DNA of 64,000 bases from a virus. A program made the translations under genes and the position numbers. Of this stretch, positions 1 to 64,000 are shown one piece after another. The notes below the pieces were generated by a model. It saw nothing but the letters and a program-made list of their open reading frames with translations, searched no databases and was not told the origin of the DNA. The number at the start of each line of letters is the position of its first letter. Position 1 is the first letter of the stretch. Where the stretch lies: IMG/VR virus record IMGVR_UViG_3300034170_000023, positions 19,208 to 83,207 of that record. One strand, written 5' to 3'.

Positions 1-83
1 GCTTTCAAGGATCCCCTAACGCAAAAGGTTACGGGGATATAAATGACTCAACAGTTGGTGGCGTCTACGCCCAGCTCATCTAA
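1..83 (+). CDS. C-terminal end of a tail fibre or adhesin (partial)
   Basis: A reading frame is open from base 3 to the TAA at 81-83 and ends in VGGVYAQLI. Its 5' end lies outside the window. Its position directly before a fibre gene, and the Gly/Asn-rich end, suggest a tail fibre or receptor-binding protein. The remnant is too short for a firm family call. Confidence 0.55.
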   Translation, partial: FQGSPNAKGYGDINDSTVGGVYAQLI

Positions 84-98
84 AAAGGAAACATTAAA

Positions 99-1553
99 TT
101 GACCGAGATTCTTAGACCAGACATGACTTACCAGTGGGCTTCTGGTGGTGTGATGGTAACTCCATCCAGTGTTAAGATGCAAACAGGATGGGGTGCTGAA
201 GTCCCACCTTACCAGTGGGAAAACTATATTCAGAATCGCCAAGACAATGCTATCACACACCTATTTCAGAAAGGTGTGAGTGTTTGGTCAGCGACTCAGG
301 ATTACTACTATGCTGTAGGTGGGACTCGTGCATTTGTGCAAGGCAGCGACGGTAAAGTTTATGAGGCTGTTGCTAATAGCACTAACCAAAACCCATTAAC
401 AGATACTACCAACACCTACTGGAAGATTGCCTTTCGTGACCAGTCCGGTAGTGCCCTCTACGCACTAGACACTGGTACAGCTAACGTATACAAAGCCGAC
501 TATGCTCCAGTAGTTAAGACTTTAGTAGATGGTATGGTGCTGAAGTTTAAAGCACTTAATGCTAATACATCTACAGCAACGTTCACCCCAGCTAACGGTG
601 TTATTGCAGCAGCCCCCATTGTTGGTGGTTCACATAGTGCCCTACAAGGGGGTGAGATTGCGGCATTAGGCGATGTGTGGGTACAGTGGAACACTTCTAT
701 TGGTGGTGGCAGTTGGGTACTGATTGATAGTACAGGTGGTGCTCTACAAGTTGGTGCTGCAACTAAACCTTTACAAGCACTTCAGTTAGGTCAGGCACAA
801 GCTCTATTCTCACCGTCAGTGATTGGATCTTCCCGTAATGTCAAAATGTCAGTGCCAACTGCATCAGCAAGCGCCACTTTAACAGCAGATGAGATTATCC
901 TTGGTACAGTACTTGGGGGGCAGAATTATAGAGTTGCAAGCTTCAGTAAAACTGTAAACCTTGCAACAACAGGTGCAGGAGGTATGGACACAGGTACAGC
1001 CCCGGTATCAGGTTTTGTATCTATCTATGCCATATATAATCCAACAACCCTTACTTCAGCCTTACTAGCCTGTGCCCAAGCAACCTCAAACGGTAGTGTA
1101 TACACAGGTGGAAACATGCCGTCTGGGTTTACATCTTCCGCACTTGTCAGCTCTTGGTCAACAAATGCAAGTAGCCAATTTACTGTAGGGTATCAAGTAG
1201 ATAGGACTGTAAGTTTTGCCAGTATACAGGTATTAAGCACTACAGTACAACAAGGCAGCTCTACTTCATTAAGCATCGCAGCAGCCGTTCCATTAAACGC
1301 TACTAAGGCAAAATTGCGGGGGAGTGTTGCATCAAGCACAGCGGCAGTGGTTGGCACAATGACACTTGCTGCAACTGCAACTCAGATCGGTATTTCACAA
1401 CTTGCCGCTGTGCTCCCAACAGCCTCTATCGCTTTTACCGCTGAAATGGGTGTAATCCCTTTGTTGACACCTCAGACAGTATATTACACACTGGCACTAA
1501 GCACAGGTGCAGTAAGTGGTGCTAACTTTACCGTAACGGAGTATCAATTCTAG
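99..1553 (+). CDS. Tail fibre protein
   Basis: This 484-residue protein is low-complexity and rich in Thr, Ser, Ala and Gly, typical of trimeric phage fibres. The N-terminal 110 residues are more ordered and aromatic (PPYQWENYIQNRQD, VYEAVANSTNQNP), as in fibre segments that attach to the baseplate or to a preceding fibre. The TTG start at 99 is preceded by AAAGGAAA. ATG at 123 is a weaker alternative, because it would drop a conserved-looking MTEILRPD opening. The stop overlaps the next start (TAGTG), so it is translationally coupled to the SGNH hydrolase. The role in host recognition is inferred from composition and context. Confidence 0.7.
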   Translation: MTEILRPDMTYQWASGGVMVTPSSVKMQTGWGAEVPPYQWENYIQNRQDNAITHLFQKGVSVWSATQDYYYAVGGTRAFVQGSDGKVYEAVANSTNQNPLTDTTNTYWKIAFRDQSGSALYALDTGTANVYKADYAPVVKTLVDGMVLKFKALNANTSTATFTPANGVIAAAPIVGGSHSALQGGEIAALGDVWVQWNTSIGGGSWVLIDSTGGALQVGAATKPLQALQLGQAQALFSPSVIGSSRNVKMSVPTASASATLTADEIILGTVLGGQNYRVASFSKTVNLATTGAGGMDTGTAPVSGFVSIYAIYNPTTLTSALLACAQATSNGSVYTGGNMPSGFTSSALVSSWSTNASSQFTVGYQVDRTVSFASIQVLSTTVQQGSSTSLSIAAAVPLNATKAKLRGSVASSTAAVVGTMTLAATATQIGISQLAAVLPTASIAFTAEMGVIPLLTPQTVYYTLALSTGAVSGANFTVTEYQF

Positions 1554-2176
1554 TGAAGAAAATACTATTCTGCGGTGATTCAACAATGGTCGGCCGTACC
1601 CGAAAACCGGGGATTGCTGACCTAGTGGTGTCAGAGTTTAATGAGCCTAAGGTTTGCAATGACTTACTTGTTGCAAAGTATGGTGCAGGTGCGGTCACTA
1701 TTATTAATGCTGGGATTGGAGGCACTAACTGTATCCAGTGGTGTAATGGTGACCCATCCTTCGCTATGCCTTCAATGTCTGCTAGGATGTTACTTCCTGA
1801 GAATGCTGATGTAGATATTGTAGTAGTGCAGATTGGTATTAATGATGCCTTCAATGGATCTGTTACTATTGATGCTTTTAATTGGTGCTTGCAAGAGATG
1901 TGGCGAATTGTTGTTAAGGTGCATGGTAAGAAGATTATTTTTTGTACACCATCTCCGATTGACAATGCTGCTGGTCCACGTCTCTGGACAATGCAGAATG
2001 GTATGAAGCAAGTGGCTGCTGCTTGTGGTGTTCAAGTTGTTGACCACTATGCATCCTTACTATCCGTAGCAGCGGGTTGGACTATCCTCTTATCAGATAA
2101 TACACACCCAACAGATGAGCTGTATGCTTTCAAGGGTCATGCAATGTTCTTAGCCCTAATTCCACATTTCAAATAG
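1553..2176 (+). CDS. SGNH/GDSL-type esterase or deacetylase of the tail
   Basis: The 207-residue protein carries the SGNH blocks in order: a GDS nucleophile box at residues 8-10 (ILFCGDST), a glycine block (NAGIGGTN), the GxND block (QIGINDAF) and a C-terminal DxxH dyad (DNTHP). These are the Ser, Gly, Asn and His/Asp positions of SGNH hydrolases. In phage tails such enzymes remove acetyl or acyl groups from host capsule or O-antigen. Placement between fibre and lysis genes fits a tail-associated enzyme. The GTG start overlaps the fibre stop. The substrate cannot be deduced. Confidence 0.82.
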   Translation: MKKILFCGDSTMVGRTRKPGIADLVVSEFNEPKVCNDLLVAKYGAGAVTIINAGIGGTNCIQWCNGDPSFAMPSMSARMLLPENADVDIVVVQIGINDAFNGSVTIDAFNWCLQEMWRIVVKVHGKKIIFCTPSPIDNAAGPRLWTMQNGMKQVAAACGVQVVDHYASLLSVAAGWTILLSDNTHPTDELYAFKGHAMFLALIPHFK

Positions 2177-2186
2177 AGGTATCACT

Positions 2187-2336
2187 ATGCAATATGTTCA
2201 GTTTGCAGACACTGACCAGAAAAGTATCACTAGTGTCTTTGGATGTGCTCAGGACGAAGTAGATCATCCAAATCAAGGTAAGGTGGAAGATAATGATCCT
2301 CGATATCTGGCATTCCTAGAAACCTTAACTGAATAG
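2187..2336 (+). CDS. Small protein between tail and lysis genes
   Basis: A 49-residue ORF with an upstream AGAGG site. It is acidic and ends with NDPRYLAFLETLTE, a short acidic tail seen in small proteins next to caudovirus fibre genes. A fibre-assembly role is only a guess. Confidence 0.6.
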   Translation: MQYVQFADTDQKSITSVFGCAQDEVDHPNQGKVEDNDPRYLAFLETLTE

Positions 2337-2343
2337 GGAACTT

Positions 2344-2868
2344 ATGAGCACCAACTCTAATTTGTATAAAAAGCTTCTTGGAGTTGGGCTTGGCTCAGCT
2401 CTCGCTATTAGTGGGGCATTCTTAGTCAGCCCGTCAGAGGGTCTTGTAAATAAAACATACAAAGACCCTATTGGTATCATTACGGCGTGTAGAGGGCACG
2501 TAGACAGTTCATTGAAGATGGGACAAACATTCACAACAGATCAGTGTGACGCTATCTTTGCAGACGATCTTGTAAAGCATGATAGGCAATTACTCTCTGT
2601 TGTAACTGTCCCTTTCAAGTCAGACTACGAACATGCAGCAATGTTATCCTTTGTTTATAACGTAGGTATTGGGAAGTTTAAATCCTCTACAATGCTCACT
2701 AAACTAAACAATGGTAATCATGCTGGCGCCTGCTCTGAGTTGACTAAATGGGTATACGCAGCAGGAAAGAAATTAAATGGCTTAGTCACTAGACGCACAC
2801 TAGAGTATAAGATGTGCATAGGTGAAGTTCCTTTGGAGATTGCTAATGAAGTTAGTGGAAAACAGTAA
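2344..2868 (+). CDS. GH24 endolysin with N-terminal signal anchor (SAR-type)
   Basis: The 174-residue protein has a weakly hydrophobic, Gly/Ala/Ser-rich N-terminal segment (about residues 11-29), as in signal-anchor-release endolysins. The T4-lysozyme-type catalytic triad follows with correct spacing: E32, D41 (+9) and T47 (+15), within EGLVNKTYKD and IGIITACRG. It should cleave the peptidoglycan glycan strand. A holin gene overlaps its 3' end and spanins follow, giving a full lysis cassette. Release from the membrane after depolarisation is the known mode for SAR endolysins and is inferred here. Confidence 0.88.
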   Translation: MSTNSNLYKKLLGVGLGSALAISGAFLVSPSEGLVNKTYKDPIGIITACRGHVDSSLKMGQTFTTDQCDAIFADDLVKHDRQLLSVVTVPFKSDYEHAAMLSFVYNVGIGKFKSSTMLTKLNNGNHAGACSELTKWVYAAGKKLNGLVTRRTLEYKMCIGEVPLEIANEVSGKQ

Positions 2869-3079
2869 GAACCTTTGGAAGAGTTACAGCGTCATCTCTC
2901 ATATACTAAACCTTCTAGTGGCTATCTCAGCAGTAGGACTAAGTGCCTTACCAATCCTAAGTGATTACATTGCTCCGGGATTGTTATTTGGTATTGTAGG
3001 TTGTCTTAGTCTGGCTGGGCTAGTTGGCAGGTATGTGAAGCAGTCGCTAGATGAAGAAAAGGATAAAGAAGATGTTTAA
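2846..3079 (+). CDS. Holin
   Basis: A 77-residue protein with two predicted membrane helices (about ILNLLVAISAVGLSALPIL and LLFGIVGCLSLAGLVG) and a charged C-terminus (QSLDEEKDKEDV). It overlaps the endolysin end. I chose ATG 2846, preceded by GGAG 8 nt upstream, over the in-frame GTG at 2822. With a SAR endolysin upstream it may act as a pinholin that depolarises the membrane. Topology and timing are inferred. Confidence 0.78.
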   Translation: MKLVENSKNLWKSYSVISHILNLLVAISAVGLSALPILSDYIAPGLLFGIVGCLSLAGLVGRYVKQSLDEEKDKEDV

Positions 3080-3539
3080 TGGTGTCTTCTTTTACTTATC
3101 CATATTCTTAGCGATTACAACAGCCTCTGTTGGCTGGTATTCTGTGCATGAAACAGCGTTGTTAGCTGTAGCTGAACATTCCCTCAAGGAACAAGAGAAC
3201 GTCGTTTTATCCCTACAAAACTACCTCACTTTACAGGATAAATCTTGCAAACAAGATGTCCAGAGTGTTGTAGAAGTGGAAGCTCAGAAGATTAACCTAA
3301 GACTGAAGATGGATGCTGTTACTGAACAGATTGCTTCTCTCAATTCTGGCCTTAAACAAGAAGCTACTGTAGAAACTCCCTCAACAACCAAACAAACTAA
3401 TAAGGTGGTGAGTATTAATGCAACCTCTAAAAGTAATGTCCTTACTGGCCCTGAGTTGCTTAGCCCTCAACTTATCGGCTTGTTACACCAATCCTTCTGT
3501 AGTGCAGAGACCACAGACAGTCAATGTCTACCCAAGTGA
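3072..3539 (+). CDS. Rz-type inner-membrane spanin
   Basis: One N-terminal membrane helix (FFYLSIFLAITTASVGWY) is followed by a long periplasmic helical region rich in Glu, Gln and Lys, the architecture of Rz i-spanins. The o-spanin gene begins inside its 3' third in another frame, the classic nested arrangement. Start 3072 is chosen because AAAGGA precedes it; ATG 3051 in the same frame lacks a ribosome site. The protein would bridge the inner membrane to the o-spanin for outer membrane disruption. Confidence 0.78.
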   Translation: MFNGVFFYLSIFLAITTASVGWYSVHETALLAVAEHSLKEQENVVLSLQNYLTLQDKSCKQDVQSVVEVEAQKINLRLKMDAVTEQIASLNSGLKQEATVETPSTTKQTNKVVSINATSKSNVLTGPELLSPQLIGLLHQSFCSAETTDSQCLPK

Positions 3540-3705
3540 TGCACTCTTAGTTGACCCCTGCAAAGCTGTCAGTGCTGGTGAGAGTTTAATTGAACTAGCT
3601 CAAGCCTACAACAAGAACACATCTTGCATTGGGATGTTCCACTTGCAGATGAATAAGCTTCGTGAAAACAAAGCTGCACAGGAAGTTCTCTATCATGTCA
3701 AATGA
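3418..3705 (+). CDS. Rz1-type outer-membrane lipoprotein spanin
   Basis: The 95-residue ORF has a basic start, a hydrophobic signal and a lipobox ending LSAC (Cys22), so it should be lipidated and sorted to the outer membrane. The mature part begins with a Pro/Val-rich stretch (NPSVVQRPQTVNVYPSD). It lies mostly within the i-spanin gene in another frame. It is longer than typical Rz1 proteins because of a C-terminal helical extension that runs past the i-spanin stop. Confidence 0.8.
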   Translation: MQPLKVMSLLALSCLALNLSACYTNPSVVQRPQTVNVYPSDALLVDPCKAVSAGESLIELAQAYNKNTSCIGMFHLQMNKLRENKAAQEVLYHVK

Positions 3706-4012
3706 CGATACTAACATTAAGATCAACAACCTGTGGGAAAGGCTGTGTCTAGGACTTCTCTCCTTCATTGTTAGCTGTCTATTCCTTTTCTATCAAGGTC
3801 AGCGTGAAGACTTTAAAGGGCTTGAAGAGAAAGTTGTGACGATGCAGACAGGTAAGGTCAACAAAGAAGACCTCCGAGAGGTTGAGGCAAGGCTTAACAC
3901 TAAAATGGATGCTGGCTTCTCCAACTTAATTGCTAGGAGTGCTCAGGATAAAGCTGATGTGATTTCTCGTCTAGACTTATATTTTAGTCAGGTGAAGAAC
4001 ACTAAGCGATAA
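3695..4012 (+). CDS. Membrane-anchored coiled-coil protein
   Basis: A 105-residue protein with one membrane helix near the N-terminus (LCLGLLSFIVSCLFLFY) and a charged helical tail (residues 45-100). ATG 3695 follows GGAAG and overlaps the o-spanin end. Function is unknown. Position in the lysis block suggests a lysis accessory or lysis-inhibition role. Confidence 0.6.
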   Translation: MSNDDTNIKINNLWERLCLGLLSFIVSCLFLFYQGQREDFKGLEEKVVTMQTGKVNKEDLREVEARLNTKMDAGFSNLIARSAQDKADVISRLDLYFSQVKNTKR

Positions 4013-4020
4013 GGGGATTT

Positions 4021-4359
4021 ATGATTTGGTTAGCGATTGAAAGGGCTATACATCTAACCACTCTAGTATTATTGATAATCATGATCTCTATCATTTTCTC
4101 TAATAACAAAAGTACACAAGAAGTAGGCAACTTTAGCATTAAGCTTGATTCTGTCAAACAAGATATCTATAAAGTGATGAGTAATAATGTTGATTATCAA
4201 GACTCAAGGATTAATAAACTAGCTGAGAATCAAGACTCATATCAAGTGGGTACTGACCAGAGAGTTTACTTGCTAGAACAACAGATAAAGTTAGTGCAAG
4301 CAACCAATAAGAATAATAATCGTATTGTGAACACTAACATTAATACTGTGAATAATTAA
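4021..4359 (+). CDS. Membrane-anchored coiled-coil protein, last gene of the lysis block
   Basis: A 112-residue protein with an N-terminal membrane helix (IHLTTLVLLIIMISIIF) and an Asn/Gln-rich helical remainder. Architecture matches the gene before it, so the two may be diverged partners. AAGGGG precedes the ATG. The block terminator lies about 60 bases downstream. Confidence 0.6.
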   Translation: MIWLAIERAIHLTTLVLLIIMISIIFSNNKSTQEVGNFSIKLDSVKQDIYKVMSNNVDYQDSRINKLAENQDSYQVGTDQRVYLLEQQIKLVQATNKNNNRIVNTNINTVNN

Positions 4360-4421
4360 AATAATATTACAATAAGAAACACAAACAGGTGACTGCCCTT
4401 ACCTGAATCTCGGATACAATT

Positions 4422-4459
4422 AGGCCCGGCCATCCTGTGAAGGAGCCGGGCCTTTCTTT
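4422..4459 (+). terminator. Rho-independent terminator between convergent blocks
   Basis: A perfect 9-bp stem (AGGCCCGGC / GCCGGGCCT) with a 14-nt loop is followed by TTCTTTG on the + strand. It closes the 0-4.36 kb lysis transcript and separates it from the converging - strand block. Confidence 0.9.
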
Positions 4460-4472
4460 GTCTAAAATAAAG

Positions 4473-4733
4473 TTATTCAGTGTACTTCACAGCAATTTCG
4501 AAAGGTTGTACACTCATAGCCGTATAGCTAAATTCTTTTTTAACTTTATTCACAGAACTTTCCTTTGGAAACACCTTCACCCCCTCTTGTGGTGATTGCT
4601 TAATAACTTCAATCACTCTCTTGTGTTCAGTTTGTTTAATGAGCTTATTCTCTAGGTAATAATAGCCTCCGAAGAGTGTGATAGCTAAAGCTAAGAGGAT
4701 ACAGGATATGTCGCAGAGTAGATACTTTTTCAT
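4473..4733 (-). CDS. Small single-pass membrane protein
   Basis: An 86-residue protein with an N-terminal membrane segment (CDISCILLALAITLFGGYYYL) and a Lys/Glu-rich soluble tail. It is the last gene of the long - strand block. No family was recognised. Confidence 0.6.
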   Translation of the reverse strand: MKKYLLCDISCILLALAITLFGGYYYLENKLIKQTEHKRVIEVIKQSPQEGVKVFPKESSVNKVKKEFSYTAMSVQPFEIAVKYTE

Positions 4734-4891
4734 TAGATTTCTTCTCCGTTAAGTGAGATAAAGTCAGCACACAACTTCTTGAAATTGCCATCATAACCTT
4801 CTGATGAGAGCCGTAAAGTGGCTTCATATAGTAGAGCTAAAGATTCCTCTAGCTTCAGTTTCAGTTGGATAATTTTATCTTTCTTTTTCAT
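4733..4891 (-). CDS. Small helical protein of unknown function
   Basis: A 52-residue ORF beginning MKKKDKIIQLKLK, predicted helical. The start is set at 4891, where the ATG overlaps the end of the upstream gene. Not recognised. Confidence 0.5.
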   Translation of the reverse strand: MKKKDKIIQLKLKLEESLALLYEATLRLSSEGYDGNFKKLCADFISLNGEEI

Positions 4892-5262
4892 TAGATATAG
4901 CACTCCGAATAAAGGGTTCCGGGACAAGTATCTTCACGGATAATCTGACCTGCTGCTTTAGCAATTACATAAGCTTCTTTACGGGCTAGAAAGTTACCGT
5001 ATTGGTCAGTGAAGCCTTGTACCATTCCACCAAGTCCACACCACTCTTGCAACTCTTCTTCCATCACCATAATCTGCATTTCCATGATAGGGCAACTATG
5101 ACGTGTGCCTGTTACAATATAGCCATTATAGTTATAGGCAGCTTGGGCGATTCGACGTTGTACACCATAATATTCCCAACGCATACGTCCATCTTCCATA
5201 ATGTTACCACGTAGACGTTCTTGGTATTGTTCTACGACAGCTTTGATTCGTTCAATTGACAT
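4891..5262 (-). CDS. Conserved-looking hypothetical protein
   Basis: 123 residues from the start MSIERIKAV; an in-frame ATG at 5310 would add 16 residues but runs further into the upstream gene. It contains RMRWEYYGVQRRIAQAAYN and a Met/Glu-rich segment (MEMQIMVMEEELQEW). Not recognised. Confidence 0.55.
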   Translation of the reverse strand: MSIERIKAVVEQYQERLRGNIMEDGRMRWEYYGVQRRIAQAAYNYNGYIVTGTRHSCPIMEMQIMVMEEELQEWCGLGGMVQGFTDQYGNFLARKEAYVIAKAAGQIIREDTCPGTLYSECYI

Positions 5263-5512
5263 TTGTATTTTCCAAAGCTTTAGAATACACGAATACGAAT
5301 AATTGTTCAAAGCTTATCTCTATAGTTTCTTCGTTGGTGTAGTCTAGATTGGTTTCATACGAAGGCAGATATTCAATCTTTACAGTCCAACCTGTCAAAG
5401 ACCTTGTGTACTTGTTTACAGTTAGGTGCTTGTTGTGTTTATCCCAGTAAAAGTCATGGGTGTCTTGTGAGCCTGACCTAATGAAGTCTGCAAGTAGTGT
5501 TTCAAAATTCAT
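5252..5512 (-). CDS. Hypothetical protein downstream of the nrdA-end promoter
   Basis: 86 residues, acidic, with no recognised motif. It is the first gene after a - strand promoter (5567-5595) and an attenuator-like hairpin (5537-5564). Confidence 0.6.
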   Translation of the reverse strand: MNFETLLADFIRSGSQDTHDFYWDKHNKHLTVNKYTRSLTGWTVKIEYLPSYETNLDYTNEETIEISFEQLFVFVYSKALENTNVN

Positions 5513-5530
5513 TTGTTAATCTCCTAATAA

Positions 5531-5564
5531 AGAAAAAGCTCCACCTGATTTCTCAAGCAGAGCC
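5531..5564 (-). terminator. Attenuator-like hairpin in the leader of the 5252-5512 gene
   Basis: On the - strand a GGCTC / GAGCT stem (5-bp, one G.U) with an 18-nt loop is followed by TTTTTCTTT. It lies just downstream of a strong promoter and just upstream of the next start, so it may act as an attenuator or a leaky terminator for nrdA. Confidence 0.55.
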
Positions 5565-5566
5565 AA

Positions 5567-5595
5567 ATTATGAATCATTTATGGGGTTGTGTCAA
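5567..5595 (-). promoter_or_regulatory. Sigma-70-like promoter overlapping the nrdA stop
   Basis: Reading leftward: TTGACA (5595-5590), 17-bp spacer, CATAAT (5572-5567). The -35 box uses the last nrdA codons. It would drive the 4.47-5.51 kb genes independently of nrd. Confidence 0.75.
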
Positions 5596-7325
5596 GCACT
5601 GCACGAAATACATTCATCCTTCACCACAACACCACTACGAGAGTAGATGTAATACTGACTCAAGATGTTCTCATCTAGCAACACCTTTGTCAACAGTGTA
5701 GCAATCAAATCCTCACTCCCATCCTCTGGAACATAGAAGTTTAAACTCTGACCTTGACAAGTATACTGCTGGCGTTGACTTGCGTGGCGTAGAAGAATCT
5801 CTTGATCCATTTCAAAGCCATTTAGATATACCAACTTCTCTTCTTCATCAGCCCAATCAACATGTTGAATAGAGCCAAGGTGGTCGATAATATCTTTAAC
5901 AGTCTCTTCTGTGTAAACTCCCTTGTCCTTCATAAACTTATAGAACATTGGAGGAATACGTCGTAGCTCTCCAACACTACTACCAGCATCAAAGATCATG
6001 CCCGGATCTGGGAACCATGATTCACTAACACCACCCATCAACAAGCTTGTAGTCTTAGTTGGGGCATAGGCTGTACGGTGTGTATTACGAACACCATAAC
6101 CTTCACACCACTCAGGACTTCCATACTCTTTAGCTAACCACTCACTTGCACGCAAGGATTCATCATTCAAGTGTTTAGCAATGCGTGTACTTAGGAACTG
6201 AGCTTCCAAACTAATGTAAGGGATGTTCTTAGATTGCAAATAAGTATGGAAACCTAAAACACCCAAACCAATTGCACGACCTTTAATTGTAAACTCACGA
6301 ACCTTTTCAAGACCTGTAATGTCTACAGACTTTTCAATGAACTCTGAACACAAGCAGTCAAGGAAGACGGTTGCAATGAACACTGACTCACGTTCTGGTA
6401 TAGTATCCCAGTGAACAAGGTTCAAGGAAGCTAAGATACAAGAGTAGGTTAGCAACTCAGAGCTGTGCAACATAATTTCCGTACAAAGGTTTGAAGCTTC
6501 AATAAACAAGCCCCAGTCTTTGTACATCTTAGGACGGTGACGGTTTGCACAATCTACCTTAAACAGATAACCTTTGCCAGTTGTCAGCTTAGTGTATACA
6601 GCTTTAATCCAACGACGATTCGCTTCTGGGTCATTCTGTTTTAACTTCTCAATAAAAGTATCTTTAATGATCCAACCATAGTTCTTACCATTATGATCAT
6701 GAGCAAGGGAATCACATGCTTCTTCCCAATCACCATGTTCAATGTCTAGGTAGGCGCCAATAGAGCCTCGACGAGCACCACCTTGACTGATCTTAGCTAC
6801 AGCAGTGAAGTAATCATCAATTACTGGGACAGCACCATTAGCTTTACCACCAGCACTAATCTTACTGCCTCGTGGACGGATATGGCTAAAGTTTGCACTT
6901 GTACCAAAACCCTCTTTTGATAACAAAGCAGTCTCTTTAATACCATCGTAGAAACTTACAACACTATCACCAATCAATTGACCAGAGCAAGCTACCATCA
7001 TCCCACGATCAGTGCCTGTATTAGCCAAAGCTGGTGAACTAGGGGAGAGAATACCATCCCACAACTCATTAAAGAACTTCTGTTCCCACTCAGCTTCACG
7101 ACCTTTCATATGTTTCGAGAGGGTATTAGCAATCTTCTGATGACGACCTAAAACCGCAGCTTCGTCTTTATAAGCATACTTCTCACGGAACATTTGCCAC
7201 CCTTGTGTTGAATACCACTCAGGTAGGTGCCCTTTCTTTTGTAGCTTCTTACGTTCTTTACTTAGCTGTTCAAACTTCTGTAGTTCCTCTTCAGGGATGT
7301 CGCCTACACTGTCTTCAATTAACAT
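5592..7325 (-). CDS. nrdA: Ribonucleoside-diphosphate reductase, large (alpha) subunit
   Basis: 577 residues. Reduces ribonucleotides to deoxyribonucleotides with the NrdB radical subunit. Class I landmarks are visible: the redox cysteine in VACSGQ (C113) with a partner near C296 (TYSCILAS), the active-site N-x-C-x-E motif in SNLCTEI (N279, C281, E283) and a C-terminal shuttle pair CISC (C572, C575). It is shorter than the roughly 750-760 residues of E. coli or T4 NrdA. The N-terminus starts close to the catalytic barrel, so no ATP-cone domain is seen and dATP feedback inhibition is probably absent. nrdB lies directly upstream with no gap. An independent promoter for downstream genes overlaps its stop. 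Confidence 0.95.
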   Translation of the reverse strand: MLIEDSVGDIPEEELQKFEQLSKERKKLQKKGHLPEWYSTQGWQMFREKYAYKDEAAVLGRHQKIANTLSKHMKGREAEWEQKFFNELWDGILSPSSPALANTGTDRGMMVACSGQLIGDSVVSFYDGIKETALLSKEGFGTSANFSHIRPRGSKISAGGKANGAVPVIDDYFTAVAKISQGGARRGSIGAYLDIEHGDWEEACDSLAHDHNGKNYGWIIKDTFIEKLKQNDPEANRRWIKAVYTKLTTGKGYLFKVDCANRHRPKMYKDWGLFIEASNLCTEIMLHSSELLTYSCILASLNLVHWDTIPERESVFIATVFLDCLCSEFIEKSVDITGLEKVREFTIKGRAIGLGVLGFHTYLQSKNIPYISLEAQFLSTRIAKHLNDESLRASEWLAKEYGSPEWCEGYGVRNTHRTAYAPTKTTSLLMGGVSESWFPDPGMIFDAGSSVGELRRIPPMFYKFMKDKGVYTEETVKDIIDHLGSIQHVDWADEEEKLVYLNGFEMDQEILLRHASQRQQYTCQGQSLNFYVPEDGSEDLIATLLTKVLLDENILSQYYIYSRSGVVVKDECISCSA

Positions 7326-8333
7326 TTATACCAATTCCTTTTTAAAACCCAAGAGGTGTTTAGACCAGTTACGTGTGTACTGTAGCTGTGTGCTTGCAAA
7401 GAAGTCTGGAACCTTAACAGTAGACAGTTGTTGATAGAACCAACCACTAATAACACTCTGTTTACGTTCAAACATTGGTGGTCGATCAAGTCGATTCATC
7501 ACAATATTAATTCGATCTTCCAAGAATTCAATACACTCTTTCTTCTTCACAACACGATTCTTTCCAATCTCAAACATTTTGTCTATGATAAGAAGCTCAT
7601 GATTATACACATCCAAGGCAATCTTATCAATCTTTTCATTCAGGATATTGTCACGACGTGTGCTGTGATTCCCTAAATCTTTACGTTCAGCTTTACATTG
7701 TTTAAACAAGTTGGCTGATGCAATAGAGTGAAAATTCTCATCCTTAGCACTTCCATCGATACCACTAACGAAGTGTGGTATTAAGTTAAAACCACGACTG
7801 TTGAAACCTTTGAAGTAACCAAACACTGAGAATAGGATGGCACCTTCCATAAAGGCTAAGGCTGCTGTTACTTCAAGTGCATCATTACTGCTTGCACACT
7901 GACTAATAAACTTAATTCGTTCTGATAGTACAGGGTCCAGTTTCCATTGAGTGTAGAACTCATCTGTTGCTTTACCCAGCACTTTGTTACCTAGATCGTA
8001 GAAGGGTGCATGGCTACCCAATTCAACATTAGCAAAGCAAGCGCACATCCGTTGAATTTCTGGACGTGGAAATAGCTTTGCAATCTTACCACCCCACAAC
8101 TCATCACCCCCAATCATCAGTTCATATTGAGTAAGAATAGATTGTGCTGTCAGAATACCGTGCAATTCACCCGCAGTTAGATTAGTTCGGAAATCTTGTT
8201 CATCGTCATCAACACCTAACTCTTCAGCAGGCCAGAACAACGACTGTTGTTGAATAGCCATCTCAGTTGCCCAAGGGTAGTGTGTAACATATGAATCGGT
8301 TGGTGTTTCAATTTGACTTAAGTGCTTTGACAA
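7326..8333 (-). CDS. nrdB: Ribonucleoside-diphosphate reductase, small (beta) subunit
   Basis: 335 residues. Builds the radical used by NrdA. Family features include helical carboxylate/His metal-ligand motifs: VELGSHAPFY in the first half and KDENFHSIAS (an E-x-x-H pair) in the second. I could not assign the radical tyrosine by eye. The start is TTG at 8333, behind AAGGGG with about 7-nt spacing. It abuts nrdA, consistent with a co-transcribed and coupled pair. Confidence 0.93.
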   Translation of the reverse strand: MSKHLSQIETPTDSYVTHYPWATEMAIQQQSLFWPAEELGVDDDEQDFRTNLTAGELHGILTAQSILTQYELMIGGDELWGGKIAKLFPRPEIQRMCACFANVELGSHAPFYDLGNKVLGKATDEFYTQWKLDPVLSERIKFISQCASSNDALEVTAALAFMEGAILFSVFGYFKGFNSRGFNLIPHFVSGIDGSAKDENFHSIASANLFKQCKAERKDLGNHSTRRDNILNEKIDKIALDVYNHELLIIDKMFEIGKNRVVKKKECIEFLEDRINIVMNRLDRPPMFERKQSVISGWFYQQLSTVKVPDFFASTQLQYTRNWSKHLLGFKKELV

Positions 8334-8343
8334 CTTCTACCCC

Positions 8344-8703
8344 TTAATTGGCATGTTTCTGCATATGATTAATAATACTTGCTGTACTATCTTGTTGCTG
8401 ACCAATAGTCTTCAAAGCAATTCGTAGTTCTAGGTCACAACTATTAACCGTATTCTCCCAACTACATCCAATACTTTTAAGCCACTTTGGGTCATCCCGT
8501 TCATGTGCTTCCCAACGGAGACAAGTAACAACTTTACCTTGTAAGTTACGGTGCTGACATACTACCTCATCTACCCCAAGGGAGCAATCTAATCCATTAT
8601 CCCACAAATACTTATTAATCTTTTCTTTATCATCTGAACCAAATGCTTCTGAAAACCCTTTGACAAGTAGCATATCCGACAAACTTAGGCTGTGACCAAT
8701 CAT
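8344..8703 (-). CDS. Hypothetical protein next to nrdB
   Basis: 119 residues, not recognised. It carries several Cys and His residues (GLDCSLGVDEVVCQHRN) and lies in the nucleotide-metabolism operon. Its ATG overlaps the stop of the gene upstream. Confidence 0.6.
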   Translation of the reverse strand: MIGHSLSLSDMLLVKGFSEAFGSDDKEKINKYLWDNGLDCSLGVDEVVCQHRNLQGKVVTCLRWEAHERDDPKWLKSIGCSWENTVNSCDLELRIALKTIGQQQDSTASIINHMQKHAN

Positions 8704-8879
8704 ACAATTTCCTTAAATTCTTCTACATCTTTATAATTAATGTTAAACCCTAGAAACGTAAAAGCATCGTGGAAGGCTGCTCCAAGCTCCTGAGCCTCAA
8801 AACAAGCATTTTGATCATTTATTAGAACTCGGTAGAATCCCTCACAGCCATCATCTACGCATTCGACTTCAATATTCAC
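8700..8879 (-). CDS. Small acidic protein coupled to thyX (GTG start)
   Basis: A 59-residue ORF. Its GTG start overlaps the thyX stop (GTGA) and its stop overlaps the next ATG, so it fits the tightly coupled operon. It is rich in Asp/Glu with CVDDGCEGFYRV near the start. Function unknown. Confidence 0.65.
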   Translation of the reverse strand: MNIEVECVDDGCEGFYRVLINDQNACFEAQELGAAFHDAFTFLGFNINYKDVEEFKEIV

Positions 8880-9559
8880 AACTGTTTCTCCATCAATTGT
8901 TCTAGGAACGGGAAGTGAGCAATAATAGCAGGCTTAACTTTCCGTGCTAAGTCTACATGCTCTTTCTGTGTAACACCCAAATCATCACGAACTTTCAGAT
9001 AAGTAATCCACTGACGTACAGTGCCATTTGCATACATATAACTCATTGTGTTACCTTCAGGAAGGATAACACGAGCACACTCTTTAGCGATATCATTATC
9101 TAATGCCCAACGGTAATTCTCTCGTACTAGATCCAACACTTGAGTCTGTCGTTTATTCCACTCAAACATTAAGTTAAAGTCAAGCTGATTAGTCAAATCA
9201 AGTTCAACACTATTCTGTCGATTCTTGGTATCTTGCATACGAGTTTCACGGATTACAAAAGTTTGGGCTTCTGCGTATCGTTGTGAGAATTCTTGAAACT
9301 TAATGCTTGAATGTCGCAGCACTTGACGAGCAATATCTCGTGGAGCTTCAATCTCAATCACAATATTAGACATATCGAATACTGACCAATGTCCTACACG
9401 CATACAATACTTTAGAAGTCCTGCTGCTGTGTCAAAGTTCTTCTGGTTCTCAGGGTTACTGACACGAGCGCAGTATGCTGGGAGGTCTTCTGCTGTAGGA
9501 ATGTAATCAACTACTGGAGTTGTTACACCAATTACTTTTGCACTGATAAAATCAAACAT
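8876..9559 (-). CDS. thyX: Flavin-dependent thymidylate synthase
   Basis: 227 residues from the start MFDFISAKVIG, which follows a strong AAGGAGAG site; an upstream in-frame ATG at 9586 lies inside the previous gene. ThyX makes dTMP from dUMP with FAD, NADPH and methylenetetrahydrofolate. The ThyX signature is present as RHSSIKFQEFSQRY, aligned to RHR-x7-S, with Ser in place of the second Arg. Other conserved blocks include SVFDMSNIVIEIEAPRDIAR and the C-terminal RQWITYLKVR. Together with nrdAB and the dCMP deaminase it supplies deoxynucleotides. Confidence 0.92.
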   Translation of the reverse strand: MFDFISAKVIGVTTPVVDYIPTAEDLPAYCARVSNPENQKNFDTAAGLLKYCMRVGHWSVFDMSNIVIEIEAPRDIARQVLRHSSIKFQEFSQRYAEAQTFVIRETRMQDTKNRQNSVELDLTNQLDFNLMFEWNKRQTQVLDLVRENYRWALDNDIAKECARVILPEGNTMSYMYANGTVRQWITYLKVRDDLGVTQKEHVDLARKVKPAIIAHFPFLEQLMEKQL

Positions 9560-9740
9560 TACTACTCTCCTTAACCCCGTTAACACTCTTCAAATATTCA
9601 TCAACCTCTTTCCAACTAATATTTGGAAAGTAGACGTACATCATTCCACTTTTAGCTAGATTGTCATAGTCTTCTTTCACCTTAATCAAGTCTTTCCAGT
9701 CTAGTTTACCACGTTCTGTTGGGACTGTTGCATGGATCAT
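9552..9740 (-). CDS. Small protein between mazG-like gene and thyX
   Basis: 62 residues ending KSVNGVKESSNV; not recognised. It overlaps its neighbours at both ends, as usual in this operon. Confidence 0.55.
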   Translation of the reverse strand: MIHATVPTERGKLDWKDLIKVKEDYDNLAKSGMMYVYFPNISWKEVDEYLKSVNGVKESSNV

Positions 9741-10216
9741 TTGAATTCCTTCCCAACAAACTTCTCTAGTGTTGGTCGCTTATGGTCAGCTAGTTTCAAT
9801 ACCTTCCCATCTTCTTGTCGCTTGACACAATACAGTGTTTCACCTTCATAAACTGTTTGATCAATATAACATGGAACACCATTCTCTTCCAGCACTTCTT
9901 TACTCATCAAAGCATATGTGTAGGAAGTTGTAATCTTACTTGTATTATTCTCACAAACAGCTTTTAGAGCTTTCTTTGTATCACAACCAAAGGAATACAG
10001 GAGATGCTCTAGCCAAGTGTTGAGGTACTGAATGTCACAATAAGCATCTAGAGCTTCGGTCATGTCATTCTCTTCACAAGCATCTACAAGCTCATTTGCT
10101 TCCTCTAGGATAAGCTTTGCTTGGAGTTTCAGTTGCTTCCATACATCATATTGATCACCCATTGTAGGAGGAGAGCCAATACCGTAGTTGAATTTTTTAA
10201 CTTCTGACTTGCTCAA
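9737..10216 (-). CDS. MazG-like all-alpha NTP pyrophosphohydrolase
   Basis: 159 residues. Residues 20-80 match the MazG/phosphoribosyl-ATP pyrophosphatase pattern: a helix with LILEEANELVDACEEND (an E-E-x-x-E metal site) followed by EALDAYCDIQYL (an E-x-x-D site). Such phage enzymes hydrolyse nucleotides, either dUTP-like NTPs or alarmone-like molecules. The substrate cannot be told from sequence. The C-terminal 70 residues are an extension of unknown function. The start is TTG. Confidence 0.75.
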   Translation of the reverse strand: MSKSEVKKFNYGIGSPPTMGDQYDVWKQLKLQAKLILEEANELVDACEENDMTEALDAYCDIQYLNTWLEHLLYSFGCDTKKALKAVCENNTSKITTSYTYALMSKEVLEENGVPCYIDQTVYEGETLYCVKRQEDGKVLKLADHKRPTLEKFVGKEFK

Positions 10217-10225
10217 TTCTCTTCC

Positions 10226-10450
10226 TTAAATTGTAATGTTGTTTGGTACTTGTTTATTATTAAAGTGTCGTCTTACTGCGTAGCCCCTCATCAAACTCCA
10301 GCAAGTACACGCAATAGTTGTGGAAGTTGCAATACCAATAGGGCTTGTAAAGAACATCAAGCAGCCTAGAGTTAGTAGCCAACTTCCGATCATGCCTATC
10401 GTAGTACTTGTTGCTATTTCAATCAAGGATTGTTTTCTAGTTTGTGTCAT
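10226..10450 (-). CDS. Two-helix membrane protein
   Basis: 74 residues with hydrophobic segments MIGSWLLTLGCLMFFT and IATSTTIACTCWSLM and a basic C-terminus (AVRRHFNNKQ). It resembles small phage membrane proteins of unknown function. ATG follows the DUF3310 gene with a short overlap. Confidence 0.6.
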   Translation of the reverse strand: MTQTRKQSLIEIATSTTIGMIGSWLLTLGCLMFFTSPIGIATSTTIACTCWSLMRGYAVRRHFNNKQVPNNITI

Positions 10451-10928
10451 CCTTAGCCTTCTCCTGAACTAGTACACGTTCTGCAAAGAATACCAGCTTT
10501 TCAGCATCATAGACAGAGTTATTACCTTTCTTTTTCTTGCCGTTACGATCAGCAGCCATTCGCCAGATTGCCTTAAACAGATTCCCTTCAGCAAATGTCA
10601 AACCAAGAGATTCAATAATATCATTGGCTTCAGCATCATAAGGTCCAGCAAGTGTTGTAGGGTGGGCTACATGAACCTTGTAATAGTTAACAGAGCCTCC
10701 TGTGTGTTCGGCTTCTTGTGTAGTGGTGACCTTACTGACACTCAACAACTCAAGCTCATTCTCAAAGAATGCTTCTGGTCCAGTAGTACCTTCTGCATAT
10801 ACTTCGTACCCCCATCGGGTGTCAGTGCCTAGTACATAACCAATCCAACCTTCCGGTACAGTTGGTGTATCACGGATAGCAATAACTTTGTCGCCAATAT
10901 TAAATTTCTTACTTTCCACTACCGTCAT
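10437..10928 (-). CDS. DUF3310 protein (T7 gp1.7-like C-terminal domain)
   Basis: 163 residues. The first 60 look like a small SH3-like beta-barrel (FNIGDKVIAIRDTP, GWIGYVLGTDTRW). Residues about 80-160 carry the DUF3310 pattern NYYKVHV ... DIIESLGLTFAEGN, found in T7 gp1.7, a nucleotide-kinase family member. A role in nucleotide metabolism fits the position beside mazG, thyX and nrd genes. Kinase activity here is inferred only. Confidence 0.7.
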   Translation of the reverse strand: MTVVESKKFNIGDKVIAIRDTPTVPEGWIGYVLGTDTRWGYEVYAEGTTGPEAFFENELELLSVSKVTTTQEAEHTGGSVNYYKVHVAHPTTLAGPYDAEANDIIESLGLTFAEGNLFKAIWRMAADRNGKKKKGNNSVYDAEKLVFFAERVLVQEKAKDDTN

Positions 10929-11064
10929 TATGTAACTCCTTTAGTCTGCGAATTTGTTCGATCATATCTGCTTGTTGTTGACGCATATTGTGCATCTCCT
11001 TGTGAAGCTTGTCAACAACTGTTTCTAGTGTTTCTACTCGTTGGTAGAGTCTGAAATCACGCAT
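10909..11064 (-). CDS. Short coiled-coil protein
   Basis: 51 residues from MRDFRLYQRVE with heptad-like LETVVDKLHKEMHNM and EQIRRLKEL. The start at 11064 is chosen because AAAGG lies 8 nt upstream. Function unknown; possibly SlyX-like. Confidence 0.5.
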   Translation of the reverse strand: MRDFRLYQRVETLETVVDKLHKEMHNMRQQQADMIEQIRRLKELHNDGSGK

Positions 11065-11611
11065 CTGTATGCCTTTCTGTGTACCCTGCACCTAGATTAT
11101 TAAGCTCTTGTATCATTTTATCACGGTACTCACAAGCTAAAGTAAAAGCTACCTCTCCATACTTTTTGTCTGTGAATGTTTTTGATTTCGGCTTACCATT
11201 GATATCTTTCCACTCAGCCCTCCACAACCACCTCTCTTCTCCTGCTATGTTGTATGCAATCCTGTATACCCCTAGGGTTTCATTAATACTATCAATATTC
11301 CTTTTTCTATTCCTCTGATTAATTTTAATCTCCACAAGACGAATGTTTTCAATACTATTGTTTAACTTGTTTCCATCAATATGATCAATAACTAGTCCAG
11401 TGGGTATAGGTCCGTTTATAGTCTCCCATAAAACTCTGTGAATCAGTTGAGTCCTACCATACCAACCCAATTGCCAATATCCGTGGCTGCCTACACACCC
11501 TACAATAGACCCCTTAGGCTTCTTCAGTCTTCCCCAAGAGTCACGGATATCCCTCTTAGCTACTATACCAGAAGGGCTTTCGCAGTTGTACTCTATATCC
11601 TCAATTTCCAT
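11057..11611 (-). CDS. HNH homing endonuclease with AP2-like C-terminus
   Basis: 184 residues. Residues about 55-100 form an HNH_3-type motif (HRVLWETINGPIP, VIDHIDGNKLNNSIENIRLV): first His, DHIDG core and the Asn-rich helix. Residues 115-170 (GVYRIAYNIAGEERWLWRAEW) resemble an AP2 DNA-binding domain. It overlaps both neighbouring genes slightly, as free-standing homing genes often do. It probably mobilises itself and is dispensable to the phage. Confidence 0.85.
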   Translation of the reverse strand: MEIEDIEYNCESPSGIVAKRDIRDSWGRLKKPKGSIVGCVGSHGYWQLGWYGRTQLIHRVLWETINGPIPTGLVIDHIDGNKLNNSIENIRLVEIKINQRNRKRNIDSINETLGVYRIAYNIAGEERWLWRAEWKDINGKPKSKTFTDKKYGEVAFTLACEYRDKMIQELNNLGAGYTERHTDA

Positions 11612-12374
11612 ATTTACTCATCACAAAATCTAGTGATATAAAAGAAGGTAGTCCAAACCCATCCTCAACTTCATGCAGCATTGTCAAACCCCTGAAATGA
11701 TTGTTACCTTGATGGCCCTTGTAATCCTCGTCAAATGGGTAACAAGCCCCGTTAATAACTCCAATCTGCATCTTACCATTCAGTGTTGGGCGGAGTGACA
11801 CATCTAATAACTGTTTATGTCCGACGACGAAGGAGCACCCCACAGTCTTAAGTTGTGCAAGAGCATTCCCCCCATAAGGTTTACCTGTAAATGGGTTAGC
11901 TAAGTAATGTACATAATTGATCCCATCAACAACAGCAGGCTTTAAAAACGGATACACAGTCCACCCATACTTCTCAAGGTTTAGCTGGGATGTTCCTAGA
12001 AAACCTGTGAACTCTGGATTATCATTTGCAAACCTATCAGCACGTGCCTCATGATTACCTAAGCAAAATACCATTTTTGGGTTATAGGCTTTCTTCTTGG
12101 CCTTTCGTTGGTTCTCCTGAACTCGCCAAATAGGTTCCATAATACGCCGCATTCCCTCATGACCAGCCTTTAGGTCATCTACTACCCTTCGGCCTTCAAA
12201 GCTTTTCTTGCCTTTGTCATAAGAACTTAGACTTTCCATATCAAAGTGATCACCAATATGCACAATCACATCTGGTTTCTTTGCTGCGATGTACTCGCCG
12301 ATTGCGGACAAATAGCTAAGGTCATGGCAAGGTTTGACTTGTGTATCGGCTATTACTAGATGTTTACGACTCAA
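11601..12374 (-). CDS. Calcineurin-like metallophosphoesterase
   Basis: 257 residues. Metal-site motifs in order: ADTQ (residues 9-12), GDHFD (41-45), GNHE (near 105) and GHKQ (near 185). This pattern belongs to calcineurin-like phosphoesterases and is common in phage replication regions. The substrate (nucleic acid or nucleotide) is unknown. The start is TTG at 12374 behind GGAGAAG. A second, shorter phosphoesterase lies at 44687-45193. Confidence 0.85.
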   Translation of the reverse strand: MSRKHLVIADTQVKPCHDLSYLSAIGEYIAAKKPDVIVHIGDHFDMESLSSYDKGKKSFEGRRVVDDLKAGHEGMRRIMEPIWRVQENQRKAKKKAYNPKMVFCLGNHEARADRFANDNPEFTGFLGTSQLNLEKYGWTVYPFLKPAVVDGINYVHYLANPFTGKPYGGNALAQLKTVGCSFVVGHKQLLDVSLRPTLNGKMQIGVINGACYPFDEDYKGHQGNNHFRGLTMLHEVEDGFGLPSFISLDFVMSKYGN

Positions 12375-12510
12375 TTTGCTTCTCCAATATAGTACCTGTT
12401 AGTTTAATATACATACAATCTAGGTCATTACTACTTGCGTAGAGTAGGTAGTCGTCTTCACTACTAAAGTCTACCCCACAGTATAAGAGGGTGTATTCTT
12501 GTAAGCTCAC
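12364..12510 (-). CDS. Small acidic ORF (GTG start)
   Basis: 48 residues. GTG overlaps the stop of the upstream gene and the stop overlaps the phosphoesterase start. It contains VDFSSEDDYLLYASSNDLD. Unknown. Confidence 0.5.
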   Translation of the reverse strand: MSLQEYTLLYCGVDFSSEDDYLLYASSNDLDCMYIKLTGTILEKQIES

Positions 12511-12737
12511 AGGATAACCTTATATTTAGCTTCAACAGCCATCTTATACAGATCATTGCAAATACTAATCATACTATCCAACACCTCTTGCTTTTTATAA
12601 ACACTGTTCTTGTGAAACTCATTAGAAATCTTCAGGTTACGTTCTTGCCAATTATCAATAAGCTCTTGTGGAGATTCTTGTTTATAATCACATTCTTTAT
12701 TGCTTGCAACATTGAATAAACTAATAACATTACTCAC
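12507..12737 (-). CDS. Small helical protein
   Basis: 76 residues if GTG 12737 is used (MSNVISLFNVASN), behind GGGG. ATG 12749 in frame is possible but has no ribosome site. Not recognised. Confidence 0.5.
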   Translation of the reverse strand: MSNVISLFNVASNKECDYKQESPQELIDNWQERNLKISNEFHKNSVYKKQEVLDSMISICNDLYKMAVEAKYKVIL

Positions 12738-12856
12738 ATCATGCCCCATTGATTCATAGCTACAAACAAGAAGAGGTAATATTGAGATAGTGTAATATCA
12801 TCTTGGAATGCTGCTGAACAAAGGTAATTGTATAGTGTGGCGTATAGAGTTTTCAT
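12734..12856 (-). CDS. Very small ORF
   Basis: 40 residues, aromatic and hydrophobic (YYLFLFVAMNQWGMM at the end). AGGAG precedes the ATG and the stop overlaps the next start. Unknown. Confidence 0.45.
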   Translation of the reverse strand: MKTLYATLYNYLCSAAFQDDITLSQYYLFLFVAMNQWGMM

Positions 12857-12864
12857 TCGTTCTC

Positions 12865-13026
12865 CTAGCAAACCATTTCAGGTTTATCAATACCAAGTTC
12901 TAGACAAAGTTTAGTAAGATTTTCGTCAGCCTCTTTCCATTTCTTAACGTATTCAATACTCCGTTCACGATTATCTTTTAGTTGTCCTGGAGTAAACTTT
13001 AAATCATTTAGGTTGAACTTGATCAT
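12865..13026 (-). CDS. Small helical protein
   Basis: 53 residues from MIKFNLNDLKFTPGQ, with GAGGG upstream. Charged helix (ERSIEYVKKWKEADENL). Unknown. Confidence 0.5.
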   Translation of the reverse strand: MIKFNLNDLKFTPGQLKDNRERSIEYVKKWKEADENLTKLCLELGIDKPEMVC

Positions 13027-13043
13027 TTTTCTAGTCCCTCTTC

Positions 13044-13184
13044 CTATTGTGGTATCCAATGCTTAGGTTTTGTTGCAGGGCCAGCTTTAGCTTGATAGAA
13101 GTATTGATTAACTTCCTGACGCAATTGTTTCAGTTCACTATCAAGTTGTGCAAACTTACGGAATAGTTCATCAATGTCACTCAT
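13044..13184 (-). CDS. Small coiled-coil ORF overlapping the HNH gene end
   Basis: 46 residues beginning MSDIDELFRKFAQLD with a helical heptad pattern and a Pro/Lys end (KPKHWIPQ). Its ATG lies inside the last codons of the upstream HNH gene. Unknown. Confidence 0.5.
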   Translation of the reverse strand: MSDIDELFRKFAQLDSELKQLRQEVNQYFYQAKAGPATKPKHWIPQ

Positions 13185-13767
13185 TTTTATTCATCTCCTT
13201 ATTTAGTACATCACGAATAGCATTTCGTCTGGCTAATGGATTCTTTGCAGATGTAGAGCCTTTACTCTTAATCCATGCATCTTGCTGTGCTGCCTTCAGC
13301 TTACAGAGTTTGATAACCTCCTTCTCAATACGACTCTCTTCGAAGCTAATACCTAGAGACTCGGATAGTGTTTTGATTAAGTGATCTTCTTTGCAAAGTA
13401 CCTGCAATCCATCAAAGTTAACCATGAGAATATTATTGAAGTAAGACTCAAAGTCTGAGACTTTTGTAAAACTACTACCTCCAATATATTTATGGTCAAT
13501 TTCAATGTCAGCTAACTTAAACATGTTACCACATATCTCACACGGAACCAACCATTTTGTTCGTGTGGTGTCATCCATGTCAGGAATTGTTTTAGAGTAG
13601 AGATATGCTAACTTAACATCACTCTTCATCCATGCCTGCCTAATAGCTGACCTTACAACACTAACAACATGCTTCTCTTGTGGCGATCCATCTTCATTAA
13701 GTTTCTTTTTAAACTGTTGAAGTTTCTCTTCTCGCTTCTTGATATCAAATTGTGATGGGACTGTCAT
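13177..13767 (-). CDS. HNH endonuclease paired with the FEN exonuclease
   Basis: 196 residues. An HNH/treble-clef site is visible at residues about 75-130: CEICG, EIDHKYIG, then NFDGLQVLCKEDH. The N-terminal region is helical and basic. It overlaps the exonuclease gene by 4 bases. Because it is embedded as a core neighbour of the exonuclease, it may be a replication or recombination nuclease rather than a homing enzyme. A role like endonuclease VII is possible but unproven. Confidence 0.75.
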   Translation of the reverse strand: MTVPSQFDIKKREEKLQQFKKKLNEDGSPQEKHVVSVVRSAIRQAWMKSDVKLAYLYSKTIPDMDDTTRTKWLVPCEICGNMFKLADIEIDHKYIGGSSFTKVSDFESYFNNILMVNFDGLQVLCKEDHLIKTLSESLGISFEESRIEKEVIKLCKLKAAQQDAWIKSKGSTSAKNPLARRNAIRDVLNKEMNKNE

Positions 13768-14711
13768 ACAAGATCAATCCCCATCTTACTCAAGGTTTGT
13801 TCTACATCCAACCTATCAGTTTCAAATCGTCGCATATGCGCACAATCCGTGTAAAGCTGCATCATCTGTAGCCAACTCCCTTTTACTTCTTCACCATTCC
13901 AAGCTGTGTACATAAACTCTTCTGGATACCAACCTTGATAAAGCTCCTTCATCTTCTCCCAACATTCTTTATCAGTAGTCAGTTGATCAAAGTCTTTGAA
14001 GGCGGATGCAGCACCATACTTAGCTGATACAAGTTCTGTAGGTTTATAACAGTCAGATGGATCACCTACACAGATTTGATAATAAAGAAACTTACGACCG
14101 TACCCCTTACCTTCTTTATTGAAACCACCTAACCCTGAGATATACATTGGCTCTTGCATCTTATCCCAGTTGTATAACCAACCCATGCACTGGTTTGCAT
14201 CCTTGTCAATCGTTGCCTGTACTATACGTTTTTTGGTAGTAAAACCTTCGTAAGCGTAAGCAGCTAGGACATCATCAGATTCCCGGCCATTAGCTTTTTC
14301 AGCCTTATATTTACCTATCAAGTAGTCTCTCGCTTCGGCTAAATGGAGTGGGCGCTGTGTATCTACACGGTTTGATTTGTACTTAGTTGGTAGGAGTAGA
14401 TTATCTCGGAAGTTGCCCTCACCTTGGACAACTACTTTCATTTCATCACAACCACTCTTCTCATGAATGCCTTGCAACATCATCTTCACAGTGTGTAGGC
14501 AGTTCTCTAAAGGTTCCGGTGTTTGTATGTCAGTGATTAAATAATCTTTAATATTCTTGTCAGCATCTTTAAGCCAAGCTTTGAATGCTGTCCGATTAGC
14601 AAACTCTACCTCTCGGTCATTATCAATATTCTTTACTAGGATTGTTCGTGTTTCACTTGCTGCTGATGCTTTGTAGCTGATTAAATCTCCATCGACTACG
14701 ACGAGGCTCAT
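13764..14711 (-). CDS. 5'-3' exonuclease of the FEN/PIN family (T7 gp6-like)
   Basis: 315 residues. Acidic metal-site motifs: VVDGDLISYKA at the N-terminus, GRESDDVLAAYAYE near residue 145 and ATIDKDANQ near 168, followed by VGDPSDCYK, which corresponds to the GDxxD helix-hairpin site. Such exonucleases degrade host DNA and remove RNA primers. Its gene is preceded by a terminator and follows the SSB region. ATG start with an AAGGAG-like site. Confidence 0.82.
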   Translation of the reverse strand: MSLVVVDGDLISYKASAASETRTILVKNIDNDREVEFANRTAFKAWLKDADKNIKDYLITDIQTPEPLENCLHTVKMMLQGIHEKSGCDEMKVVVQGEGNFRDNLLLPTKYKSNRVDTQRPLHLAEARDYLIGKYKAEKANGRESDDVLAAYAYEGFTTKKRIVQATIDKDANQCMGWLYNWDKMQEPMYISGLGGFNKEGKGYGRKFLYYQICVGDPSDCYKPTELVSAKYGAASAFKDFDQLTTDKECWEKMKELYQGWYPEEFMYTAWNGEEVKGSWLQMMQLYTDCAHMRRFETDRLDVEQTLSKMGIDLV

Positions 14712-14721
14712 TCCTTACTCC

Positions 14722-14746
14722 TATAAATAAGGGGCACGAAGCCCCT
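14722..14746 (-). terminator. Terminator upstream of the exonuclease
   Basis: On the - strand AGGGGC-TTCGT-GCCCCT followed by TATTTA. The 6-bp G/C stem with a short loop should stop or reduce transcription from the SSB side before the exonuclease gene. Confidence 0.7.
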
Positions 14747-14764
14747 ATTAAAACCAATCAAATC

Positions 14765-15046
14765 TTAGTAATTTGTCAACGTCTTATACTTAGCAATCAC
14801 CGCAGCGTTATCACCAGTAAACTCTTCAAACAATTGTTTAGCTTCTAGCTTAGCTGCCTGAGAAACGAATTTAATATCATCCTTTGAGATCCCTTTAGGA
14901 TTCTCATCCTTGTGAAATTTTGCATCAGCTTTCAAGGAAGCAATATCTTCAGAGAGTGTTAGTTGATCTGTAAAGAGTTTAACCAGACGATCAAAAAGTT
15001 GTTGTTCGTTCAAAGTTACTCGTGTCACTACGTTTGTATCAGTCAT
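14765..15046 (-). CDS. Helical hypothetical protein
   Basis: 93 residues, highly charged and helical, ending AAVIAKYKTLTNY. Located between SSB and exonuclease; unknown. Confidence 0.6.
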   Translation of the reverse strand: MTDTNVVTRVTLNEQQLFDRLVKLFTDQLTLSEDIASLKADAKFHKDENPKGISKDDIKFVSQAAKLEAKQLFEEFTGDNAAVIAKYKTLTNY

Positions 15047-15067
15047 TTGTAAATTCCTTTAGTTAAA

Positions 15068-15553
15068 TTAATATACGGTTGAAAGTGTTTGAATAGTATC
15101 AGAATAAACCCGTACAGCTTCTAGGTCATTATCCTTAATAGCTACTCGCAAAGCTGCAAAGAGAAGGCTTTCTGTTGAAACAGTTTCTTCCTGTGTCTGT
15201 GCTTGTACAACATAGTCATGAAGACGACTCTTTAGTTCATCACCTGAAATTGTAGGCTCTTTGACAAACTCATCATTCTCATCCAAGTCTACATTACTGC
15301 CATCAAAGTCTAGTGTAAAGAACAAACTCTTACAAAGTTTATAACCTTCTTCACAGCCACCATTGAAGTCTACATAAGCACTTACTTTATCGTAATCTTC
15401 TGCGTCAATATTGAATGGCTTTGATACTTTGTTAATTTTACTCAGCAAACTATTAACGCTAGGATTGTCATTATATCGAAGATTCCCCATAACGCAAGCT
15501 AGAATGTATGCTTCGGAATCTGTTAGGGATAGTGTGTGTTTTTTATTGCTCAA
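15068..15553 (-). CDS. Hypothetical protein beside SSB
   Basis: 161 residues if TTG 15553 is used (MSNKKHTLSLTDSEAY), which follows AAGGAG with 6-nt spacing. An ATG at 15580 in frame would include that ribosome site within the coding sequence. Acidic, not recognised. Confidence 0.6.
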   Translation of the reverse strand: MSNKKHTLSLTDSEAYILACVMGNLRYNDNPSVNSLLSKINKVSKPFNIDAEDYDKVSAYVDFNGGCEEGYKLCKSLFFTLDFDGSNVDLDENDEFVKEPTISGDELKSRLHDYVVQAQTQEETVSTESLLFAALRVAIKDNDLEAVRVYSDTIQTLSTVY

Positions 15554-15601
15554 GTGTTTCTCCTTAAATTGGTGACTCATCCTTGAGTCTTAGTTGTTAG
15601 A

Positions 15602-16246
15602 TCAGAACGGTAAATCAGACAGTTCGTCGTCTTCTAGCTCTACAACTTTCTTAGCAGTCTTCTTCACTGGTTCCTCAACCAAAGCTTTCTGTGCATCACT
15701 CTGCACTCGCTCAGGAATATCTGAGAAGTCATCTGCAAGTGATTCTACATCACCTAGCTCAGAGAAGTCATTAGATGCACCACCTTTCTTCTTATACTCA
15801 ACCAATGAATCAACCCGTACAGCCTTCAAACTAGAGAAGTGACCATACTCATTGTCTCGGATGTCATAACTAACAGTGCCTACAGAGCCGTTTGCAATGA
15901 GGATATCTTTAGTGATGTCCTGAAGCTTACCGTTATCACCTTTGAGGAAAGCACGAGGACGCATTGCATCAGGGATAGGTGTCAGATCCTTGTACTGAGC
16001 TGGCTTGCGAATAGCTAGAACGTAAAACTCATCATCGTCTGTTGGTGGTTCAATCTTGTAAGCCTTTTCAAAGTCTGAGCGATCAACTTCACGAGCTTTC
16101 TGTTTTGGAAATTCTTTGTTCCAAACTTTAGCTTCAGCTTTAGTGATGATCAAGTTCACTGAGAACTCTTTCTCTGTAGTAGAACCAAACTTGAAGTCTG
16201 GTTGTTGCAGTTTGACGTAAGCGAGAATGCCTGAAATAGTAGCCAT
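15602..16246 (-). CDS. Single-stranded DNA-binding protein (T7 gp2.5-like)
   Basis: 214 residues. An OB-fold-like N-terminal half (ISGILAYVKLQQPDFKFG, EFSVNLIITKAEA) is followed by an acidic tail ending ELEDDELSDLPF with a terminal Phe. An acidic C-terminus with terminal Phe is the partner-binding tail of phage and bacterial SSBs. It should coat replication ssDNA and contact the polymerase and the primase-helicase encoded upstream in the same block. Confidence 0.82.
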   Translation of the reverse strand: MATISGILAYVKLQQPDFKFGSTTEKEFSVNLIITKAEAKVWNKEFPKQKAREVDRSDFEKAYKIEPPTDDDEFYVLAIRKPAQYKDLTPIPDAMRPRAFLKGDNGKLQDITKDILIANGSVGTVSYDIRDNEYGHFSSLKAVRVDSLVEYKKKGGASNDFSELGDVESLADDFSDIPERVQSDAQKALVEEPVKKTAKKVVELEDDELSDLPF

Positions 16247-16328
16247 GTTTAATATTTCCTTAAATTATTTCATCATTATTTACAGCGCTTTTGCCTAAAT
16301 GGCGTTATTGCTTTTACACAATTCTTTC

Positions 16329-16547
16329 TTAATGTTTCGTCTCTTTCAAGCCAACCACTTTACCACTCACCCCATCCTCTTGCAAGCTTTCTTTCAACAT
16401 TTCTTCAAGACTCGTTAGAGACTCTTTCAACACATTCTGTTTATAATCCCCCCACTTTAGGAAGTCTGCAAAATCACTGAATGTATATTCTGTTGTGAAG
16501 GAAGTGTCACCAACACGTTCAGATTCGCGGATGGTTACTAGAGACAT
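16329..16547 (-). CDS. Small hypothetical protein
   Basis: 72 residues from MSLVTIRESERVGD; an in-frame ATG at 16568 would lie inside the upstream gene. Acidic helix LTSLEEMLKESLQED. Unknown. Confidence 0.5.
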   Translation of the reverse strand: MSLVTIRESERVGDTSFTTEYTFSDFADFLKWGDYKQNVLKESLTSLEEMLKESLQEDGVSGKVVGLKETKH

Positions 16548-16548
16548 A

Positions 16549-16719
16549 TTAACTAACCACCTTACCAAAGATTGGCATGTATTGCTGCTTCACAATGTAA
16601 GCTTTCTTATCTGTCACTTTCAAAGCTTTCTTATACTCCCGTGCAAGCTTCAAAGAATTAGCTACAAAAGTAATTGTCCCTTTTGAAGAATGCACATCAT
16701 ACTTATAACTTAGTTTCAT
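16549..16719 (-). CDS. Small basic protein
   Basis: 56 residues (MKLSYKYDVHSSKGTI), Lys-rich, predicted beta then helix. Its stop lies 1 base before the next start. Unknown. Confidence 0.55.
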   Translation of the reverse strand: MKLSYKYDVHSSKGTITFVANSLKLAREYKKALKVTDKKAYIVKQQYMPIFGKVVS

Positions 16720-16732
16720 GTCAAGCTCCTAA

Positions 16733-16900
16733 TTATCGAATAACTTTCTGTTTGTTGAGTGTCCAGACATTCTGGATAATCTGAGACTTTACACCAACCT
16801 CGGTAAGCATTCGCTTGAAGTTGCGTGCCTCTTCACGAGTAGTAAAGCCACCAGTTGACCCATCTACATCTAGTACGACGTATTCAGTCTTAGTAGTCAC
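16733..16900 (-). CDS. Small alpha/beta protein (GTG start)
   Basis: 55 residues. The GTG is preceded by TAAGGAGAG with ideal spacing. VVLDVDGSTGGFTTREEARN suggests a small beta-hairpin and helix. Unknown. Confidence 0.55.
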   Translation of the reverse strand: MTTKTEYVVLDVDGSTGGFTTREEARNFKRMLTEVGVKSQIIQNVWTLNKQKVIR

Positions 16901-16922
16901 TTATAACTCTCCTTAGTCCCTA

Positions 16923-17096
16923 TCAGCGAACTTGTTTGATAGTAGTTGGAACGAATAGTGTCTGATAAATCTTAGCTGTCACAAACCCTTGTTCCTTAAC
17001 CTCTGCCAAAGCTGCTCGTGCAGAAGAACGTGTTGAAAGGTCATCTGCAAAGATGTTGGAAGCGTCTTGAATGCTGTAGGAATATTTAGTTTTCAT
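16923..17096 (-). CDS. Small hypothetical protein
   Basis: 57 residues from MKTKYSYSIQDAS; ATG 17096 overlaps the upstream stop region. It resembles its neighbour at 16733 in size and alpha/beta pattern. Unknown. Confidence 0.5.
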   Translation of the reverse strand: MKTKYSYSIQDASNIFADDLSTRSSARAALAEVKEQGFVTAKIYQTLFVPTTIKQVR

Positions 17097-17097
17097 G

Positions 17098-17328
17098 TTA
17101 CTTACCCCCCGATTTAATTTGAATTGTAAAGTTGCTTTCAAACACTTTCAAGTCTTCATTATCTTGTGCAATGCCCTCAAGTCCATAGTAAACATTATCT
17201 ACAAATTTACGAACAGGACCACCTCCACCAATATTACCAAAGAGTTCATATACCCAATTAACTTCCTCTTGAGTTTCCAGAACAATACTCACTGGTTTGA
17301 AAGCTTCTGGTGCTTTAATGATTTTCAA
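17098..17328 (-). CDS. Small hypothetical protein (TTG start)
   Basis: 76 residues, TTG behind GGGG. It contains NIGGGGPVRKFVDNV. Unknown. Confidence 0.5.
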   Translation of the reverse strand: MKIIKAPEAFKPVSIVLETQEEVNWVYELFGNIGGGGPVRKFVDNVYYGLEGIAQDNEDLKVFESNFTIQIKSGGK

Positions 17329-17339
17329 TGTGTTTCCCC

Positions 17340-17669
17340 TTATTTAGTTTCGTAGACAGTGACCACTTTACTCTTTGCAAACACTTCTGTCAACTCAATT
17401 TCATCACTATCATTCTCATAAGCTCGCTCATCTTGGCATTCTGTCGCACCTACAGAGTAGGTTGAGCTATAGAACTTATTAGAGGTGAGGTCTTGATAAA
17501 TCACTTCGTGAATATTGCTCCAACGAGATGTGTCGATAAGCTCTGATTGGATGAGCTTAAATATTAGTGCTGGTTCACCATCAAACCAGTCTTCTTGCCA
17601 GTCAGATGTGTCTTCACCTACGGATAGTTCACCAGCTAGTAGTTGTGCAGTGGTCTTTGCAATCTTCAT
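17340..17669 (-). CDS. Acidic hypothetical protein
   Basis: 109 residues, strongly acidic, ATG behind AAGGAGAAG. Unknown. The 100 bases upstream, to the HNH gene end, hold no gene. Confidence 0.6.
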   Translation of the reverse strand: MKIAKTTAQLLAGELSVGEDTSDWQEDWFDGEPALIFKLIQSELIDTSRWSNIHEVIYQDLTSNKFYSSTYSVGATECQDERAYENDSDEIELTEVFAKSKVVTVYETK

Positions 17670-17768
17670 TGTTTCTTCTCCTTATTTACTTTAGGGATTT
17701 CTATTCTAGACTTCTATTCCAGAAAACATATTCTACGTGTTATTGGTGAGGATGTACAGCGTTATTTT

Positions 17769-18314
17769 CTAGTTTGTGTGGGGTTGAGAAAGCATTTCTT
17801 TTTGCACAAACTCAAACAGTTCCCAGTTACTCCTGCCGTTGAACACGCTAGAAATCGTAGTACGCGGAAAGTCTAGCATGATTGCAATCTCATTAACACC
17901 TTTTCCTTGATGAGAAAGCAAAGCAATTTGACAAATGATTGACTCAGTTACCTTACGGTTTCGTTTGGGGCGATTTACATTGATTTTACCATCACGAATA
18001 CCATCAGCAGTATTTTGTTTAGGTGTTGTCCAATATAAATTGCTGACACTATTATTAGAGCGAGTGTGGTCCTTATGTCCAACCTGAGGTAGCTTATCAG
18101 GATTCTCAATAAATGCAATAGCTACTAAGCGATGAACATATCGAATACGAACTGCACTTCTAGGACCTTGAAGCCCCACATTCATATAACCAGCACCGTT
18201 ATCATGCCAAGCCATATACTTTTGGTTCTTCAAGTCTATTACGCGACCTAAGCTGCTGACTGCATACCTCTCTTGAATATCATCAATCAGTAATGGTTTC
18301 CATACTTCTTTCAC
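17769..18314 (-). CDS. NUMOD4-HNH homing endonuclease with helix-turn-helix
   Basis: 181 residues. A NUMOD4 start (EVWKPLLIDDIQERYAVSS) is followed by an HNH site (HRLVAIAFI, VGHKDHTRSNNSVSNLYW) and a C-terminal helix-turn-helix (GVNEIAIMLDFPRTTISSV). The GTG start lies inside the last codons of the DNA polymerase gene, so it has inserted at the polymerase 3' end without disrupting it. Probably selfish. Confidence 0.87.
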   Translation of the reverse strand: MKEVWKPLLIDDIQERYAVSSLGRVIDLKNQKYMAWHDNGAGYMNVGLQGPRSAVRIRYVHRLVAIAFIENPDKLPQVGHKDHTRSNNSVSNLYWTTPKQNTADGIRDGKINVNRPKRNRKVTESIICQIALLSHQGKGVNEIAIMLDFPRTTISSVFNGRSNWELFEFVQKEMLSQPHTN

Positions 18315-20499
18315 AATTTTTACCTTGTTTATCAGTTACATCCTCCGACACGGCTTCAATAAGTTTAGCTGCCTGATCAATGTAATACTTATAGTCAACT
18401 CCCCAAGAGAAGTCATTAATGTTATTGCATGTTCTCACATTCCAATCTGTATCAACACCTAACCGTCGATACTCACCACCTTCTACCATTGGCGGCATAA
18501 TCTTGATTAGTTTCCCACCCTCCTTTGCTGGATAATAACGGCAAATATTCTGCTGAGGGATATCTTCACCATCCTCAACAATCACCAAGCTACTACTGCG
18601 AGGCACTTTAGTCCTCAACATAAAATCATACTTGTTCTCATGCAGTCGAATAAATTCCTCAAAGTCAACACCATCAAGTAGCTGAGCTTTCACAGCCATC
18701 GGTATTACCATAGCCGAGTGGTTTTTATGCCATCCCAGTTTATCAAAGTCCATAAATTCATAGGCTCCTTTAAGCTTCACCTTACCGGACTCAGTTACCG
18801 AAATATAATTATTTACGTCTCGGATGAACATCTTAGAATAAGAGTCACCTTCCATTTGAAGCTTAGTAAGATCCTCCCACCATTTTACCCATTTATCAGC
18901 CTCTTCAAACTTGTCAACATCAATAATGTATTCAAACCCATCAGTATTACACATGATAATCCGGGCATCACAATGGTCAATTAGTTTTTCCATCAGCATA
19001 CACAGTGATAGCTGACCACCAATAGTGATCGCCATTGTGTATGCTGGATCAAGTAATGGGCTGAACTCATTATTCGAGTCTCCGTATACACCGTTCAATG
19101 CCAGCTTTAACGCAGCATTAGATGCTGACCCTTTTGGGGTTGCCTTTCGTTGCTCATATAGGTCAGAGTACACCTTACAGAATGTCTTACCCAAATGTTG
19201 CGGGTAAATCTGGTTAGCAATGGCCATATTTGGGTAGTAGCTAGCAACGTCAAGCGTCCTAACCTTACGAGTCTCAGTGCTGTGGATATTACCTTGGGTC
19301 GCCCCGTGAATACCACCCACGCCATAATCGTAACGAAATCCGTTAATAACTACATTCAATGTTTCCGCAACACTCCAGCACCAATAATAACTCTTCGCTC
19401 CTTTCGGTGATTTAAGTTCTTTCTCTTCAATCCAACCTAATGGTTGTTCTTTCTTAAGATCAATTATATGGAGTTGTTGAGGGTAGAAAGTTTTACTTCT
19501 AGTCCCTTTATAATCATCAAATCCATACTTTGTACAATCATTCAGATTTCCAAGTTTCTTTTTCTTCACAACCATTTCAGCATACTTAGCAACATCACCA
19601 AGTTGGTGTTCCATCAAATCACTAAATACGCCTTTTGTCTCAGTAATGATCTGACCTTGGAACCACTTATGAATAGCTTTGAACTCTGGTCTATCGAATG
19701 TGATATATGGGAATAGACAATCCTTGATAATGATCTTAGCTCGCTTTGTCTGTCTCACCTCACGCCCATACTCAGTTTTCAAGTAGCAGCTTCCGGGGGC
19801 TTCCTTTTCCAGTGTGCGGATAAACAACTCTTTACCAATCTTTGTATCATTGAAATTTGTACAATCAAAGCCAAACTGTGTTGTCAGCTCTGCTCGGAGT
19901 TTCAGGTTCTCATAGGAATACCAATAAAACTTTAGTGTCTCACTGACATCGTGCTTGTTATATTTGATAAGTACATCTTTTTCTGCATCAGTCAATACTG
20001 TACCCACAGGGTATGGAAGGTCTTCAATATTAGTAGACCTCATGTTGTATTCAAGCATCTTTAGGGATGTTGAGCGTGCCCTGTTATCAAAGTGATGAAT
20101 CTTAAACAGATCGACTTGTGGAATTACAACATCTTTTTCTTTGATTGCGCTACCAAACTTTTCGTCCTTATTAGAGTTGATAATTTTCATTGCAACATCG
20201 TAAAGCTCTTTAGCTGTCACTTTGAGTTTCTTATCTGTCCCATGAATCTTTCGGGCTTTCTGCAAAATGTGATGAACCACAGGGTAGTCGAAGTTATTGT
20301 TGTTGAAGCCGACAAACCTATGACCTGCACTCTTGACTTTACGAAAGAACTCAAGAAGCTCACCTACTTCATTTTTACGGTCACTAATTTCAAAGGCTCG
20401 CATACCTTTACCATTCGCATATACAGCAGCAAATGTAAAGGTGTTTGGGAAAGTTTCAATATCAAACACCCAGTCACCATTAAAGAATTTCTTTTCCAC
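18283..20499 (-). CDS. Family B DNA polymerase with 3'-5' exonuclease
   Basis: 738 residues. Exonuclease motifs: Exo I FDIETF, Exo II GFNNNNFDYPVV, Exo III YNKHDVSE. Polymerase motifs: A (DVASYYPNM), B (LALNGVYGDSN) and C, read as CNTDGFEY. Motif A with SxYP and motif B with NxxYG place it in family B, unlike the family A enzymes usual with T7-type primase-helicases. Motif C has Asn instead of the first Asp of DTD. The GTG start sits behind AGGAG. A promoter with a dyad around its -10 lies just upstream. Confidence 0.88.
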   Translation of the reverse strand: MEKKFFNGDWVFDIETFPNTFTFAAVYANGKGMRAFEISDRKNEVGELLEFFRKVKSAGHRFVGFNNNNFDYPVVHHILQKARKIHGTDKKLKVTAKELYDVAMKIINSNKDEKFGSAIKEKDVVIPQVDLFKIHHFDNRARSTSLKMLEYNMRSTNIEDLPYPVGTVLTDAEKDVLIKYNKHDVSETLKFYWYSYENLKLRAELTTQFGFDCTNFNDTKIGKELFIRTLEKEAPGSCYLKTEYGREVRQTKRAKIIIKDCLFPYITFDRPEFKAIHKWFQGQIITETKGVFSDLMEHQLGDVAKYAEMVVKKKKLGNLNDCTKYGFDDYKGTRSKTFYPQQLHIIDLKKEQPLGWIEEKELKSPKGAKSYYWCWSVAETLNVVINGFRYDYGVGGIHGATQGNIHSTETRKVRTLDVASYYPNMAIANQIYPQHLGKTFCKVYSDLYEQRKATPKGSASNAALKLALNGVYGDSNNEFSPLLDPAYTMAITIGGQLSLCMLMEKLIDHCDARIIMCNTDGFEYIIDVDKFEEADKWVKWWEDLTKLQMEGDSYSKMFIRDVNNYISVTESGKVKLKGAYEFMDFDKLGWHKNHSAMVIPMAVKAQLLDGVDFEEFIRLHENKYDFMLRTKVPRSSSLVIVEDGEDIPQQNICRYYPAKEGGKLIKIMPPMVEGGEYRRLGVDTDWNVRTCNNINDFSWGVDYKYYIDQAAKLIEAVSEDVTDKQGKNCERSMETITD

Positions 20500-20521
20500 C
20501 GCTAAATCTCCTAATCTGAAC

Positions 20522-20555
20522 GGAGGATTCTAGCCCTCCTTATTTCAAAAGTCAA
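20522..20555 (-). promoter_or_regulatory. Promoter with -10 box inside a dyad, upstream of the polymerase
   Basis: Leftward TTGACT (20555-20550), 17-bp spacer, TAGAAT (20532-20527). The -10 lies between perfect arms GGAGG / CCTCC (20522-20526, 20535-20539), so a dimeric repressor could cover it. It overlaps the end of the primase-helicase gene. Confidence 0.65.
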
Positions 20556-22293
20556 CAATATGTGCAGGTACTTCTAGATTTTCTACTGATGGTGGTTCCA
20601 ATAGTTCTTCAATATATGGGTCAGAGGTTGCAAACATATGTGTTGTAGCACCATCATAACGTAACCATCCTGCATCTCCGGTGTTCCCAGTACGACGACA
20701 CTTAACTAATTGGAGCTTGGTAGCTGACTTTTTGATTGGGTCAGGATTCATCTTATCGCGGCTGATTAGAATTGTATTGAATGCAATTTGATTTAAAGAA
20801 CTGGAACCCATTAATTGGTATTCGGTGACAGCGTGCGGATTCTCTTCAGAAGGCTTCCTCATGTGACTAATCGCCACCACACAAGTATCTGTTTCCTTTG
20901 CAAACTTCAATAGTGTATCCATGAACTCAATGATCGCACCATTATCGCTACTATTCACACCTGCCTGAACTGGGTCGATAACAATTACATCACAGTTTTC
21001 AGCCTTCGCTAAGTAATTGAGCTTATCAAAAATCTCAGTGGTTGAAATGCTACCTTGGTGGTCAACATACACAAACTGATCTTTCTTTGCAAGGTTCTCA
21101 AAGAATCGATTCTTCAGCGCTTCAATATCCACATTCTCACGATTCACTGTACGCAAGTTCATACCGGCATCGAGTGAGAGCAGATCACGCACCACTTCAC
21201 GTTTAGTGCCTTCTAGATACATTGCACCCACTTTAAAGGTGGTGTTCTCAATGAGTGAATACACAATATTATTTACGATTGAACTTTTACCAATAGAGGT
21301 CAAAGCACCGATAATTGTAATCTCACCCTTTTCCATTCCCCCATTCATCATTTCATTAAGGTGTGCCCAAGAAGATGGAAATGGAATCTTTACGTTATTG
21401 TCTTCACTTTCAAAGTCATCCCACATTTGACTAAGGTGAAGGACATCTACACGACTGAATGGTGTGGCTTTCCAGAACAACTGTTTAAGCTCTGCTGTCC
21501 GACCAGTTTTAACCATATCGGAGGCATCTTTAACACCTGCTGGGAGCTTGGCAATAAAAGCTTTACCCGGAGTGAGTAGACGGGCAGCCTCTTCTACATA
21601 TTTTTGTGCTGATTCGTCTTGATCAAACGATAGGATTACTTTAGAGAAGCTATTAATGTATTCAAAGTTAGCCTTGAACTGTTTAATGATACTACCATCA
21701 CCACAAGTGACACTAACGCATGGTGTCCAGTATTCCACACCATCTTTCTTTGAGTAAAGTGCTTGAGCAAACGCTAAAGCATCTTCTTCCCCGGTCGTTA
21801 TGACCAAGTATTTCTGACCAGCTTCAAAGACAGATTGACCAAATAATTCATTAGTTGCTTTTGTGTTACCAATCCCAACGAAGTCTTTAGGGTTCAAACG
21901 TTTCTTAAAGCCTACAATTTTACCATCTGATGTTGATGGGTAGTAACGTGCTTTCACATCATAGTCATTCTCAATCTCTGTGTGAATACCATACTTGGTT
22001 GATACAGGTTGACCAATACCACGCTCACGCCACCCACGGAATGGGATTGCTTCAATATTTGAAAAATCAACTACTTCTGACACTTTGTTTTTCCCTTCTT
22101 TAATTTTAATACCAACTTCTTCAAGTTGATCGTGGTTGAAATAATTAGTGCAGACAAAGCAGAAAGCATCGTGTACTGGCTTCCCATCAATCTCTTTTAC
22201 ATATACTGCCATACCATCTGAAGAAGAACAATCATCTCCGATACAAGCGGCATGATATAGAAGCTCCCCTTCCGGTTTTTCGTATTTACTCAA
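20545..22293 (-). CDS. T7 gp4-like DNA primase-helicase
   Basis: 582 residues. A zinc site (CIGDDC ... CFVC, residues 17-48) precedes a TOPRIM primase core (ITTGEEDALAFAQ near 165 and SFDQDE near 220). The RecA/DnaB-type helicase follows: Walker A GALTSIGKSS near 330 and a Walker B-like DVIVIDPVQAG near 435, then ISHMRKP and the sensor QLMGSSSLNQ. It should unwind DNA at the fork and prime lagging-strand synthesis. The start is TTG behind AGGAGAG. Upstream lies a 213-bp gene-free segment with a repeated motif. Confidence 0.93.
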   Translation of the reverse strand: MSKYEKPEGELLYHAACIGDDCSSSDGMAVYVKEIDGKPVHDAFCFVCTNYFNHDQLEEVGIKIKEGKNKVSEVVDFSNIEAIPFRGWRERGIGQPVSTKYGIHTEIENDYDVKARYYPSTSDGKIVGFKKRLNPKDFVGIGNTKATNELFGQSVFEAGQKYLVITTGEEDALAFAQALYSKKDGVEYWTPCVSVTCGDGSIIKQFKANFEYINSFSKVILSFDQDESAQKYVEEAARLLTPGKAFIAKLPAGVKDASDMVKTGRTAELKQLFWKATPFSRVDVLHLSQMWDDFESEDNNVKIPFPSSWAHLNEMMNGGMEKGEITIIGALTSIGKSSIVNNIVYSLIENTTFKVGAMYLEGTKREVVRDLLSLDAGMNLRTVNRENVDIEALKNRFFENLAKKDQFVYVDHQGSISTTEIFDKLNYLAKAENCDVIVIDPVQAGVNSSDNGAIIEFMDTLLKFAKETDTCVVAISHMRKPSEENPHAVTEYQLMGSSSLNQIAFNTILISRDKMNPDPIKKSATKLQLVKCRRTGNTGDAGWLRYDGATTHMFATSDPYIEELLEPPSVENLEVPAHIVDF

Positions 22294-22506
22294 AACGCTC
22301 TCCTAAATTATTCCCAACTATCTAACCAATCTTCCTAACCAACCCACTCTACCACACGCCCTATCACATTAGAATAGCCTAATCATAGCGTCTTTTAAGC
22401 CCTCTCGGGAGCGTTAGCGACCAACCCCTCACAAGGACACTCCCAAGTCCTCTAAACGCCTAGAAGGGTGCTAAAACGTGCATGTTGAGGGGTTATTGTT
22501 TGACGC
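22294..22506 (-). other. Gene-free segment with structured repeat motif
   Basis: 213 bases without a credible ORF between the primase-helicase and the next gene. It holds a 9-bp inverted repeat (AACCCCTCA / TGAGGGGTT) enclosing a small hairpin (AGGAC / GTCCT) and the 17-bp sequence AAACGCCTAGAAGGGTG at 22454-22470. The 17-mer recurs exactly at 27877-27893. Confidence 0.6.
22454..22470 (+). repeat. Copy 1 of the AAACGCCT...GGGTG motif
   Basis: AAACGCCTAGAAGGGTG, identical to copy 2. With flanks (TAAACGCC ... GCTAAAACGTGCAT, 22453-22483) it also resembles copy 3 on the opposite strand at 53103-53133. Confidence 0.7.
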
Positions 22507-22869
22507 TTACCAAGAAGCTGATACAACTTCTTCATCGCCATACTTTAGAGTACAGAATGCTCCATAGCTCCAACCTGAGCCAGACCCTGCTGATAGATCA
22601 TACCCTAGAATCAGACCTTTCTCACCTCCAAGATCAAAGATGAAGTTAGCAACAACTCGTTCACCATCGCCACCGTCGTCATTGTAATCAATCTTAACGA
22701 TATCAAACAAGACTGCGTTATCAGCGTCTTCCAAGTCTTTTACTGCATCAATAACCTCTACGTCAGCACAACCACAGCAATCACCATCGTCCTGTTCAAT
22801 AGAAAGCGCCTGAACGATTTCTTTGTAAGTCTTACCGACCAAGTGTTGCATTATCTTTTCAGTTTTCAT
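22507..22869 (-). CDS. Acidic hypothetical protein
   Basis: 120 residues from MKTEKIMQHLVG. Very acidic, with DDGDCCGCADVEV and a Gly/Ser-rich end (YDLSAGSGSGWSYG). Possibly metal binding through the CC-x-C cluster. Unknown. Overlaps the upstream gene (ATGA-type junction). Confidence 0.6.
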   Translation of the reverse strand: MKTEKIMQHLVGKTYKEIVQALSIEQDDGDCCGCADVEVIDAVKDLEDADNAVLFDIVKIDYNDDGGDGERVVANFIFDLGGEKGLILGYDLSAGSGSGWSYGAFCTLKYGDEEVVSASW

Positions 22870-23258
22870 CACTCATCCTCCCCAACAATCACCCAACTAT
22901 CATCTGTATAGTTAAACAGAACACTCTCATTCCCATCATATTCATCAATACGATACATGTTGCTGTCACCACTCTCTGCAATCTTTAATTCGGCGTATCG
23001 ACCAGAGGCATCATCACCTAATTGCTCTACCACTTGAACCAATACCTTATCATGTCGTTCGATGTTGTCATAGTACAACTCTTCTCGTCGGTCATCTACT
23101 AGGGCAACGCCTGTGACTGGTTGGAGGTAGTAGTGTGTGCATCCGTAAGAACCCTTCTCAGGATAAATATCAATCCCTTTCAATTTAGCATAAAGAATAT
23201 ATGCCTCATCACTCAGACCAAAACCACCATAGCAAGCATTGTACACTACTTTTAACAT
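22869..23258 (-). CDS. Hypothetical protein
   Basis: 129 residues from MLKVVYNACYGGFGLSDEA, behind AAGGA. The opening KVVYNACYGGFGLSDEA recurs in phage proteins of unknown function. Acidic remainder. The in-frame ATG at 23306 would overlap the upstream gene more. Confidence 0.65.
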   Translation of the reverse strand: MLKVVYNACYGGFGLSDEAYILYAKLKGIDIYPEKGSYGCTHYYLQPVTGVALVDDRREELYYDNIERHDKVLVQVVEQLGDDASGRYAELKIAESGDSNMYRIDEYDGNESVLFNYTDDSWVIVGEDE

Positions 23259-23443
23259 TATTTGTTTTCCTTTAGAATAGGAGCCTGCACAGCCACCATA
23301 ACACAATGCTCAGTTCGTGCAAGAGATTGTTCACAAATACGAATATCTTTCTTCATCTGATCAATGTCCCATACATATCCCATAGAAATAATACCCATTA
23401 GAAGTCCAAAAGTCCAAACATAAAGATTCTGTAGAATTTGCAT
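23258..23443 (-). CDS. Small membrane protein
   Basis: 61 residues, N-terminal membrane helix (LYVWTFGLLMGIISMGYVW) and a helical soluble tail. Unknown. Confidence 0.55.
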   Translation of the reverse strand: MQILQNLYVWTFGLLMGIISMGYVWDIDQMKKDIRICEQSLARTEHCVMVAVQAPILKENK

Positions 23444-23446
23444 TAT

Positions 23447-23620
23447 TTAATCCTTTAACATTTTAATAGCAGAGAAGTTCATTCCTGCACATGCTGCACC
23501 AATGAACACGTTAAGATAGGAAACAAACTGTGCATTTCCCATAAGAATTTGTGTGCAGCTCATAGTGACCAACCCTACCCCAAACCATGCACCTAGTCTA
23601 CACATTGTTATGTCTTTCAT
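23447..23620 (-). CDS. Small two-helix membrane protein, first gene of the replication block
   Basis: 57 residues from MKDITMCRLG, behind GGAGAG. Two hydrophobic stretches (LGAWFGVGLVTMSC, YLNVFIGAACAGMNF). Immediately downstream of the - strand promoter at 23653-23680. Unknown. Confidence 0.6.
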   Translation of the reverse strand: MKDITMCRLGAWFGVGLVTMSCTQILMGNAQFVSYLNVFIGAACAGMNFSAIKMLKD

Positions 23621-23652
23621 CTTTCTCTCCATTTGTGTTTTCAATGGCACCC

Positions 23653-23680
23653 ACTTTAACACATCAATTCCACCTGTCAA
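23653..23680 (-). promoter_or_regulatory. Leftward promoter of the replication block
   Basis: TTGACA (23680-23675), 16-bp spacer, TAAAGT (23658-23653), reading left. It heads the 4.5-23.6 kb block and faces away from the promoter at 23757. Confidence 0.7.
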
Positions 23681-23756
23681 CCCTCATCCCAACAAAATAC
23701 CCCTCAGTCTTCCTTGCTCTCCCATTGAATAAATTCACATCTATGAAAATCCCCTC

Positions 23757-23784
23757 TTGACTTCACCCCTTGATCTGTTATGAT
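23757..23784 (+). promoter_or_regulatory. Rightward promoter of the small-gene block
   Basis: TTGACT, 16-bp spacer, TATGAT. Starts the + strand array 28 bases before the gene at 23812. With the leftward promoter it forms a divergent hub. Confidence 0.72.
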
Positions 23785-23811
23785 TGGCCTACATTAATTG
23801 AGGGGATTGTT

Positions 23812-24012
23812 ATGAAGAAACTTAAATTTGATAACCGTCGTTGTGTCTATTGTGAAGGTACCGTTGTAGCGATCTGGAGGGAATCAGGTACAGCCCCAAT
23901 CAAATTTGCTTGCGAGGCACACAAAGAAAAACTGCAAGCTTATGAAAGAACACAACGAGAGAAAGAAGGTTACTGTAAAGCCGCTGATTGGGCTACTTGG
24001 ATGAACCTATGA
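23812..24012 (+). CDS. Small zinc-finger-like protein
   Basis: 66 residues from MKKLKFDNRRCVYCEG, behind GAGGGG. A CxxC pair (CVYC) and a later Cys/His pair (CEAHKEK) could bind zinc. First gene of the early-type array. Unknown. Confidence 0.6.
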   Translation: MKKLKFDNRRCVYCEGTVVAIWRESGTAPIKFACEAHKEKLQAYERTQREKEGYCKAADWATWMNL

Positions 24013-24164
24013 AACAAATCACAGCAGAAGATGTACGCCTACTCTAGAAAGAAACTGGTACGGACTGGCGTCCTCTACACTCAAACGCCGTTATGGGCTT
24101 AAGGAGCAAAGAGATAAATTCTCTCCAAATTGACCAAACAAAAGATAAATTTACTTGCACCTGA
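24009..24164 (+). pseudogene. Short ORF interrupted by an in-frame amber codon
   Basis: ATG 24009 overlaps the previous stop. The frame reads MKQITAEDVRLL, then TAG (24045-24047), then KETGTDWRPLHSNAVMGLRS and on to TGA at 24162. The residues after TAG look like normal coding sequence, and a TGG to TAG change would explain the break. Other genes here end with TAG, so the codon is not reassigned. Nonsense mutant, suppressed gene, or two tiny ORFs are all possible. Confidence 0.5.
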
Positions 24165-24220
24165 AGTCTGAGATATCAGACAATTCACTTATGAATTTGA
24201 GTGACAACGAGGAAATAAAA

Positions 24221-25459
24221 GTGCAGACTAAAATTGAGCTTCTTGATTCAATCATGGGAAGTGGTAAGACACAGGGTGTGATTCAGTGGATGCTGAACAA
24301 TCCTCAGAACAAATACCTGTATGTTAGCCCAATGCTGACAGAAGTAGAAGAACGTATTCCTACAGCTTGTCAAGCACTGGAATTCACATACCCTTGCACA
24401 GAAGAATACAAGACTAAGGGCCAACACCTTCTTAAGCTTCTTGAAGAGGGCTGCAACGTTTCCTTTACACACTCGTTGTTTACTGACTTGACAAAGCAAC
24501 ACCTTGCACTGATACGGAAACATGAATATGTGTTGATTGTAGATGAAGAAGTAGCTTTCATTGAGCCGTACAAAGGTAACTACAGTCGTGATGATATTGT
24601 ATCGCTTGAGAAAGCTGGTCACATCAGGGTAGAAGAAGACAATCTTGGTCGTGTAGTTTGGCAGTGGTATGATGATAATGAAATGAATGACACTGCATAC
24701 AGCAAGCTTAAGAGAATGTCTGATCTAGGCATGTTGTACTGTGCTAAACGTGATCGTAAGATTATGGTTGTCCACTTACCAATTGAGTTAGTACAGTCTT
24801 CAAGACGTGTTATCCTTCTTACCTACCTCTTTAAAGGCAGTGTGATGGAATCCTTTATGGATCTTAAAGGGATTGAGATTGTACCATTTGCAGAAGTAAG
24901 ACCACTTAAATCAACAACTGATGTACTTAGTAAAGCTAAAAGCCTTATTACTTTTATTGATACAACTACTACAAAAACAGTTTCTAATCTCTCTATGTCT
25001 TCCACTTGGTACAGTAAAAATGCTACTACAGCAGATTTAGAAAAGGTTTCAAATGCTATCTTTTCTGTTTACCGTAAGTTTGGAGATAAAGAAAGTTTTA
25101 TCTTTACAGCTCCTAAGTCTCTGGCTGACTACCAATATGTAAAAGATGAAAAACTTAAACGTAACATTATACACAAGAAGATGCCTAAAGACGTAGACTG
25201 GATTTATTGTGGTACTAAAGCAACTAATATGTGGTCACATAAGTCTATTGCTGTCCATGCTTATAATAGATTTGTAAATACAGCTATCAAGGCTTACTTA
25301 CAGGATTATGGTACACCACCAGATGATGATATGTTTGCTTTATCTGAGATGGTACAGTGGATTTTCAGGACTTGTATCCGCAATGATGAGCCTTTACAAC
25401 TGTGTATTTTGAACAACAGAATGAAAGGTTTGCTTTGTAATTGGCTTAATGGAAATTAG
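24221..25459 (+). CDS. SF2 helicase-like ATPase, paralogue 1
   Basis: 412 residues from GTG 24221 (MQTKIELLDSIMGSGKT), behind GAGG; TTG 24155 is a longer alternative. Walker A is MGSGKTQG. Walker B/DExx is LIVDEEVAFIE. A KATNMWSHKS segment and AYLQDYGTPPDD lie near the C-terminus. Overall it resembles a DEAD/DEAH-like superfamily 2 core, but I did not recognise a named family. It is clearly homologous along its length to the gene at 38957-40183 on the other strand. DNA or RNA remodelling is inferred. Confidence 0.75.
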   Translation: MQTKIELLDSIMGSGKTQGVIQWMLNNPQNKYLYVSPMLTEVEERIPTACQALEFTYPCTEEYKTKGQHLLKLLEEGCNVSFTHSLFTDLTKQHLALIRKHEYVLIVDEEVAFIEPYKGNYSRDDIVSLEKAGHIRVEEDNLGRVVWQWYDDNEMNDTAYSKLKRMSDLGMLYCAKRDRKIMVVHLPIELVQSSRRVILLTYLFKGSVMESFMDLKGIEIVPFAEVRPLKSTTDVLSKAKSLITFIDTTTTKTVSNLSMSSTWYSKNATTADLEKVSNAIFSVYRKFGDKESFIFTAPKSLADYQYVKDEKLKRNIIHKKMPKDVDWIYCGTKATNMWSHKSIAVHAYNRFVNTAIKAYLQDYGTPPDDDMFALSEMVQWIFRTCIRNDEPLQLCILNNRMKGLLCNWLNGN

Positions 25460-25518
25460 TATTTGGGAAGTGAAACGTCCCACTTTTTTCTGGAAGCCTT
25501 GATCTACAAGGGCTGTAG

Positions 25519-25536
25519 AGGTGATCCCTTATAGTA
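25519..25536 (+). repeat. 3'-flank motif of SF2 paralogue 1
   Basis: AGGTGATCCCTTATAGTA, 60 bases after the gene, matches AGGTGTGCCCTTATAGTA after paralogue 2 (16 of 18 bases). It may contain a promoter (TATAGT) for the next gene. A weak hairpin plus T6 (about 25467-25490) lies just upstream. Confidence 0.6.
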
Positions 25537-25565
25537 AAAGATACTAAGAAGAGGGTTGATTTATC

Positions 25566-25859
25566 ATGACTATTGTGGTTAATAAATACAAAGTTAATAT
25601 GTCAGATCCCGATATTGTTTACATTGGAAGGGGTAGCCTATTTGGTAATCCTTTCAAAATGCATAAGGAAGATGACAGACTTAAAGTCATTGACCTGTAT
25701 AGGCATTGGCTATGGGAAGCTTTACAAGATGGTAAGATTACAAAAGAGATGCTTTTAGCTCTTGACGGTAAGAGGTTGGCCTGTTATTGTGCACCTAAAG
25801 CATGTCATGGTGATGTGTTGATTAAAGCTATTGAGTGGGCTAAAGGAGAACAGGGGTGA
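25566..25859 (+). CDS. DUF4326 protein
   Basis: 97 residues. The DUF4326 pattern is clear: YIGRGSLFGNPFKM at the start and LACYCAPKACHGDVL near the end. The family occurs in phages and bacteria and its biochemistry is not established to my knowledge. The conserved Cys/His cluster suggests a metal or nucleotide-derivative site. Confidence 0.85.
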   Translation: MTIVVNKYKVNMSDPDIVYIGRGSLFGNPFKMHKEDDRLKVIDLYRHWLWEALQDGKITKEMLLALDGKRLACYCAPKACHGDVLIKAIEWAKGEQG

Positions 25860-26032
25860 AAATAGAAATTCCAGATTTTGATAGGTTCAAAACAGAGTAT
25901 AATGAAGCTGTACAAAGAGGGTTGGCTGAATACAGATCGGATGATGAGCTTGTTATTCTCATCTTACAGTGTAATTTAGCTTCGTCGAAACGCTGGCAGA
26001 ATTTGTTTGTCCCAATTGGAGAATATCAATGA
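25856..26032 (+). CDS. Small protein coupled to DUF4326 (GTG start)
   Basis: 58 residues. GTG overlaps the DUF4326 stop and AAAGGAG lies upstream. Acidic N-terminus (EIPDFDRFKTEYNEA), helical. Unknown. Confidence 0.6.
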   Translation: MKIEIPDFDRFKTEYNEAVQRGLAEYRSDDELVILILQCNLASSKRWQNLFVPIGEYQ

Positions 26033-26145
26033 ACTCTCGTGAAATTGTTTTGCTGAAATGGGTGCTATCTGAGTACAACTGGTCAAGTTCAAAACAGACA
26101 CAAGATCAGATGGTTAAAGAGTTATCAGGCTTACTTGAAAGCTAA
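26029..26145 (+). CDS. Very small helical ORF
   Basis: 38 residues (MNSREIVLLKWVLSEYNWS), ATG overlapping the previous stop. Unknown. The next 75 bases are open in another frame with no standard start (see findings). Confidence 0.45.
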   Translation: MNSREIVLLKWVLSEYNWSSSKQTQDQMVKELSGLLES

Positions 26146-26222
26146 GTGGGTAGAATGGGCTTGTAGAGAGAAGCCTATTAAGGTAGTATGGACGGGTAGA
26201 AATCAACCGGAGTGGGTGTAAT

Positions 26223-26435
26223 ATGAGAAATAAAATTATTGAGTATTCCTACAGAATTGTTGACATGGGTTGTGGTTGCTGCCAAGAAGGTCAATCTCAA
26301 TATTCTGTATGGGAGGATGGTGTACCGACTGTAGCAGACGAAGACTGCCCTATCATGAGTGACGAACAGGATCTGAGGGACTACCTCTCACACCTTGAAC
26401 CTTTTGATATTGATAAAGATTGTGAATTCTTTTAA
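26223..26435 (+). CDS. Small Cys-rich acidic protein
   Basis: 70 residues with MGCGCCQEGQSQYSVWEDG near residue 14 and an acidic tail. The CGCC cluster may bind metal. Unknown. Confidence 0.6.
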   Translation: MRNKIIEYSYRIVDMGCGCCQEGQSQYSVWEDGVPTVADEDCPIMSDEQDLRDYLSHLEPFDIDKDCEFF

Positions 26436-26451
26436 TAAGAGGTTACAGAAT

Positions 26452-26514
26452 ATGATTGAAATTAAAGATGTGATTGAGAGTGTGAATAAGTATATTAAGG
26501 AGATGAATAAATGA
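26452..26514 (+). CDS. Possible 20-residue peptide
   Basis: MIEIKDVIESVNKYIKEMNK; AAGAGG lies upstream and the stop overlaps the next ATG. Helical. Could be a leader for the next gene. Confidence 0.35.
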   Translation: MIEIKDVIESVNKYIKEMNK

Positions 26515-26723
26515 ACATAGCAACCTTTATCAAATGGCTCGAAACACATGATCAGGAATTGGAAGTAGCTGTTGTAGAGTATCGTGAAGAAGATGATTGG
26601 TGCTATAATGGTGAGGATGAGGTATTAAAAACTTTTGAATACGCTGATGGTGTTTGCTTTGATGACCCTATTAGGCAAGCTCGTGCGACTAAATACACAC
26701 TGACTCTAGGTGTTGAGAAATGA
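26511..26723 (+). CDS. Small acidic protein
   Basis: 70 residues (MNIATFIKWLETHDQELEV) with a central Asp/Glu-rich patch. The opening resembles small phage proteins that start with a FxxWL helix. Unknown. Confidence 0.6.
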   Translation: MNIATFIKWLETHDQELEVAVVEYREEDDWCYNGEDEVLKTFEYADGVCFDDPIRQARATKYTLTLGVEK

Positions 26724-26923
26724 AAGACATCCTAGGTACACCTATCCTCCTCAATCAGAAAGTAGTATTTGGCTCAGCAGGAAGTATGTCTCTTCGCGTT
26801 GGAACTATTGTCAAGGTATGCCCTAAGACAGTGATTATTAAACATGAAGAATATAATAATGGCTCTTACAGCACTATTGTAGAATCCCGTAGAAACTTTG
26901 ATGATGTGGTGGTGATAGGATGA
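26720..26923 (+). CDS. Small beta-barrel-like protein
   Basis: 67 residues (MKDILGTPILLNQKVVFG). Alternating hydrophobic beta pattern, SH3-like. Overlaps both neighbours by 4 bases. Unknown. Confidence 0.6.
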   Translation: MKDILGTPILLNQKVVFGSAGSMSLRVGTIVKVCPKTVIIKHEEYNNGSYSTIVESRRNFDDVVVIG

Positions 26924-27078
26924 AAATACGACAAAGGTATCAAATGCTTCTCAGCATCCCATTGTGGTTTCCTGTAGTGGGTGTTATATTATTACTCTTA
27001 CTGATTTTTCTCCCTAAAACTTTTAATAGTAGTGGAAAGGAGTTTATTGAAATCTTGAAATTTGCGTGGAGGAATTAA
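26920..27078 (+). CDS. Single-pass membrane peptide
   Basis: 52 residues with one membrane helix (LWFPVVGVILLLLIFLP) and a basic N-terminus. Unknown; host-membrane targeting is plausible. Confidence 0.6.
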   Translation: MKIRQRYQMLLSIPLWFPVVGVILLLLLIFLPKTFNSSGKEFIEILKFAWRN

Positions 27079-27255
27079 ATGACACTCCCTAAAACAAAGC
27101 TTGACATAGTGCTCTGCCTATCCGATAATTGTCCTAAGCGCTCATCTTGTACACGCTTTCTACAGGAGCCTAGAGCTATTCACCAAGCTTATTTGATATT
27201 GGCTGTTAGTGTGCCAGATGTGAATAAATGCAGATTTTACATTGAGGAGAAATGA
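27079..27255 (+). CDS. Small Cys-containing protein
   Basis: 58 residues. Cys at 13, 18, 24 and 52 (CLSDNCPKRSSCTR ... NKCRFY) could form a zinc or iron-sulphur site. Unknown. Confidence 0.6.
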   Translation: MTLPKTKLDIVLCLSDNCPKRSSCTRFLQEPRAIHQAYLILAVSVPDVNKCRFYIEEK

Positions 27256-27256
27256 G

Positions 27257-27430
27257 ATGACCTTATTTGAAAGAGAATTAGATAACGCACTTAATATTAC
27301 AGAGCACTCCTATGATCATGGTAAATACCTATTCTCACGGGAAGAGTTAAAGTCACTTGTAGAGTGCATAAGCCTTGCTGTTATCTATAATCCAGAACTT
27401 CGTGACGAGATTTACAAGGAAAACAATTAA
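27257..27430 (+). CDS. Small helical protein
   Basis: 57 residues from MTLFERELDNALNI; GAGGAG lies 9 nt upstream of ATG 27257. Unknown. Confidence 0.55.
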   Translation: MTLFERELDNALNITEHSYDHGKYLFSREELKSLVECISLAVIYNPELRDEIYKENN

Positions 27431-27646
27431 ATGAAACCTAAACGCACAGCTACTGTAAGTAAGAAAATCACCGACAACACACTAAAGAATAGTACTCGCT
27501 GGAATTGGCTCCTTGAGAACTATAGTAAGAAGTGGGAAGAGTTGTCGGAGGAAGGGAAAGAGTTCTTTGAAGCTCTAGAGACAGGAATGTTTGAGTTGAT
27601 TAATGAAGCGGCTGATCAGGCTTTGGCTGCTGGGGAGAAAGCTTAA
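27431..27646 (+). CDS. Small basic/acidic helical protein
   Basis: 71 residues. Basic N-terminus (MKPKRTATVSKKI), then an aromatic and acidic helix. Unknown. Confidence 0.55.
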   Translation: MKPKRTATVSKKITDNTLKNSTRWNWLLENYSKKWEELSEEGKEFFEALETGMFELINEAADQALAAGEKA

Positions 27647-27807
27647 TGATTATATTTGACAAATCATATTCAGACGAGAGTTTAGTTGACTTGAGCGAAC
27701 AAGTTATGGATGCTATTTGTGATGACTCTTTAAACCTACCAACAGATGAATATGGACTCCGTAAAGGTATTTTTAAAGTGGTAGTAACTTGGGAGAGTGA
27801 AGACTAA
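27646..27807 (+). CDS. Small acidic protein
   Basis: 53 residues (MIIFDKSYSDESLVDLSE), start overlapping the previous stop (TAATG). Net acidic. Unknown. Last gene before the promoter at 27873. Confidence 0.55.
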   Translation: MIIFDKSYSDESLVDLSEQVMDAICDDSLNLPTDEYGLRKGIFKVVVTWESED

Positions 27808-27872
27808 CGAGGCTTAGAAACAGCCATATAAACACGCAGTGTGACAAACCCTATACATTCACCTAGGGAAGC

Positions 27873-27900
27873 TTGCAAACGCCTAGAAGGGTGATATAAT
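27873..27900 (+). promoter_or_regulatory. Promoter overlapping motif copy 2
   Basis: TTGCAA, 16-bp spacer, TATAAT. The spacer and part of the -35 are the repeated AAACGCCTAGAAGGGTG (27877-27893). A protein binding that motif would control this promoter. Confidence 0.7.
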
Positions 27901-27942
27901 GCCTACAGAATCGGTATTTATGATTGAATTTGAGGAGAGGAT

Positions 27943-28386
27943 ATGAAAGATTTTAAATTGGCAATGGATAAAGTTAGTGTTGAGTGGACAGTGTACCAAT
28001 GTGATACATTCTCAGTAACTGTGAAATCTTGGAAGACTAAGAATTATGAATTCATTGAGAAAGGTTATGGTTCAGAATTCCGGCATCATTGGAATGTTTA
28101 CGCTAACATCTTCCACACACACCCAATCTATGAGACACCAGAGCTAGCCAAGGATCTACCTCTTCATGGTGGGTGTACATTTGACAAACAAACAATTTCT
28201 CAGCCAATCGGCGGTATTAGATATGATTGGCAGAAAGTAAGTAATACTCTTAAAGTTGGATCAGATTATAGTCACTACATGGATCACTTTGAAGATGAAG
28301 ATCCAGCTCGTGGCATCCCTCATGAAGTTTTTAATGATGCTGAAGCGTTGGTTGATGCTTTGTTGAACTGGAAAGAGTCGGAATAA
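27943..28386 (+). CDS. Hypothetical protein
   Basis: 147 residues, behind GAGGAGAGG. It contains NIFHTHPIYETPELAKD and LPLHGGCTFDKQTI, which look like conserved phage-protein blocks of unknown role. The His residues could bind metal. Confidence 0.65.
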   Translation: MKDFKLAMDKVSVEWTVYQCDTFSVTVKSWKTKNYEFIEKGYGSEFRHHWNVYANIFHTHPIYETPELAKDLPLHGGCTFDKQTISQPIGGIRYDWQKVSNTLKVGSDYSHYMDHFEDEDPARGIPHEVFNDAEALVDALLNWKESE

Positions 28387-28580
28387 TGGACACCACACTC
28401 TCAGATAAACTAACATCCCGTAAACTATGGATTGCTGTATGCTTTGAAATTGTCTTTACAATCCTTCTATGTTATGGCAAGTTACCTACAAGTGTTTATG
28501 AAAGCTTGTCTTATATGTTGTTAGGTGGTTATTATTTGAGCAATACAGCAACTAATATTATGTTGGCTAAGAAGAGTTAG
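28386..28580 (+). CDS. Two-helix membrane protein, holin-like
   Basis: 64 residues with membrane segments LWIAVCFEIVFTILLCY and SLSYMLLGGYYLSN. The LTSRKLW opening and GGYYLSNT resemble small phage holin-like proteins, but it is far from the lysis genes. Role unknown. Confidence 0.6.
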   Translation: MDTTLSDKLTSRKLWIAVCFEIVFTILLCYGKLPTSVYESLSYMLLGGYYLSNTATNIMLAKKS

Positions 28581-28584
28581 AGAT

Positions 28585-28935
28585 ATGTTGTCATATTGTA
28601 TAAAGAAAGCTTCAGAACTGCCCTTCACTCCTGATCAGAAGCGTCTGTACAGCGTCGTCCTAAACAAGAGAGGTCACATCATCTCAGAAGGTGCCAACTC
28701 TTACACTAAGACATCTAGTCGCCAATACAGGGCAGCTAAACGTGTGGGAATGCCTGAGAAGGTGTGTCTCCACTCAGAAGCGATTGCTCTCTTCAGGAGC
28801 AAGGGTAAAGGTGTAAAATTAGTAGTTGCACGAGTAAATTCTAAAGGAGAGGCTTGCCTATCTAAACCCTGTGACGTGTGTATGGAATTGGTGAGGTTAC
28901 ATGGTGGGATAAAGTCAATAGAATTCTCTGTGTAA
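28585..28935 (+). CDS. Cytidine/deoxycytidylate deaminase-fold protein
   Basis: 116 residues. Zinc deaminase motifs: CLHSEAIAL (the HxE element) and KPCDVCMELV (PCxxC). Activity may be on cytidine or dCMP, or another base. A second, better dCMP deaminase candidate is at 46615-47022. A promoter follows directly after the stop. Confidence 0.78.
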   Translation: MLSYCIKKASELPFTPDQKRLYSVVLNKRGHIISEGANSYTKTSSRQYRAAKRVGMPEKVCLHSEAIALFRSKGKGVKLVVARVNSKGEACLSKPCDVCMELVRLHGGIKSIEFSV

Positions 28936-28941
28936 AAATTG

Positions 28942-29002
28942 TTGACAGCTATGTGGAAGTGATTCATAATCAGCCACAACATAGGCAAGAAGAGCTTCTT
29001 GC
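28942..29002 (+). promoter_or_regulatory. Promoter with 5' leader hairpin
   Basis: TTGACA (28942-28947), 17-bp spacer, CATAAT (28965-28970). The leader begins with GCAAGAAG-AG-CTTCTTGC (28985-29002), a hairpin similar to those after several other promoters. Confidence 0.72.
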
Positions 29003-29027
29003 AAATATAATTAATTGGAGAGACGTG

Positions 29028-29396
29028 ATGACCACATTTACAAAAGATATGCTGCGTACAGGTATGCGTGTCAAGTACAATAATGATCAAACTGCAATGG
29101 TACTGAAAGACATTGGTATTCTTGCAATGGATGGCGGCTTTAATTTTCTTTCACACCTAGATGATGACATTCAAGACAAGGATAACAACGACAATACAGA
29201 ATGGAGCATTGATTCTGTATATGAAGGTTATGAAGGCAACTCTAATATTCTAGACTTAAAGAATCTTGGCAAATTAATCTGGAAACGTGAGGACAAATCA
29301 CCCGAACAAGTCCAACTGGACATTCTTCTAAAACAAATCTCAGAACTAAACACACAAGCTAATAAACTTCAAGAAACTATCAATGTGAAGGCATAA
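29028..29396 (+). CDS. Hypothetical protein with C-terminal coiled coil
   Basis: 122 residues from MTTFTKDMLRTGMRVKY, behind GGAGAG. A beta-rich N-terminal half (MRVKYNNDQTAMVLKD) and a helical C-terminus (ISELNTQANKLQETI). A longer open frame to 28878 is not used, since it would span the promoter and the deaminase gene end. Confidence 0.65.
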   Translation: MTTFTKDMLRTGMRVKYNNDQTAMVLKDIGILAMDGGFNFLSHLDDDIQDKDNNDNTEWSIDSVYEGYEGNSNILDLKNLGKLIWKREDKSPEQVQLDILLKQISELNTQANKLQETINVKA

Positions 29397-29407
29397 GGAG
29401 AGACATT

Positions 29408-29623
29408 GTGGAAATTGATATTCGTAAAGAAGACTTGACAGAAGTAGTTGATGTTATCCGGTTCAATGAAGATGGTATTTTGCAGAACGCACTAGACCAC
29501 TGTGTATTTGTAACAGACTCTGAAGATGGTGATCGATTTGCTGTTGAGTTGAATACAAAGAAAGATGCAGAACATCTCATTAAAGCTTTGGAGAAAGCCA
29601 TCAGTTTGGGGTGGTGGAAATGA
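29408..29623 (+). CDS. Small hypothetical protein (GTG start)
   Basis: 71 residues; GTG follows AAGGAGAG. DVVIRFNEDGILQ-like alpha/beta pattern with KKDAEHLIKALEKAI helix. Unknown. Confidence 0.6.
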   Translation: MEIDIRKEDLTEVVDVIRFNEDGILQNALDHCVFVTDSEDGDRFAVELNTKKDAEHLIKALEKAISLGWWK

Positions 29624-29781
29624 GCGATTGGTTTGATAGGGCAGAACAAGAAATCTCCAAAGATCATGACAATGGGGATCTCACTGATAAAGAGTATCAG
29701 CAAGCTATGAAAGACCTTCACCGAGAGTATGACGACTATGCTCACCAAGAAGCTCAGAACACCTACGACAGCTTCTATTAA
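29620..29781 (+). CDS. Small acidic aromatic protein
   Basis: 53 residues (MSDWFDRAEQEISKDHDNG), start overlapping the previous stop. Tyr/Asp-rich end. Unknown. Confidence 0.55.
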   Translation: MSDWFDRAEQEISKDHDNGDLTDKEYQQAMKDLHREYDDYAHQEAQNTYDSFY

Positions 29782-29806
29782 TCTGTAAAATAATCGAACA
29801 CACAGC

Positions 29807-29834
29807 TTGCTTTCCTTTACACACAACGTAGAAT
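29807..29834 (+). promoter_or_regulatory. Promoter for the gene at 29878
   Basis: TTGCTT, 16-bp spacer, TAGAAT. The leader contains CGGC-ATAA-GCCG. Confidence 0.6.
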
Positions 29835-29877
29835 TGACGTCAGAAGCGGCATAAGCCGTCCAAAGGAGCTTAAAGAA

Positions 29878-30171
29878 GTGACTAACACAATTAATAATGT
29901 TGTCAAGTCAGCACAAGAAAACATTATCACCTTCCTAGAGGCTATGAATCAGGATAGTGACGCTGTACAAGATTGTAAATTTGCAGTTGGCCTGAATGTA
30001 AGCCTCTTAGAGAACCATTTCCAGCACTGGTTGTGGGTGGACTCGCCTACTTGGGTGGGGTATGACGAAGAAGAACGAGCTTATGCGCTTGATTTGGGAA
30101 GGATTGAAGAAGAAATGGCGTTGAATGGCTGGATTTACGACGCTGATGAAGGAAGCATCATTTCAAAATAA
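29878..30171 (+). CDS. Acidic hypothetical protein (GTG start)
   Basis: 97 residues, GTG behind AAAGGAG. Acidic with HFQHWLWVDSPTWVG in the middle. Possibly a DNA mimic by charge, but unproven. Confidence 0.6.
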   Translation: MTNTINNVVKSAQENIITFLEAMNQDSDAVQDCKFAVGLNVSLLENHFQHWLWVDSPTWVGYDEEERAYALDLGRIEEEMALNGWIYDADEGSIISK

Positions 30172-30184
30172 TTAAATTCTCTTG

Positions 30185-30344
30185 TTGACAGACGTTTTTA
30201 CCTGAGCTAATCTATAACTACTGAAGCAGAGGTTGCTACCAAGAAGCCGGTAGCAGAAGTAAGGAAGTTCTTCAGAAGGTAGTAAGGAAACAACCTCACA
30301 TTTCGTGAGTCCTCCTGAAAATTTCTAGTAGAATGGTGAATATT
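30185..30344 (+). promoter_or_regulatory. Promoter and long structured leader
   Basis: TTGACA (30185-30190), 17-bp spacer, TAATCT (30208-30213). About 130 nt of leader follow, with hairpins TGCTACC / GGTAGCA (30234-30255) and CTCAC / GTGAG (30295-30309), two GTAAGGAA repeats and a CCTCC stretch. Unusually long for this array. Confidence 0.6.
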
Positions 30345-30554
30345 ATGGCCGCATCGACTCAAGCAAAAGGTTCTTTTAGCCCTATCAACGGTAGCAAAGT
30401 TCGCCGTGTCTTTAATGAACATGAAATGTTCCTAGGCACCATTACAAAACTTGATGATGGCTCAGGTTACAGGGTTTTCAGGCTAAAAGATGGTAAAATT
30501 CGCACCAAACGTTATCTGGCAGATGCCTTTAAAAGTATTCGCCGCGACAATTAA
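30345..30554 (+). CDS. Small basic protein
   Basis: 69 residues from MAASTQAKGSFSPINGSK (ATG 30333 is an alternative). Basic; a beta pattern (FLGTITKLDDGSGYRVF) suggests a small nucleic-acid-binding barrel. Unknown. Confidence 0.6.
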   Translation: MAASTQAKGSFSPINGSKVRRVFNEHEMFLGTITKLDDGSGYRVFRLKDGKIRTKRYLADAFKSIRRDN

Positions 30555-30577
30555 ATTTCAAAGCAACATATTGTAAT

Positions 30578-30599
30578 AAAAGCCCCTTAAATGGGGTTT
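30578..30599 (+). terminator. Terminator-like hairpin before the HNH gene
   Basis: AAGCCCC-TTAAAT-GGGGTTT. A short G/C stem with a 6-nt loop and a weak T tract. Confidence 0.55.
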
Positions 30600-30619
30600 A
30601 TCTATTTAGGAGATTTAAA

Positions 30620-31315
30620 GTGAAAACAATTAACATACTGAATGTTCCTGATTTTAAAAGGCCCGATGGGAGTTGGGGAAAGTCTTACTCTGAAGCGGCA
30701 GAAGATCATAGACTTTCCATGCACACACGGTCCTCTATTCTCTGGAATAATCTCAAAAGTAGGTGCAAAGATGGTAGTGCGCAACGTAAAAATTCTACAA
30801 GCTATGCGGGCATAGAAAATCACTTTGAAAATTATGACATTTTCACCTCTTGGTGTCAGACTCAGTATGGGTATCTGAACAAGAATAGAAATGGAACTTT
30901 TTGGAGCTTAGATAAAGACTTACTATACCATGGGAATAAAGTGTATAGTCCGGACACTTGTATGTTTATACCTCATGACGTAAACTGTCTTATGATGTCC
31001 TCGGATGTTTGTCGGGGAGTGTATCCAGTAGGAGTTGAGCCCGATTACCAAGTTAACAAAATTAGGTACATTGCCTGTTGCCGTAAAAGGACTGGCAGCA
31101 AATTTATAGGTGTTTATGACACACCTATAGAAGCTCATAGAGGGTGGCAGGAAGTAAAGATTTCAAGGATTATGGAGGAAGCTGACCACAATAAAGATCA
31201 TATTAAAATGTGCGGAGCGCTTTTGTCCATGGCTACTAGGATCCAAAGTGATTATGATAACGGAAGGGAAACAAAGGTAGAGTGGTGGACAGATCGAGGC
31301 TTGACAATACACTGA
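30620..31315 (+). CDS. HNH-type homing endonuclease (family A, copy 1)
   Basis: 231 residues, GTG behind AGGAG. Core motif WSLDKDLLYHGNKVYSPDTC followed by MFIPHDVN, a variant HNH site in which DKD and N replace the usual His/Asn. The C-terminal part (SKFIGVYDTPIEAHRGWQ) resembles an AP2-type domain. The gene at 32678 shares the same core. Likely a free-standing mobile gene among the small early genes. Confidence 0.75.
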   Translation: MKTINILNVPDFKRPDGSWGKSYSEAAEDHRLSMHTRSSILWNNLKSRCKDGSAQRKNSTSYAGIENHFENYDIFTSWCQTQYGYLNKNRNGTFWSLDKDLLYHGNKVYSPDTCMFIPHDVNCLMMSSDVCRGVYPVGVEPDYQVNKIRYIACCRKRTGSKFIGVYDTPIEAHRGWQEVKISRIMEEADHNKDHIKMCGALLSMATRIQSDYDNGRETKVEWWTDRGLTIH

Positions 31316-31328
31316 CCTAGGCTACTCT
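31301..31328 (+). promoter_or_regulatory. Promoter at the end of the HNH gene
   Basis: TTGACA, 16-bp spacer, TACTCT. Its -35 lies in the last HNH codons, and it would drive the gene at 31359. Confidence 0.6.
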
Positions 31329-31358
31329 GTACCTACACACCACAGAAAGGATGGCGAC

Positions 31359-31727
31359 ATGACTAACTCTAAAGTTGTGGCTTGGCTTATCGAGGGGCAC
31401 GGACGCTCCTCTGTGTTCACTACAGAACAACCTTGGGCACTTGAGGATGAGAATTACAAAGTAACTCCCTTGATTGGTATGTCTGAGAGCGCACCAATAC
31501 ATTCCTTGACAGACGACACACAAGAACGTATTAGTATTATGGAAGAACTCTATGAGCTAATGCAGCAAGAAATAGACGAGTTGAAGGAGCGACTAGAAGC
31601 TGCTGTTGAGGTGATTGAAGTTGTGGAAGAGTTCTCAGCCAAGAAGAGTGATAATTTCATGGAGAACAAAGCTACCTTACTTCTCATCTCAGCAGCTTGC
31701 CGGGATTGGTTGAAGTCAAGCGAATAA
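31359..31727 (+). CDS. Acidic coiled-coil protein
   Basis: 122 residues. N-terminal SKVVAWLIEGHGRSSVFTTE followed by a Glu-rich helix (LMQQEIDELKERLEAAVEV). The N-terminal part resembles short conserved phage segments. Unknown. Confidence 0.62.
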   Translation: MTNSKVVAWLIEGHGRSSVFTTEQPWALEDENYKVTPLIGMSESAPIHSLTDDTQERISIMEELYELMQQEIDELKERLEAAVEVIEVVEEFSAKKSDNFMENKATLLLISAACRDWLKSSE

Positions 31728-31746
31728 AGTTTAAAGAATTTACCTC

Positions 31747-31782
31747 AGGAGCCTTGACTGGCTCCTTTTTCTTGTCTACAAT
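31747..31782 (+). promoter_or_regulatory. Fused terminator-promoter
   Basis: A perfect 7-bp hairpin AGGAGCC / GGCTCCT has the loop TTGACT, which is a -35 box. The T tract (31766-31770) lies in the 17-bp spacer and TACAAT (31777-31782) is the -10. One element ends the upstream transcript and starts the next. Confidence 0.8.
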
Positions 31783-31812
31783 AGCCACATACAAACCAAC
31801 TGGAGATACAAA

Positions 31813-32064
31813 ATGAAAACTATCCTGATCTTTGATCAACTCTTTGAACGTCCTGTAAGCTTTCGTGTTGTCGAAGGTGATTACTCTTTCCTCAATGAAG
31901 CGTACGTCAACTCAGTGGAGACGTCAGAGGAAGACCAAGATGTACTGATGGGACTCTTGTACAAGGACGAAGAAGGAAACCTGCACGATGATTGGCTGTC
32001 AGAGTTCCCTGTTGAACAAGTAGCAGCGAACACTAAAGTTATCGTGGTTGGGTTTCTTCCGTAG
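31813..32064 (+). CDS. Acidic hypothetical protein
   Basis: 83 residues (MKTILIFDQLFERPVSFRVV), acidic, ends VIVVGFLP. Flanked by its own promoter and terminator, so it is a single-gene unit. Unknown. Confidence 0.62.
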   Translation: MKTILIFDQLFERPVSFRVVEGDYSFLNEAYVNSVETSEEDQDVLMGLLYKDEEGNLHDDWLSEFPVEQVAANTKVIVVGFLP

Positions 32065-32083
32065 ACTTTGTTAGCTTAAACTA

Positions 32084-32109
32084 ATCCCTCCTCGCCCGAG
32101 GGATTTTTA
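32084..32109 (+). terminator. Rho-independent terminator
   Basis: ATCCCTC / GAGGGAT stem (7 bp), 7-nt loop, then TTTTATTG. Confidence 0.8.
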
Positions 32110-32144
32110 TTGCCTAGAATTTAATAAATAATTGAAAAGAGATG

Positions 32145-32200
32145 TTGACGAGGGTGGGTGATAGGACTAGAATCACCCCAAACAGGAAGCGAATAGCTTC
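32145..32200 (+). promoter_or_regulatory. Promoter with GAAGC leader hairpin
   Basis: TTGACG (32145-32150), 17-bp spacer, TAGAAT (32168-32173). The leader carries GAAGC-GAATA-GCTTC (32186-32200). Confidence 0.75.
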
Positions 32201-32224
32201 TAATACAGACAAAGGAATACTCCA

Positions 32225-32410
32225 ATGATCACTATAAAGACACACGCCATGAAAGCTATGATCCAGAAACAGTTCCCTTGGGCAGAAGACATTGAACTAG
32301 ACTTCACAATTGATGAGACTGGTAAAGAGACTATCAAAGTCACTTTGAATGATGAAGGAACACCTCGGGAATTTATTTTGACGATTGACTTGAAGGAGGT
32401 GGAGCTATAA
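32225..32410 (+). CDS. Small alpha/beta protein
   Basis: 61 residues: helix (HAMKAMIQKQFPWAED) then beta strands (IELDFTIDETGKETIKVTL). Overlaps the next gene (TAATG). Unknown. Confidence 0.6.
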   Translation: MITIKTHAMKAMIQKQFPWAEDIELDFTIDETGKETIKVTLNDEGTPREFILTIDLKEVEL

Positions 32411-32613
32411 TGTCCAGTCAAGTGATGTGCAACTGTAGGGTGTGCGGAATAAAGCCCGGTATCCGTACTGGTCTGAGCGGCGTCGCTCATGTTGGTAACC
32501 TGTTCTTATGCTTCTTGACAGGCTTGTTATGGGTGTTGCCGTACCTACTGATTTGGGCTTGTAGCTATAAGGTACAGTGTATGTCGTGCGGACGCTACGC
32601 ACGAAGGTTCTGA
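32410..32613 (+). CDS. Small zinc-ribbon membrane protein
   Basis: 67 residues. CxCxxC at the N-terminus (CNCRVCG), a membrane helix (FLTGLLWVLPYLLIW) and CMSCG near the C-terminus. Zinc sites flanking a membrane segment. Unknown. Confidence 0.62.
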   Translation: MSSQVMCNCRVCGIKPGIRTGLSGVAHVGNLFLCFLTGLLWVLPYLLIWACSYKVQCMSCGRYARRF

Positions 32614-32677
32614 CGTAAGAGTTGTAAATAATCACCCCTTAGATGGGGCATTTTGCCATTAAATAGGATGGTTTATA

Positions 32678-33427
32678 ATGGCTGTTGTGCGTAAAAGTTA
32701 CAAAGTTGGAGATGTTTGGCCGACTAAATCAGGGGTAGATGTTGAGATTATAAAGACCTTTAAGGGCTCTCAGAGGGTTGTGATTAAATGGTTAGATGAG
32801 TACCAGCATACAACAGAAATTTATCAGTGTGCATTACCAAGATCTAACCTTAAAAATCCATATGAGAGGACTATCATCGGTGTGGGGTTCCTAGGGACTA
32901 GTTATGCAGCACAAAACCCTCTGAAATTTAAGAGGGAGAAGATTGTTTGGAGTGGTCTATTTAAGAGGGCTTACGATGAGAAAACTCTGATAGAACGCCC
33001 CGGATACGCTGGTGCAACAGTGAATGCTGGCTGGCACGAGTTTGGAGGTTTTGTAGACTGGACAGAGCAGGCTGTTGGTTGGAAAAACAAAAATTGGCAT
33101 GTAGACAAGGATCTTATTTTAAGAGGTAACAGGGAATACGGACCAGAAACTTGTTGCATGTTGCCACCTGTGGTTAACTCCGCATTGTGGGTAAGAGAAC
33201 ACATTTTGCCTCCGGGAGTTACTAAACTTCCAGACGGGTACTACAGGGGCGGTTTTTATGAAGATGGAAAGGTACAACAAAAGAGGTTTAAAACACCCGA
33301 AGAAGCTTTTGAATTTTATAAGCCACTGAAGGAGGGTAGAATAAAACAACTAGCAGATGAGTATAGATATCAGATTGATCCTAGAGCCTATGATGCATTG
33401 ATGACTTGGGAAATTGGTCTTGATTGA
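32678..33427 (+). CDS. HNH-type homing endonuclease-like protein (family A, copy 2)
   Basis: 249 residues. Core motif WHVDKDLILRGNREYGPETC then MLPPVVN matches the gene at 30620. The N-terminal region (KVGDVWPTKSGVDVEIIK) looks like a small DNA-binding barrel. The C-terminal part (GYYRGGFYEDGKVQQKRF) is AP2-like. A CCCC / GGGG hairpin precedes it and a strong terminator follows. Catalytic competence is uncertain. Confidence 0.72.
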   Translation: MAVVRKSYKVGDVWPTKSGVDVEIIKTFKGSQRVVIKWLDEYQHTTEIYQCALPRSNLKNPYERTIIGVGFLGTSYAAQNPLKFKREKIVWSGLFKRAYDEKTLIERPGYAGATVNAGWHEFGGFVDWTEQAVGWKNKNWHVDKDLILRGNREYGPETCCMLPPVVNSALWVREHILPPGVTKLPDGYYRGGFYEDGKVQQKRFKTPEEAFEFYKPLKEGRIKQLADEYRYQIDPRAYDALMTWEIGLD

Positions 33428-33438
33428 AAATAAACCCT

Positions 33439-33476
33439 AAAGAGCCCTTGCGGCTCTTTCTTTTTGCTTGTACAAT
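33439..33476 (+). promoter_or_regulatory. Fused terminator-promoter
   Basis: AAAGAGCC / GGCTCTTT (8 bp, loop CTTGC) followed by CTTTTT. TTGCGG (33448-33453) in the loop and stem acts as -35, with 17 bp to TACAAT (33471-33476). Confidence 0.75.
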
Positions 33477-33514
33477 TACCTCATCGAAACAACAAAGCTT
33501 CAGGGAGACACAAC

Positions 33515-34147
33515 ATGACACGCATGTACATACAACCATCATTCCTAAATAGCTGTGAAGAGCACGGCTTATGGTCTGGTGGAAATGACCAATACCGTGG
33601 CGACAGGTCTGTTGACTTCAGCACATTTGATAAGAATGGTCGTGCTCGTGTTGAGGCTTTCTCTGATGCTGCACTTGAAGCCAACAAAGAGAAAAGGAAA
33701 ACATCCGTTCCATTAAAGGATAGGATTTTACCACAGGCACGGCGCGTTGCTGTCCTAACTGAGCAGCTTATTGAGTTGGAACAAGTGTACAGGTCTGGTA
33801 ATATGTCTATCAATGAATACTCCACATTACGTGCAGTGTTGGTAAACAAACGCAACAGAAGTCAAGTGTTGTATGAACGTGCAATCTCTGTTAAAGAGCC
33901 TTCATATGATGACCTTGAAGAGTGTGCCGCTACATACAAGAATACATCAACCAAATCAACCTATTCATGCGGGGAAAGTGGCTCTGAAAACGATGATAGC
34001 GGTCAACCTATGCCATCGTGGCTCTCAAGCATTAGCAATGAAAATAGCCTGAAAAATACGCTAATAAAAGCTTGCAAGGTTGGCGAGACGTTGGTAAGAT
34101 GGCACCAGAAAGCAAGAAACTACATAAACGAATTGAAGGCACTTTGA
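33515..34147 (+). CDS. Hypothetical protein
   Basis: 210 residues from MTRMYIQPSFLNSCEE, behind GGGAG; ATG-like 33464 lies before the ribosome site. Ser/Asn-rich linker near residue 150 (CGESGSENDDSG). Unknown. Confidence 0.6.
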   Translation: MTRMYIQPSFLNSCEEHGLWSGGNDQYRGDRSVDFSTFDKNGRARVEAFSDAALEANKEKRKTSVPLKDRILPQARRVAVLTEQLIELEQVYRSGNMSINEYSTLRAVLVNKRNRSQVLYERAISVKEPSYDDLEECAATYKNTSTKSTYSCGESGSENDDSGQPMPSWLSSISNENSLKNTLIKACKVGETLVRWHQKARNYINELKAL

Positions 34148-34148
34148 A

Positions 34149-34334
34149 ATGACTGAACAATTGACAGCTAACGAAAAAGCTTATGATCTTGGCTACTCTG
34201 ATTGTGTAGAAGGTAATTTCATGATTAGCTATGAAGACTGGTGTCAAGAAGGTAGGGAAGGATCTCATTCAGCTTATAAAGCTGGGTACGAGGACTGTGA
34301 ACAAGACAATCCAGAATGCAGTGAAGAGGAATAG
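34149..34334 (+). CDS. Small acidic Cys-containing protein
   Basis: 61 residues with two related repeats: KAYDLGYSDC and SAYKAGYEDC, each Tyr/Gly/Asp/Cys. Acidic tail ECSEEE. Unknown. Confidence 0.6.
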   Translation: MTEQLTANEKAYDLGYSDCVEGNFMISYEDWCQEGREGSHSAYKAGYEDCEQDNPECSEEE

Positions 34335-34338
34335 TACA

Positions 34339-34530
34339 GTGATCATCCAACTACCAAACCACACTAATAATTCTGTGTCAAGCTTTGACAGCTTCCCCCT
34401 TCAATACTCTGACGATTGCTCATCAGCTCTGTTACAATGTGTAGACGCTGGGAAGGAGTGGTTGAAGCAGTGGTGCTGTGTTGAGATGCGGCAGAAGGCT
34501 ATTTTTAATTCTATTAATGGTGAAGTGTAA
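34339..34530 (+). CDS. Small hypothetical protein (GTG start)
   Basis: 63 residues from GTG 34339 behind AGAGGA; the same frame is open to 34231 but that part overlaps the previous gene. Pattern LLQCVDAGKEWLKQWC. Unknown. Confidence 0.5.
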   Translation: MIIQLPNHTNNSVSSFDSFPLQYSDDCSSALLQCVDAGKEWLKQWCCVEMRQKAIFNSINGEV

Positions 34531-34706
34531 TGAAACTTACAGACCTTGAACACGCTATACAAGAAATCAAAGAACACTTTGGCGAGCATATGGCTCAAGC
34601 TGACATCTTCTTTGATGACACATTTGGTGGAGAGTTGGTGATTGTTGTTACAGAAGACGTACTAGATCGAATCTGCCCCATGCCTACATTGGAAATCGGT
34701 AAATGA
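34530..34706 (+). CDS. Small acidic protein
   Basis: 58 residues (MKLTDLEHAIQEIKEHF), start overlapping the previous stop (TAATG). Unknown. Confidence 0.55.
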   Translation: MKLTDLEHAIQEIKEHFGEHMAQADIFFDDTFGGELVIVVTEDVLDRICPMPTLEIGK

Positions 34707-34837
34707 AACCTATTAAATTCAATATGTCAAACAAAGATTACACGTATTCCCTTGAAAAGAAACAACAACTAAAGCAGCATAAGAGCTTGCGAGATGCTAA
34801 GAAAGGGCGTAAACAAGTGTGGCAGGAGGCTGAGTGA
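34703..34837 (+). CDS. Small basic protein
   Basis: 44 residues, Lys/Gln/Arg-rich (KKQQLKQHKSLRDAKKGRKQ), possibly nucleic-acid binding. Coupled on both sides. Unknown. Confidence 0.5.
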   Translation: MKPIKFNMSNKDYTYSLEKKQQLKQHKSLRDAKKGRKQVWQEAE

Positions 34838-34980
34838 TGAACAATAAACAGAGGGATTGGGCACGACAGTACAATTGGTTTTATTGCAGTGACTCCAAAG
34901 CAATATGGGTTAAAGATTCTGATGGGCAAGTCTTGAAATTTACCAGTATGAGGGCACTGAAGTCGTGGACGACTCTATAA
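34837..34980 (+). CDS. Small basic aromatic protein
   Basis: 47 residues (MNNKQRDWARQYNWFYC). Its 3' end overlaps the next gene by 16 bases. Unknown. Confidence 0.5.
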   Translation: MNNKQRDWARQYNWFYCSDSKAIWVKDSDGQVLKFTSMRALKSWTTL

Positions 34981-35177
34981 ACCCTCGCTGGCAAGCATTC
35001 TGTAATCTTTGCTTAAAGGATGGAAAAGCTATTGACAAGTTTGAATACATGATTTGGGTGTGGGAGATGAAACATCTTTACCTAGATTCAATAGGTGACT
35101 CGCAGTCATCCTCTATTCATGGAACTATTTCTGATCATGCTGCGTTCACAAAGTTTATTGAAGAATATGTGAAATAA
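34965..35177 (+). CDS. Small hypothetical protein (GTG start)
   Basis: 70 residues (NPRWQAFCNLCLKDGK), with a CxxC pair. GTG behind GAGGG. Unknown. Confidence 0.55.
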   Translation: MDDSINPRWQAFCNLCLKDGKAIDKFEYMIWVWEMKHLYLDSIGDSQSSSIHGTISDHAAFTKFIEEYVK

Positions 35178-35181
35178 AGGG

Positions 35182-35235
35182 TTGACGTGTGTTCTGTATG
35201 GGTTAGAATAGACACATAGGAAGCGAGAACGCTTC
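35182..35235 (+). promoter_or_regulatory. Promoter with GAAGCG leader hairpin
   Basis: TTGACG (35182-35187), 16-bp spacer, TAGAAT (35204-35209), then GAAGCG-AGAA-CGCTTC (35220-35235). Confidence 0.75.
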
Positions 35236-35259
35236 TGCGGACAGAAGAGAGATAAGATC

Positions 35260-35418
35260 ATGATCAGCGAAGTCAAAGAATTATATGAAGTGGCTAAGTC
35301 TTTCGTTTCAGGTGACGAAGAATGCTCTATTAAGCAGCTTGATGATGCGTTTCTAGTGATTGAACTGGTAGAAGATGGGGCTTATGAAGAGGCCTTCAAG
35401 GTTGGTATGATTTACTGA
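35260..35418 (+). CDS. Small acidic protein
   Basis: 52 residues (MISEVKELYEVAKSFVSG), single-gene unit with its own promoter. Unknown. Confidence 0.6.
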   Translation: MISEVKELYEVAKSFVSGDEECSIKQLDDAFLVIELVEDGAYEEAFKVGMIY

Positions 35419-35427
35419 AAATAAAGA

Positions 35428-35456
35428 TTTACAGAGGTTCGAAAGAGCCTCATAAT
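35428..35456 (+). promoter_or_regulatory. Promoter
   Basis: TTTACA, 17-bp spacer, CATAAT. Spacer arms GAGG / CCTC form a small dyad. Confidence 0.65.
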
Positions 35457-35487
35457 CCTCCTACACCAACCAAACAGAGCTACCGCC

Positions 35488-35724
35488 ATGACAACTTACA
35501 CAGCCACACAGTTCATGTCCTCTCCAGCATTTGTAAAGATTGCTTTCGAGGATGCTATCAAATTGGTAGCTAAGACGAACAACCAAACTGTTGAATTGAC
35601 TCAGAAGGCTTTCGATATGGAAGTAACAACTGTCGTTGTTGCAGTGGCTAAGCTTATGGTGAAAGCTGCCGAGGTATGTGCTCAGGAAGCTAACCAAGGG
35701 ACTTTGTGGAAGGCTAATGTATGA
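35488..35724 (+). CDS. Small helical protein
   Basis: 78 residues, Ala/Val-rich helices (VTTVVVAVAKLMVKAAEV). Start overlaps nothing upstream; stop overlaps the next ATG. Unknown. Confidence 0.6.
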   Translation: MTTYTATQFMSSPAFVKIAFEDAIKLVAKTNNQTVELTQKAFDMEVTTVVVAVAKLMVKAAEVCAQEANQGTLWKANV

Positions 35725-36011
35725 CTACCTATGAACAACTCTACACATTCCTGAAACGACACTACAAACATAGTCGGTTTGAAGATAGGAACGCTTGGGG
35801 TGTTGGTTGGGGCGACTACTCAAAGTCAGTGACACGTCGCTACCTGACTCATCTAGATGCTAACGGCTCAGCCTGTATAACATGGCATGAAAGCAATACA
35901 GGGATGGAGGTAGTGTTTGATCAAGAATTGAACATCTTAAACCTTGATGTGACTCCTGTACAGCGTTCTAGCTGGTCGAGTGGTAAGGGTAATTTGTCTG
36001 GTTTATTCTGA
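35721..36011 (+). CDS. Hypothetical protein
   Basis: 96 residues (MTTYEQLYTFLKRHYKHS). Aromatic, mixed alpha/beta. Unknown. Confidence 0.6.
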   Translation: MTTYEQLYTFLKRHYKHSRFEDRNAWGVGWGDYSKSVTRRYLTHLDANGSACITWHESNTGMEVVFDQELNILNLDVTPVQRSSWSSGKGNLSGLF

Positions 36012-36035
36012 TAGGATTGTTTTGATAATTAGGTG

Positions 36036-36064
36036 TAGACAAGCATGGTGGGATGTTAGATAAT
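36036..36064 (+). promoter_or_regulatory. Promoter (weak match)
   Basis: TAGACA, 17-bp spacer, GATAAT, upstream of the gene at 36111. Confidence 0.5.
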
Positions 36065-36110
36065 AATGCCATCAGGGCGAGTAAGCTCACAACATACAGG
36101 AAGCTTTCAA

Positions 36111-36506
36111 ATGACCACTATCAAACAATCAACAATCGAAGCTATTCATGATAGCAAGAATATCCTTGTTAACTTCTGTAAGTATGGCACTCACACAGGT
36201 GCAAAGACTAAAATCAGCATGACATTCCATGACACCACTTATGCCTACACAGTAAGCTGCTACGCTGTAATTTCCCATCAGAAATACCTTTCCTTGCATT
36301 CTTACAATGACATTGTTGAACTGTTGAAACCAACAGAATATGACGCTGTAATGACTCACAAGGAGACGGGAGAGGACTGTATTCATAGCAACCCATCAAA
36401 GGTTAAAGAACTCTTCAAAGTATTGTGCAGCGAGCTGGCAGAGCGTACAGATAGCGTATATCTGGATATGTATCAATCATTCAGCAAGAAGCCGAAAGCC
36501 TTATAA
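36111..36506 (+). CDS. Hypothetical protein
   Basis: 131 residues from MTTIKQSTIEAIHDSK, behind AGGAAG; the ATG at 36066 in frame has no ribosome site. Mixed alpha/beta. Unknown. A fused terminator-promoter follows. Confidence 0.6.
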   Translation: MTTIKQSTIEAIHDSKNILVNFCKYGTHTGAKTKISMTFHDTTYAYTVSCYAVISHQKYLSLHSYNDIVELLKPTEYDAVMTHKETGEDCIHSNPSKVKELFKVLCSELAERTDSVYLDMYQSFSKKPKAL

Positions 36507-36528
36507 TAGTTTAGAAATAAGTGAAAAG

Positions 36529-36561
36529 ACCCCTTTACAGGGGTTTCTTGCGTGTTATACT
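36529..36561 (+). promoter_or_regulatory. Fused terminator-promoter
   Basis: ACCCC / GGGGT hairpin whose loop is exactly TTTACA (36534-36539), followed by TTCTTG and, after 16 bp, TATACT (36556-36561). Confidence 0.75.
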
Positions 36562-36610
36562 AAACCCATCAAGACAGCAAACGCAGTCTTACAAAGCAAG
36601 GTGATACCAA

Positions 36611-36787
36611 ATGACTACTCAAAACACTGTTTACACTCTGATGACTCAGGAACACGAGCTGTCTGTTGCCGAGTATCGTGAAACTGAAAGTCTTTCTTTT
36701 GCTGAGAAAATGGGCACACAAGGCGGCTTCTATAAAGTACAGTTGATTGATGAAGTGGGTGTGATTGTAGCTGAGTGGAAAGCATAA
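36611..36787 (+). CDS. Small hypothetical protein
   Basis: 58 residues (MTTQNTVYTLMTQEHELSV), overlaps the next start (TAATG). Unknown. Confidence 0.58.
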   Translation: MTTQNTVYTLMTQEHELSVAEYRETESLSFAEKMGTQGGFYKVQLIDEVGVIVAEWKA

Positions 36788-36987
36788 TGATTATTGAAGA
36801 ATACAAACTAGCTTGCAAGCGTGGCTATGAGGAATGCTCAAAAGACCTTGAAACCCTCCCCCTGTCGGAGTGTGTAGAAAAGCTGATGGGCATGACAAAG
36901 TTTACCAATATGATGAAGGATGGAAGACACAAGCATTACTTTGCAGTTGGCTATAATGATAGATTGAAGGAAGAAAAGAGAAAATAA
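36787..36987 (+). CDS. Small helical protein
   Basis: 66 residues from MIIEEYKLACKRGYEECS. Basic C-terminus. Unknown. Confidence 0.58.
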   Translation: MIIEEYKLACKRGYEECSKDLETLPLSECVEKLMGMTKFTNMMKDGRHKHYFAVGYNDRLKEEKRK

Positions 36988-36990
36988 TCC

Positions 36991-37019
36991 TTTACAGGGT
37001 GTTGGTGAAGCATTATAAT
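36991..37019 (+). promoter_or_regulatory. Promoter
   Basis: TTTACA, 17-bp spacer, TATAAT. The flanks CC/GG around the -35 look like a worn version of the hairpin at 36529. Confidence 0.75.
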
Positions 37020-37060
37020 CTACCTATCGAAACAAAACATCTTCTTAAAGGAATCACCAA

Positions 37061-37195
37061 ATGTTCAACATCATCGACACACAAGATCGCTCAGTAGTTG
37101 CAACCCGTAAAACTCTGGCTAGCGCCAAGAAGTGGGCAGTAGGCTTGAATGAAGGTTTTAAAGTGGCTCGCTATGTTGTGTCGAAAGCAGCTTAA
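37061..37195 (+). CDS. Small basic protein
   Basis: 44 residues (MFNIIDTQDRSVVATRKTL), ATG behind AAAGGAA. A short alpha/beta pattern, basic at the end (ARYVVSKAA). Single-gene unit. Confidence 0.55.
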   Translation: MFNIIDTQDRSVVATRKTLASAKKWAVGLNEGFKVARYVVSKAA

Positions 37196-37212
37196 AATAG
37201 ATTTAAATAACG

Positions 37213-37242
37213 TTGTACAGGGCTGACAAATGGCTGTACAAT
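37213..37242 (+). promoter_or_regulatory. Promoter inside a perfect inverted repeat
   Basis: TTGTACAG (37213-37220) and CTGTACAA (37234-37241) are perfect 8-bp inverted arms, 13 bp apart. TTGTAC is the -35 and TACAAT the -10 (18-bp spacer). Looks like a dimeric operator. Confidence 0.65.
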
Positions 37243-37273
37243 AACCCTACACCAAGCAGACAAGGGCTCTATC

Positions 37274-37543
37274 ATGAACTACCTAGACGCTGTCACCTAC
37301 AAACAGGCTCTTTACACAAAGAACAATAAAGCTAGTGAAGCTTTGAAAGAGTTTGACAAGTATGGCAAATCATCCATGGGTATGACACCAGATCACGTTA
37401 AATCAATGCCTCAATGGCAAGCAGCAAAGCTCGCCTTTGATGTTTCCTTTGCTGAATTGAGAAACTTTAATGGTTGGTTCGCAAAGACTTTCAAAGCTGA
37501 GATTAAGAAAGAGCCAAGGGTGTATGGTAACAAAGCTTTGTAA
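37274..37543 (+). CDS. Small helical protein
   Basis: 89 residues (MNYLDAVTYKQALYTKNNK), basic, helical. Single-gene unit controlled by the dyad promoter. Unknown. Confidence 0.6.
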   Translation: MNYLDAVTYKQALYTKNNKASEALKEFDKYGKSSMGMTPDHVKSMPQWQAAKLAFDVSFAELRNFNGWFAKTFKAEIKKEPRVYGNKAL

Positions 37544-37560
37544 ATAGACGAAAATAAAGC

Positions 37561-37614
37561 TTTACAGCTAAGCTCAAAGTGTTAGAATAGACACATCAGA
37601 AGCAAACAAGCTTC
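37561..37614 (+). promoter_or_regulatory. Promoter with GAAGC leader hairpin
   Basis: TTTACA (37561-37566), 16-bp spacer, TAGAAT (37583-37588), leader GAAGC-AAACAA-GCTTC (37599-37614). Confidence 0.72.
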
Positions 37615-37637
37615 TACCAACCAAAGAGAACACAGAC

Positions 37638-37796
37638 ATGAACAGCCTTAACACTTCCTCTTCTAAAGCTTGCATGAATCGTTGTGTAGCAGTATGGGAA
37701 AAGACAGTTCACTTGGAAGGTAAATGCTCCAAAGAAGCACAACGACGTGCCCACCGTCTAGCACTTAGCATCTTCGGTCAACTGGTACGTGACTGA
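37638..37796 (+). CDS. Small basic protein, last of the + array
   Basis: 52 residues (MNSLNTSSSKACMNRCVAV), Cys at 12, 16 and 30; helical C-terminus. Followed by a terminator. Confidence 0.58.
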   Translation: MNSLNTSSSKACMNRCVAVWEKTVHLEGKCSKEAQRRAHRLALSIFGQLVRD

Positions 37797-37826
37797 TCTG
37801 TATAGTAATTCAAGCAGGATTATTCT

Positions 37827-37848
37827 AAGCCCACTATCAAGTGGGCTT
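37827..37848 (+). terminator. Terminator ending the + small-gene array
   Basis: AAGCCCACT-ATCA-AGTGGGCTT, a perfect 9-bp stem with a 4-nt loop, then TATG. Confidence 0.8.
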
Positions 37849-38552
37849 TATGCTGTCTGTAATATGACTACATCCTCCGTTCTAGTCACAATGTGAGCTA
37901 CTTTCTTAGTCTCTTTACATCCTCCTACAAAGTCCCTTCTAAGTCTTACACAGTGTGGTGTGGACAATCCTATTGGTTGAGCCTGTAAACAGCTATACGA
38001 CGCTATAAGTGGCTTGTTGAGATGGGTGATAAGGTGTAGTCAACTAACCTCATGGGGTTAAGCATTACAACATCCCTCGCTCCAACTCCCCTCATCCCCA
38101 TATCACACCCACTTCAAAGTGTCAACTAACACACTAAACAATCATTCCTATCAGTATTTAATAGTTAATATACAATGTCTATCAGTGTCCTGTTCACCTC
38201 AATAGTGATAGAGGGTGATTAGAGTATCAATAGGCCAAGTCTATAAGGTAACATTTAACATAAGGTATCTTCGGCGTAGTGTTACCTTATGAGACACCTA
38301 GTGATGAGTTATAGCTATCGATGAAGAGGTTGGCACGAGTGTTGCTTAGAAGAGATTAGTCAATGAGTGGTAGGTAAAGTGGCATGAGTCTTGCTAGATA
38401 TTTTAAAGGCTCAGATCAAGGGCGAGATCAAGATCAAGTACTGGTTAAGTCGGTAGGAGCACTATCCAATAATTCACAGAACCTAAGAGTGTTGCCTAAG
38501 TAATACTGCCTCAGAGTATTCACACATAAGCCTTATAGATATTCTGGACACA
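37849..38552. other. Non-coding convergent zone with repeats and alternative hairpins
   Basis: About 700 bases with no credible ORF between converging transcripts. It holds an 11-bp inverted repeat ATAAGGTAACA / TGTTACCTTAT (38243-38253, 38280-38290), a second ATAAGGTA (38260-38267) able to pair with the same arm, an AACC / GGTT hairpin near 38047, two imperfect direct repeats (GGCACGAGTGTTGCT and GGCATGAGTCTTGCT) and three GATCAAG units near 38413-38437. Function unknown; an origin or a non-coding RNA are possibilities. Confidence 0.5.
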
Positions 38553-38585
38553 ATAAAATAGGAGTCACTAATACAAGCTGACTCC
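38553..38585 (-). terminator. Terminator ending the 38.6-53.7 kb leftward block
   Basis: On the - strand GGAGTCA / TGACTCC (7 bp, 11-nt loop) followed by TATTTTATT. Confidence 0.8.
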
Positions 38586-38623
38586 CAAAATAGGGGGAAT
38601 TGGAAAGTTACACTGTCAAGACT

Positions 38624-38845
38624 TTACTTACGCTTCCTGTTGTAACTACGTTTCTTATACATCTTCAATGCTTCCTTCTCTTCTTGCTCCACCTTATCAG
38701 CATACTCAAAGTGTTGCTTACACAGAAGCTGTCTGTGTTCCTGAGTCATTCCTTTAGTAGCTACAGTGTCCAGTGTTAATATTTCACCACCTAGTTTACG
38801 GTAGTAGTCTGGAACAGATAGCTCTGATTTTATATCATGTTTCAT
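38624..38845 (-). CDS. Small basic helical protein
   Basis: 73 residues ending in a basic tail (MYKKRSYNRKRK). A central segment HRQLLCKQHFEYADKVEQE is helical. Downstream of the SF2-flank motif. Unknown. Confidence 0.58.
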   Translation of the reverse strand: MKHDIKSELSVPDYYRKLGGEILTLDTVATKGMTQEHRQLLCKQHFEYADKVEQEEKEALKMYKKRSYNRKRK

Positions 38846-38880
38846 GTAAAGGTTTTCCTTTTCTTATTTAATGTAGTTCC

Positions 38881-38898
38881 TACTATAAGGGCACACCT
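38881..38898 (-). repeat. 3'-flank motif of SF2 paralogue 2
   Basis: On the - strand AGGTGTGCCCTTATAGTA, 16 of 18 identical to the motif after paralogue 1. A second GCCCTTATA lies about 25 bases upstream. Confidence 0.6.
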
Positions 38899-38956
38899 CT
38901 GTAAGCCCCGGTTTATAAGGGCTGTAGGTTTTGAGTGTGGAAGCCTCTCTACAAAC

Positions 38957-40183
38957 TTATTTCTTAGTCATTCCTAGCCACTGTTTAAGTAGTAATTCCA
39001 TACGCTTATTCAACACACAGAGTGTTATAGGTTCATCATTTCTGATACGACTTCTCCATATCCATTGTATCATTTCAGACAATGCAAACTTATCTTCATC
39101 TGGTGGTGTACCGTAGTCCTGTAAGTAAGCCTTGATAACAAGGTTAGGAAACCGATTATAGGCATGTACTAATACAGACTTGTGTGAGTAGATATTTGTT
39201 GCCTTTGCACCTGAGTATAGAAACTGGTCATCTGGTATATCTTTGTGTAGGATTGTTCGTTTACGCTTCCTTCCTTTGTCATCATACCTAGTGCCTACTT
39301 CCTTAGCTGATGTAAACAAGAATTCTCCTTTAGGTGCTTTCCTATACATACTGAGCAGTGCTTTAGAGATTAGATCCAGTTCTTCTTTTGATGCAGAGTT
39401 AGCATACCAAGTGAAAGACATAGACAGCTTCTTAACGGCTTTGGTTGTTCTAGTGTCTACAAAGTTAATAAGCCTCTTTGCTTTATCTTTGGTGTCTGTA
39501 TCAGAGTAGTACCCTAAATCAGTAAACTTGGATATTTCCACACCTCTCATCTTCATAAAGCATTCCATAAGACTGCCTTCAAATAGATAGGTTAGGAGAA
39601 TAGTACGTTTGGAACAGGACACTAACTCTAATGGTAGGTGGATAACCATCATACTCCTGTCCCTCTTTGCACAGTACAACATATCTAGATCACACAGTCT
39701 CTTCAGTTTAGAGTATACAGTGCTTCCCTCCATATCATCCCATGTCCAACTAACCTTTCCTAGATTATCAGTGTCAACAAAGATATGCCCGGATTTCTCC
39801 AAGCTAACGATATCATCTTTACCGTACCCACCTTTGTATGCCTCTATGAAGTTTAGTTCCTCATCTACAATCAAAGTGTATTGGTGTCTTTTGATCCAGT
39901 ATAGGTGCTCCTTAGTCATATCTGAGAACAAAGAGTGAGAGAAAGATATGTTCTTTCCATCCTTTAGAAGTTCCAGAAGGTGTATTGATTTAGTTTTATA
40001 TTCCTCTGTGTTAGGGTATGTGAACTCCAAGCTTTCACAAGCTGATGGTATTCGTTCTTCCACTTCACTCAGCATAGGACTTACATATAGGTACTTGTTC
40101 TGTGGGTTATCTGTCATCCACTTAATGATACCTGTAGTCTTGCCGCTACCCATTACGGCATCCAATACTTCTATCCTAGTCAA
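38957..40183 (-). CDS. SF2 helicase-like ATPase, paralogue 2
   Basis: 408 residues, TTG start. Walker A VMGSGKTTG at residues 10-18; Walker B TLIVDEELNFIEAYKG; C-terminal KATNIYSHKSVLVHAYNRF and AYLQDYGTPPDED. The match to the 24221-25459 protein runs from end to end with blocks such as NPQNKYLYVSPML and LCDLDMLYCAKRDR. Activity is inferred from the ATPase motifs. It lies in the other accessory block and on the other strand, so the duplicate was inverted or separately acquired. Confidence 0.75.
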   Translation of the reverse strand: MTRIEVLDAVMGSGKTTGIIKWMTDNPQNKYLYVSPMLSEVEERIPSACESLEFTYPNTEEYKTKSIHLLELLKDGKNISFSHSLFSDMTKEHLYWIKRHQYTLIVDEELNFIEAYKGGYGKDDIVSLEKSGHIFVDTDNLGKVSWTWDDMEGSTVYSKLKRLCDLDMLYCAKRDRSMMVIHLPLELVSCSKRTILLTYLFEGSLMECFMKMRGVEISKFTDLGYYSDTDTKDKAKRLINFVDTRTTKAVKKLSMSFTWYANSASKEELDLISKALLSMYRKAPKGEFLFTSAKEVGTRYDDKGRKRKRTILHKDIPDDQFLYSGAKATNIYSHKSVLVHAYNRFPNLVIKAYLQDYGTPPDEDKFALSEMIQWIWRSRIRNDEPITLCVLNKRMELLLKQWLGMTKK

Positions 40184-40406
40184 TCTCCACCCACCCTACA
40201 TATTCTTCTAGTCCATTAATTGAAAGATAACCATCATCAGCTAGATGAAAGGATAAACGATACTTTCCATCATTATCTAGATTAATTGTCTGAAACAAAG
40301 ATCCATTAAAGAACATCTCCTCTACATAATCAGATTTAGGATAGATACTGTTTAGTGTAATCGTCTCACCGTAGTAAGTGATTGTGTATTCTACTTTGTA
40401 TTCCAT
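40176..40406 (-). CDS. Small beta-rich protein
   Basis: 76 residues, repeated beta strands (YKVEYTITYYGETITLN), acidic end (LEEYVGWVEID). Overlaps the SF2 start. Unknown. Confidence 0.58.
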   Translation of the reverse strand: MEYKVEYTITYYGETITLNSIYPKSDYVEEMFFNGSLFQTINLDNDGKYRLSFHLADDGYLSINGLEEYVGWVEID

Positions 40407-40411
40407 TTTAT

Positions 40412-40969
40412 TTAACTCTCCACAAATTTAATCAGTCGTTGTTTATCTTCTTCATTGTGCAAATTGAAACAAGGGATATCATACTTCTTAGCTAACTCCC
40501 AAGCTGTCTTAGTACCACCAGAGATATTACCGTGTTTGTCAACTTTCGCCCAGCAGATAAGGAAATTACTTGGGGTACTAAGATTTGATCCTAGCACTTG
40601 AAATGTGTTCCGTGCATGTAAAGCCTTAGCTCCTGTAGAGCACCTATCCCATGCTGGGTGTATTTCAGATGCTAGCTGATAAGCTTCTACTTTCTTAGGC
40701 ATCCTATCCAACACCTTGTACCAGTCTTTGTAGTAATCATCATACTTAACGAATGACGCCCAAGGAATATAGAGTTGTGCAAGTGTTACACGTTCGTCTA
40801 TCTGTTCAGCATATGCCTTAGCACCTTCCTCAAAGGCTGTATCTGCACCACCGGCTGAACCACTTCTAAGGATAAACCCTTTCTGTGCAAGCTTGAATGC
40901 AATATCTGTCATAAGCTTTAGGATATCTTTAGGCGTCTCTCGTGAACCAATTCCTGTATATGTTTTCAT
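40412..40969 (-). CDS. SLOG-superfamily (DprA/LOG-like Rossmann) protein
   Basis: 185 residues. SLOG landmarks: TGIGSRETP at the N-terminus, the phosphate-binding LRSGSAGGADTAFEEGA near residue 35 and the late GGTKTAWELAKK. These sit in a Rossmann-like fold that binds nucleotides or nucleotide-derived ligands, including ADP-ribose-type molecules in some families. The ligand here is unknown. Its presence with the NAD+-related operon in the same block is suggestive only. Confidence 0.75.
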   Translation of the reverse strand: MKTYTGIGSRETPKDILKLMTDIAFKLAQKGFILRSGSAGGADTAFEEGAKAYAEQIDERVTLAQLYIPWASFVKYDDYYKDWYKVLDRMPKKVEAYQLASEIHPAWDRCSTGAKALHARNTFQVLGSNLSTPSNFLICWAKVDKHGNISGGTKTAWELAKKYDIPCFNLHNEEDKQRLIKFVES

Positions 40970-40972
40970 CTC

Positions 40973-41161
40973 TCACCACCTACCTTTTCTATACCAAGGG
41001 TTCTTAGGGCGTTCATTCTTATCAAACTCTTCCAGTGCAAACTCAATAAGAGCTTGTCTGATTTGTTCGTGTGTCTCTTTAAAGATTGGTTTATCATCAG
41101 CCCACCCTGTAATCTCTACGCCATCAATCCATAAAGAAATGTCTTCTGAACTATACTTCAC
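40973..41161 (-). CDS. Small protein with C-terminal YRKGRW
   Basis: 62 residues, GTG start, ending PWYRKGRW. The gene at 42818-43030 ends in nearly the same residues. Unknown. Confidence 0.55.
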   Translation of the reverse strand: MKYSSEDISLWIDGVEITGWADDKPIFKETHEQIRQALIEFALEEFDKNERPKNPWYRKGRW

Positions 41162-41443
41162 TTATACCTCCACATTAATAAAAGTTTTAATGTGCTGGAT
41201 ATCTACACCAAAGCTAGTAAGGTACTTACAAATCTTCAGGGCAGCCACACTATCAACACACTTACCTGTGATAAGTATACGACTATTTTCCTTATCAATC
41301 TCCAGTACTATCAGTGTGTCCTGCGCATTCAACTGATTCCAGATATGACATACGCACTCAACAACCTTAACATCACCTAGCTTTGTGTGCAGGTACCCAA
41401 GACTTGTGTATTCTACTGGTAGATTATAGTTTAAATAGCTCAT
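41162..41443 (-). CDS. Small alpha/beta protein
   Basis: 93 residues (MSYLNYNLPVEYTSLGY), hydrophobic strands LIVLEIDKENSRILITG. Its stop abuts the next start. Unknown. Confidence 0.58.
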   Translation of the reverse strand: MSYLNYNLPVEYTSLGYLHTKLGDVKVVECVCHIWNQLNAQDTLIVLEIDKENSRILITGKCVDSVAALKICKYLTSFGVDIQHIKTFINVEV

Positions 41444-41449
41444 CTCTAG

Positions 41450-41635
41450 CTACCTCTTCTCCTTAACTACAAACCCGTCAAGATGCCCTAGTAATAGCTC
41501 AATCTGTTTTTGTTTACTCTCGATGTTCTGGAATTCGGCAGTAAGATCTTTTATCTTATCAGCCTGTTTACCGGTAGTCCATAATAGGCTGATCCATACA
41601 CCAAGAAATAGGCAAGCTAACGTACTGGTTTTCAT
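41450..41635 (-). CDS. Small membrane-anchored coiled-coil protein
   Basis: 61 residues from MKTSTLACLFLGVWISLLW, behind GGAGAAAG. One membrane helix followed by a heptad-rich tail. Resembles the lysis-block coil proteins in layout. Confidence 0.55.
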   Translation of the reverse strand: MKTSTLACLFLGVWISLLWTTGKQADKIKDLTAEFQNIESKQKQIELLLGHLDGFVVKEKR

Positions 41636-41660
41636 TCTTCTTTCTCCTGTACCACAAATG

Positions 41661-41879
41661 TCATCTCTCACTCACCCTCTCAACATCCCCATCACACATC
41701 TCCCTAAGCGTTTTCATACTTTCCTCTATGCTTGAATAAAACTCTACACACTCACACTCTTGGTAGCAGCCACTCTTCACCCTACTCCACCAGAATGTAT
41801 TATCAACATCCACAGAGTTGTAAGGAGCTTCTAGTAGGAATGCGTATACATCCCACCAACTGTTAAATGATTTAGTCAT
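41661..41879 (-). CDS. Small acidic protein
   Basis: 72 residues from MTKSFNSWWDVYAFLLEAP, behind GGAGGG. Trp/Cys-rich centre (FWWSRVKSGCYQECEC). Unknown. Confidence 0.55.
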   Translation of the reverse strand: MTKSFNSWWDVYAFLLEAPYNSVDVDNTFWWSRVKSGCYQECECVEFYSSIEESMKTLREMCDGDVERVSER

Positions 41880-41976
41880 CTGCCCTCCACTCATCAAGTG
41901 CCTCAGTTAAACCTTTATGGAATATCTTAGGATCTGACACATATCTCTGTGCGTACTCCTTGATTGTCTCATTCAT
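41872..41976 (-). CDS. Very small helical ORF
   Basis: 34 residues (MNETIKEYAQRYVSDP), overlapping the next start. Unknown. Confidence 0.45.
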   Translation of the reverse strand: MNETIKEYAQRYVSDPKIFHKGLTEALDEWRADD

Positions 41977-42016
41977 AAGTAATTCTCTCCATAATACAAT
42001 ATCTCCAGTATAACAT

Positions 42017-42554
42017 TCAGAGCAGCCTACATTTTTCATTCAATAGCTCCTGTAGTTCATCTAGAGGATACTCATCTAAGTCACTTTCTAGTTTAAACCC
42101 CTTACCAGCCACTTGAATCATACCATCTCCAGCTTTGTCATTATCACCAATACCAATTAGGTTGTAATCCATAGTGTGCAACCAAGACTTCATTGGCTTA
42201 GGGTGACTGGTGAGTAGGGCTAGTGCATTGTATCCTAACATATGCAGAGTAGATGCTTTGAAGATCCCTTCCACTAGATACAAATCTTTCTTATTAGGGT
42301 CTAGCGTCTCCAATCCCCAGCAAGCATTAACTCCCCGTTGACTGTATGTGAAGTATCGGCTAAGCCTTGGATCATTCAGACGTTTAGCTTGCTCATCTGG
42401 TCTATATTGCTGGTCTATATTGCTGGTATCCTAAGAACTGTCCACACAAGTTAGTGAGATATACAGTAAGAATATTATTATCTTCATCTAAGACTTGATT
42501 CACATATCTGGTTGAATCGTAGTGTCTCGATAGTAAATGTTTTTGTAGACTCAT
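42017..42554 (-). pseudogene. TOPRIM-domain primase-like gene broken by a 13-bp duplication
   Basis: The first part reads from ATG 42554 (MSLQKHLLSRHYDS ... FLGYQQYRPAI) and stops at TAG 42402-42404. If one copy of the tandem 13-mer is removed the frame continues as YRPDEQAKRLNDPRLSRYF, then WGLETLDPNKKD, LYLVEGIFKAS, GDNDKAGD and an acidic end. VEG plus GDNDKAG form a TOPRIM-type Glu/Asp-x-Asp site, as in primases. The original protein would be about 180 residues. As present, only a 50-residue fragment and a possible TTG-initiated 98-residue TOPRIM fragment (from 42313) can be made. Confidence 0.75.
42400..42425. repeat. Tandem 13-bp duplication
   Basis: GTCTATATTGCTG occurs twice in direct succession (42400-42412, 42413-42425). 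Since 13 is not a multiple of 3 it shifts the frame of the gene around it. Confidence 0.95.
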
Positions 42555-42578
42555 AAACACTCCCCACTTAATTACTGT

Positions 42579-42818
42579 TTATGAAACCTTCTGTATAACC
42601 AATCCAAGTTTCATAATGATATCTTCCAACTTCATCAGTGTCAACTTCCCATTATGATCTTTCACAAACGTACTCATCACACCATTAGTATTCACCACTG
42701 TAAACACATCATCACTCCCTTCAAAGCTTACTGAGGATACACTCTTCAGAATAGCTCCATCAAGAGTTTTGAAGATTGGTGTATTGTTTGTAGACATACG
42801 GCATTTAATTTGATTCAT
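42579..42818 (-). CDS. Small hypothetical protein
   Basis: 79 residues from MNQIKCRMSTNNTP, start overlapping the previous stop (TAATG). Beta-rich (SFEGSDDVFTVVNTNG). Unknown. Confidence 0.55.
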   Translation of the reverse strand: MNQIKCRMSTNNTPIFKTLDGAILKSVSSVSFEGSDDVFTVVNTNGVMSTFVKDHNGKLTLMKLEDIIMKLGLVIQKVS

Positions 42819-43030
42819 TAGTCCCAACGTCCTTTACGATAATATGGTTTAGGTTTAATATTACTAATCTCCTCAGAACACTCAACTTGATCATGAGTGC
42901 TATTAAGGATATATTTCATCCTAAGATGTTCCTCAATGCTTGCAAGCTTAATATCAATCTCTTTCCATTGGTCCTGTGACATACCTGATGTGTCTATACC
43001 AAGGTGGGTTATCATTCGATCAATAATCAT
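42818..43030 (-). CDS. Small protein with C-terminal YRKGRWD
   Basis: 70 residues, acidic helix (DQWKEIDIKLASIEEH) then PKPYYRKGRWD at the end, shared with the gene at 40973. Unknown. Confidence 0.58.
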   Translation of the reverse strand: MIIDRMITHLGIDTSGMSQDQWKEIDIKLASIEEHLRMKYILNSTHDQVECSEEISNIKPKPYYRKGRWD

Positions 43031-43224
43031 TACAAATTCTCCAAGTCTCTTTCAAAATAATAATCCCTAGCATCATCCACACCATCCCAATAACCTCTCC
43101 GGTAATCCATCCAAGATGTCTGTGTAGAAAGAGAGCAGAATACGTCTCCGCACATCTCAATATCACGTTCAGAGATTGTACAGTGTTGGATGAATGACGC
43201 TAGGAGTTCTTCTTGTGTTTTCAA
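43030..43224 (-). CDS. Small acidic protein (TTG start)
   Basis: 64 residues; contains YRRGYWDGVDDARDYY, with a Tyr/Gly/Trp/Asp cluster. Unknown. Confidence 0.55.
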   Translation of the reverse strand: MKTQEELLASFIQHCTISERDIEMCGDVFCSLSTQTSWMDYRRGYWDGVDDARDYYFERDLENL

Positions 43225-43451
43225 CGTCGTCCACTATTCAGGAGATTAATGATTTCAACTTTTACCCTACCAAGGTACTGCCAAGCTTCTACTGAGAAAG
43301 AATTTGTATAGTGAATAGCTTCCCCAATATTTAAGCCCATACATTTATACTCTTGTTCAATCATATAAATCTCAGATTCGACCATGTGTAGAAGTGCAGC
43401 GTTGACAGCCCGCATCTGGAACATTTCTTGATACTGCTCTAAAGTTTTCAT
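43221..43451 (-). CDS. Small helical protein
   Basis: 76 residues (MKTLEQYQEMFQMRAVNAA), helical. Overlaps both neighbours. Unknown. Confidence 0.55.
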   Translation of the reverse strand: MKTLEQYQEMFQMRAVNAALLHMVESEIYMIEQEYKCMGLNIGEAIHYTNSFSVEAWQYLGRVKVEIINLLNSGRR

Positions 43452-43807
43452 TCTCCAAACATCCTACTCTCAAGTTTCCTTACAACATCCAGCACACCAT
43501 CAAAATCAAAGTTGTAAGCTAGGTTCCTAATATTGTGTAGGTCTTCTCGGAATTCTCCAAACACAGCTTGAATGATTGAGCGCTTTGTTTCTTCTAGTGC
43601 AATATTAAGTTTACTTGCATGGTGCGGTCCTTCTTGAATAATAATAGAAGTCTCTAGTATCACGCCAAGCTTATACACAGTTCCTATTGAAGACAGACTA
43701 CTAGGTGTATATTCTGACTCCACACTCAAATAGCTTTGCAGCGGTGAACATATAGGTTTTCTTACGTTTGTTTGCACAGCTTTAATCTGTTTTGATAGCT
43801 CACTCAT
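43448..43807 (-). CDS. Hypothetical protein
   Basis: 119 residues from MSELSKQIKAVQTNVRK, with AAGGAG 6 nt upstream. The frame is open to ATG 43885 (KDKQTYYLVSGDG), which could be the true start although it has no ribosome site. Unknown. Confidence 0.55.
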   Translation of the reverse strand: MSELSKQIKAVQTNVRKPICSPLQSYLSVESEYTPSSLSSIGTVYKLGVILETSIIIQEGPHHASKLNIALEETKRSIIQAVFGEFREDLHNIRNLAYNFDFDGVLDVVRKLESRMFGE

Positions 43808-43916
43808 GAGTTTCTCCTTACATGCATGATTTATGGGGTATAAACCATCGCCACTTACTAAGTAGTATGTTTGCTTGTCTTTCATATTATCGTCGTTTTA
43901 CACCCCATTTACTCCC

Positions 43917-44327
43917 TCACTTTACACTCTTTTGCCTCGATTTGAAAGGGATTTCTACAGGGAATGTTGGTGGATTAGTGAAATGCTGCTCAATATACTC
44001 TAAAAGTGGCCCTACAACACCAATTGCTGACAGATGTTGGTTCAAACTCACGTATTCTTTGATATTGGAACATCCTGTACTCTCTACGAATAGGTTGATG
44101 TCAAAATTAGCCTTCTTAGCGATACGTCGAAGGTATTTATAGTCACTAGAAGGTTTCCACCACATTGGGAGCTTAGAGCCATACTTTGAAGCTAATTCAA
44201 CCCAGTGTGTGTGGTCAGAGTATTCAGTTTTGAAGTGTGAACGGGCATATTCTTGTTCCTCTAGACGATTGATCTGTATTTGTGCTCTCTGTTCGTCTGT
44301 CATGATGGTGAATGGACTGGTTTTCAT
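43917..44327 (-). CDS. Hypothetical protein
   Basis: 136 residues. HTHWVELASKYGSKLPMWW and KYLRRIAKKANFDI suggest a helical DNA-binding-like fold. Unknown. Confidence 0.58.
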   Translation of the reverse strand: MKTSPFTIMTDEQRAQIQINRLEEQEYARSHFKTEYSDHTHWVELASKYGSKLPMWWKPSSDYKYLRRIAKKANFDINLFVESTGCSNIKEYVSLNQHLSAIGVVGPLLEYIEQHFTNPPTFPVEIPFKSRQKSVK

Positions 44328-44486
44328 TTAGTATGCCTTCTTATATAAAATCTTACCACAGCAAATACACTGTAAACTGTACCAAGTACCTTCATAACTA
44401 CCACTATCTTTCTTAATGGAGTACGGTCCTTGAGATATAATCTTAAATTCATGTACTCCTAAGAAGCACCATAGCTTAGTTTTCAT
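44328..44486 (-). CDS. Small Cys-rich zinc-ribbon-like protein
   Basis: 52 residues beginning MKTKLWCFLGVHEFK, with QCICCGK near the end, a CxxC-type zinc knuckle. Unknown. Confidence 0.6.
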   Translation of the reverse strand: MKTKLWCFLGVHEFKIISQGPYSIKKDSGSYEGTWYSLQCICCGKILYKKAY

Positions 44487-44504
44487 GTGTTTCTCCAATA
44501 TTAA

Positions 44505-44690
44505 TCATTCTTTCTCTCCTTCAGCATCATTAGCACATTCCAATAACATATTAATTTCCTGTAAAGCCTCTTCAAGAAGGATATTCTCAGGTATATTTAA
44601 AGCCTTACTAATCTTCTTTGAGCGTGTATAGGCTTTTAGAAGGTCTTTGTGTAAGAGTGTGAGGTGTTTGGTTAGTTGTTTTGGTGTCAT
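44505..44690 (-). CDS. Small helical protein
   Basis: 61 residues, two helices (TKHLTLLHKDLLKAYTRSK and ILLEEALQEINMLLE). Unknown. Confidence 0.55.
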   Translation of the reverse strand: MTPKQLTKHLTLLHKDLLKAYTRSKKISKALNIPENILLEEALQEINMLLECANDAEGEKE

Positions 44691-45193
44691 TTATAAGTCT
44701 TCTCTTTGATGTCTAGTCGTTTACGGACTTCATTAAGGTCAATTGGAAAGTAGCCTGTATGTTCCATACAAACATTCAAGTATTTAGGGTCATCAATTTT
44801 GTCAAAGTGCATATGCCCATGAACATTAAACTTTCCACGAAGCTCTTGTGGATGTATTGGTGCATGACTCAACCACATACCCTTGTACTTATGTAAACTA
44901 TATACAGCATCGTATGTGTCACACAAGTCTTTCATGGAAATGCCACGCTCAAGGTCATGATTGCCACAGATCAATACTTTCTTCTCAGCAGTCCATGTCT
45001 TAATGTCCACTAAATGCTCTTTAGTAAAGCACATGTCGCCCAACATAAACACTACATCTCGTTTAGTCACGATTTTGTGATAGTTCTCCTTGATGGCATC
45101 ATTATGCTCATCCACAGAGCTAAACTGACTCCTAAAATTACAGATATTCTTGTGCCCCATATGAGCATCACTCATAAACCATACGTTTGCCAC
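44687..45193 (-). CDS. Calcineurin-like metallophosphoesterase (small)
   Basis: 168 residues, GTG behind GGAG. Motifs in order: MSDAHMGH (residues 7-14), LGDMC, GNHD near 78, SHAPIHP and HGHMH near 125. This is a compact phosphoesterase of the YfcE-like type. Substrate unknown. The phage also encodes a larger one at 11601. Confidence 0.87.
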   Translation of the reverse strand: MANVWFMSDAHMGHKNICNFRSQFSSVDEHNDAIKENYHKIVTKRDVVFMLGDMCFTKEHLVDIKTWTAEKKVLICGNHDLERGISMKDLCDTYDAVYSLHKYKGMWLSHAPIHPQELRGKFNVHGHMHFDKIDDPKYLNVCMEHTGYFPIDLNEVRKRLDIKEKTYK

Positions 45194-45229
45194 TAAAATT
45201 CTCCTTCTCTATTTACCAAGCACCAATTA

Positions 45230-45266
45230 TAAAGAAAGCCGTCTCCCTATGCAAGCAGAAACGGCT
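45230..45266 (-). terminator. Terminator after the 45271-45537 gene
   Basis: On the - strand AGCCGT / ACGGCT (6 bp, 18-nt loop) followed by TTCTTTAT. Confidence 0.65.
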
Positions 45267-45270
45267 AATA

Positions 45271-45537
45271 TTACTCAAATAAATGTTCATTTTCTAGGAA
45301 ATAGTCAGAAAGCATCTCGCTCAGCTCTCGATCAGACCAATCACCAGCTCCAACGTTGATTTCTACATATTCTCCGTGGTGTGAGTATTCTTTGGAGGTG
45401 TATTCAAAGTCTTTTAGCCATTCTTCCTGAACCTCCATACCAAGATACGTGTCATGACCACCCAAACGTGTTCTACTAATCATTGAACTGTAAGAGGACC
45501 AAGTATACTTGTCAAATATCTGGATAAAATTCTCCAT
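45271..45537 (-). CDS. Acidic hypothetical protein
   Basis: 88 residues, coupled to the ligase gene by overlap (its ATG lies in the ligase 3' end). Acidic (EYVEINVGAGDWSDRELSE). Unknown. Confidence 0.6.
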   Translation of the reverse strand: MENFIQIFDKYTWSSYSSMISRTRLGGHDTYLGMEVQEEWLKDFEYTSKEYSHHGEYVEINVGAGDWSDRELSEMLSDYFLENEHLFE

Positions 45538-46603
45538 TTTTAAATTCCCCGTCTCTAATGCAAAGTCCAGTAGGAAACTGAGGCAGCTTGCTGTCCTTGT
45601 AGCGAGTTTGGAATTTTACAGTAAGCTTCTTACCAATAAACTGGCTCGGAAACATTAACTGATACTTTCGTTGTTCAAAGTCACCATAGGTTACCGTAAA
45701 GTAATCTTTTGCTACGGAATCATATACCTCAAATACAGCATTGTTGTTCTTATCCTCTAGAACTGCAACAATCTCAAACTCTTCGTCTAGAAATTCCTTA
45801 TATTTCTGACTATCTGCTGAACGCTTACCTGATTCATATACACCAGAGCCATTACGAAGCATCAACCCTTCAAACCCACGAGCAACACTGTCTTTATGGT
45901 GGACTTTCATGTCTTGCTCAGATTCAACATTGACATAATCAATAACTTGTACCTGTGTTCCTAGCATACGCTTTGTCAAAGCTCTGATTGTATTGACTCG
46001 TGTACTAAACTCTTCATCATTAACAACATCAAATACTACAAACCCAAGAAAAGGTGTTAGTTCATTAGGTTTCTTGATAGCAGAAACAATCTCTTCTAGG
46101 TAATTACCCTTAATGAACAGTTCACCATCCCAAATCTCACCCTCTTTCATAATGGCAGATAGTTGACCTTGAAGGTGCTTCACATCATATAGCTTACCAC
46201 CACGGGATTTCAAGGTGATAACACCATCTTCACAGATAGCTAAAGCTCGGCATCCGTCCATCTTGTCACTGCCCCAGCAAGGATATTTAATACGATGTCC
46301 TTGTTTGGTGTAGTCAGCACTCAGCATTGGAAGGATATCTAAGTCTTGCAACTCTTCTTTATTCTCTCGATAACCCTTATCTTTCTGTTTAGCTACTTTA
46401 CTGAGAGCTTCTAGTTCAGCTTGTTGTGCTGGAGTAGTTTCATTGCTACGTCCAATATTCTTACCCTTGATAGATTCAATCTTTAGCTGAATCTTACCGT
46501 TTTCTTGACCAAACTCAATAAAGATTTCTTCGTCTTTGGTTTCAACAGCCCACAGCTTGAAGCCTCCCGCTTTATTGAGGCCGTACAGTGTAATCTTTTC
46601 CAA
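45512..46603 (-). CDS. ATP-dependent DNA ligase with N-terminal WGR-like domain
   Basis: 363 residues. Nucleotidyltransferase motif I is SDKMDGCRAL (Lys in K-M-D-G, near residue 115). Other ligase motifs: DGELFIKGNY (motif III region), GFEGLMLRNG (motif IV region) and KYKEF then TVKFQTRYKDSK near the C-terminus. It seals nicks after primer removal. Residues 1-75 (LYGLNKAGGFKLWAVET, GKNIGRSNETTPAQQ) look like a WGR fold, the domain that binds DNA ends in PARPs. TTG start with AAGGAG 7 nt upstream. Confidence 0.88.
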   Translation of the reverse strand: MEKITLYGLNKAGGFKLWAVETKDEEIFIEFGQENGKIQLKIESIKGKNIGRSNETTPAQQAELEALSKVAKQKDKGYRENKEELQDLDILPMLSADYTKQGHRIKYPCWGSDKMDGCRALAICEDGVITLKSRGGKLYDVKHLQGQLSAIMKEGEIWDGELFIKGNYLEEIVSAIKKPNELTPFLGFVVFDVVNDEEFSTRVNTIRALTKRMLGTQVQVIDYVNVESEQDMKVHHKDSVARGFEGLMLRNGSGVYESGKRSADSQKYKEFLDEEFEIVAVLEDKNNNAVFEVYDSVAKDYFTVTYGDFEQRKYQLMFPSQFIGKKLTVKFQTRYKDSKLPQFPTGLCIRDGEFKNGEFYPDI

Positions 46604-46614
46604 TTTAATTCTCC

Positions 46615-47022
46615 TTAAATTTTAAGTGTTGGTATTCCATGCAGCTTTAAATACTCAATACCTTCTGTAGACCTATAATCATGTCGGTAGAATACCTTCT
46701 CAACTCCAGCTTCAACTAATTCTACACTACAAGCCAAACATGGGCAATGACTAACCACAAGAATTGCACCAATAGAAGTTTCAGTTGATTTCCTGAGCTT
46801 ATCTAGGCAAGCAATTTCTGCATGACGTGTAGCTGCTGTAGTTTTACCTTCTGAATCCTCGCATTGATTAGTGCGCCAGCCTGATCTTGTCCCATTAGTG
46901 CCAAGAGCAATGATGTTATCGTTCTTATATAACAAGCTACCTACTTTTAAGCGTGTTGCTTCGCTAGTCTCCCCAAACCTGCAAGCCATATCCATAAGTG
47001 CCTGTAAATATTTCTCTTTAAT
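46615..47022 (-). CDS. dCMP deaminase, probably from an ATT start
   Basis: 126 residues from ATG 46995, or about 135 from ATT 47022. Zinc motifs TRHAEIACLDK and SHCPCLACSVEL are complete. Family proteins usually have a helix before the GxTSxxxRxKVG block (here FGETSEATRLKVG). The ATG start would cut this helix, whereas ATT gives KEKYLQALMDMACRFG and sits 7 nt after AAGGAG, the same spacing as the ligase TTG upstream site. It would convert dCMP to dUMP, the ThyX substrate. Confidence 0.85.
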   Translation of the reverse strand: MKEKYLQALMDMACRFGETSEATRLKVGSLLYKNDNIIALGTNGTRSGWRTNQCEDSEGKTTAATRHAEIACLDKLRKSTETSIGAILVVSHCPCLACSVELVEAGVEKVFYRHDYRSTEGIEYLKLHGIPTLKI

Positions 47023-47037
47023 TTTAATTCTCCTTAT

Positions 47038-47253
47038 TCACCAAGTCAACTCTGAGCCGTCTTCATCCAATAGCTTAATCTCAACACCTTTGTCACGGAG
47101 TATTGCTAGTAAGTGGGATTCTGAAAAGGCTTCATAAGTAATACCCTCTTGTTCAGCAATAGAGTTGAGATGATCACCTAGCCAGTACATACCAACTCCA
47201 TCCATCTCGTAAATACCATCTTCTTTGTCAATGTACTGAATTACATAGCTCAT
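47038..47253 (-). CDS. Small acidic protein
   Basis: 71 residues from MSYVIQYIDKEDGIYEM, behind AAGGAG. Acidic; GMYWLGDHLNSI. Unknown. Confidence 0.58.
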   Translation of the reverse strand: MSYVIQYIDKEDGIYEMDGVGMYWLGDHLNSIAEQEGITYEAFSESHLLAILRDKGVEIKLLDEDGSELTW

Positions 47254-47263
47254 TAGTTTCTCC

Positions 47264-47581
47264 TTAACTTGGACGAAGGTTTGCTGCAAAGCCCCTGCGT
47301 GTATTTGTTCCCGTGCAGCTATAACCAGAGTTTTCTTGTTTACTTTTACTCTTGATCGTCTTACCAGTCTTTACAACATAACGTGACGTACCAAAGATTT
47401 CATCACATTTATCTTGGGCAGCTTTCCTATCTGATGTCTTATAGAAGTAGTAGTCTTGCATAGCACTAACTGAGAAATAAGTGCCCGGCTCCACAAAGTC
47501 ATATGAAGTATAATCTGTAAAGGACACAATAACTACCTCGACCTCTTTTACCTTTACTTTCTTTTCCAATGCCTTAGCCAT
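47264..47581 (-). CDS. Hypothetical protein
   Basis: 105 residues from MAKALEKKVKVKEVEVV, behind GGGAG. Tyr-rich middle (MQDYYFYKTSDRKAAQDKC), basic end. Unknown. Confidence 0.58.
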   Translation of the reverse strand: MAKALEKKVKVKEVEVVIVSFTDYTSYDFVEPGTYFSVSAMQDYYFYKTSDRKAAQDKCDEIFGTSRYVVKTGKTIKSKSKQENSGYSCTGTNTRRGFAANLRPS

Positions 47582-47602
47582 ACTATGTAAATCTCCCATT
47601 AG

Positions 47603-47788
47603 TTATTTCCACAATACTTGTATGACAGCTTCATTCAATTTACCTTTCTTGGTGACAAACTCTACTTTAGTTAGAGTAGCTTCATTGCCAAGTCGATCTA
47701 TAAACTCTTCTTTCCATTTCTTAATTAAAGTGTTGCCATCAGCTAGATAATAAGGAATGTGTGGAATAATCTTAACAACACCCATCAT
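47603..47788 (-). CDS. Small hypothetical protein
   Basis: 61 residues (MMGVVKIIPHIPYYLADG), alpha/beta, basic. The start overlaps the previous stop. Unknown. Confidence 0.55.
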   Translation of the reverse strand: MMGVVKIIPHIPYYLADGNTLIKKWKEEFIDRLGNEATLTKVEFVTKKGKLNEAVIQVLWK

Positions 47789-47937
47789 TGCATATCATCC
47801 CAACCATCATAATTTGCATAGTCATCTTCTGGGTATGTTGCTGGTTCATCATCCCAAACTAAATCTAGAGGTTCTTCATCTTCGTAGTATTCATCAACAC
47901 ATTTATCCAAGAAGATATCATAAGCTGAATTACTCAT
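47785..47937 (-). CDS. Very acidic small protein
   Basis: 50 residues from MSNSAYDIFLDKC; nearly half Asp/Glu/Tyr (VDEYYEDEEPLDLVWDDEP). DNA mimicry is possible by charge, with no further support. Confidence 0.55.
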   Translation of the reverse strand: MSNSAYDIFLDKCVDEYYEDEEPLDLVWDDEPATYPEDDYANYDGWDDMQ

Positions 47938-48061
47938 ATTCAATCCCATCCATAATAGCTGCCATAATTTCCTCACCAAGCTCCTCTAGCATATCTTGAG
48001 AGGACAAATCAAAGTGTTCATATTGCTGTGAGTGTGTAAAGTAAGAGTAGAAGTTGTTCAT
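47930..48061 (-). CDS. Small acidic helical protein
   Basis: 43 residues (MNNFYSYFTHSQQYEHFDL). The 3' end overlaps the next start. Unknown. Confidence 0.5.
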   Translation of the reverse strand: MNNFYSYFTHSQQYEHFDLSSQDMLEELGEEIMAAIMDGIEYE

Positions 48062-48159
48062 ACATCCTCCTCTTCAGATTCTTTGTAGGAGTCAAGTTGT
48101 TCTTGGAGTTCTTGTTGATATTCTTTAGTTAGTTCTTGAATCTCTTCTTGTGAAATCAT
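48058..48159 (-). CDS. Very small acidic helix
   Basis: 33 residues (MISQEEIQELTKEYQQELQ), Gln/Glu-rich, coupled both sides. Unknown. Confidence 0.45.
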   Translation of the reverse strand: MISQEEIQELTKEYQQELQEQLDSYKESEEEDV

Positions 48160-48350
48160 TTTGTTTCTCCTTTAGGTAATACAGCAGCAGTTCGTAGTTT
48201 TAACCAAGCATCACCAACTAAATCTTGAAACTGATCTTTACCACGTACACCATCTTCAAGAATGTATTGTTCTAGTGTATAGAGAACAATATCAATAGGG
48301 TTAATTGTATTTGTGTGTACAAGGTTGTCGATAACGTCTTCGTAGTTCAT
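48156..48350 (-). CDS. Small acidic protein
   Basis: 64 residues, helical (MNYEDVIDNLVHTNTINP). First gene after the promoter at 48381. Unknown. Confidence 0.58.
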   Translation of the reverse strand: MNYEDVIDNLVHTNTINPIDIVLYTLEQYILEDGVRGKDQFQDLVGDAWLKLRTAAVLPKGETK

Positions 48351-48380
48351 GTGTCTCCCCTTTAATTTGTCTAGGTGCCC

Positions 48381-48409
48381 ATTGTAAGCAGCACCCTATA
48401 TCTTGTCAA
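48381..48409 (-). promoter_or_regulatory. Internal leftward promoter
   Basis: TTGACA (48409-48404), 17-bp spacer, TACAAT (48386-48381), between the ClpP-like gene and the small genes downstream. Confidence 0.75.
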
Positions 48410-48413
48410 CCAT

Positions 48414-49148
48414 TTATTTAAGTTTCTTTGCAGCCTTTTCAGCAGCGAGAGTAGCCTTTTGGGCTGCGATTCGTTCAGCGGATAGTGCTGCTTGTACACC
48501 TTTCTGCACAGCTTCTTGGATAATTGACTCTAGGGATGCTTCTGGTTCGTCAGAATTGCATTCTGTGCAGTCTTCTTTGCCACAACCTTGATTCTCACGA
48601 TATTCTTGCAAACTGTCAAGTCGTTCTGCAATATTCTCTACATCAAAGTAAAATGGTGTCCCTTTAATCACATCTGACAGCTCATCAACACTAAGGAATC
48701 CAGAATATACGTTATTATACAATCGTTTTAGCTGACCTCGTGAAAAATTAGCATGTTCAAGTATGTCCGTATCCTTTCCTGATAGTCCATAGCTACTTGT
48801 GTGGATCATTAGGCTAGAAGTATCATCAATAATCCATTCTCGTGCAGACAGGGCAATGATACTACCAGCAGAAGCCACTTCTGGTCCAATAACTGCAATA
48901 GTATGAGCCGAACAACTGTTTAGTGCCCGTACAAATAGCATTGCTGTGTCTAGATAGCCTCCCGGAGTACATAGGTCAAGAATTACAGTATCTTGCTCAC
49001 CAGCACCATTGATTACGTCAAACTCTTCTACCCATTCAGTTGGTTCAGAGATAGGTTCATGGATTTTAATAACATAAGTCATACCACCATTATGGCTTGA
49101 GGTAATACGTGACTGTTTTGGTAGTAGCATCAGTTCTTCATGTTTCAT
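48414..49148 (-). CDS. ClpP/S49-like serine protease with C-terminal coiled coil
   Basis: 244 residues. Catalytic Ser in VASAGSIIALS (near residue 93) and His in LMIHTSSYG (near 118) fit the ClpP-fold protease pattern, with DLCTPGGYLDTAM forming the oxyanion strand. The last 60 residues are a Cys-containing linker and an Ala/Lys coiled coil. Head-maturation proteases of this fold occur in many phages. Here it sits with PhoH, not with head genes, so the role is open. Confidence 0.78.
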   Translation of the reverse strand: MKHEELMLLPKQSRITSSHNGGMTYVIKIHEPISEPTEWVEEFDVINGAGEQDTVILDLCTPGGYLDTAMLFVRALNSCSAHTIAVIGPEVASAGSIIALSAREWIIDDTSSLMIHTSSYGLSGKDTDILEHANFSRGQLKRLYNNVYSGFLSVDELSDVIKGTPFYFDVENIAERLDSLQEYRENQGCGKEDCTECNSDEPEASLESIIQEAVQKGVQAALSAERIAAQKATLAAEKAAKKLK

Positions 49149-49157
49149 GGAAATTCC

Positions 49158-49943
49158 TTATCGTGGTGACGGGCCTTCAGCTTCAAAGATTTCTACAAAG
49201 ATGCGAGTAAGACCCGACCTTACAATATCTGCTGGTGTGAATTCAACTACACCACAATTTGGGATTTTATGTTTCTTAACCAAATCACACAGATATTGAA
49301 TGCCAGACAAACCCGGAATGTCACGTTGCTTATCGTCCCCACAGAATGCAGCCTGACTTCCTGTTGCTAGCCGAGTAACAAGACTTCTTACTTCATCTGG
49401 TGTGCAGTTCTGCGATTCATCAATGATGACATAAGTTTTGAAATCAAAGTTCATGCCCCTTACTGCTTCCATTGGCTGGATTAAAATATTCTTACCAAAG
49501 TCAGCTTCATACTTTGCAGCGCCAATTGTATCTTTAATAGTGTTTAGGATCGGCAAAAGGTATGGTTCCAACTTGGCACGAATATCTCCGGGCCAAAAGC
49601 CTGATGATTTACCCATGCCAACTAATGGTCGCATCACTACAATCTGATCAATCTCACCTTTAAGGTATTTATTAGCTGCAACACTAGCTGCACACCATGA
49701 CTTACCACTGCCTGCACTTCCACGCCCCACTGTAATTGCTGAGAATTGCAAGCTATCAAGGTACAGTTTCTGGTTCTCTGTCTTAGCAATGATAGGTTTT
49801 ACTCGTACTTCCTTTTCTTCACGGAACTTTTCAGCAACACTCTCAGGTTTACCACCCTGCCGTGTCCGTCGAGTTTTCTTACGAGGCTGCTCTACTTCAA
49901 TACCATCAATGATTTCAATGAAATGCTTGTTGTGACTTCCCAT
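49158..49943 (-). CDS. phoH: PhoH-family ATPase
   Basis: 261 residues from MGSHNKHFIEIIDG. Walker A is GSAGSGKSWCAA, Walker B is VIIDESQNCTPDEV, and AFCGDDKQRDIPG fits the sensor I region. The basic N-terminus (QPRKKTRRTRQGGK) may bind RNA. PhoH proteins are frequent phage auxiliary genes linked to phosphate stress and RNA processing; the exact role is not established. Confidence 0.88.
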   Translation of the reverse strand: MGSHNKHFIEIIDGIEVEQPRKKTRRTRQGGKPESVAEKFREEKEVRVKPIIAKTENQKLYLDSLQFSAITVGRGSAGSGKSWCAASVAANKYLKGEIDQIVVMRPLVGMGKSSGFWPGDIRAKLEPYLLPILNTIKDTIGAAKYEADFGKNILIQPMEAVRGMNFDFKTYVIIDESQNCTPDEVRSLVTRLATGSQAAFCGDDKQRDIPGLSGIQYLCDLVKKHKIPNCGVVEFTPADIVRSGLTRIFVEIFEAEGPSPR

Positions 49944-49978
49944 TATCAATATCCTTACGTTTAGTTTAGAAAACTCTC

Positions 49979-51505
49979 TTATGAGAGCCGAGCACGGATT
50001 GTATCAAGTGTTACACGATTCAACAATACACCATTTTCAAAGATAGTTTTAAGTTCTCCTTCTGTTTCTAACTGTTCGCTAACTTGGTCAATAAGAATAA
50101 ACTTACCATTGGCATCCTTTTCTACTTTCAACAAACCTTTTGCAGACTTCTTTTTACTGTCAGTCTTTGGATCTTTAAAGATATTCACAGGATTACCATT
50201 GACAACTGAGTAGGTAGCCTTTACAGCAAAACCAAAAGTGTCTCGTGTATTGCACTGATAGGTATAGCTACCAACTCCAAACACTACGTTACCACTTGCA
50301 AAACCTTTCTTCTCCAGTCGAGTCAGAATCTCAAGAGCACGTTTGGTTGTAATACTATCCCCATAGATCAAGCCAATATGAGAGTCAAGTAGTTTATAGC
50401 CTTTGTCTGTGATTGTACCACCGAAGGTTTCCCACAACACCTCAATTGCACCTTTGTATTCAGCACTGCCTACTTCAGCTTCTTCGTCACCACAAACAAC
50501 TTTTACAGGATCACCAGAGTCAGGGCGGATAACAAGCTTGCCCGGAGCTACATTTGAAGCTTCACGATTAACAATAACTTCTTTCAATGAAGGTAGAATA
50601 TCTGTAAGTACGCTCCAGAAGTCAAAGGAGTCTGCAACATAACTCACAATCCCTTTTGGGTACTTCTGGGTGATAAGATTGTTCATGAAAATACGTTCAG
50701 CATCTAGTCGAGTATTATGGTCATGATTCAAACCCTGCTCAATACTCAAGATATTATTTGTAGCTACAGCATGTTCTGTTGCTGGTACGCTAATTGCAAT
50801 CAAACCAGTTGCATCATAATAGTCTTCAGCATAATCCATTGCTGGAAGAGTGTCTGTGCCAATAAAACTTGTAAGGTGAGCGAAGCCCGAACGAGCTGCA
50901 TCTTCTGGACCACTCATTCCACGCTCTGAGAAGTCATGACACTGAATGCTAACTGTAAAATCATCTGTACCTGTCAGAGCAGCAAAGTGTTGACAAATCT
51001 TCTTGTATTCACGAGCAATCGTAGCGTTTGTTGCTGTCTTCCAAGTAAGGTTACTGATTACCGTTTCAAGGTAATTAACTAGCCAGAATGCAGAGGGAAG
51101 TGTGTTAGTAATGGTGATTACAGGAACACCCATAGGTACTAGTGAGCCTTCTGGAAGAGCCTTGAACACTAGTGGCAGGTAACCAATATCGTGTAGGTCT
51201 GATAGCTGTTGTGTGGCTGCAACTTCCCCACCGAGATAACCAGCCATACGTGTAGCATATTTACCAATCACTTTCTCTTTAGGTTTTGAGAAGAAGCTGT
51301 CATCCCAAAGCTCTTTAATTTCCTGTACTGCACCTTGAGCACCAACAAACACAAGATTACCATCATAGTATTCTGTAGCATTCCGTGCATAGATCTTATC
51401 AGACCGTGGTGTCAGGTTTGAATAAACCTTTGTTGTTCCGTTGGCATACATACTGCCGTGAGCTACTTTATACCCGTCTGTCACTGTGGCTGCATTCAAT
51501 TTCAT
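49979..51505 (-). CDS. Nicotinamide phosphoribosyltransferase-type enzyme (NAMPT/Namat)
   Basis: 508 residues, the normal NAMPT length (about 490-510). Landmarks include SQSC-type substrate region SGPEDAARSGFAHLTSF, VPATEHAVATNN and the phosphate-binding RPDSGDPVKVV. Canonical NAMPT joins nicotinamide with PRPP to NMN. In the phage NARP1 pathway a homologue joins nicotinamide with ADP-ribose-pyrophosphate to give NAD+ directly. The gene directly upstream encodes a PRPP-synthetase-fold enzyme, 28 bases away, so NARP1 is the best inference. Confidence 0.9.
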   Translation of the reverse strand: MKLNAATVTDGYKVAHGSMYANGTTKVYSNLTPRSDKIYARNATEYYDGNLVFVGAQGAVQEIKELWDDSFFSKPKEKVIGKYATRMAGYLGGEVAATQQLSDLHDIGYLPLVFKALPEGSLVPMGVPVITITNTLPSAFWLVNYLETVISNLTWKTATNATIAREYKKICQHFAALTGTDDFTVSIQCHDFSERGMSGPEDAARSGFAHLTSFIGTDTLPAMDYAEDYYDATGLIAISVPATEHAVATNNILSIEQGLNHDHNTRLDAERIFMNNLITQKYPKGIVSYVADSFDFWSVLTDILPSLKEVIVNREASNVAPGKLVIRPDSGDPVKVVCGDEEAEVGSAEYKGAIEVLWETFGGTITDKGYKLLDSHIGLIYGDSITTKRALEILTRLEKKGFASGNVVFGVGSYTYQCNTRDTFGFAVKATYSVVNGNPVNIFKDPKTDSKKKSAKGLLKVEKDANGKFILIDQVSEQLETEGELKTIFENGVLLNRVTLDTIRARLS

Positions 51506-51533
51506 GTGTTTCTTCTCCTTAATTAAGATTTAT

Positions 51534-52343
51534 TTACAGAGTAATCCAAGTGATCTTATCATCTTTCAATTCTTCAGGTACATCACCGTGGAATGAGTTT
51601 GTAGTGTAGATGTGATCATATGCTTCTGTCAACTGTTTTGTTCCTTTACTGAAAATACCGTGCGTTACGAATAGCTCAAGTTTGTTAGCACCTTGTAGAC
51701 ATTTAGCAAGCTCTGTGAACGTCTTACCACCTTCAATAATATCATCTATCACCAGAAGATTCAGTCCTGTCACATCAGCATCCACTTTAACACTAACAAT
51801 CTGCCCTGTCTTCACATCCCGTACTTTATTTGCAGTGATAACACCTAAAGCATTCTTTTCTTTAGCCCACTTATGAGCTTTCTTATAAGCACCAGCATCA
51901 GGGGCAACAATATAGTACGATTCAAGGTTCTTATTCTTTAGGATATTGTAGCTTTCAAGCACTTGACAGTTATTAATCAAGGCTGATGTCACATCACTAT
52001 GAGGGTCTGCAATCTTAACTTTACTGAAACCACAAGAGTTAATCAACTTAGTCATTACAGAGATACTAAGACTTTCACCTTCGTTACACACGCGATCTTG
52101 ACGAGCATAGGGAATATACTTTAAGTCAAGGACTTTCTTAGCTGATGTGTACTTCCTGTCAATTGCATCACTGACCAATAATAGTGACATAACATCATCG
52201 CTATTCTTCAAGTGTGCAATCACTTCTACAGATTCTACTTTGTCAGCATTAGGATGATATTGGATCTCAACACTAACTTCTCCTGCTGGAAATGTGAACT
52301 GTTTGATACTTTGTGTAATATTTCCAACCTTAATTTTAATCAT
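51534..52343 (-). CDS. PRPP-synthetase-family enzyme, likely ADP-ribose pyrophosphokinase (Adps)
   Basis: 269 residues, shorter than the roughly 310 of bacterial Prs. Motifs: YARQDRVCNEGESL (ATP-binding region), IADPHSD (catalytic HD region) and the PRPP loop VIDDIIEGGKTF. As in NARP1 it may pyrophosphorylate ADP-ribose instead of ribose 5-phosphate. Paired with the NAMPT gene downstream it would rebuild NAD+ from ADP-ribose and nicotinamide, defeating NADase-type defences. Substrate is inferred from the gene pair. Confidence 0.85.
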   Translation of the reverse strand: MIKIKVGNITQSIKQFTFPAGEVSVEIQYHPNADKVESVEVIAHLKNSDDVMSLLLVSDAIDRKYTSAKKVLDLKYIPYARQDRVCNEGESLSISVMTKLINSCGFSKVKIADPHSDVTSALINNCQVLESYNILKNKNLESYYIVAPDAGAYKKAHKWAKEKNALGVITANKVRDVKTGQIVSVKVDADVTGLNLLVIDDIIEGGKTFTELAKCLQGANKLELFVTHGIFSKGTKQLTEAYDHIYTTNSFHGDVPEELKDDKITWITL

Positions 52344-52480
52344 TTAACACTCTCCACCACTTTATCACAACCACTCCCCATCAATCTAGCAGTAACGCCA
52401 TCTAGAATATCAGGAGTACCAGCACACAATACAATCCACAGTGTGATGAAACCAAAGAACCACTTATCATTATTGCTCAT
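52340..52480 (-). CDS. Small membrane protein
   Basis: 46 residues, one hydrophobic helix (WFFGFITLWIVLCAG), start behind GGGGAG. Stop overlaps the Prs start. Unknown. Confidence 0.55.
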   Translation of the reverse strand: MSNNDKWFFGFITLWIVLCAGTPDILDGVTARLMGSGCDKVVESVK

Positions 52481-52683
52481 TTAATCTCCCCTTCCAAAGT
52501 AACATACATAGACTCAGCACTAATAATCTTAATACTAGAGCTATTCTTATTAATAACACTTTGTAGTTGTTGTTTAGCTTCTCGTGTGGCTTGGTCACGT
52601 AAGTTAAGGAATGTTGCATCTGCTCCCCAATTACCAACAGTGACTTCTACAACGAGTTTTACTCGTACTGTTGCTGATACCAT
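52477..52683 (-). CDS. Small alpha/beta protein
   Basis: 68 residues (MVSATVRVKLVVEVTVGNWG), beta-helix-beta. Unknown. Confidence 0.58.
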   Translation of the reverse strand: MVSATVRVKLVVEVTVGNWGADATFLNLRDQATREAKQQLQSVINKNSSSIKIISAESMYVTLEGEIK

Positions 52684-52832
52684 TACTTCATCTCCTCAAT
52701 TATATTAATTATCTTATCAACAATCTCTTCTACAGAGAACTCACCCTTATCTTCTAGGTCTTCACTCACTTTGTCAACCTATTTCTTGTATTCTGTTAGG
52801 ATGCGTTCACGCTCTTGTTGGGTGAATGTCAC
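52683..52832 (-). pseudogene. Short ORF interrupted by an in-frame amber codon
   Basis: GTG 52832 overlaps the previous stop. The frame reads MTFTQQERERILTEYKK, TAG (52781-52779), then VDKVSEDLEDKGEFSVEEIV to TAA 52683. Without TAG it would be a 49-residue acidic helix. A GTG three codons after TAG could restart translation. Second such case in the window. Confidence 0.5.
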
Positions 52833-53029
52833 TTACTAGCTCCACATAGGTCAATGTGATCCTTGTCTTTGTTTGCTAGCCAGAATTCCACAAGGTACTC
52901 TAAGCTCTCTATGACACTCGGAATTAAGTTGTCTTTTGTTATTGAACAACCACCATGGCTCTGTGGCCTAATGTGTGGATTAAGTATTTCTTGACAATCA
53001 TCATATATCTCTTCGTAAAAGTTATGCAT
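52829..53029 (-). CDS. Small hypothetical protein
   Basis: 66 residues (MHNFYEEIYDDCQEILN), His/Cys near residue 30. Behind GAGGAGGG. Unknown. Confidence 0.58.
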   Translation of the reverse strand: MHNFYEEIYDDCQEILNPHIRPQSHGGCSITKDNLIPSVIESLEYLVEFWLANKDKDHIDLCGASK

Positions 53030-53102
53030 ACTCCCTCCTCTAAGTTAATCTAGCACACACTACCACTCAGCTACCTTATACATCAATCAAAACACACTTT
53101 AT

Positions 53103-53133
53103 ATGCATGAATTAGCACCCTCTGAGGCGTTTA
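53103..53133 (-). repeat. Copy 3 of the AAACGCCT...GGGTG motif
   Basis: On the - strand AAACGCCTCAGAGGGTG then GCTAATTCATGCAT, matching copy 1 including the GCTAA/TGCAT flank with a few changes. It lies in the 148-base gene-free segment 53030-53177. Confidence 0.6.
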
Positions 53134-53177
53134 AACTGAAAAGGTAGGCTACCCTACTGGGTTGGTGTTGTCGAGAG

Positions 53178-53480
53178 TTATTTACCCTCAAACTCAGCCT
53201 TTAGGCGACGATACATTTCTTTCTTGTCATCTTCCTTAAGCTTAGCTTCGTGATATTCTTTCTGCAACCTTTCTTGGTATTCACCCTCAGTCTCTTCACG
53301 TTCATACTCAAAGCACATACGGAATTCATCGTCGTCATAGCCATCTACCCAGATTCTAGCTACCGAATCTCCCGGAGCGGTCTTACGGATTTCTTGCAGA
53401 TACTCAATGACATCATCAAGGGTTTGTTTCTTCCAAGAGAATGTGATATCTATGGATTCGTCTTCTATGATCTTTTTCAT
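53178..53480 (-). CDS. Acidic charged protein
   Basis: 100 residues. Asp/Glu-rich, helical C-terminus (YQERLQKEYHEAKLKED). First half has DVIEYLQEIRKTAPGDSV. Unknown. Confidence 0.6.
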   Translation of the reverse strand: MKKIIEDESIDITFSWKKQTLDDVIEYLQEIRKTAPGDSVARIWVDGYDDDEFRMCFEYEREETEGEYQERLQKEYHEAKLKEDDKKEMYRRLKAEFEGK

Positions 53481-53662
53481 TGGTACATTTTCTTTACAAG
53501 AATAGCTTTATGAATGGCATTGTTATAATTCAGCATGCACTTGATATCATGAACATCATTCTCTGCACCAAAGTGGTACTCTAGGAATGCGTCATTAGCC
53601 TCCTCAAAGGCTAGGTACTCAGATAGTGGAATGGTGATTGTGGGTTCGTCTTTAGTATTCAT
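53477..53662 (-). CDS. Small acidic protein, first gene of the leftward block
   Basis: 61 residues from MNTKDEPTITIPLSEYL, behind AAGGAG. ITIPLSEYLAFEEA is a pattern seen in small phage proteins. Stop overlaps the next start. Confidence 0.6.
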   Translation of the reverse strand: MNTKDEPTITIPLSEYLAFEEANDAFLEYHFGAENDVHDIKCMLNYNNAIHKAILVKKMYQ

Positions 53663-53897
53663 TTTGTTTCTCCTTATTAATTTGATGGGTAGAGGATAGC
53701 ACCTGTGTAGGTGGGAAAGCAATAGGAGATGTGTAAAGATTTCTTTGGGGTTGGTGGTTGACAGAGAGATATGTTCAGGTCATAATCCGTTGGTTGGAAA
53801 TGGAGCTAAATAGCTGCAGAGGAGAATCACCCACACAATTTGAAAAAGTGGGTATCAAAACAATCTGCACACCGTAGCCTGTGGTTATGTCATCTTG

Positions 53898-53915
53898 TTC
53901 CTTATATATAAGGAA
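53898..53915. promoter_or_regulatory. Perfect 18-bp palindrome
   Basis: TTCCTTATATATAAGGAA, symmetric over all 18 bases, between the two rightward promoters. A likely operator for a dimeric regulator. Confidence 0.65.
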
Positions 53916-53961
53916 ACTACAGCAAGTGATAAAGGTATTAGTATATAAGATTGATTGGGTA

Positions 53962-53995
53962 TTGACATTAGCACCAATTTAGGATAGAATTGGTG
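53962..53995 (+). promoter_or_regulatory. Promoter overlapped by an 8-bp dyad operator
   Basis: TTGACA (53962-53967), 17-bp spacer, TAGAAT (53985-53990). Arms CACCAATT (53972-53979) and AATTGGTG (53988-53995) flank the -10. Binding here would block the gene at 54018, which suits autoregulation. Confidence 0.7.
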
Positions 53996-54017
53996 TACAC
54001 ATAGAGGAGAAACAGCT

Positions 54018-54749
54018 TTGATTATTGAAGATGGTGAACGGACTTTCTGGGTAGATACTGATACTGGAGAGATTGAGGCTGAGCAAGTAAACTTTGTAAC
54101 CACTAATAAAAAGAGAAAGAAAGAAGATAAATACTATTCTGATTCCCTACTCAGCACTACAACAGCCCGTAGTAAAGATGATATTGAGGCTTTCATTAAG
54201 GCAACTATAGACAAGCGTAAACTAATCACACTAAACAATGCACGTCTGTACCATGATGTAAACTGTGGTGAAGTGATGAGGAACGGAACAAAGAATAACT
54301 TTACAGTGCCAGCATACAATATAATGGAAAAGCTAATTAATGCCTTAACACTAAACAACTGTATTATTTGTACACCAGAAGATTTAGGTGTAATCTTGGA
54401 TTGTGATCCAAAGCATAATAAACGTACATTAGAATCTTGTAAGTCTTTGGTTAGGTATCAAGGTACTAGAGACATGCAACGTGGTTTTGTTAAGTTGTTT
54501 ATCAACCCTGCATTCGGTTGGAAGGGTGATTGTTCTATAGCTTACCGAAATCAACAGCGTGCAACAGGTGATTGGTATAGTGGTTTGAATACAGATTTAA
54601 AAGAGTTTGATGTAGGTGCATCTGGAGATATGAAGTTCAGCCCGACATTAGATAAATGGTTACTTGAATTGACAAGCAGAGCTAAACCCTTCAGCGAAGA
54701 TGCAGACTTATTTCGTGCATCATTTTTTAGTATTAAAGGTATGATTTAA
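54018..54749 (+). CDS. Winged-helix protein, RepL/replication-initiator-like
   Basis: 243 residues, TTG start behind GGAG. Residues about 110-145 (CTPEDLGVILDCDPKHNKRT) look like a helix-turn-helix, followed by a wing and FINPAFGWKGDCSIAYRNQQ. An INPxxxWKGD block after a winged helix is reminiscent of plasmid RepL-type initiators. The dyad over its own promoter fits an autoregulated DNA-binding protein. Initiator or transcription regulator cannot be separated by eye. Confidence 0.55.
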   Translation: MIIEDGERTFWVDTDTGEIEAEQVNFVTTNKKRKKEDKYYSDSLLSTTTARSKDDIEAFIKATIDKRKLITLNNARLYHDVNCGEVMRNGTKNNFTVPAYNIMEKLINALTLNNCIICTPEDLGVILDCDPKHNKRTLESCKSLVRYQGTRDMQRGFVKLFINPAFGWKGDCSIAYRNQQRATGDWYSGLNTDLKEFDVGASGDMKFSPTLDKWLLELTSRAKPFSEDADLFRASFFSIKGMI

Positions 54750-55732
54750 TGAAGTATGAGGGATCTATCACAGAGTTAAGACATGATAATGAGCTATCAG
54801 ATAAAGGTCAGTATAAATATGTTGGGAGTTTCCAAGAGAAAGGCGTAGTTAGGATATTCATCTTTCTTTGTACTGTTTGCGAGAAAGATAAAGAGTTGTT
54901 TGGAGATGGCCTATTCTGGACAAGAAAGCAAGACTTTAAGAATAATCAACTCTTTTGTGGTTGTGCTAAAAAGGTGACTTGGACACTAGAGCAGTCAGAA
55001 ACTAAGTCAATAAGGGCCGCGTCAGAAGCTGGTAATACATTTGAAGGTATAATAGAGCCATATATTGGTGGCTCAAGTAGGTGTAACCTCTCTTGTGCTG
55101 TATGTAACCATAAATGGACATCTAAGCTATCTAACTTATGGGCCCTTAAGAGGGGTTGTCCAAGTTGTAGGACTATAAAATTTTTAACTGCTGCTAAATT
55201 TGCAAATTTAAAACCGGATTCAATTATCACTAAGTCTTTTATGGAAACAGGAGCCTACCACCCACACACCATATTTACAAAGATTGACAGGAAGGCTAAA
55301 AATTCTAAAACTAATTATTGGAGTGTGTATTGTCCAATATGTGAAGAGACGTCTGAGTGTCAGCAAGGTCACTTACTAAAAGGCAGCATTTCGTGTGGGT
55401 GCTCTATGCACAACCAAATGGAGTCTTATATTAATCTAGTGAAAGATGGAGATGAAGTCGTAGCTATAAAATTTGGCATATCAAAAGATTCCCATAAGAG
55501 ACTAGTATCTCACAACTATAATACAACGTATAATGTTGAAATGCTGAGTATTTTTAAATATGATAAAAGCATAGATTGTAAAGCAGCAGAGCGGGAGTGT
55601 CTAGATACACTAGCGTGCGGTATAATTGAAAAAGAAATGTTTCATGGCGGCTGGACCGAAACAACATACCCATACAATATAGATGTTGTGTCACGTATAT
55701 TTAAGAAGTTTGGAGGTGTGCGTATATTTTAG
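54749..55732 (+). CDS. Zinc-ribbon plus GIY-YIG-like endonuclease
   Basis: 327 residues, start overlapping the previous stop (TAATG). Several CxxC pairs (CTVCEKD, FCGCAKK, CAVCNHKW, CPSCRTIK, CPICEET, CGCSM) form repeated zinc ribbons over residues 40-225. Residues about 235-310 resemble a GIY-YIG/T5orf172-type nuclease (VAIKFGISKDSHKRLVSH, AAERECLDTL, GGWTETTY). Homing endonuclease or phage-exclusion nuclease; probably mobile. Confidence 0.65.
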   Translation: MKYEGSITELRHDNELSDKGQYKYVGSFQEKGVVRIFIFLCTVCEKDKELFGDGLFWTRKQDFKNNQLFCGCAKKVTWTLEQSETKSIRAASEAGNTFEGIIEPYIGGSSRCNLSCAVCNHKWTSKLSNLWALKRGCPSCRTIKFLTAAKFANLKPDSIITKSFMETGAYHPHTIFTKIDRKAKNSKTNYWSVYCPICEETSECQQGHLLKGSISCGCSMHNQMESYINLVKDGDEVVAIKFGISKDSHKRLVSHNYNTTYNVEMLSIFKYDKSIDCKAAERECLDTLACGIIEKEMFHGGWTETTYPYNIDVVSRIFKKFGGVRIF

Positions 55733-55752
55733 ATATTTATTTTACACTATGC

Positions 55753-55780
55753 TTGACATTCACACAGTAAGTTTGATAGA
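55753..55780 (+). promoter_or_regulatory. Promoter before the small zinc-finger gene
   Basis: TTGACA, 16-bp spacer, GATAGA. The -10 match is modest. Confidence 0.5.
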
Positions 55781-55816
55781 GTCCTCCTATTGAAACCAAC
55801 TAAGGAGTCCACAATA

Positions 55817-55993
55817 ATGGGCGAAGTAAACTTTTGTTCAGAATGTGGACGAATTAACAACTACTGTGTATGTCATATTGAAGTAGAATACTTAGAAGAA
55901 AGCACTGAAGTATTCCGTGGAGAATATGCTTTTGAGGGCCTAACAGACCCAGATACAAGTATGTTTAAAACTATTTTACCTAAATATGAATAA
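55817..55993 (+). CDS. Small zinc-binding acidic protein
   Basis: 58 residues from MGEVNFCSECGRINNYC, behind AAGGAG. CSEC and CVCH form a treble-clef-like zinc site; the tail is acidic. Unknown. Confidence 0.65.
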   Translation: MGEVNFCSECGRINNYCVCHIEVEYLEESTEVFRGEYAFEGLTDPDTSMFKTILPKYE

Positions 55994-55997
55994 ATAG

Positions 55998-56026
55998 TTG
56001 ACAAATTAATATAAGTATGCCAGTAT
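55998..56026 (+). promoter_or_regulatory. Promoter of the structured non-coding region
   Basis: TTGACA, 17-bp spacer, CAGTAT. An 11-bp hairpin begins directly after the -10, so the RNA would start in a stable stem. Confidence 0.68.
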
Positions 56027-56700
56027 TAGGTATATCTAGTTGAAAGGCTGGATATACCTAATCAATCGAAGTACACATGTACCCCGGCAGATAGTGTATG
56101 GCTTCATTGCACGTAGGGTGAGACGTTGGTTACTGGCAATTGAATGCTTTACAGGTCACTTATTAATAAATTAAAACTCACTCTGGTTAATCTTAAGTGA
56201 GTTAATGTTTATTGTAGTGAGTTTTAAAGTGACACGGATACTACGTTCATACGCGGCGTAGTACGTTGACAAGTAGGCTCAGTCAATTCAACTTGGATGC
56301 TAGATTAACAAGGGTGGACTACGAGAGCCATACAAATCTAGTAGCGTCTACGAAAAGACAGGGTGTAAAATAGAAGTGTACCTTGGGCTAAATGCTCAGC
56401 ACTCCTAACAACAAAGCTCCTATAAACTCCCTCTCCTTATAAAGCTTTGTTCTCCTCGCAGGCTTATGACAACTGCTGCTTTCCTCCTTCTCAGTAGTTG
56501 TCTCCTTAAATAGTCCTGCATTAAAGACCCTTTATTTCCTCTCCTTAGTAGAGTGGTCTTTGGCATCTTATACGTGTTTACTCTCCTATCACGTATAAGA
56601 TGTATTTCTTAAGAATCTTCCTTCTGTTGAATATTGTACGGAATTTGGTATTTAGCCAATATAGTCCTACGAGGATTCTTAAGAAATGCATTTAATTTAA
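56026..56700 (+). ncRNA. Long structured RNA or leader with CUCUCCUU loop hairpins
   Basis: No credible ORF for about 700 bases. In order: TTAGGTATATC / GATATACCTAA (56026-56061); GTCACTT / AAGTGAC and AAAACTCACT / AGTGAGTTTT long-range helices with a competing AACTCACT / AGTGAGTT hairpin (56155-56233); TACTACG / CGTAGTA (near 56239); CTAGATT / AATCTAG (near 56300-56341); GTCT / AGAC; then five hairpins: AACAAAGCT stem (56410-56451), GACAACTGCTG stem (56468-56502), AAAGACC stem (56523-56561), CATCTTATACGTG 13-bp stem (56564-56602) and TTTCTTAAGAATC 13-bp stem (56605-56686). Loops and linkers repeat CTCTCCTT. Either an independent RNA or the 5' leader of the fibre operon. Confidence 0.65.
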
Positions 56701-56722
56701 AATAACAATGTTTGAGGTAATT

Positions 56723-57055
56723 ATGTCACTAATTATGAAGCGTGGTGATAGCGTAAATTACCTCGCAGTTATTCCAGATACATTTCCAGATGGCTACTTC
56801 ACAAATTGGTCAGTAGCAAGTCAGATCCGTACAGCTCAATATGACATCTTAGTCACTTCTCTAACGTGTACATGGGCAGACCCTCTCACTACACGTAACC
56901 TTCTAGTCACAGAGATTGTGACAACAGATTGGAAACTTGGTAAGGCTCTTATTGATATTCAATTCGTAAGAGACAGTGATGGCTTCACTCTTAGTACAAA
57001 TACTCTAGAGATTGAGATTGTACGTGACATTACACATCCAGATACAGTGGTGTAA
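56723..57055 (+). CDS. Tail or baseplate protein, first of the fibre operon
   Basis: 110 residues from MSLIMKRGDSVNYLAVIPD, behind GAGG; ATG-like 56708 would precede the ribosome site. Beta-rich (LLVTEIVTTDWKLGKALID), typical of small phage virion proteins placed before fibres. Role inferred from context. Confidence 0.65.
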   Translation: MSLIMKRGDSVNYLAVIPDTFPDGYFTNWSVASQIRTAQYDILVTSLTCTWADPLTTRNLLVTEIVTTDWKLGKALIDIQFVRDSDGFTLSTNTLEIEIVRDITHPDTVV

Positions 57056-57057
57056 GT

Positions 57058-57396
57058 ATGTCAGATCCTTGCATTATCAATGTCACGTTTACAAATAACA
57101 ACCCATCCTTTGTACTATCTCCTGTAAGTCCATCATCCCTTCCTATTGATATTGTTGATGCTATCAAAGGTGAGAAGGGTGAGCAAGGTATTCCGGGAGA
57201 CAGTACAAGCTTTGTGTGGACACAATCCATAGCATTAGACACTTGGACAGTTCCTCACAACCTTAACAAGTACCCTTCAGCTAGTATAGTTGATACAAAC
57301 AATAATCTTGTATTATCAGATGTATCCTACGTTGACATGAACACTATTCAAATCAAGCACGGCTCAGCATTTGCGGGCAAAGCATACCTAAACTGA
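57058..57396 (+). CDS. Tail fibre component with short collagen-like segment
   Basis: 112 residues. KGEKGEQGIPGDS gives a few Gly-x-y triplets, followed by a beta-rich domain (TWTVPHNLNKYPSASIVD) found in phage fibre tips. Starts 2 bases after the previous stop. Confidence 0.72.
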   Translation: MSDPCIINVTFTNNNPSFVLSPVSPSSLPIDIVDAIKGEKGEQGIPGDSTSFVWTQSIALDTWTVPHNLNKYPSASIVDTNNNLVLSDVSYVDMNTIQIKHGSAFAGKAYLN

Positions 57397-57412
57397 GCAC
57401 GAGGCTTCCTAC

Positions 57413-58135
57413 ATGAAAGTTACAAACGTACTAGACCTAAATGGTTTTAAAGCTATCAATGCTGTAGATGGTGTAAGCCCACAAGACTACGCCACAGTAA
57501 ATCAGCTTAATGCTGCTGTTCAAGGTTTCTCTTGGAAACAACCTGTACGAGCTGCTACAACAGCTAACATTACATTGTCTGGTGCTCAGAGCATTGATGG
57601 TGTCAGTGTTGTTGCTGGTGACCGTGTATTGGTTAAAGCACAGACTACAGGTAGCGCTAACGGTATTTATGTTGCAGCATCAGGGTCATGGACTCGTGCA
57701 ACAGATATGGATATCTCCTCAGAGCTATTGCTAGCTACAGTCTTTGTCAGTGAGGGCACTACTCTAGGCAACTCTGCTTGGACAATGACTACTGATGCAC
57801 CTATCACTCTTGGTACAACGTCGTTAGTGTGGGCACAAACCTCTGGTGGCAGCTCTTACACTGCTGGCAATGGTATCACCATCACTTCTGGTGTGATTGC
57901 CGTAGACCCAACTGTAACAGCCCGTAAAGCATCCGCAACGATTGGTGATGGTACATCTACAACTATCACATTTACACACAGTCTTAACACACAAGATGTT
58001 ATTGTGAGTGTAAAAGAGGTTAGTACAAATGCTGGTGTACTTGTTGATTGGGTAGCTAACGGCGTTAACACTGTACAGCTTACTTTTGGCACAGCACCAA
58101 CAACTGGTCAATATCGTGTGTCAGTGGTGGCTTAA
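57413..58135 (+). CDS. Tail fibre protein
   Basis: 240 residues. N-terminal LDLNGFKAINAVDGVSPQDYA is a common attachment segment of phage fibres, then a beta-rich shaft (GVSVVAGDRVLVKAQTTGSA) and a C-terminal domain (HSLNTQDVIVSVKEVSTN). Overlaps the next start. Confidence 0.78.
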   Translation: MKVTNVLDLNGFKAINAVDGVSPQDYATVNQLNAAVQGFSWKQPVRAATTANITLSGAQSIDGVSVVAGDRVLVKAQTTGSANGIYVAASGSWTRATDMDISSELLLATVFVSEGTTLGNSAWTMTTDAPITLGTTSLVWAQTSGGSSYTAGNGITITSGVIAVDPTVTARKASATIGDGTSTTITFTHSLNTQDVIVSVKEVSTNAGVLVDWVANGVNTVQLTFGTAPTTGQYRVSVVA

Positions 58136-59091
58136 TGAAGTACCTTGGTGGATCAACAGCTAACACCAAAGATGTAGTAACACAAGATCAAATTATAGGT
58201 ATTGCAAACTTCACCCATACACTGAATATTGCATCTCCTAATGCAACAGTGCCTGTGATTGGACTAGGTGTTGTAAGTACGGCAACAAATGCTGACTTAG
58301 CTATCACTCCAAAAGGTACGGGCGCGATAACTGCGCAGGTTGCAACAAGTACAGCTGTGGGTGGCAATAAAAGGGGATTAAATGCACTGGACCTTCAAAC
58401 AAGCCGATCTGGAGCAGCACAAGTTGCATCTGGAAACTACTCAGTTGTTATGGGGCAAGGCTGCACAGCTAGTGGTGCAAACTCCACAGCTGTAGGTTAT
58501 TTCTGCACTTCCTCGGGGATAAGCTCAATAGCATTGGGCGATACATGCACGGCTAGCGGAACAGATTCCGTTTCCATGGGAGTAAATAATACAGCCAGTG
58601 GCTCTGCATCTACTGTTTACGGTGGCCAGTACGGTACTACTAGAGGTATTACAGGAGCCACAGCTTGGGGTTCCTATAGTGCTGCACTAGGGCAAACACA
58701 GACTGGACAGTTTCTTCTACGTGCTGATACGGTTGGTGCAACTCCTACAAGAGTAACAGAGACAGGTGGAGCTGCGTCTTCTAACAACGGTCCAGTCCTC
58801 CCTAATACTTCAACTTACTACTGTCGCATTCGCGTCTTAGCCCGTAACACTACAAACGGTGATAGTGCTAGTTGGAGTGGAACAGCCCTGATACATAGAG
58901 AAGCTAACGCTGCAAGTACAGTGTTGATTGGGACTCCCGTTATAACACAAGACTACGCAAGCGCATCTCTAGTGACTGCCGCAGTAACTATCTCAGCAGA
59001 TACTACTCTAGGTGCTTTGGCAGTGACAGGGATTGCAGCTACTAACATTCGATGGGTAGCACATGTAGAGACTCTGGAAGCTACTAACTAA
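58135..59091 (+). CDS. Tail fibre with YadA-like head repeats
   Basis: 318 residues. Residues about 85-180 contain repeats of the SGxxSxAxG type (ASGNYSVVMGQGCTASGANS, TAVGYF, SIALGDTCTASG, SVSMGVNNTASGSAS), which form a trimeric left-handed beta roll as in YadA-type adhesins. The C-terminal part is a separate beta domain. Likely a receptor-binding protein. Confidence 0.8.
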   Translation: MKYLGGSTANTKDVVTQDQIIGIANFTHTLNIASPNATVPVIGLGVVSTATNADLAITPKGTGAITAQVATSTAVGGNKRGLNALDLQTSRSGAAQVASGNYSVVMGQGCTASGANSTAVGYFCTSSGISSIALGDTCTASGTDSVSMGVNNTASGSASTVYGGQYGTTRGITGATAWGSYSAALGQTQTGQFLLRADTVGATPTRVTETGGAASSNNGPVLPNTSTYYCRIRVLARNTTNGDSASWSGTALIHREANAASTVLIGTPVITQDYASASLVTAAVTISADTTLGALAVTGIAATNIRWVAHVETLEATN

Positions 59092-59101
59092 GGATATGAT
59101 C

Positions 59102-59509
59102 ATGGCAGGACCAACTAAAGATAAGCAAACAGCAGCTCAGAAAGCTACAAGGTTTGATGGTGAGAAAAGTAACCGGAATCAACGCTCAAATAGTAAGGTC
59201 CGTATTCAGAAGTCTAAACTTCGTATTACTGCTGAGAAACTTCGTGAGATTGAGCCAACTGCACTTGAGAATATCAAGAATAGTGTAGAAGGTAAAGATG
59301 TTGAGGCTAAGATGCTTTCCACTTCTCAGTGGGTTATCACTAGCATTATTGCTCTAGATCGTGCTGCTGCTGGGGAAGAAACATCCCTCACTAAGCTTCG
59401 TCTTGAAGGTAAACGAGATGATGACGAAGAACAAGAAGTTGCAGAGATTGTGAAACTTGTTCCTAAGACACGCCTTGAGTTGAACTGGATTGATCCAGAA
59501 GCTAAATGA
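59102..59509 (+). CDS. Possible small terminase subunit or other packaging protein
   Basis: 135 residues from MAGPTKDKQTAAQK, AAGGA 7 nt upstream (ATG 59096 lies too close to it). Basic N-terminus, central helices (KLRITAEKLREIEPTALENI), acidic C-terminus. Position upstream of the large terminase suggests TerS, but no motif confirms it. Confidence 0.45.
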   Translation: MAGPTKDKQTAAQKATRFDGEKSNRNQRSNSKVRIQKSKLRITAEKLREIEPTALENIKNSVEGKDVEAKMLSTSQWVITSIIALDRAAAGEETSLTKLRLEGKRDDDEEQEVAEIVKLVPKTRLELNWIDPEAK

Positions 59510-59583
59510 TTTACCAGTTACCTTTGAGATATAGGGTAACTTAATAAGTCTTTTAAAATAATTGAAATATAACTTATAGAAGC

Positions 59584-59613
59584 TTGACTTATAGTGTAGT
59601 ACAGTGGTATTCT
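59584..59613 (+). promoter_or_regulatory. Promoter of the packaging genes
   Basis: TTGACT, 18-bp spacer, TATTCT. A hairpin AGTTACC / GGTAACT (59515-59541) upstream may weaken read-through. Confidence 0.55.
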
Positions 59614-59649
59614 TTGCTCCTTGAAACAACTAACACAAGGAGACGAACA

Positions 59650-60000
59650 ATGCTACAAGATATTAAGGTGATGGCCACCGACCCAATTGAATTCTTTAAA
59701 GTATCACAAGAAGCTATCATTCGTGGAGCACGACTTAAGAGTAATACTTTTGTATCTCTCAAGACAATGCCTCTCATGGTTGAGCTTACAGTGGAAGTAG
59801 AAGATCCTGAGAGTCAGTGGACAGATAAGGGTCCAAACATTTGGGCAACTCCTATTGCAGCTAAGGTTTACACTAAAGAAGAATTGGATGGGTTAGAGTG
59901 GGAAGCTTTCAAGAAGCTAGTAAAAGATACTACAGGCGAGACTGGTAGGGACCGTAACCTACTTATTACTAAGTATTTGAAACATACAAATCAAATTTAA
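59650..60000 (+). CDS. Hypothetical protein before the terminase
   Basis: 116 residues from MLQDIKVMATDPIEFFK, behind AAGGAG. Beta strands MPLMVELTVEVEDP and helix EELDGLEWEAFKKLVKD. Unknown. Confidence 0.62.
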   Translation: MLQDIKVMATDPIEFFKVSQEAIIRGARLKSNTFVSLKTMPLMVELTVEVEDPESQWTDKGPNIWATPIAAKVYTKEELDGLEWEAFKKLVKDTTGETGRDRNLLITKYLKHTNQI

Positions 60001-60012
60001 GGAGTTAAACAA

Positions 60013-60315
60013 ATGAATGAAGTAGAGATTGAGCAAGAGATTCAATACAAGAATCTCAATGCCCCACGCCTTACCCCTACACTGATTGACTCCAAGATTG
60101 TCGGTGAAGATTACTATGTATTCCCTAAGACTACAGTTACAGTGTGTTGTTTGAAACTAGAGAATGGATTCACAGTTGTTGGTGAAAGTGCTTGTGCTAG
60201 CCCTGAGAACTTTGATCAAGAGATTGGTAAAAAGATTGCTCGTGAAAATGCGCGAGAAAAGATTTGGTTGCTTGAAGGTTATCTCTTGCGTCAAAAGCTT
60301 AGCGAGGCTATCTAA
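60013..60315 (+). CDS. Hypothetical protein, Gp49/DUF-like
   Basis: 100 residues. DYYVFPKTTVTVCCLKLENG and IGKKIARENAREKIW resemble the small phage Gp49-like family found near terminase genes. Function not established. Confidence 0.6.
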   Translation: MNEVEIEQEIQYKNLNAPRLTPTLIDSKIVGEDYYVFPKTTVTVCCLKLENGFTVVGESACASPENFDQEIGKKIARENAREKIWLLEGYLLRQKLSEAI

Positions 60316-60705
60316 ATGAACATGGGCGACCTTATTGCTCTCTTGTTCCTCTCACGAGAACAAGCACATCGAGCACACTTTAAAGCACAAGGGAACGGTA
60401 GCTACGCTGCCCATGTAGCCTTGAATGACTTCTATGATGCTATCATTGACAACGCTGATACGATTACAGAAAAGTATCAAGGTGAATTTGGTGTGCTTAT
60501 TGACATTCCTTTTCTAGAGCCTAGTGAAGCCTCTGTAGCTGATGTCTATGGGACAATTCTAGAAGAGTTGAAATCTCATAAGGGCTGGATTGATCAGCAT
60601 CGTTATGAAGTGTGTCCTAAAGAGAAGACAGCAATTCAGAATTTGATTGATGAAAGTGTAGCCACTTATGAAGAAGCTATTTATAAGTTGACGTTTTTGA
60701 AGTAA
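60316..60705 (+). CDS. Helical protein with Dps/ferritin-like pattern
   Basis: 129 residues, all-helical. SREQAHRAHFKAQGNGSYAA and LNDFYDAIIDNADTITEKYQG look like a Dps-like four-helix pattern seen in a small phage family of unknown role (DUF5856-like). Starts right after the previous stop. Confidence 0.58.
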   Translation: MNMGDLIALLFLSREQAHRAHFKAQGNGSYAAHVALNDFYDAIIDNADTITEKYQGEFGVLIDIPFLEPSEASVADVYGTILEELKSHKGWIDQHRYEVCPKEKTAIQNLIDESVATYEEAIYKLTFLK

Positions 60706-60712
60706 TATGTAA

Positions 60713-60769
60713 TGAGAGCGAAAAGGCTGGCCAGCCCTGATGATTGCCGATACAATCGCCTAGCTCTCA
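60713..60769 (+). other. Three-way-junction-like element before the HNH gene
   Basis: Outer stem TGAGAGC / GCTCTCA (60713-60719, 60763-60769) encloses GGCT-GGCC-AGCC (60725-60736) and GATTG-CCGATA-CAATC (60742-60757). Could be a processing or regulatory element. Confidence 0.5.
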
Positions 60770-60797
60770 CCTAATTTATGTCTTATCGGAGATTGAA

Positions 60798-61634
60798 ATG
60801 ATTAAAAACAGTATTAAAGATTATGCTGGTCAAACCAATAAGTTCCTGACAATTATTGAACGTCATGAACCAACTGAGATGGATACAGCAGACACAGCAC
60901 TTTGGAAAGCTAAATGTATTTGTGGTGTTGAGTGTGTCATTGCTCACAAGTCCTTCCGTAAGAGAACAACTTGTGGTTGTGGCATCAGAAGTACTAAATA
61001 CCAAGCTGGAAATAAGTATGGATTACTAACTATTGTAAGCGAAGGCCCTAAAGCAGAGTATGCCAACAAGCGTCAAGTCTGGTGTAAATGTGACTGCGGG
61101 AATGAAAATCTTACGCTAGTTTCCACAAATAATTTGGTTTCTGGCAACACTTCAAGTTGTGGATGTGTTGGTGAAGAAAGTCGAAAGACTCACGGCATGT
61201 CAAACACACGAACTTACCAGATTCATGAAGGAATGATTCGTCGTTGCAAACCCCATCTAGCAGATGACTTCCCATATCACGCGGGAAAAGGAATTAAGGT
61301 TTGTGAAGAATGGGAAGTATTTGAAAAGTTCTACGAAGACATGGGCGAATGTCCTGATGGACTAAGCCTCGACCGGATTGATGTGCATGGTAACTACTGC
61401 AAAGAAAATTGCCGATGGGCAACTAATAGTGTTCAAGGCTATAACAAAGGTTTAGATCCAAATAACACTTCTGGTAAGTCTGGCGTAAGTTGGTATACAC
61501 AGAGTGAGAAATGGTCTGCTGAAATCCATGTAGAAAACAGACATATCCGATTAGGTATGTTCTCTAACTTTGATGACGCAGTTAAAGCTCGCGAAGAAGC
61601 AGAACTTAAATACTACGGATGGAATAAACAATGA
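60798..61634 (+). CDS. Free-standing HNH homing endonuclease with zinc ribbons and AP2 domain
   Basis: 278 residues, ATG behind GGAG. Cys pairs (CICG, CGCG, CKCDCG, CGCVG) in the first half, an HNH variant near residue 190 (LDRIDVHGNYCKENCRWAT) and a C-terminal AP2-like domain (GVSWYTQSEKWSAEIHVE). Its stop overlaps the terminase ATG (ATGA). The nearby terminase intron has no ORF, so this enzyme may supply its mobility in trans. Confidence 0.82.
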   Translation: MIKNSIKDYAGQTNKFLTIIERHEPTEMDTADTALWKAKCICGVECVIAHKSFRKRTTCGCGIRSTKYQAGNKYGLLTIVSEGPKAEYANKRQVWCKCDCGNENLTLVSTNNLVSGNTSSCGCVGEESRKTHGMSNTRTYQIHEGMIRRCKPHLADDFPYHAGKGIKVCEEWEVFEKFYEDMGECPDGLSLDRIDVHGNYCKENCRWATNSVQGYNKGLDPNNTSGKSGVSWYTQSEKWSAEIHVENRHIRLGMFSNFDDAVKAREEAELKYYGWNKQ

Positions 61635-63372
61635 GTAATAAAGAGAAGGAGGTCCGCATTGGGCCTTCGTCCACTTTCCAAGCAAAATACCTCAACTCAG
61701 ATGCTCAGATCATGCTGGTTGGTGGAGCGGCTTAACCTAGATCGGGTCGCTATAAACTCCTCTAATTCAGGGAACGCTAAGGGAGAAATCCTATGCCAAT
61801 CCTGAGCGAAGCCCTTAAAAGGGAACGTGCAGAGACTAGTCGAAAGACGTAGGATGCAAGCGCATTCGAAACGGGGGGCAACTTTGTAAGTTGAAGATAT
61901 AGTCCAGTTACACTAGAAATAGTGGAAAAGAAGTAGCGTTCTTATAATTATCGGGATCATCAAAAAGTTACGTCGGGTTGATGAGGCATCTACGCTTCGT
62001 CCACGACAGCAACTATAAAGCATACTGCATTCGTAAAAACTCCAGTGCCATTATGGCTTCTGGTGGTTTGTTCTGGGAAGCTGTGAAGTTATACACACAG
62101 TTTGAACCGAACATTAAAGTTAAACTTAAAGATCAAAAGATTGTTTTTCCTTCTGGCGCTGAAATTAGCTTCTCTCACTATGAGAATGACACAGCAGCTA
62201 AGAAGTATCAGGGTATTCAAATCTCAAATATTTTTTATGATGAGGTTACGCACGCCGATAACGAAGAACAACTATGGTGGTTATGGTCACGTCTTCGTTC
62301 TGATGCAGAAAACGTACACTCAATGTGGTGGTCATGTAACCCAGATAATGCTAGTTGGGTTCTTAAGTATGCAATGTGGTGGTTGTTCCCAGAAGGTCAC
62401 GAATTAGCTGGTCGTCCAGATCCAGAAAAGAATGGCAAGATTCGGTATCTTCTTCGGATTGCTGGTGAGCTGGTTTGGGGCGATACAAGAGAAGAATTGA
62501 TTGAGAAGTATGGTAATCATAAACTCTCTGTTGAACATGAAGACCAAGTAAAACCAATTAGTTTTCAAGGGTTATTTGGCACCATTGATGACAATCCCGA
62601 TTTGCGGCGATCTAACCCACTCTACAAATCAAATCTTCAGGCGCTCCCAAAACTAGACCGAGAAAGATTACTTTTTGGGAACTGGTTTGCAAGGCCAGAT
62701 GGCAGTTCGTATTACGATAGAACAAGTTGTAAAGAACTTACTAGCATTCCAAGTGAAAGAGATTTCACAAAGATAGTTAGGGTTTTCGACGTAGCGGGCA
62801 CAATTCCACATGACGGTAACAGATCGCCAGATTACTTTGCAAGCGTCAAGATGGGCAAGTTAGTATCTGGAAATTATGTCATCCTAGATATAGTCCGTAC
62901 ACGGATTACCTTTGGTAGTTGGTTGGAACATATCTTAGGTCTTGCAAGAGAAGATGGCCCTAATGTGGATATCGTTCTTGGTGAAGATCCTAACCCAGCA
63001 GCCAAGGCAGCGATCAACTTGCTTGCAAGAGAGATTATTGAAGCGGGCTTTGTTTGTAAAACCAAACGTGCATCTGCTGGTAAACTTGATTCTTTCAGAC
63101 CCTTCGCAGCAGCAGCAGAATTAGGTGCTGTAGATATTGTTAAGAACTGTGGGAATGACTTATGGAATAAGATTGTTAGTAATAATGACTTCTTCTATAA
63201 AGAGTTGGAAAACTTTGATGGTACTCGAAAGGGTGGCGAACTAGGCCATGATGATATGGTCGACTGTTGTTCTCTAGCATTTATGTACCTAGCCCAGAAA
63301 GTTCACATCGGAAACTTCCTCCCCGGCATCCAATCAATTGACCTCTCACAAAAGAACGCATTCAAATTCTAA
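61631..63372 (+). CDS. terL: Large terminase subunit, split by a group I intron
   Basis: Exon 1 is 61631-61732 (34 codons, ends MLVGGAA) and exon 2 is 61954-63372 (starts GSSKSYVG). Joined they give 506 residues and restore Walker A as GGAAGSSKS. Walker B is IFYDEVTHA. The C-terminal RNase H-like nuclease has VFDVAGT, GEDPNPAAK and HDDMVDCCSL acidic residues. It powers packaging and cuts concatemers. The HNH gene overlaps its start. Splicing is required for any ATPase function. Confidence 0.92.
61733..61953 (+). ncRNA. ORF-less group I intron (IA-like) in terL
   Basis: 221 nt. P1 is visible: exon AGCGGCU (61726-61732) pairs with GGUCGCU (61745-61751), leaving the U.G pair at the 5' splice site. 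Exon 2 GATC can pair with 61740-61743 as P10. Core elements in order: P (AATTCAGGGAACGC, 61764-), Q (AATCCTGAGCGAAGCCC, 61798-), R (GTGCAGAGACTA, 61827-61838), S (AAGATATAGTCC, 61894-61905). The last base is the omega G (61953). Confidence 0.93.
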
Positions 63373-63437
63373 TGTTAATAAGTGTAACTAAACACTTTAC
63401 TTAGAAATCACCCAAACATAAATAAAGGGAGGTACTA

Positions 63438-64000
63438 GTGACCGATGCCTATTTAGATGCAGGAAACGTCCTAGCTAATAGCGTGGATGGCACTGCCTCT
63501 TTCGCTGTAGAAATGCCCCCTTTATCAATGGGTCAGATTAGCTCGAATGGCTTAATCACTCTCGGTGGAGAAATTTTTGAGCAACATCAATGGGAAATTC
63601 GTTGGCCTTATGCCACTGAAACCTATAAGAAGATGGCTCTTGATGAGACTATTGCTCCAGCTCTTAACTTAGTTGAAATGGCTATCTCTCGTGTACCTTG
63701 GACTGTTGTAAACCCTGAAGGGTATGAAGATGAGTTGAAGGAAGAGAAACAGTTTGCATTAGAACTTATGCATGACATGGAACACACTTGGGGTAGTTTT
63801 ATTCGCCAAGCTGTGACAATGAATCGTTATGGCTTTTCATGTCATGAAAAGGTGCTAAGAAAGCGTACCAAGAAGAATGGCAGTAAATATTCTGATGGTA
63901 AGATTGGTATTAGATGCCTTCCTATTATCACCCAAGATAGTATTGCTTCTTGGCAATGGGATCAAGAGACTGGCACTAAGATTACAGGGATGCTTCAGTG
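63438..64000 (+). CDS. Portal protein, 5' part (runs off the window)
   Basis: GTG behind GGGAGG; the frame is open to the window end (187 codons). WEIRWPYATETYKKMALDE, then APALNLVEMAISRVPW and RQAVTMNRYGFSCHEKV match the Mu gp29/DUF935-type portal layout. Placement straight after the large terminase supports this. The portal forms the DNA entry ring of the head. Confidence 0.75.
   Translation, partial: MTDAYLDAGNVLANSVDGTASFAVEMPPLSMGQISSNGLITLGGEIFEQHQWEIRWPYATETYKKMALDETIAPALNLVEMAISRVPWTVVNPEGYEDELKEEKQFALELMHDMEHTWGSFIRQAVTMNRYGFSCHEKVLRKRTKKNGSKYSDGKIGIRCLPIITQDSIASWQWDQETGTKITGMLQ

Follow-up and report, generated by a model that had tools for sequence, protein, structure and literature searches.

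What does a phage gain from a row of hairpins whose loops repeat the complement of its own ribosome-binding sites? The question is raised by an array in the 64,000-nucleotide stretch of DNA analysed here, called the window (G000:C1:19208-83207 of an 83,207-base virus record). A small Cys-rich gene flanks the array on the left, and a run of + strand late genes begins on its right. The phage carries genes for terminase, thyX and NAMPT. Its nearest named relatives by terminase are the Pseudomonas phages vB_PpS_SYP, vB_PsaM_M1 and phiPMW, with 49-52% identity, and its host is therefore presumably Pseudomonas-like. The original prediction had described loops and linkers of this kind at 56410-56686. 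Every one of them was found at its place, and the hairpins were recovered by refolding at 56410-56603. The locus contains the following features, where numbers beginning with L denote related phage contigs.

55817..55993, + strand: small Cys-rich gene (zinc-ribbon-like), left flank of the RNA locus; homologue in L004 and L018
56025..56132, + strand: conserved upstream RNA module 1, with a GAUAGUGUAUGG core and the enclosing helix UAAUCAAU/...GUUGGUUA
56231..56360, + strand: conserved upstream RNA module 2, about 130 nt, with the hairpin ACUACGUUCAUACGCGGCGUAGU, ACUACGUUCAUACGCGGCGUAGUACGUUGAC / ACUACGAGAG...UCUACGAA
56410..56451, + strand: array hairpin 1, loop ACUCCCUCUCC at 56426-56436; L003 and L026 have the same stem
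56451..56457, + strand: linker between hairpins 1 and 2, containing UCUCC
56458..56519, + strand: array hairpin 2, apical loop CUUUCCUCCUUCU at 56479-56491; a second UCUCC at 56501 in the 3' internal loop
56522..56562, + strand: array hairpin 3, loop UCCUCUCCUU at 56537-56546
56563..56603, + strand: array hairpin 4, loop UUUACUCUCCUAU at 56577-56589
56604..56687, + strand: long, A/U-rich closing hairpin of the UUUCUUAAG... type, with UUCCUUC at 56618 and a conserved UUGAAUAUUGUA at 56627-56638
56708..57055, + strand: first gene downstream of the array, some of whose homologues in cultured phages are annotated as tail or tail-fibre proteins

The motif UCUCC starts at positions 56432, 56451 (linker), 56501 (linker), 56540 and 56582, with CCUCC at 56483 and UUCCUUC at 56618. 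Compared with shuffled versions of itself, the segment 56400-56700 folds with z = -11.5 on the + strand and z = -4.8 on the - strand. In L003 and L026, both sides of the inner stem of hairpin 2 are altered while its loop is unaltered, hairpin 3 has a different stem around an identical loop, and hairpin 4 has kept its loop motif in a stem that is almost wholly different. The closing hairpin, possibly a processing site, is homologous in L003, L004, L016, L018 and L026, while a second type (UUUCUAAAUAAUCUUGUUGUU) occurs in other contigs.

When the array region was compared by Blast with 50,697 phage records, DNA similarity revealed no homologue of the array, which is what freely changing stems would lead one to expect; relatives were therefore reached via other sequence. 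The queries were module 1 (70 nt), module 2, the protein encoded downstream, a hairpin that precedes the array, and the closing hairpin, but not the loop motif; the closing hairpin alone held a stretch resembling it (TCCTTC), and all of its array matches had already been reached by other queries. Three to four hairpins with C/U loops were identified at the matching locus in 18 contigs, which are the window and 17 other phage contigs (L003, L026, which is the same contig as L006, L004, L009, L010, L011, L012, L013, L016, L018, L019, L020, L021, L022, L028, L032 and L033). Inspection of the candidate matches L008, L025, L027 and L030 showed them to be without the array, and neither M1 nor the contig behind L005, which have the modules in common, yielded an array. 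The cultured phages SYP (OQ183418, 81734, - strand) and phiPMW (KU862660, 43469) contain one CCCUCUCCU hairpin at the matching place, where the tRNA/late region begins. In both, the hairpin follows a sigma70-like promoter (TTGACA-17-TATAAT in SYP) at a distance of 50-80 nt and lies before the tRNA genes. These promoter-like sites suggest that the two single hairpins are made by the host polymerase.

What the arrays share is the loop motif. Among the 55 hairpin loops in the 18 contigs, CUCC is present in 54, UCUCC in 47, CUCUCC in 41 and the full CCUCUCCU in 20, while CCUCC occurs in only 12. The loops consist of 97% pyrimidines, with 51% C and almost no G, and when letters were shuffled among these pyrimidine-rich loops, UCUCC turned up in 10.6 loops on average and never in more than 21, as compared with the 47 observed. 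The stems are hypervariable and without common sequence, yet they still pair: all Watson-Crick types as well as G-U occur at stem positions across the 55 hairpins, and of the 15 pairs that differ between the window and L003, six are altered on both sides with pairing kept. Loops that drift while stems are kept had been named beforehand as the pattern that would speak against a role for the loops, and the reverse is seen, since the loops retain their motif as the stems diverge between phages. The simpler statement that loops evolve more slowly than stems is untrue position by position in the comparison of close pairs, and was dropped. What is retained is the pyrimidine motif, while individual letters move about against a pyrimidine background. 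Outside the arrays, a scan of the ten full genomes on both strands (878 kb) yielded no more than 23 hairpins that have CUCUCC in the loop, and these were scattered.

To which strand the RNA belongs is indicated by two tests. When the stems are defined by the + fold, the 43 distinct stems hold 30 G-U against seven A-C oppositions, while the symmetric test, in which the - fold definition is included, is less decisive (eight G-U against seven A-C). Stability favours the + fold in 13 of the 18 arrays, the genes on both sides of the array run on the + strand, and the promoter-like sites are mostly on that strand as well. A + strand RNA is thereby favoured. The original prediction had offered one reading for each strand, and only the anti-Shine-Dalgarno reading on the + strand is supported in outline. 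In the other, a - strand RNA would sponge CsrA/RsmA through AGGA loops in the manner of CsrB/RsmZ. Nearly every loop does show GGA in its reverse complement, and the - strand also folds better than its shuffles, but sponges of this type present GGA in the loops of the transcribed strand, whereas the GGA of the array lies on the strand that the G-U pairs and the gene direction disfavour. We consider a CsrA sponge to be improbable in the extreme.

The G-U pairs and the divergence of the stems also indicate that the array acts as RNA. This bears on the suggestion that the structure has no base-pairing role and is either a C-rich site for the loading of Rho or a cruciform or recombination element at the level of DNA. 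While the composition of the loops, rich in C and nearly free of G, and the mosaic arrangement of the surrounding structural genes would suit such elements, a rut site should be unstructured and the array is strongly folded, and the link to the ribosome-binding sites of the late genes, described below, would be left unexplained. We regard this explanation as very improbable.

The loop motif corresponds to the ribosome-binding sites of the phages themselves. In seven array genomes with 1,076 ORFs, AGGAGA is the commonest hexamer at positions -18 to -3 before the starts, where it occurs 128 times, as compared with five times at -60 to -45 and with 23 occurrences of AGGAGG. Its exact complement is UCUCCU. 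Within the window, TAAGGAGAG occurs five times against 0.8 expected; two of these are the complement of loops and the other three, at 9565 (-), 16907 (-) and 29394 (+), agree with its earlier assignment to the ribosome-binding sites of thyX and the genes at 16733 and 29408, the first being that of thyX. GGAGA and GGAGG precede starts 206 and 59 times in the phages, and 19 and 22 times in two Pseudomonas genomes, sampled as twenty 20-kb stretches that were located with the help of a 16S pattern in the genome contigs; as phage and host differ in base composition, this contrast supports but does not prove that phage mRNAs are the targets. Sites of the type AGGAGAGG-ATG were found in seven of the ten array phages in differing numbers and places, which bears on the idea of a single shared target. 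Duplex energies of CCUCUCCU with initiation regions showed modest differences overall and no difference in the phage of the window.

These counts also bear on the possibility that the RNA is a decoy for host shut-off, which would block Shine-Dalgarno sites of the host early in infection. Anti-Shine-Dalgarno loops can match many host messages, and the strong sigma70-like promoters ahead of the SYP and phiPMW hairpins point to the host RNA polymerase. However, the sampled Pseudomonas genes, which may not be those of the true host, have no preference for GGAGA over GGAGG, AGGAGAGG is barely enriched before ATG in Pseudomonas (31 against 16 in the control, in 18 Mb), and the best match to the loops is provided by the early genes of the phage. 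A host decoy is thus quite improbable.

The late genes, here taken as the + strand genes downstream of the array, with early/middle and late labels inferred from strand and gene content, avoid the signal that the loops would recognize. In the ten array genomes, GGAGA precedes 17 of 320 late genes (5%) and 265 of 1141 non-late genes (23%; OR 5.4). Gene starts for these counts were called with a crude ORF picker; several k-mers were tried, as were several start pickers, and p-values at the gene level overstate independence. The eight phages without an array (M1, the contig of L005, SYP, phiPMW, phiK7A1, Ep020, PAK_P1 and Sf19) have GGAGA before 42 of 251 late genes (17%) and 158 of 970 non-late genes (16%; OR 0.97). 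Among them, SYP and phiPMW, with their single hairpins, do not avoid GGAGA in late genes, and in the control Sf19 the early and late genes differ to some extent without an array (0.23 and 0.10). The pattern was first seen in seven genomes, and three held-out validation genomes agree with it. At the level of families, the mean for GGAGA is 0.05 in late genes and 0.26 in others (permutation p<5e-5), and in families with at least four members it is 0.062 and 0.199 (p=0.005). Instead of GGAGA, the late genes of the array phages use AAGGAA, TAAGGA and AAAGGA.

The strictest test is the comparison of shared orthologues, which goes in the same direction with weak support. In orthologous families present in both groups, the late GGAGA frequency is 0.066 in array phages and 0.119 in non-array phages (p=0.08, a trend only), and the late-versus-early contrast gives p=0.01 for GGAGA and p=0.15 for AGGAGA. 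In the window's own phage the effect is weak (22% vs 9%). The association between the array and late avoidance is correlational. The array phages do not form one clade in the capsid or the terminase tree, and the terminase of G002, an array phage, groups with those of M1 and the L005 contig, both without the array. For the ten array genomes the two trees conflict, so that late genes appear to have been exchanged between array phages.

Since the loops mirror the ribosome-binding signal of the early genes and the late genes avoid this signal, the array RNA is probably a translation switch or insulator. On balance, we lean towards a multi-loop anti-Shine-Dalgarno RNA, a phage analogue of the alpha-r14 “cuckoo” sRNAs, which blocks early and middle mRNAs and from which the late genes are insulated. 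The locus would encode a structured + strand RNA whose hairpin loops display an anti-Shine-Dalgarno octamer (core CCUCUCCU / UCUCC) several times. These loops would pair in trans with AGGAGA-type sites and keep the 30S subunit off the mRNAs, the main targets being the early and middle messages of the phage itself. The late structural genes, transcribed downstream of the array, would carry the shifted sites UAAGGA and AAGGAA, which can pair with the 16S tail whereas their match to the loops is poor, and would therefore be insulated. We infer from the sequence features that the array is transcribed as a stable RNA, that its loops pair with mRNAs in vivo and repress them, and that it acts in the passage from early to late expression.

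Late avoidance could also have arisen in cis, since the late genes follow the array and may share a transcript with it; the cis and trans versions both require loops with anti-Shine-Dalgarno activity. For the array itself, neither a promoter nor a terminator could be identified consistently, although promoter-like sites are present upstream of it at varied distances in several phages, and no terminator was found between the array and the gene that follows. Such an arrangement, in which the array opens the late operon or its tRNA cluster, would also suit a cis leader of the late transcript, in which the loops bind an antiterminator or another RNA-binding factor and have their sequence fixed for protein contact, and protein recognition is likewise compatible with fixed loops on free stems. 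However, a protein site does not predict that the motif is the complement of the preferred Shine-Dalgarno site of the phage, that it also occurs in linkers, or that late genes avoid its complement, and we consider the protein-binding leader unlikely. More tentatively, the anti-Shine-Dalgarno array may be the early-to-late switch of a lytic phage at the level of translation, silencing the early and middle messages that start from AGGAGA together, while the late genes have co-evolved a shifted ribosome-binding code to escape, giving two translational classes. If the array works in this way, the division into early and late genes would lie in ribosome-binding sites and not in promoters, and one RNA would be linked to a genome-wide pattern of Shine-Dalgarno usage. 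The resulting rule is that gain or loss of the array should be accompanied by loss or gain of GGAGA in late genes.

The closest known systems are the alpha-r14 sRNAs of Rhizobiales (NfeR1, SmelA075 and SmelA099), which are built of three to four hairpins; their stems are hypervariable, and every loop shows the anti-Shine-Dalgarno motif CCUCCUCCC (PMC3927594, PMC10746234). They silence several mRNAs by redundant action of the motifs on translation initiation regions (PMC7143759). The phage array similarly has several hairpins with anti-Shine-Dalgarno loops (CUCC in 54/55) and hypervariable stems. It differs in that the loop is CCUCUCCU-like rather than the exact ultraconserved CCUCCUCCC, and in that it is encoded by a phage, in a late/tRNA locus with additional conserved modules. 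The alpha-r14 model (RF02344) scored 16.7 bits on the array, as compared with a gathering threshold of 58.8 (E 1.5), and gave no array match in 14 related loci. Since the loop letters differ and the covariance-model scores are far below threshold, the array is not a member of the alpha-r14 family. The original prediction had drawn a parallel to S. aureus RNAIII, but the alpha-r14 sRNAs are the more apt comparison because they have the same architecture.

Redundant C/U-rich loops also bind Shine-Dalgarno sites in the case of RNAIII, of RsaE, one of the UCCC-loop sRNAs, and of LhrC of Listeria, the last of which uses three CUCCC sites (PMC4132741). These RNAs are chromosomal and differ from the array in stems and host, and the LhrC model (RF00616) scored 22.8 bits against a gathering threshold of 110. 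CcsR1, a stress-induced RNA with a conserved CCUCCUCCC motif, has similar hairpins with CCUCC-type loops but differs in loop motif and genome (RF02791, 18.3 bits against 65.3). In phages P1 and P7, the c4 antisense RNA acts, probably by means of loops, on a ribosome-binding site of the phage and blocks it (review PMC12197685); unlike the array, it has one dedicated target, a role in lysogeny and no repeated identical loops. The lytic Pseudomonas phage PAK_P3 produces two abundant RNAs of about 100 nt, sRNA1 and sRNA2, one in the tRNA region and one matching tRNA TpsiC loops (PMC4933390). No anti-Shine-Dalgarno array has been described in PAK_P3. Searches against Rfam, at the gathering threshold and at E up to 10 for the locus and M1, and at the gathering threshold for 14 relatives, gave only tRNAs and group I introns above threshold. 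A large phage RNA of the GOLLD/ROOL type, considered for the adjacency to tRNA genes, had no Rfam match. Anti-Shine-Dalgarno sRNAs with multiple hairpins are already known from bacterial chromosomes; none was described for a lytic phage in the literature searched, which excluded most subscription papers, and the phage-encoded version appears to be new.

The elements next to the array have features of their own. Module 1, of about 70 nt (window 56059-56132, L002:2996-3071, L003, L004, L005 and L006), is often located just before tRNA genes; its helices change together between phages around the GAUAGUGUAUGG core, and it has no Rfam match. The block UGAAAGGCUGGA (window 56042-56052, L002:3072-3084) comes first and module 1 second in the window, whereas the order is the opposite in M1, L004 and L005, which gives the impression of a permuted RNA. 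Module 2 is also present in L005, L015, L017 and L018, and its copy in the window has no Rfam match. Immediately ahead of the array, L009, L010, L011, L012, L013, L016, L018, L020, L021, L022, L028, L032 and L033 have a hairpin that follows the pattern UUUCACC-[stem]-ACGAAGAUCAAAUYCUAGAAA-[stem']; its stems are unrelated and its internal sequence is conserved in part. No such hairpin was seen in the window. Farther downstream, a group I intron (93 bits) at 61644-61926 is located just before the frame of the terminase large subunit, with an endonuclease-like frame at 60744-61634 upstream of it, and L012 contains another such intron. A homing-endonuclease-like gene (phrog_681 endonuclease, phrog_559 HNH) at 54749-55732 adjoins the RNA locus.
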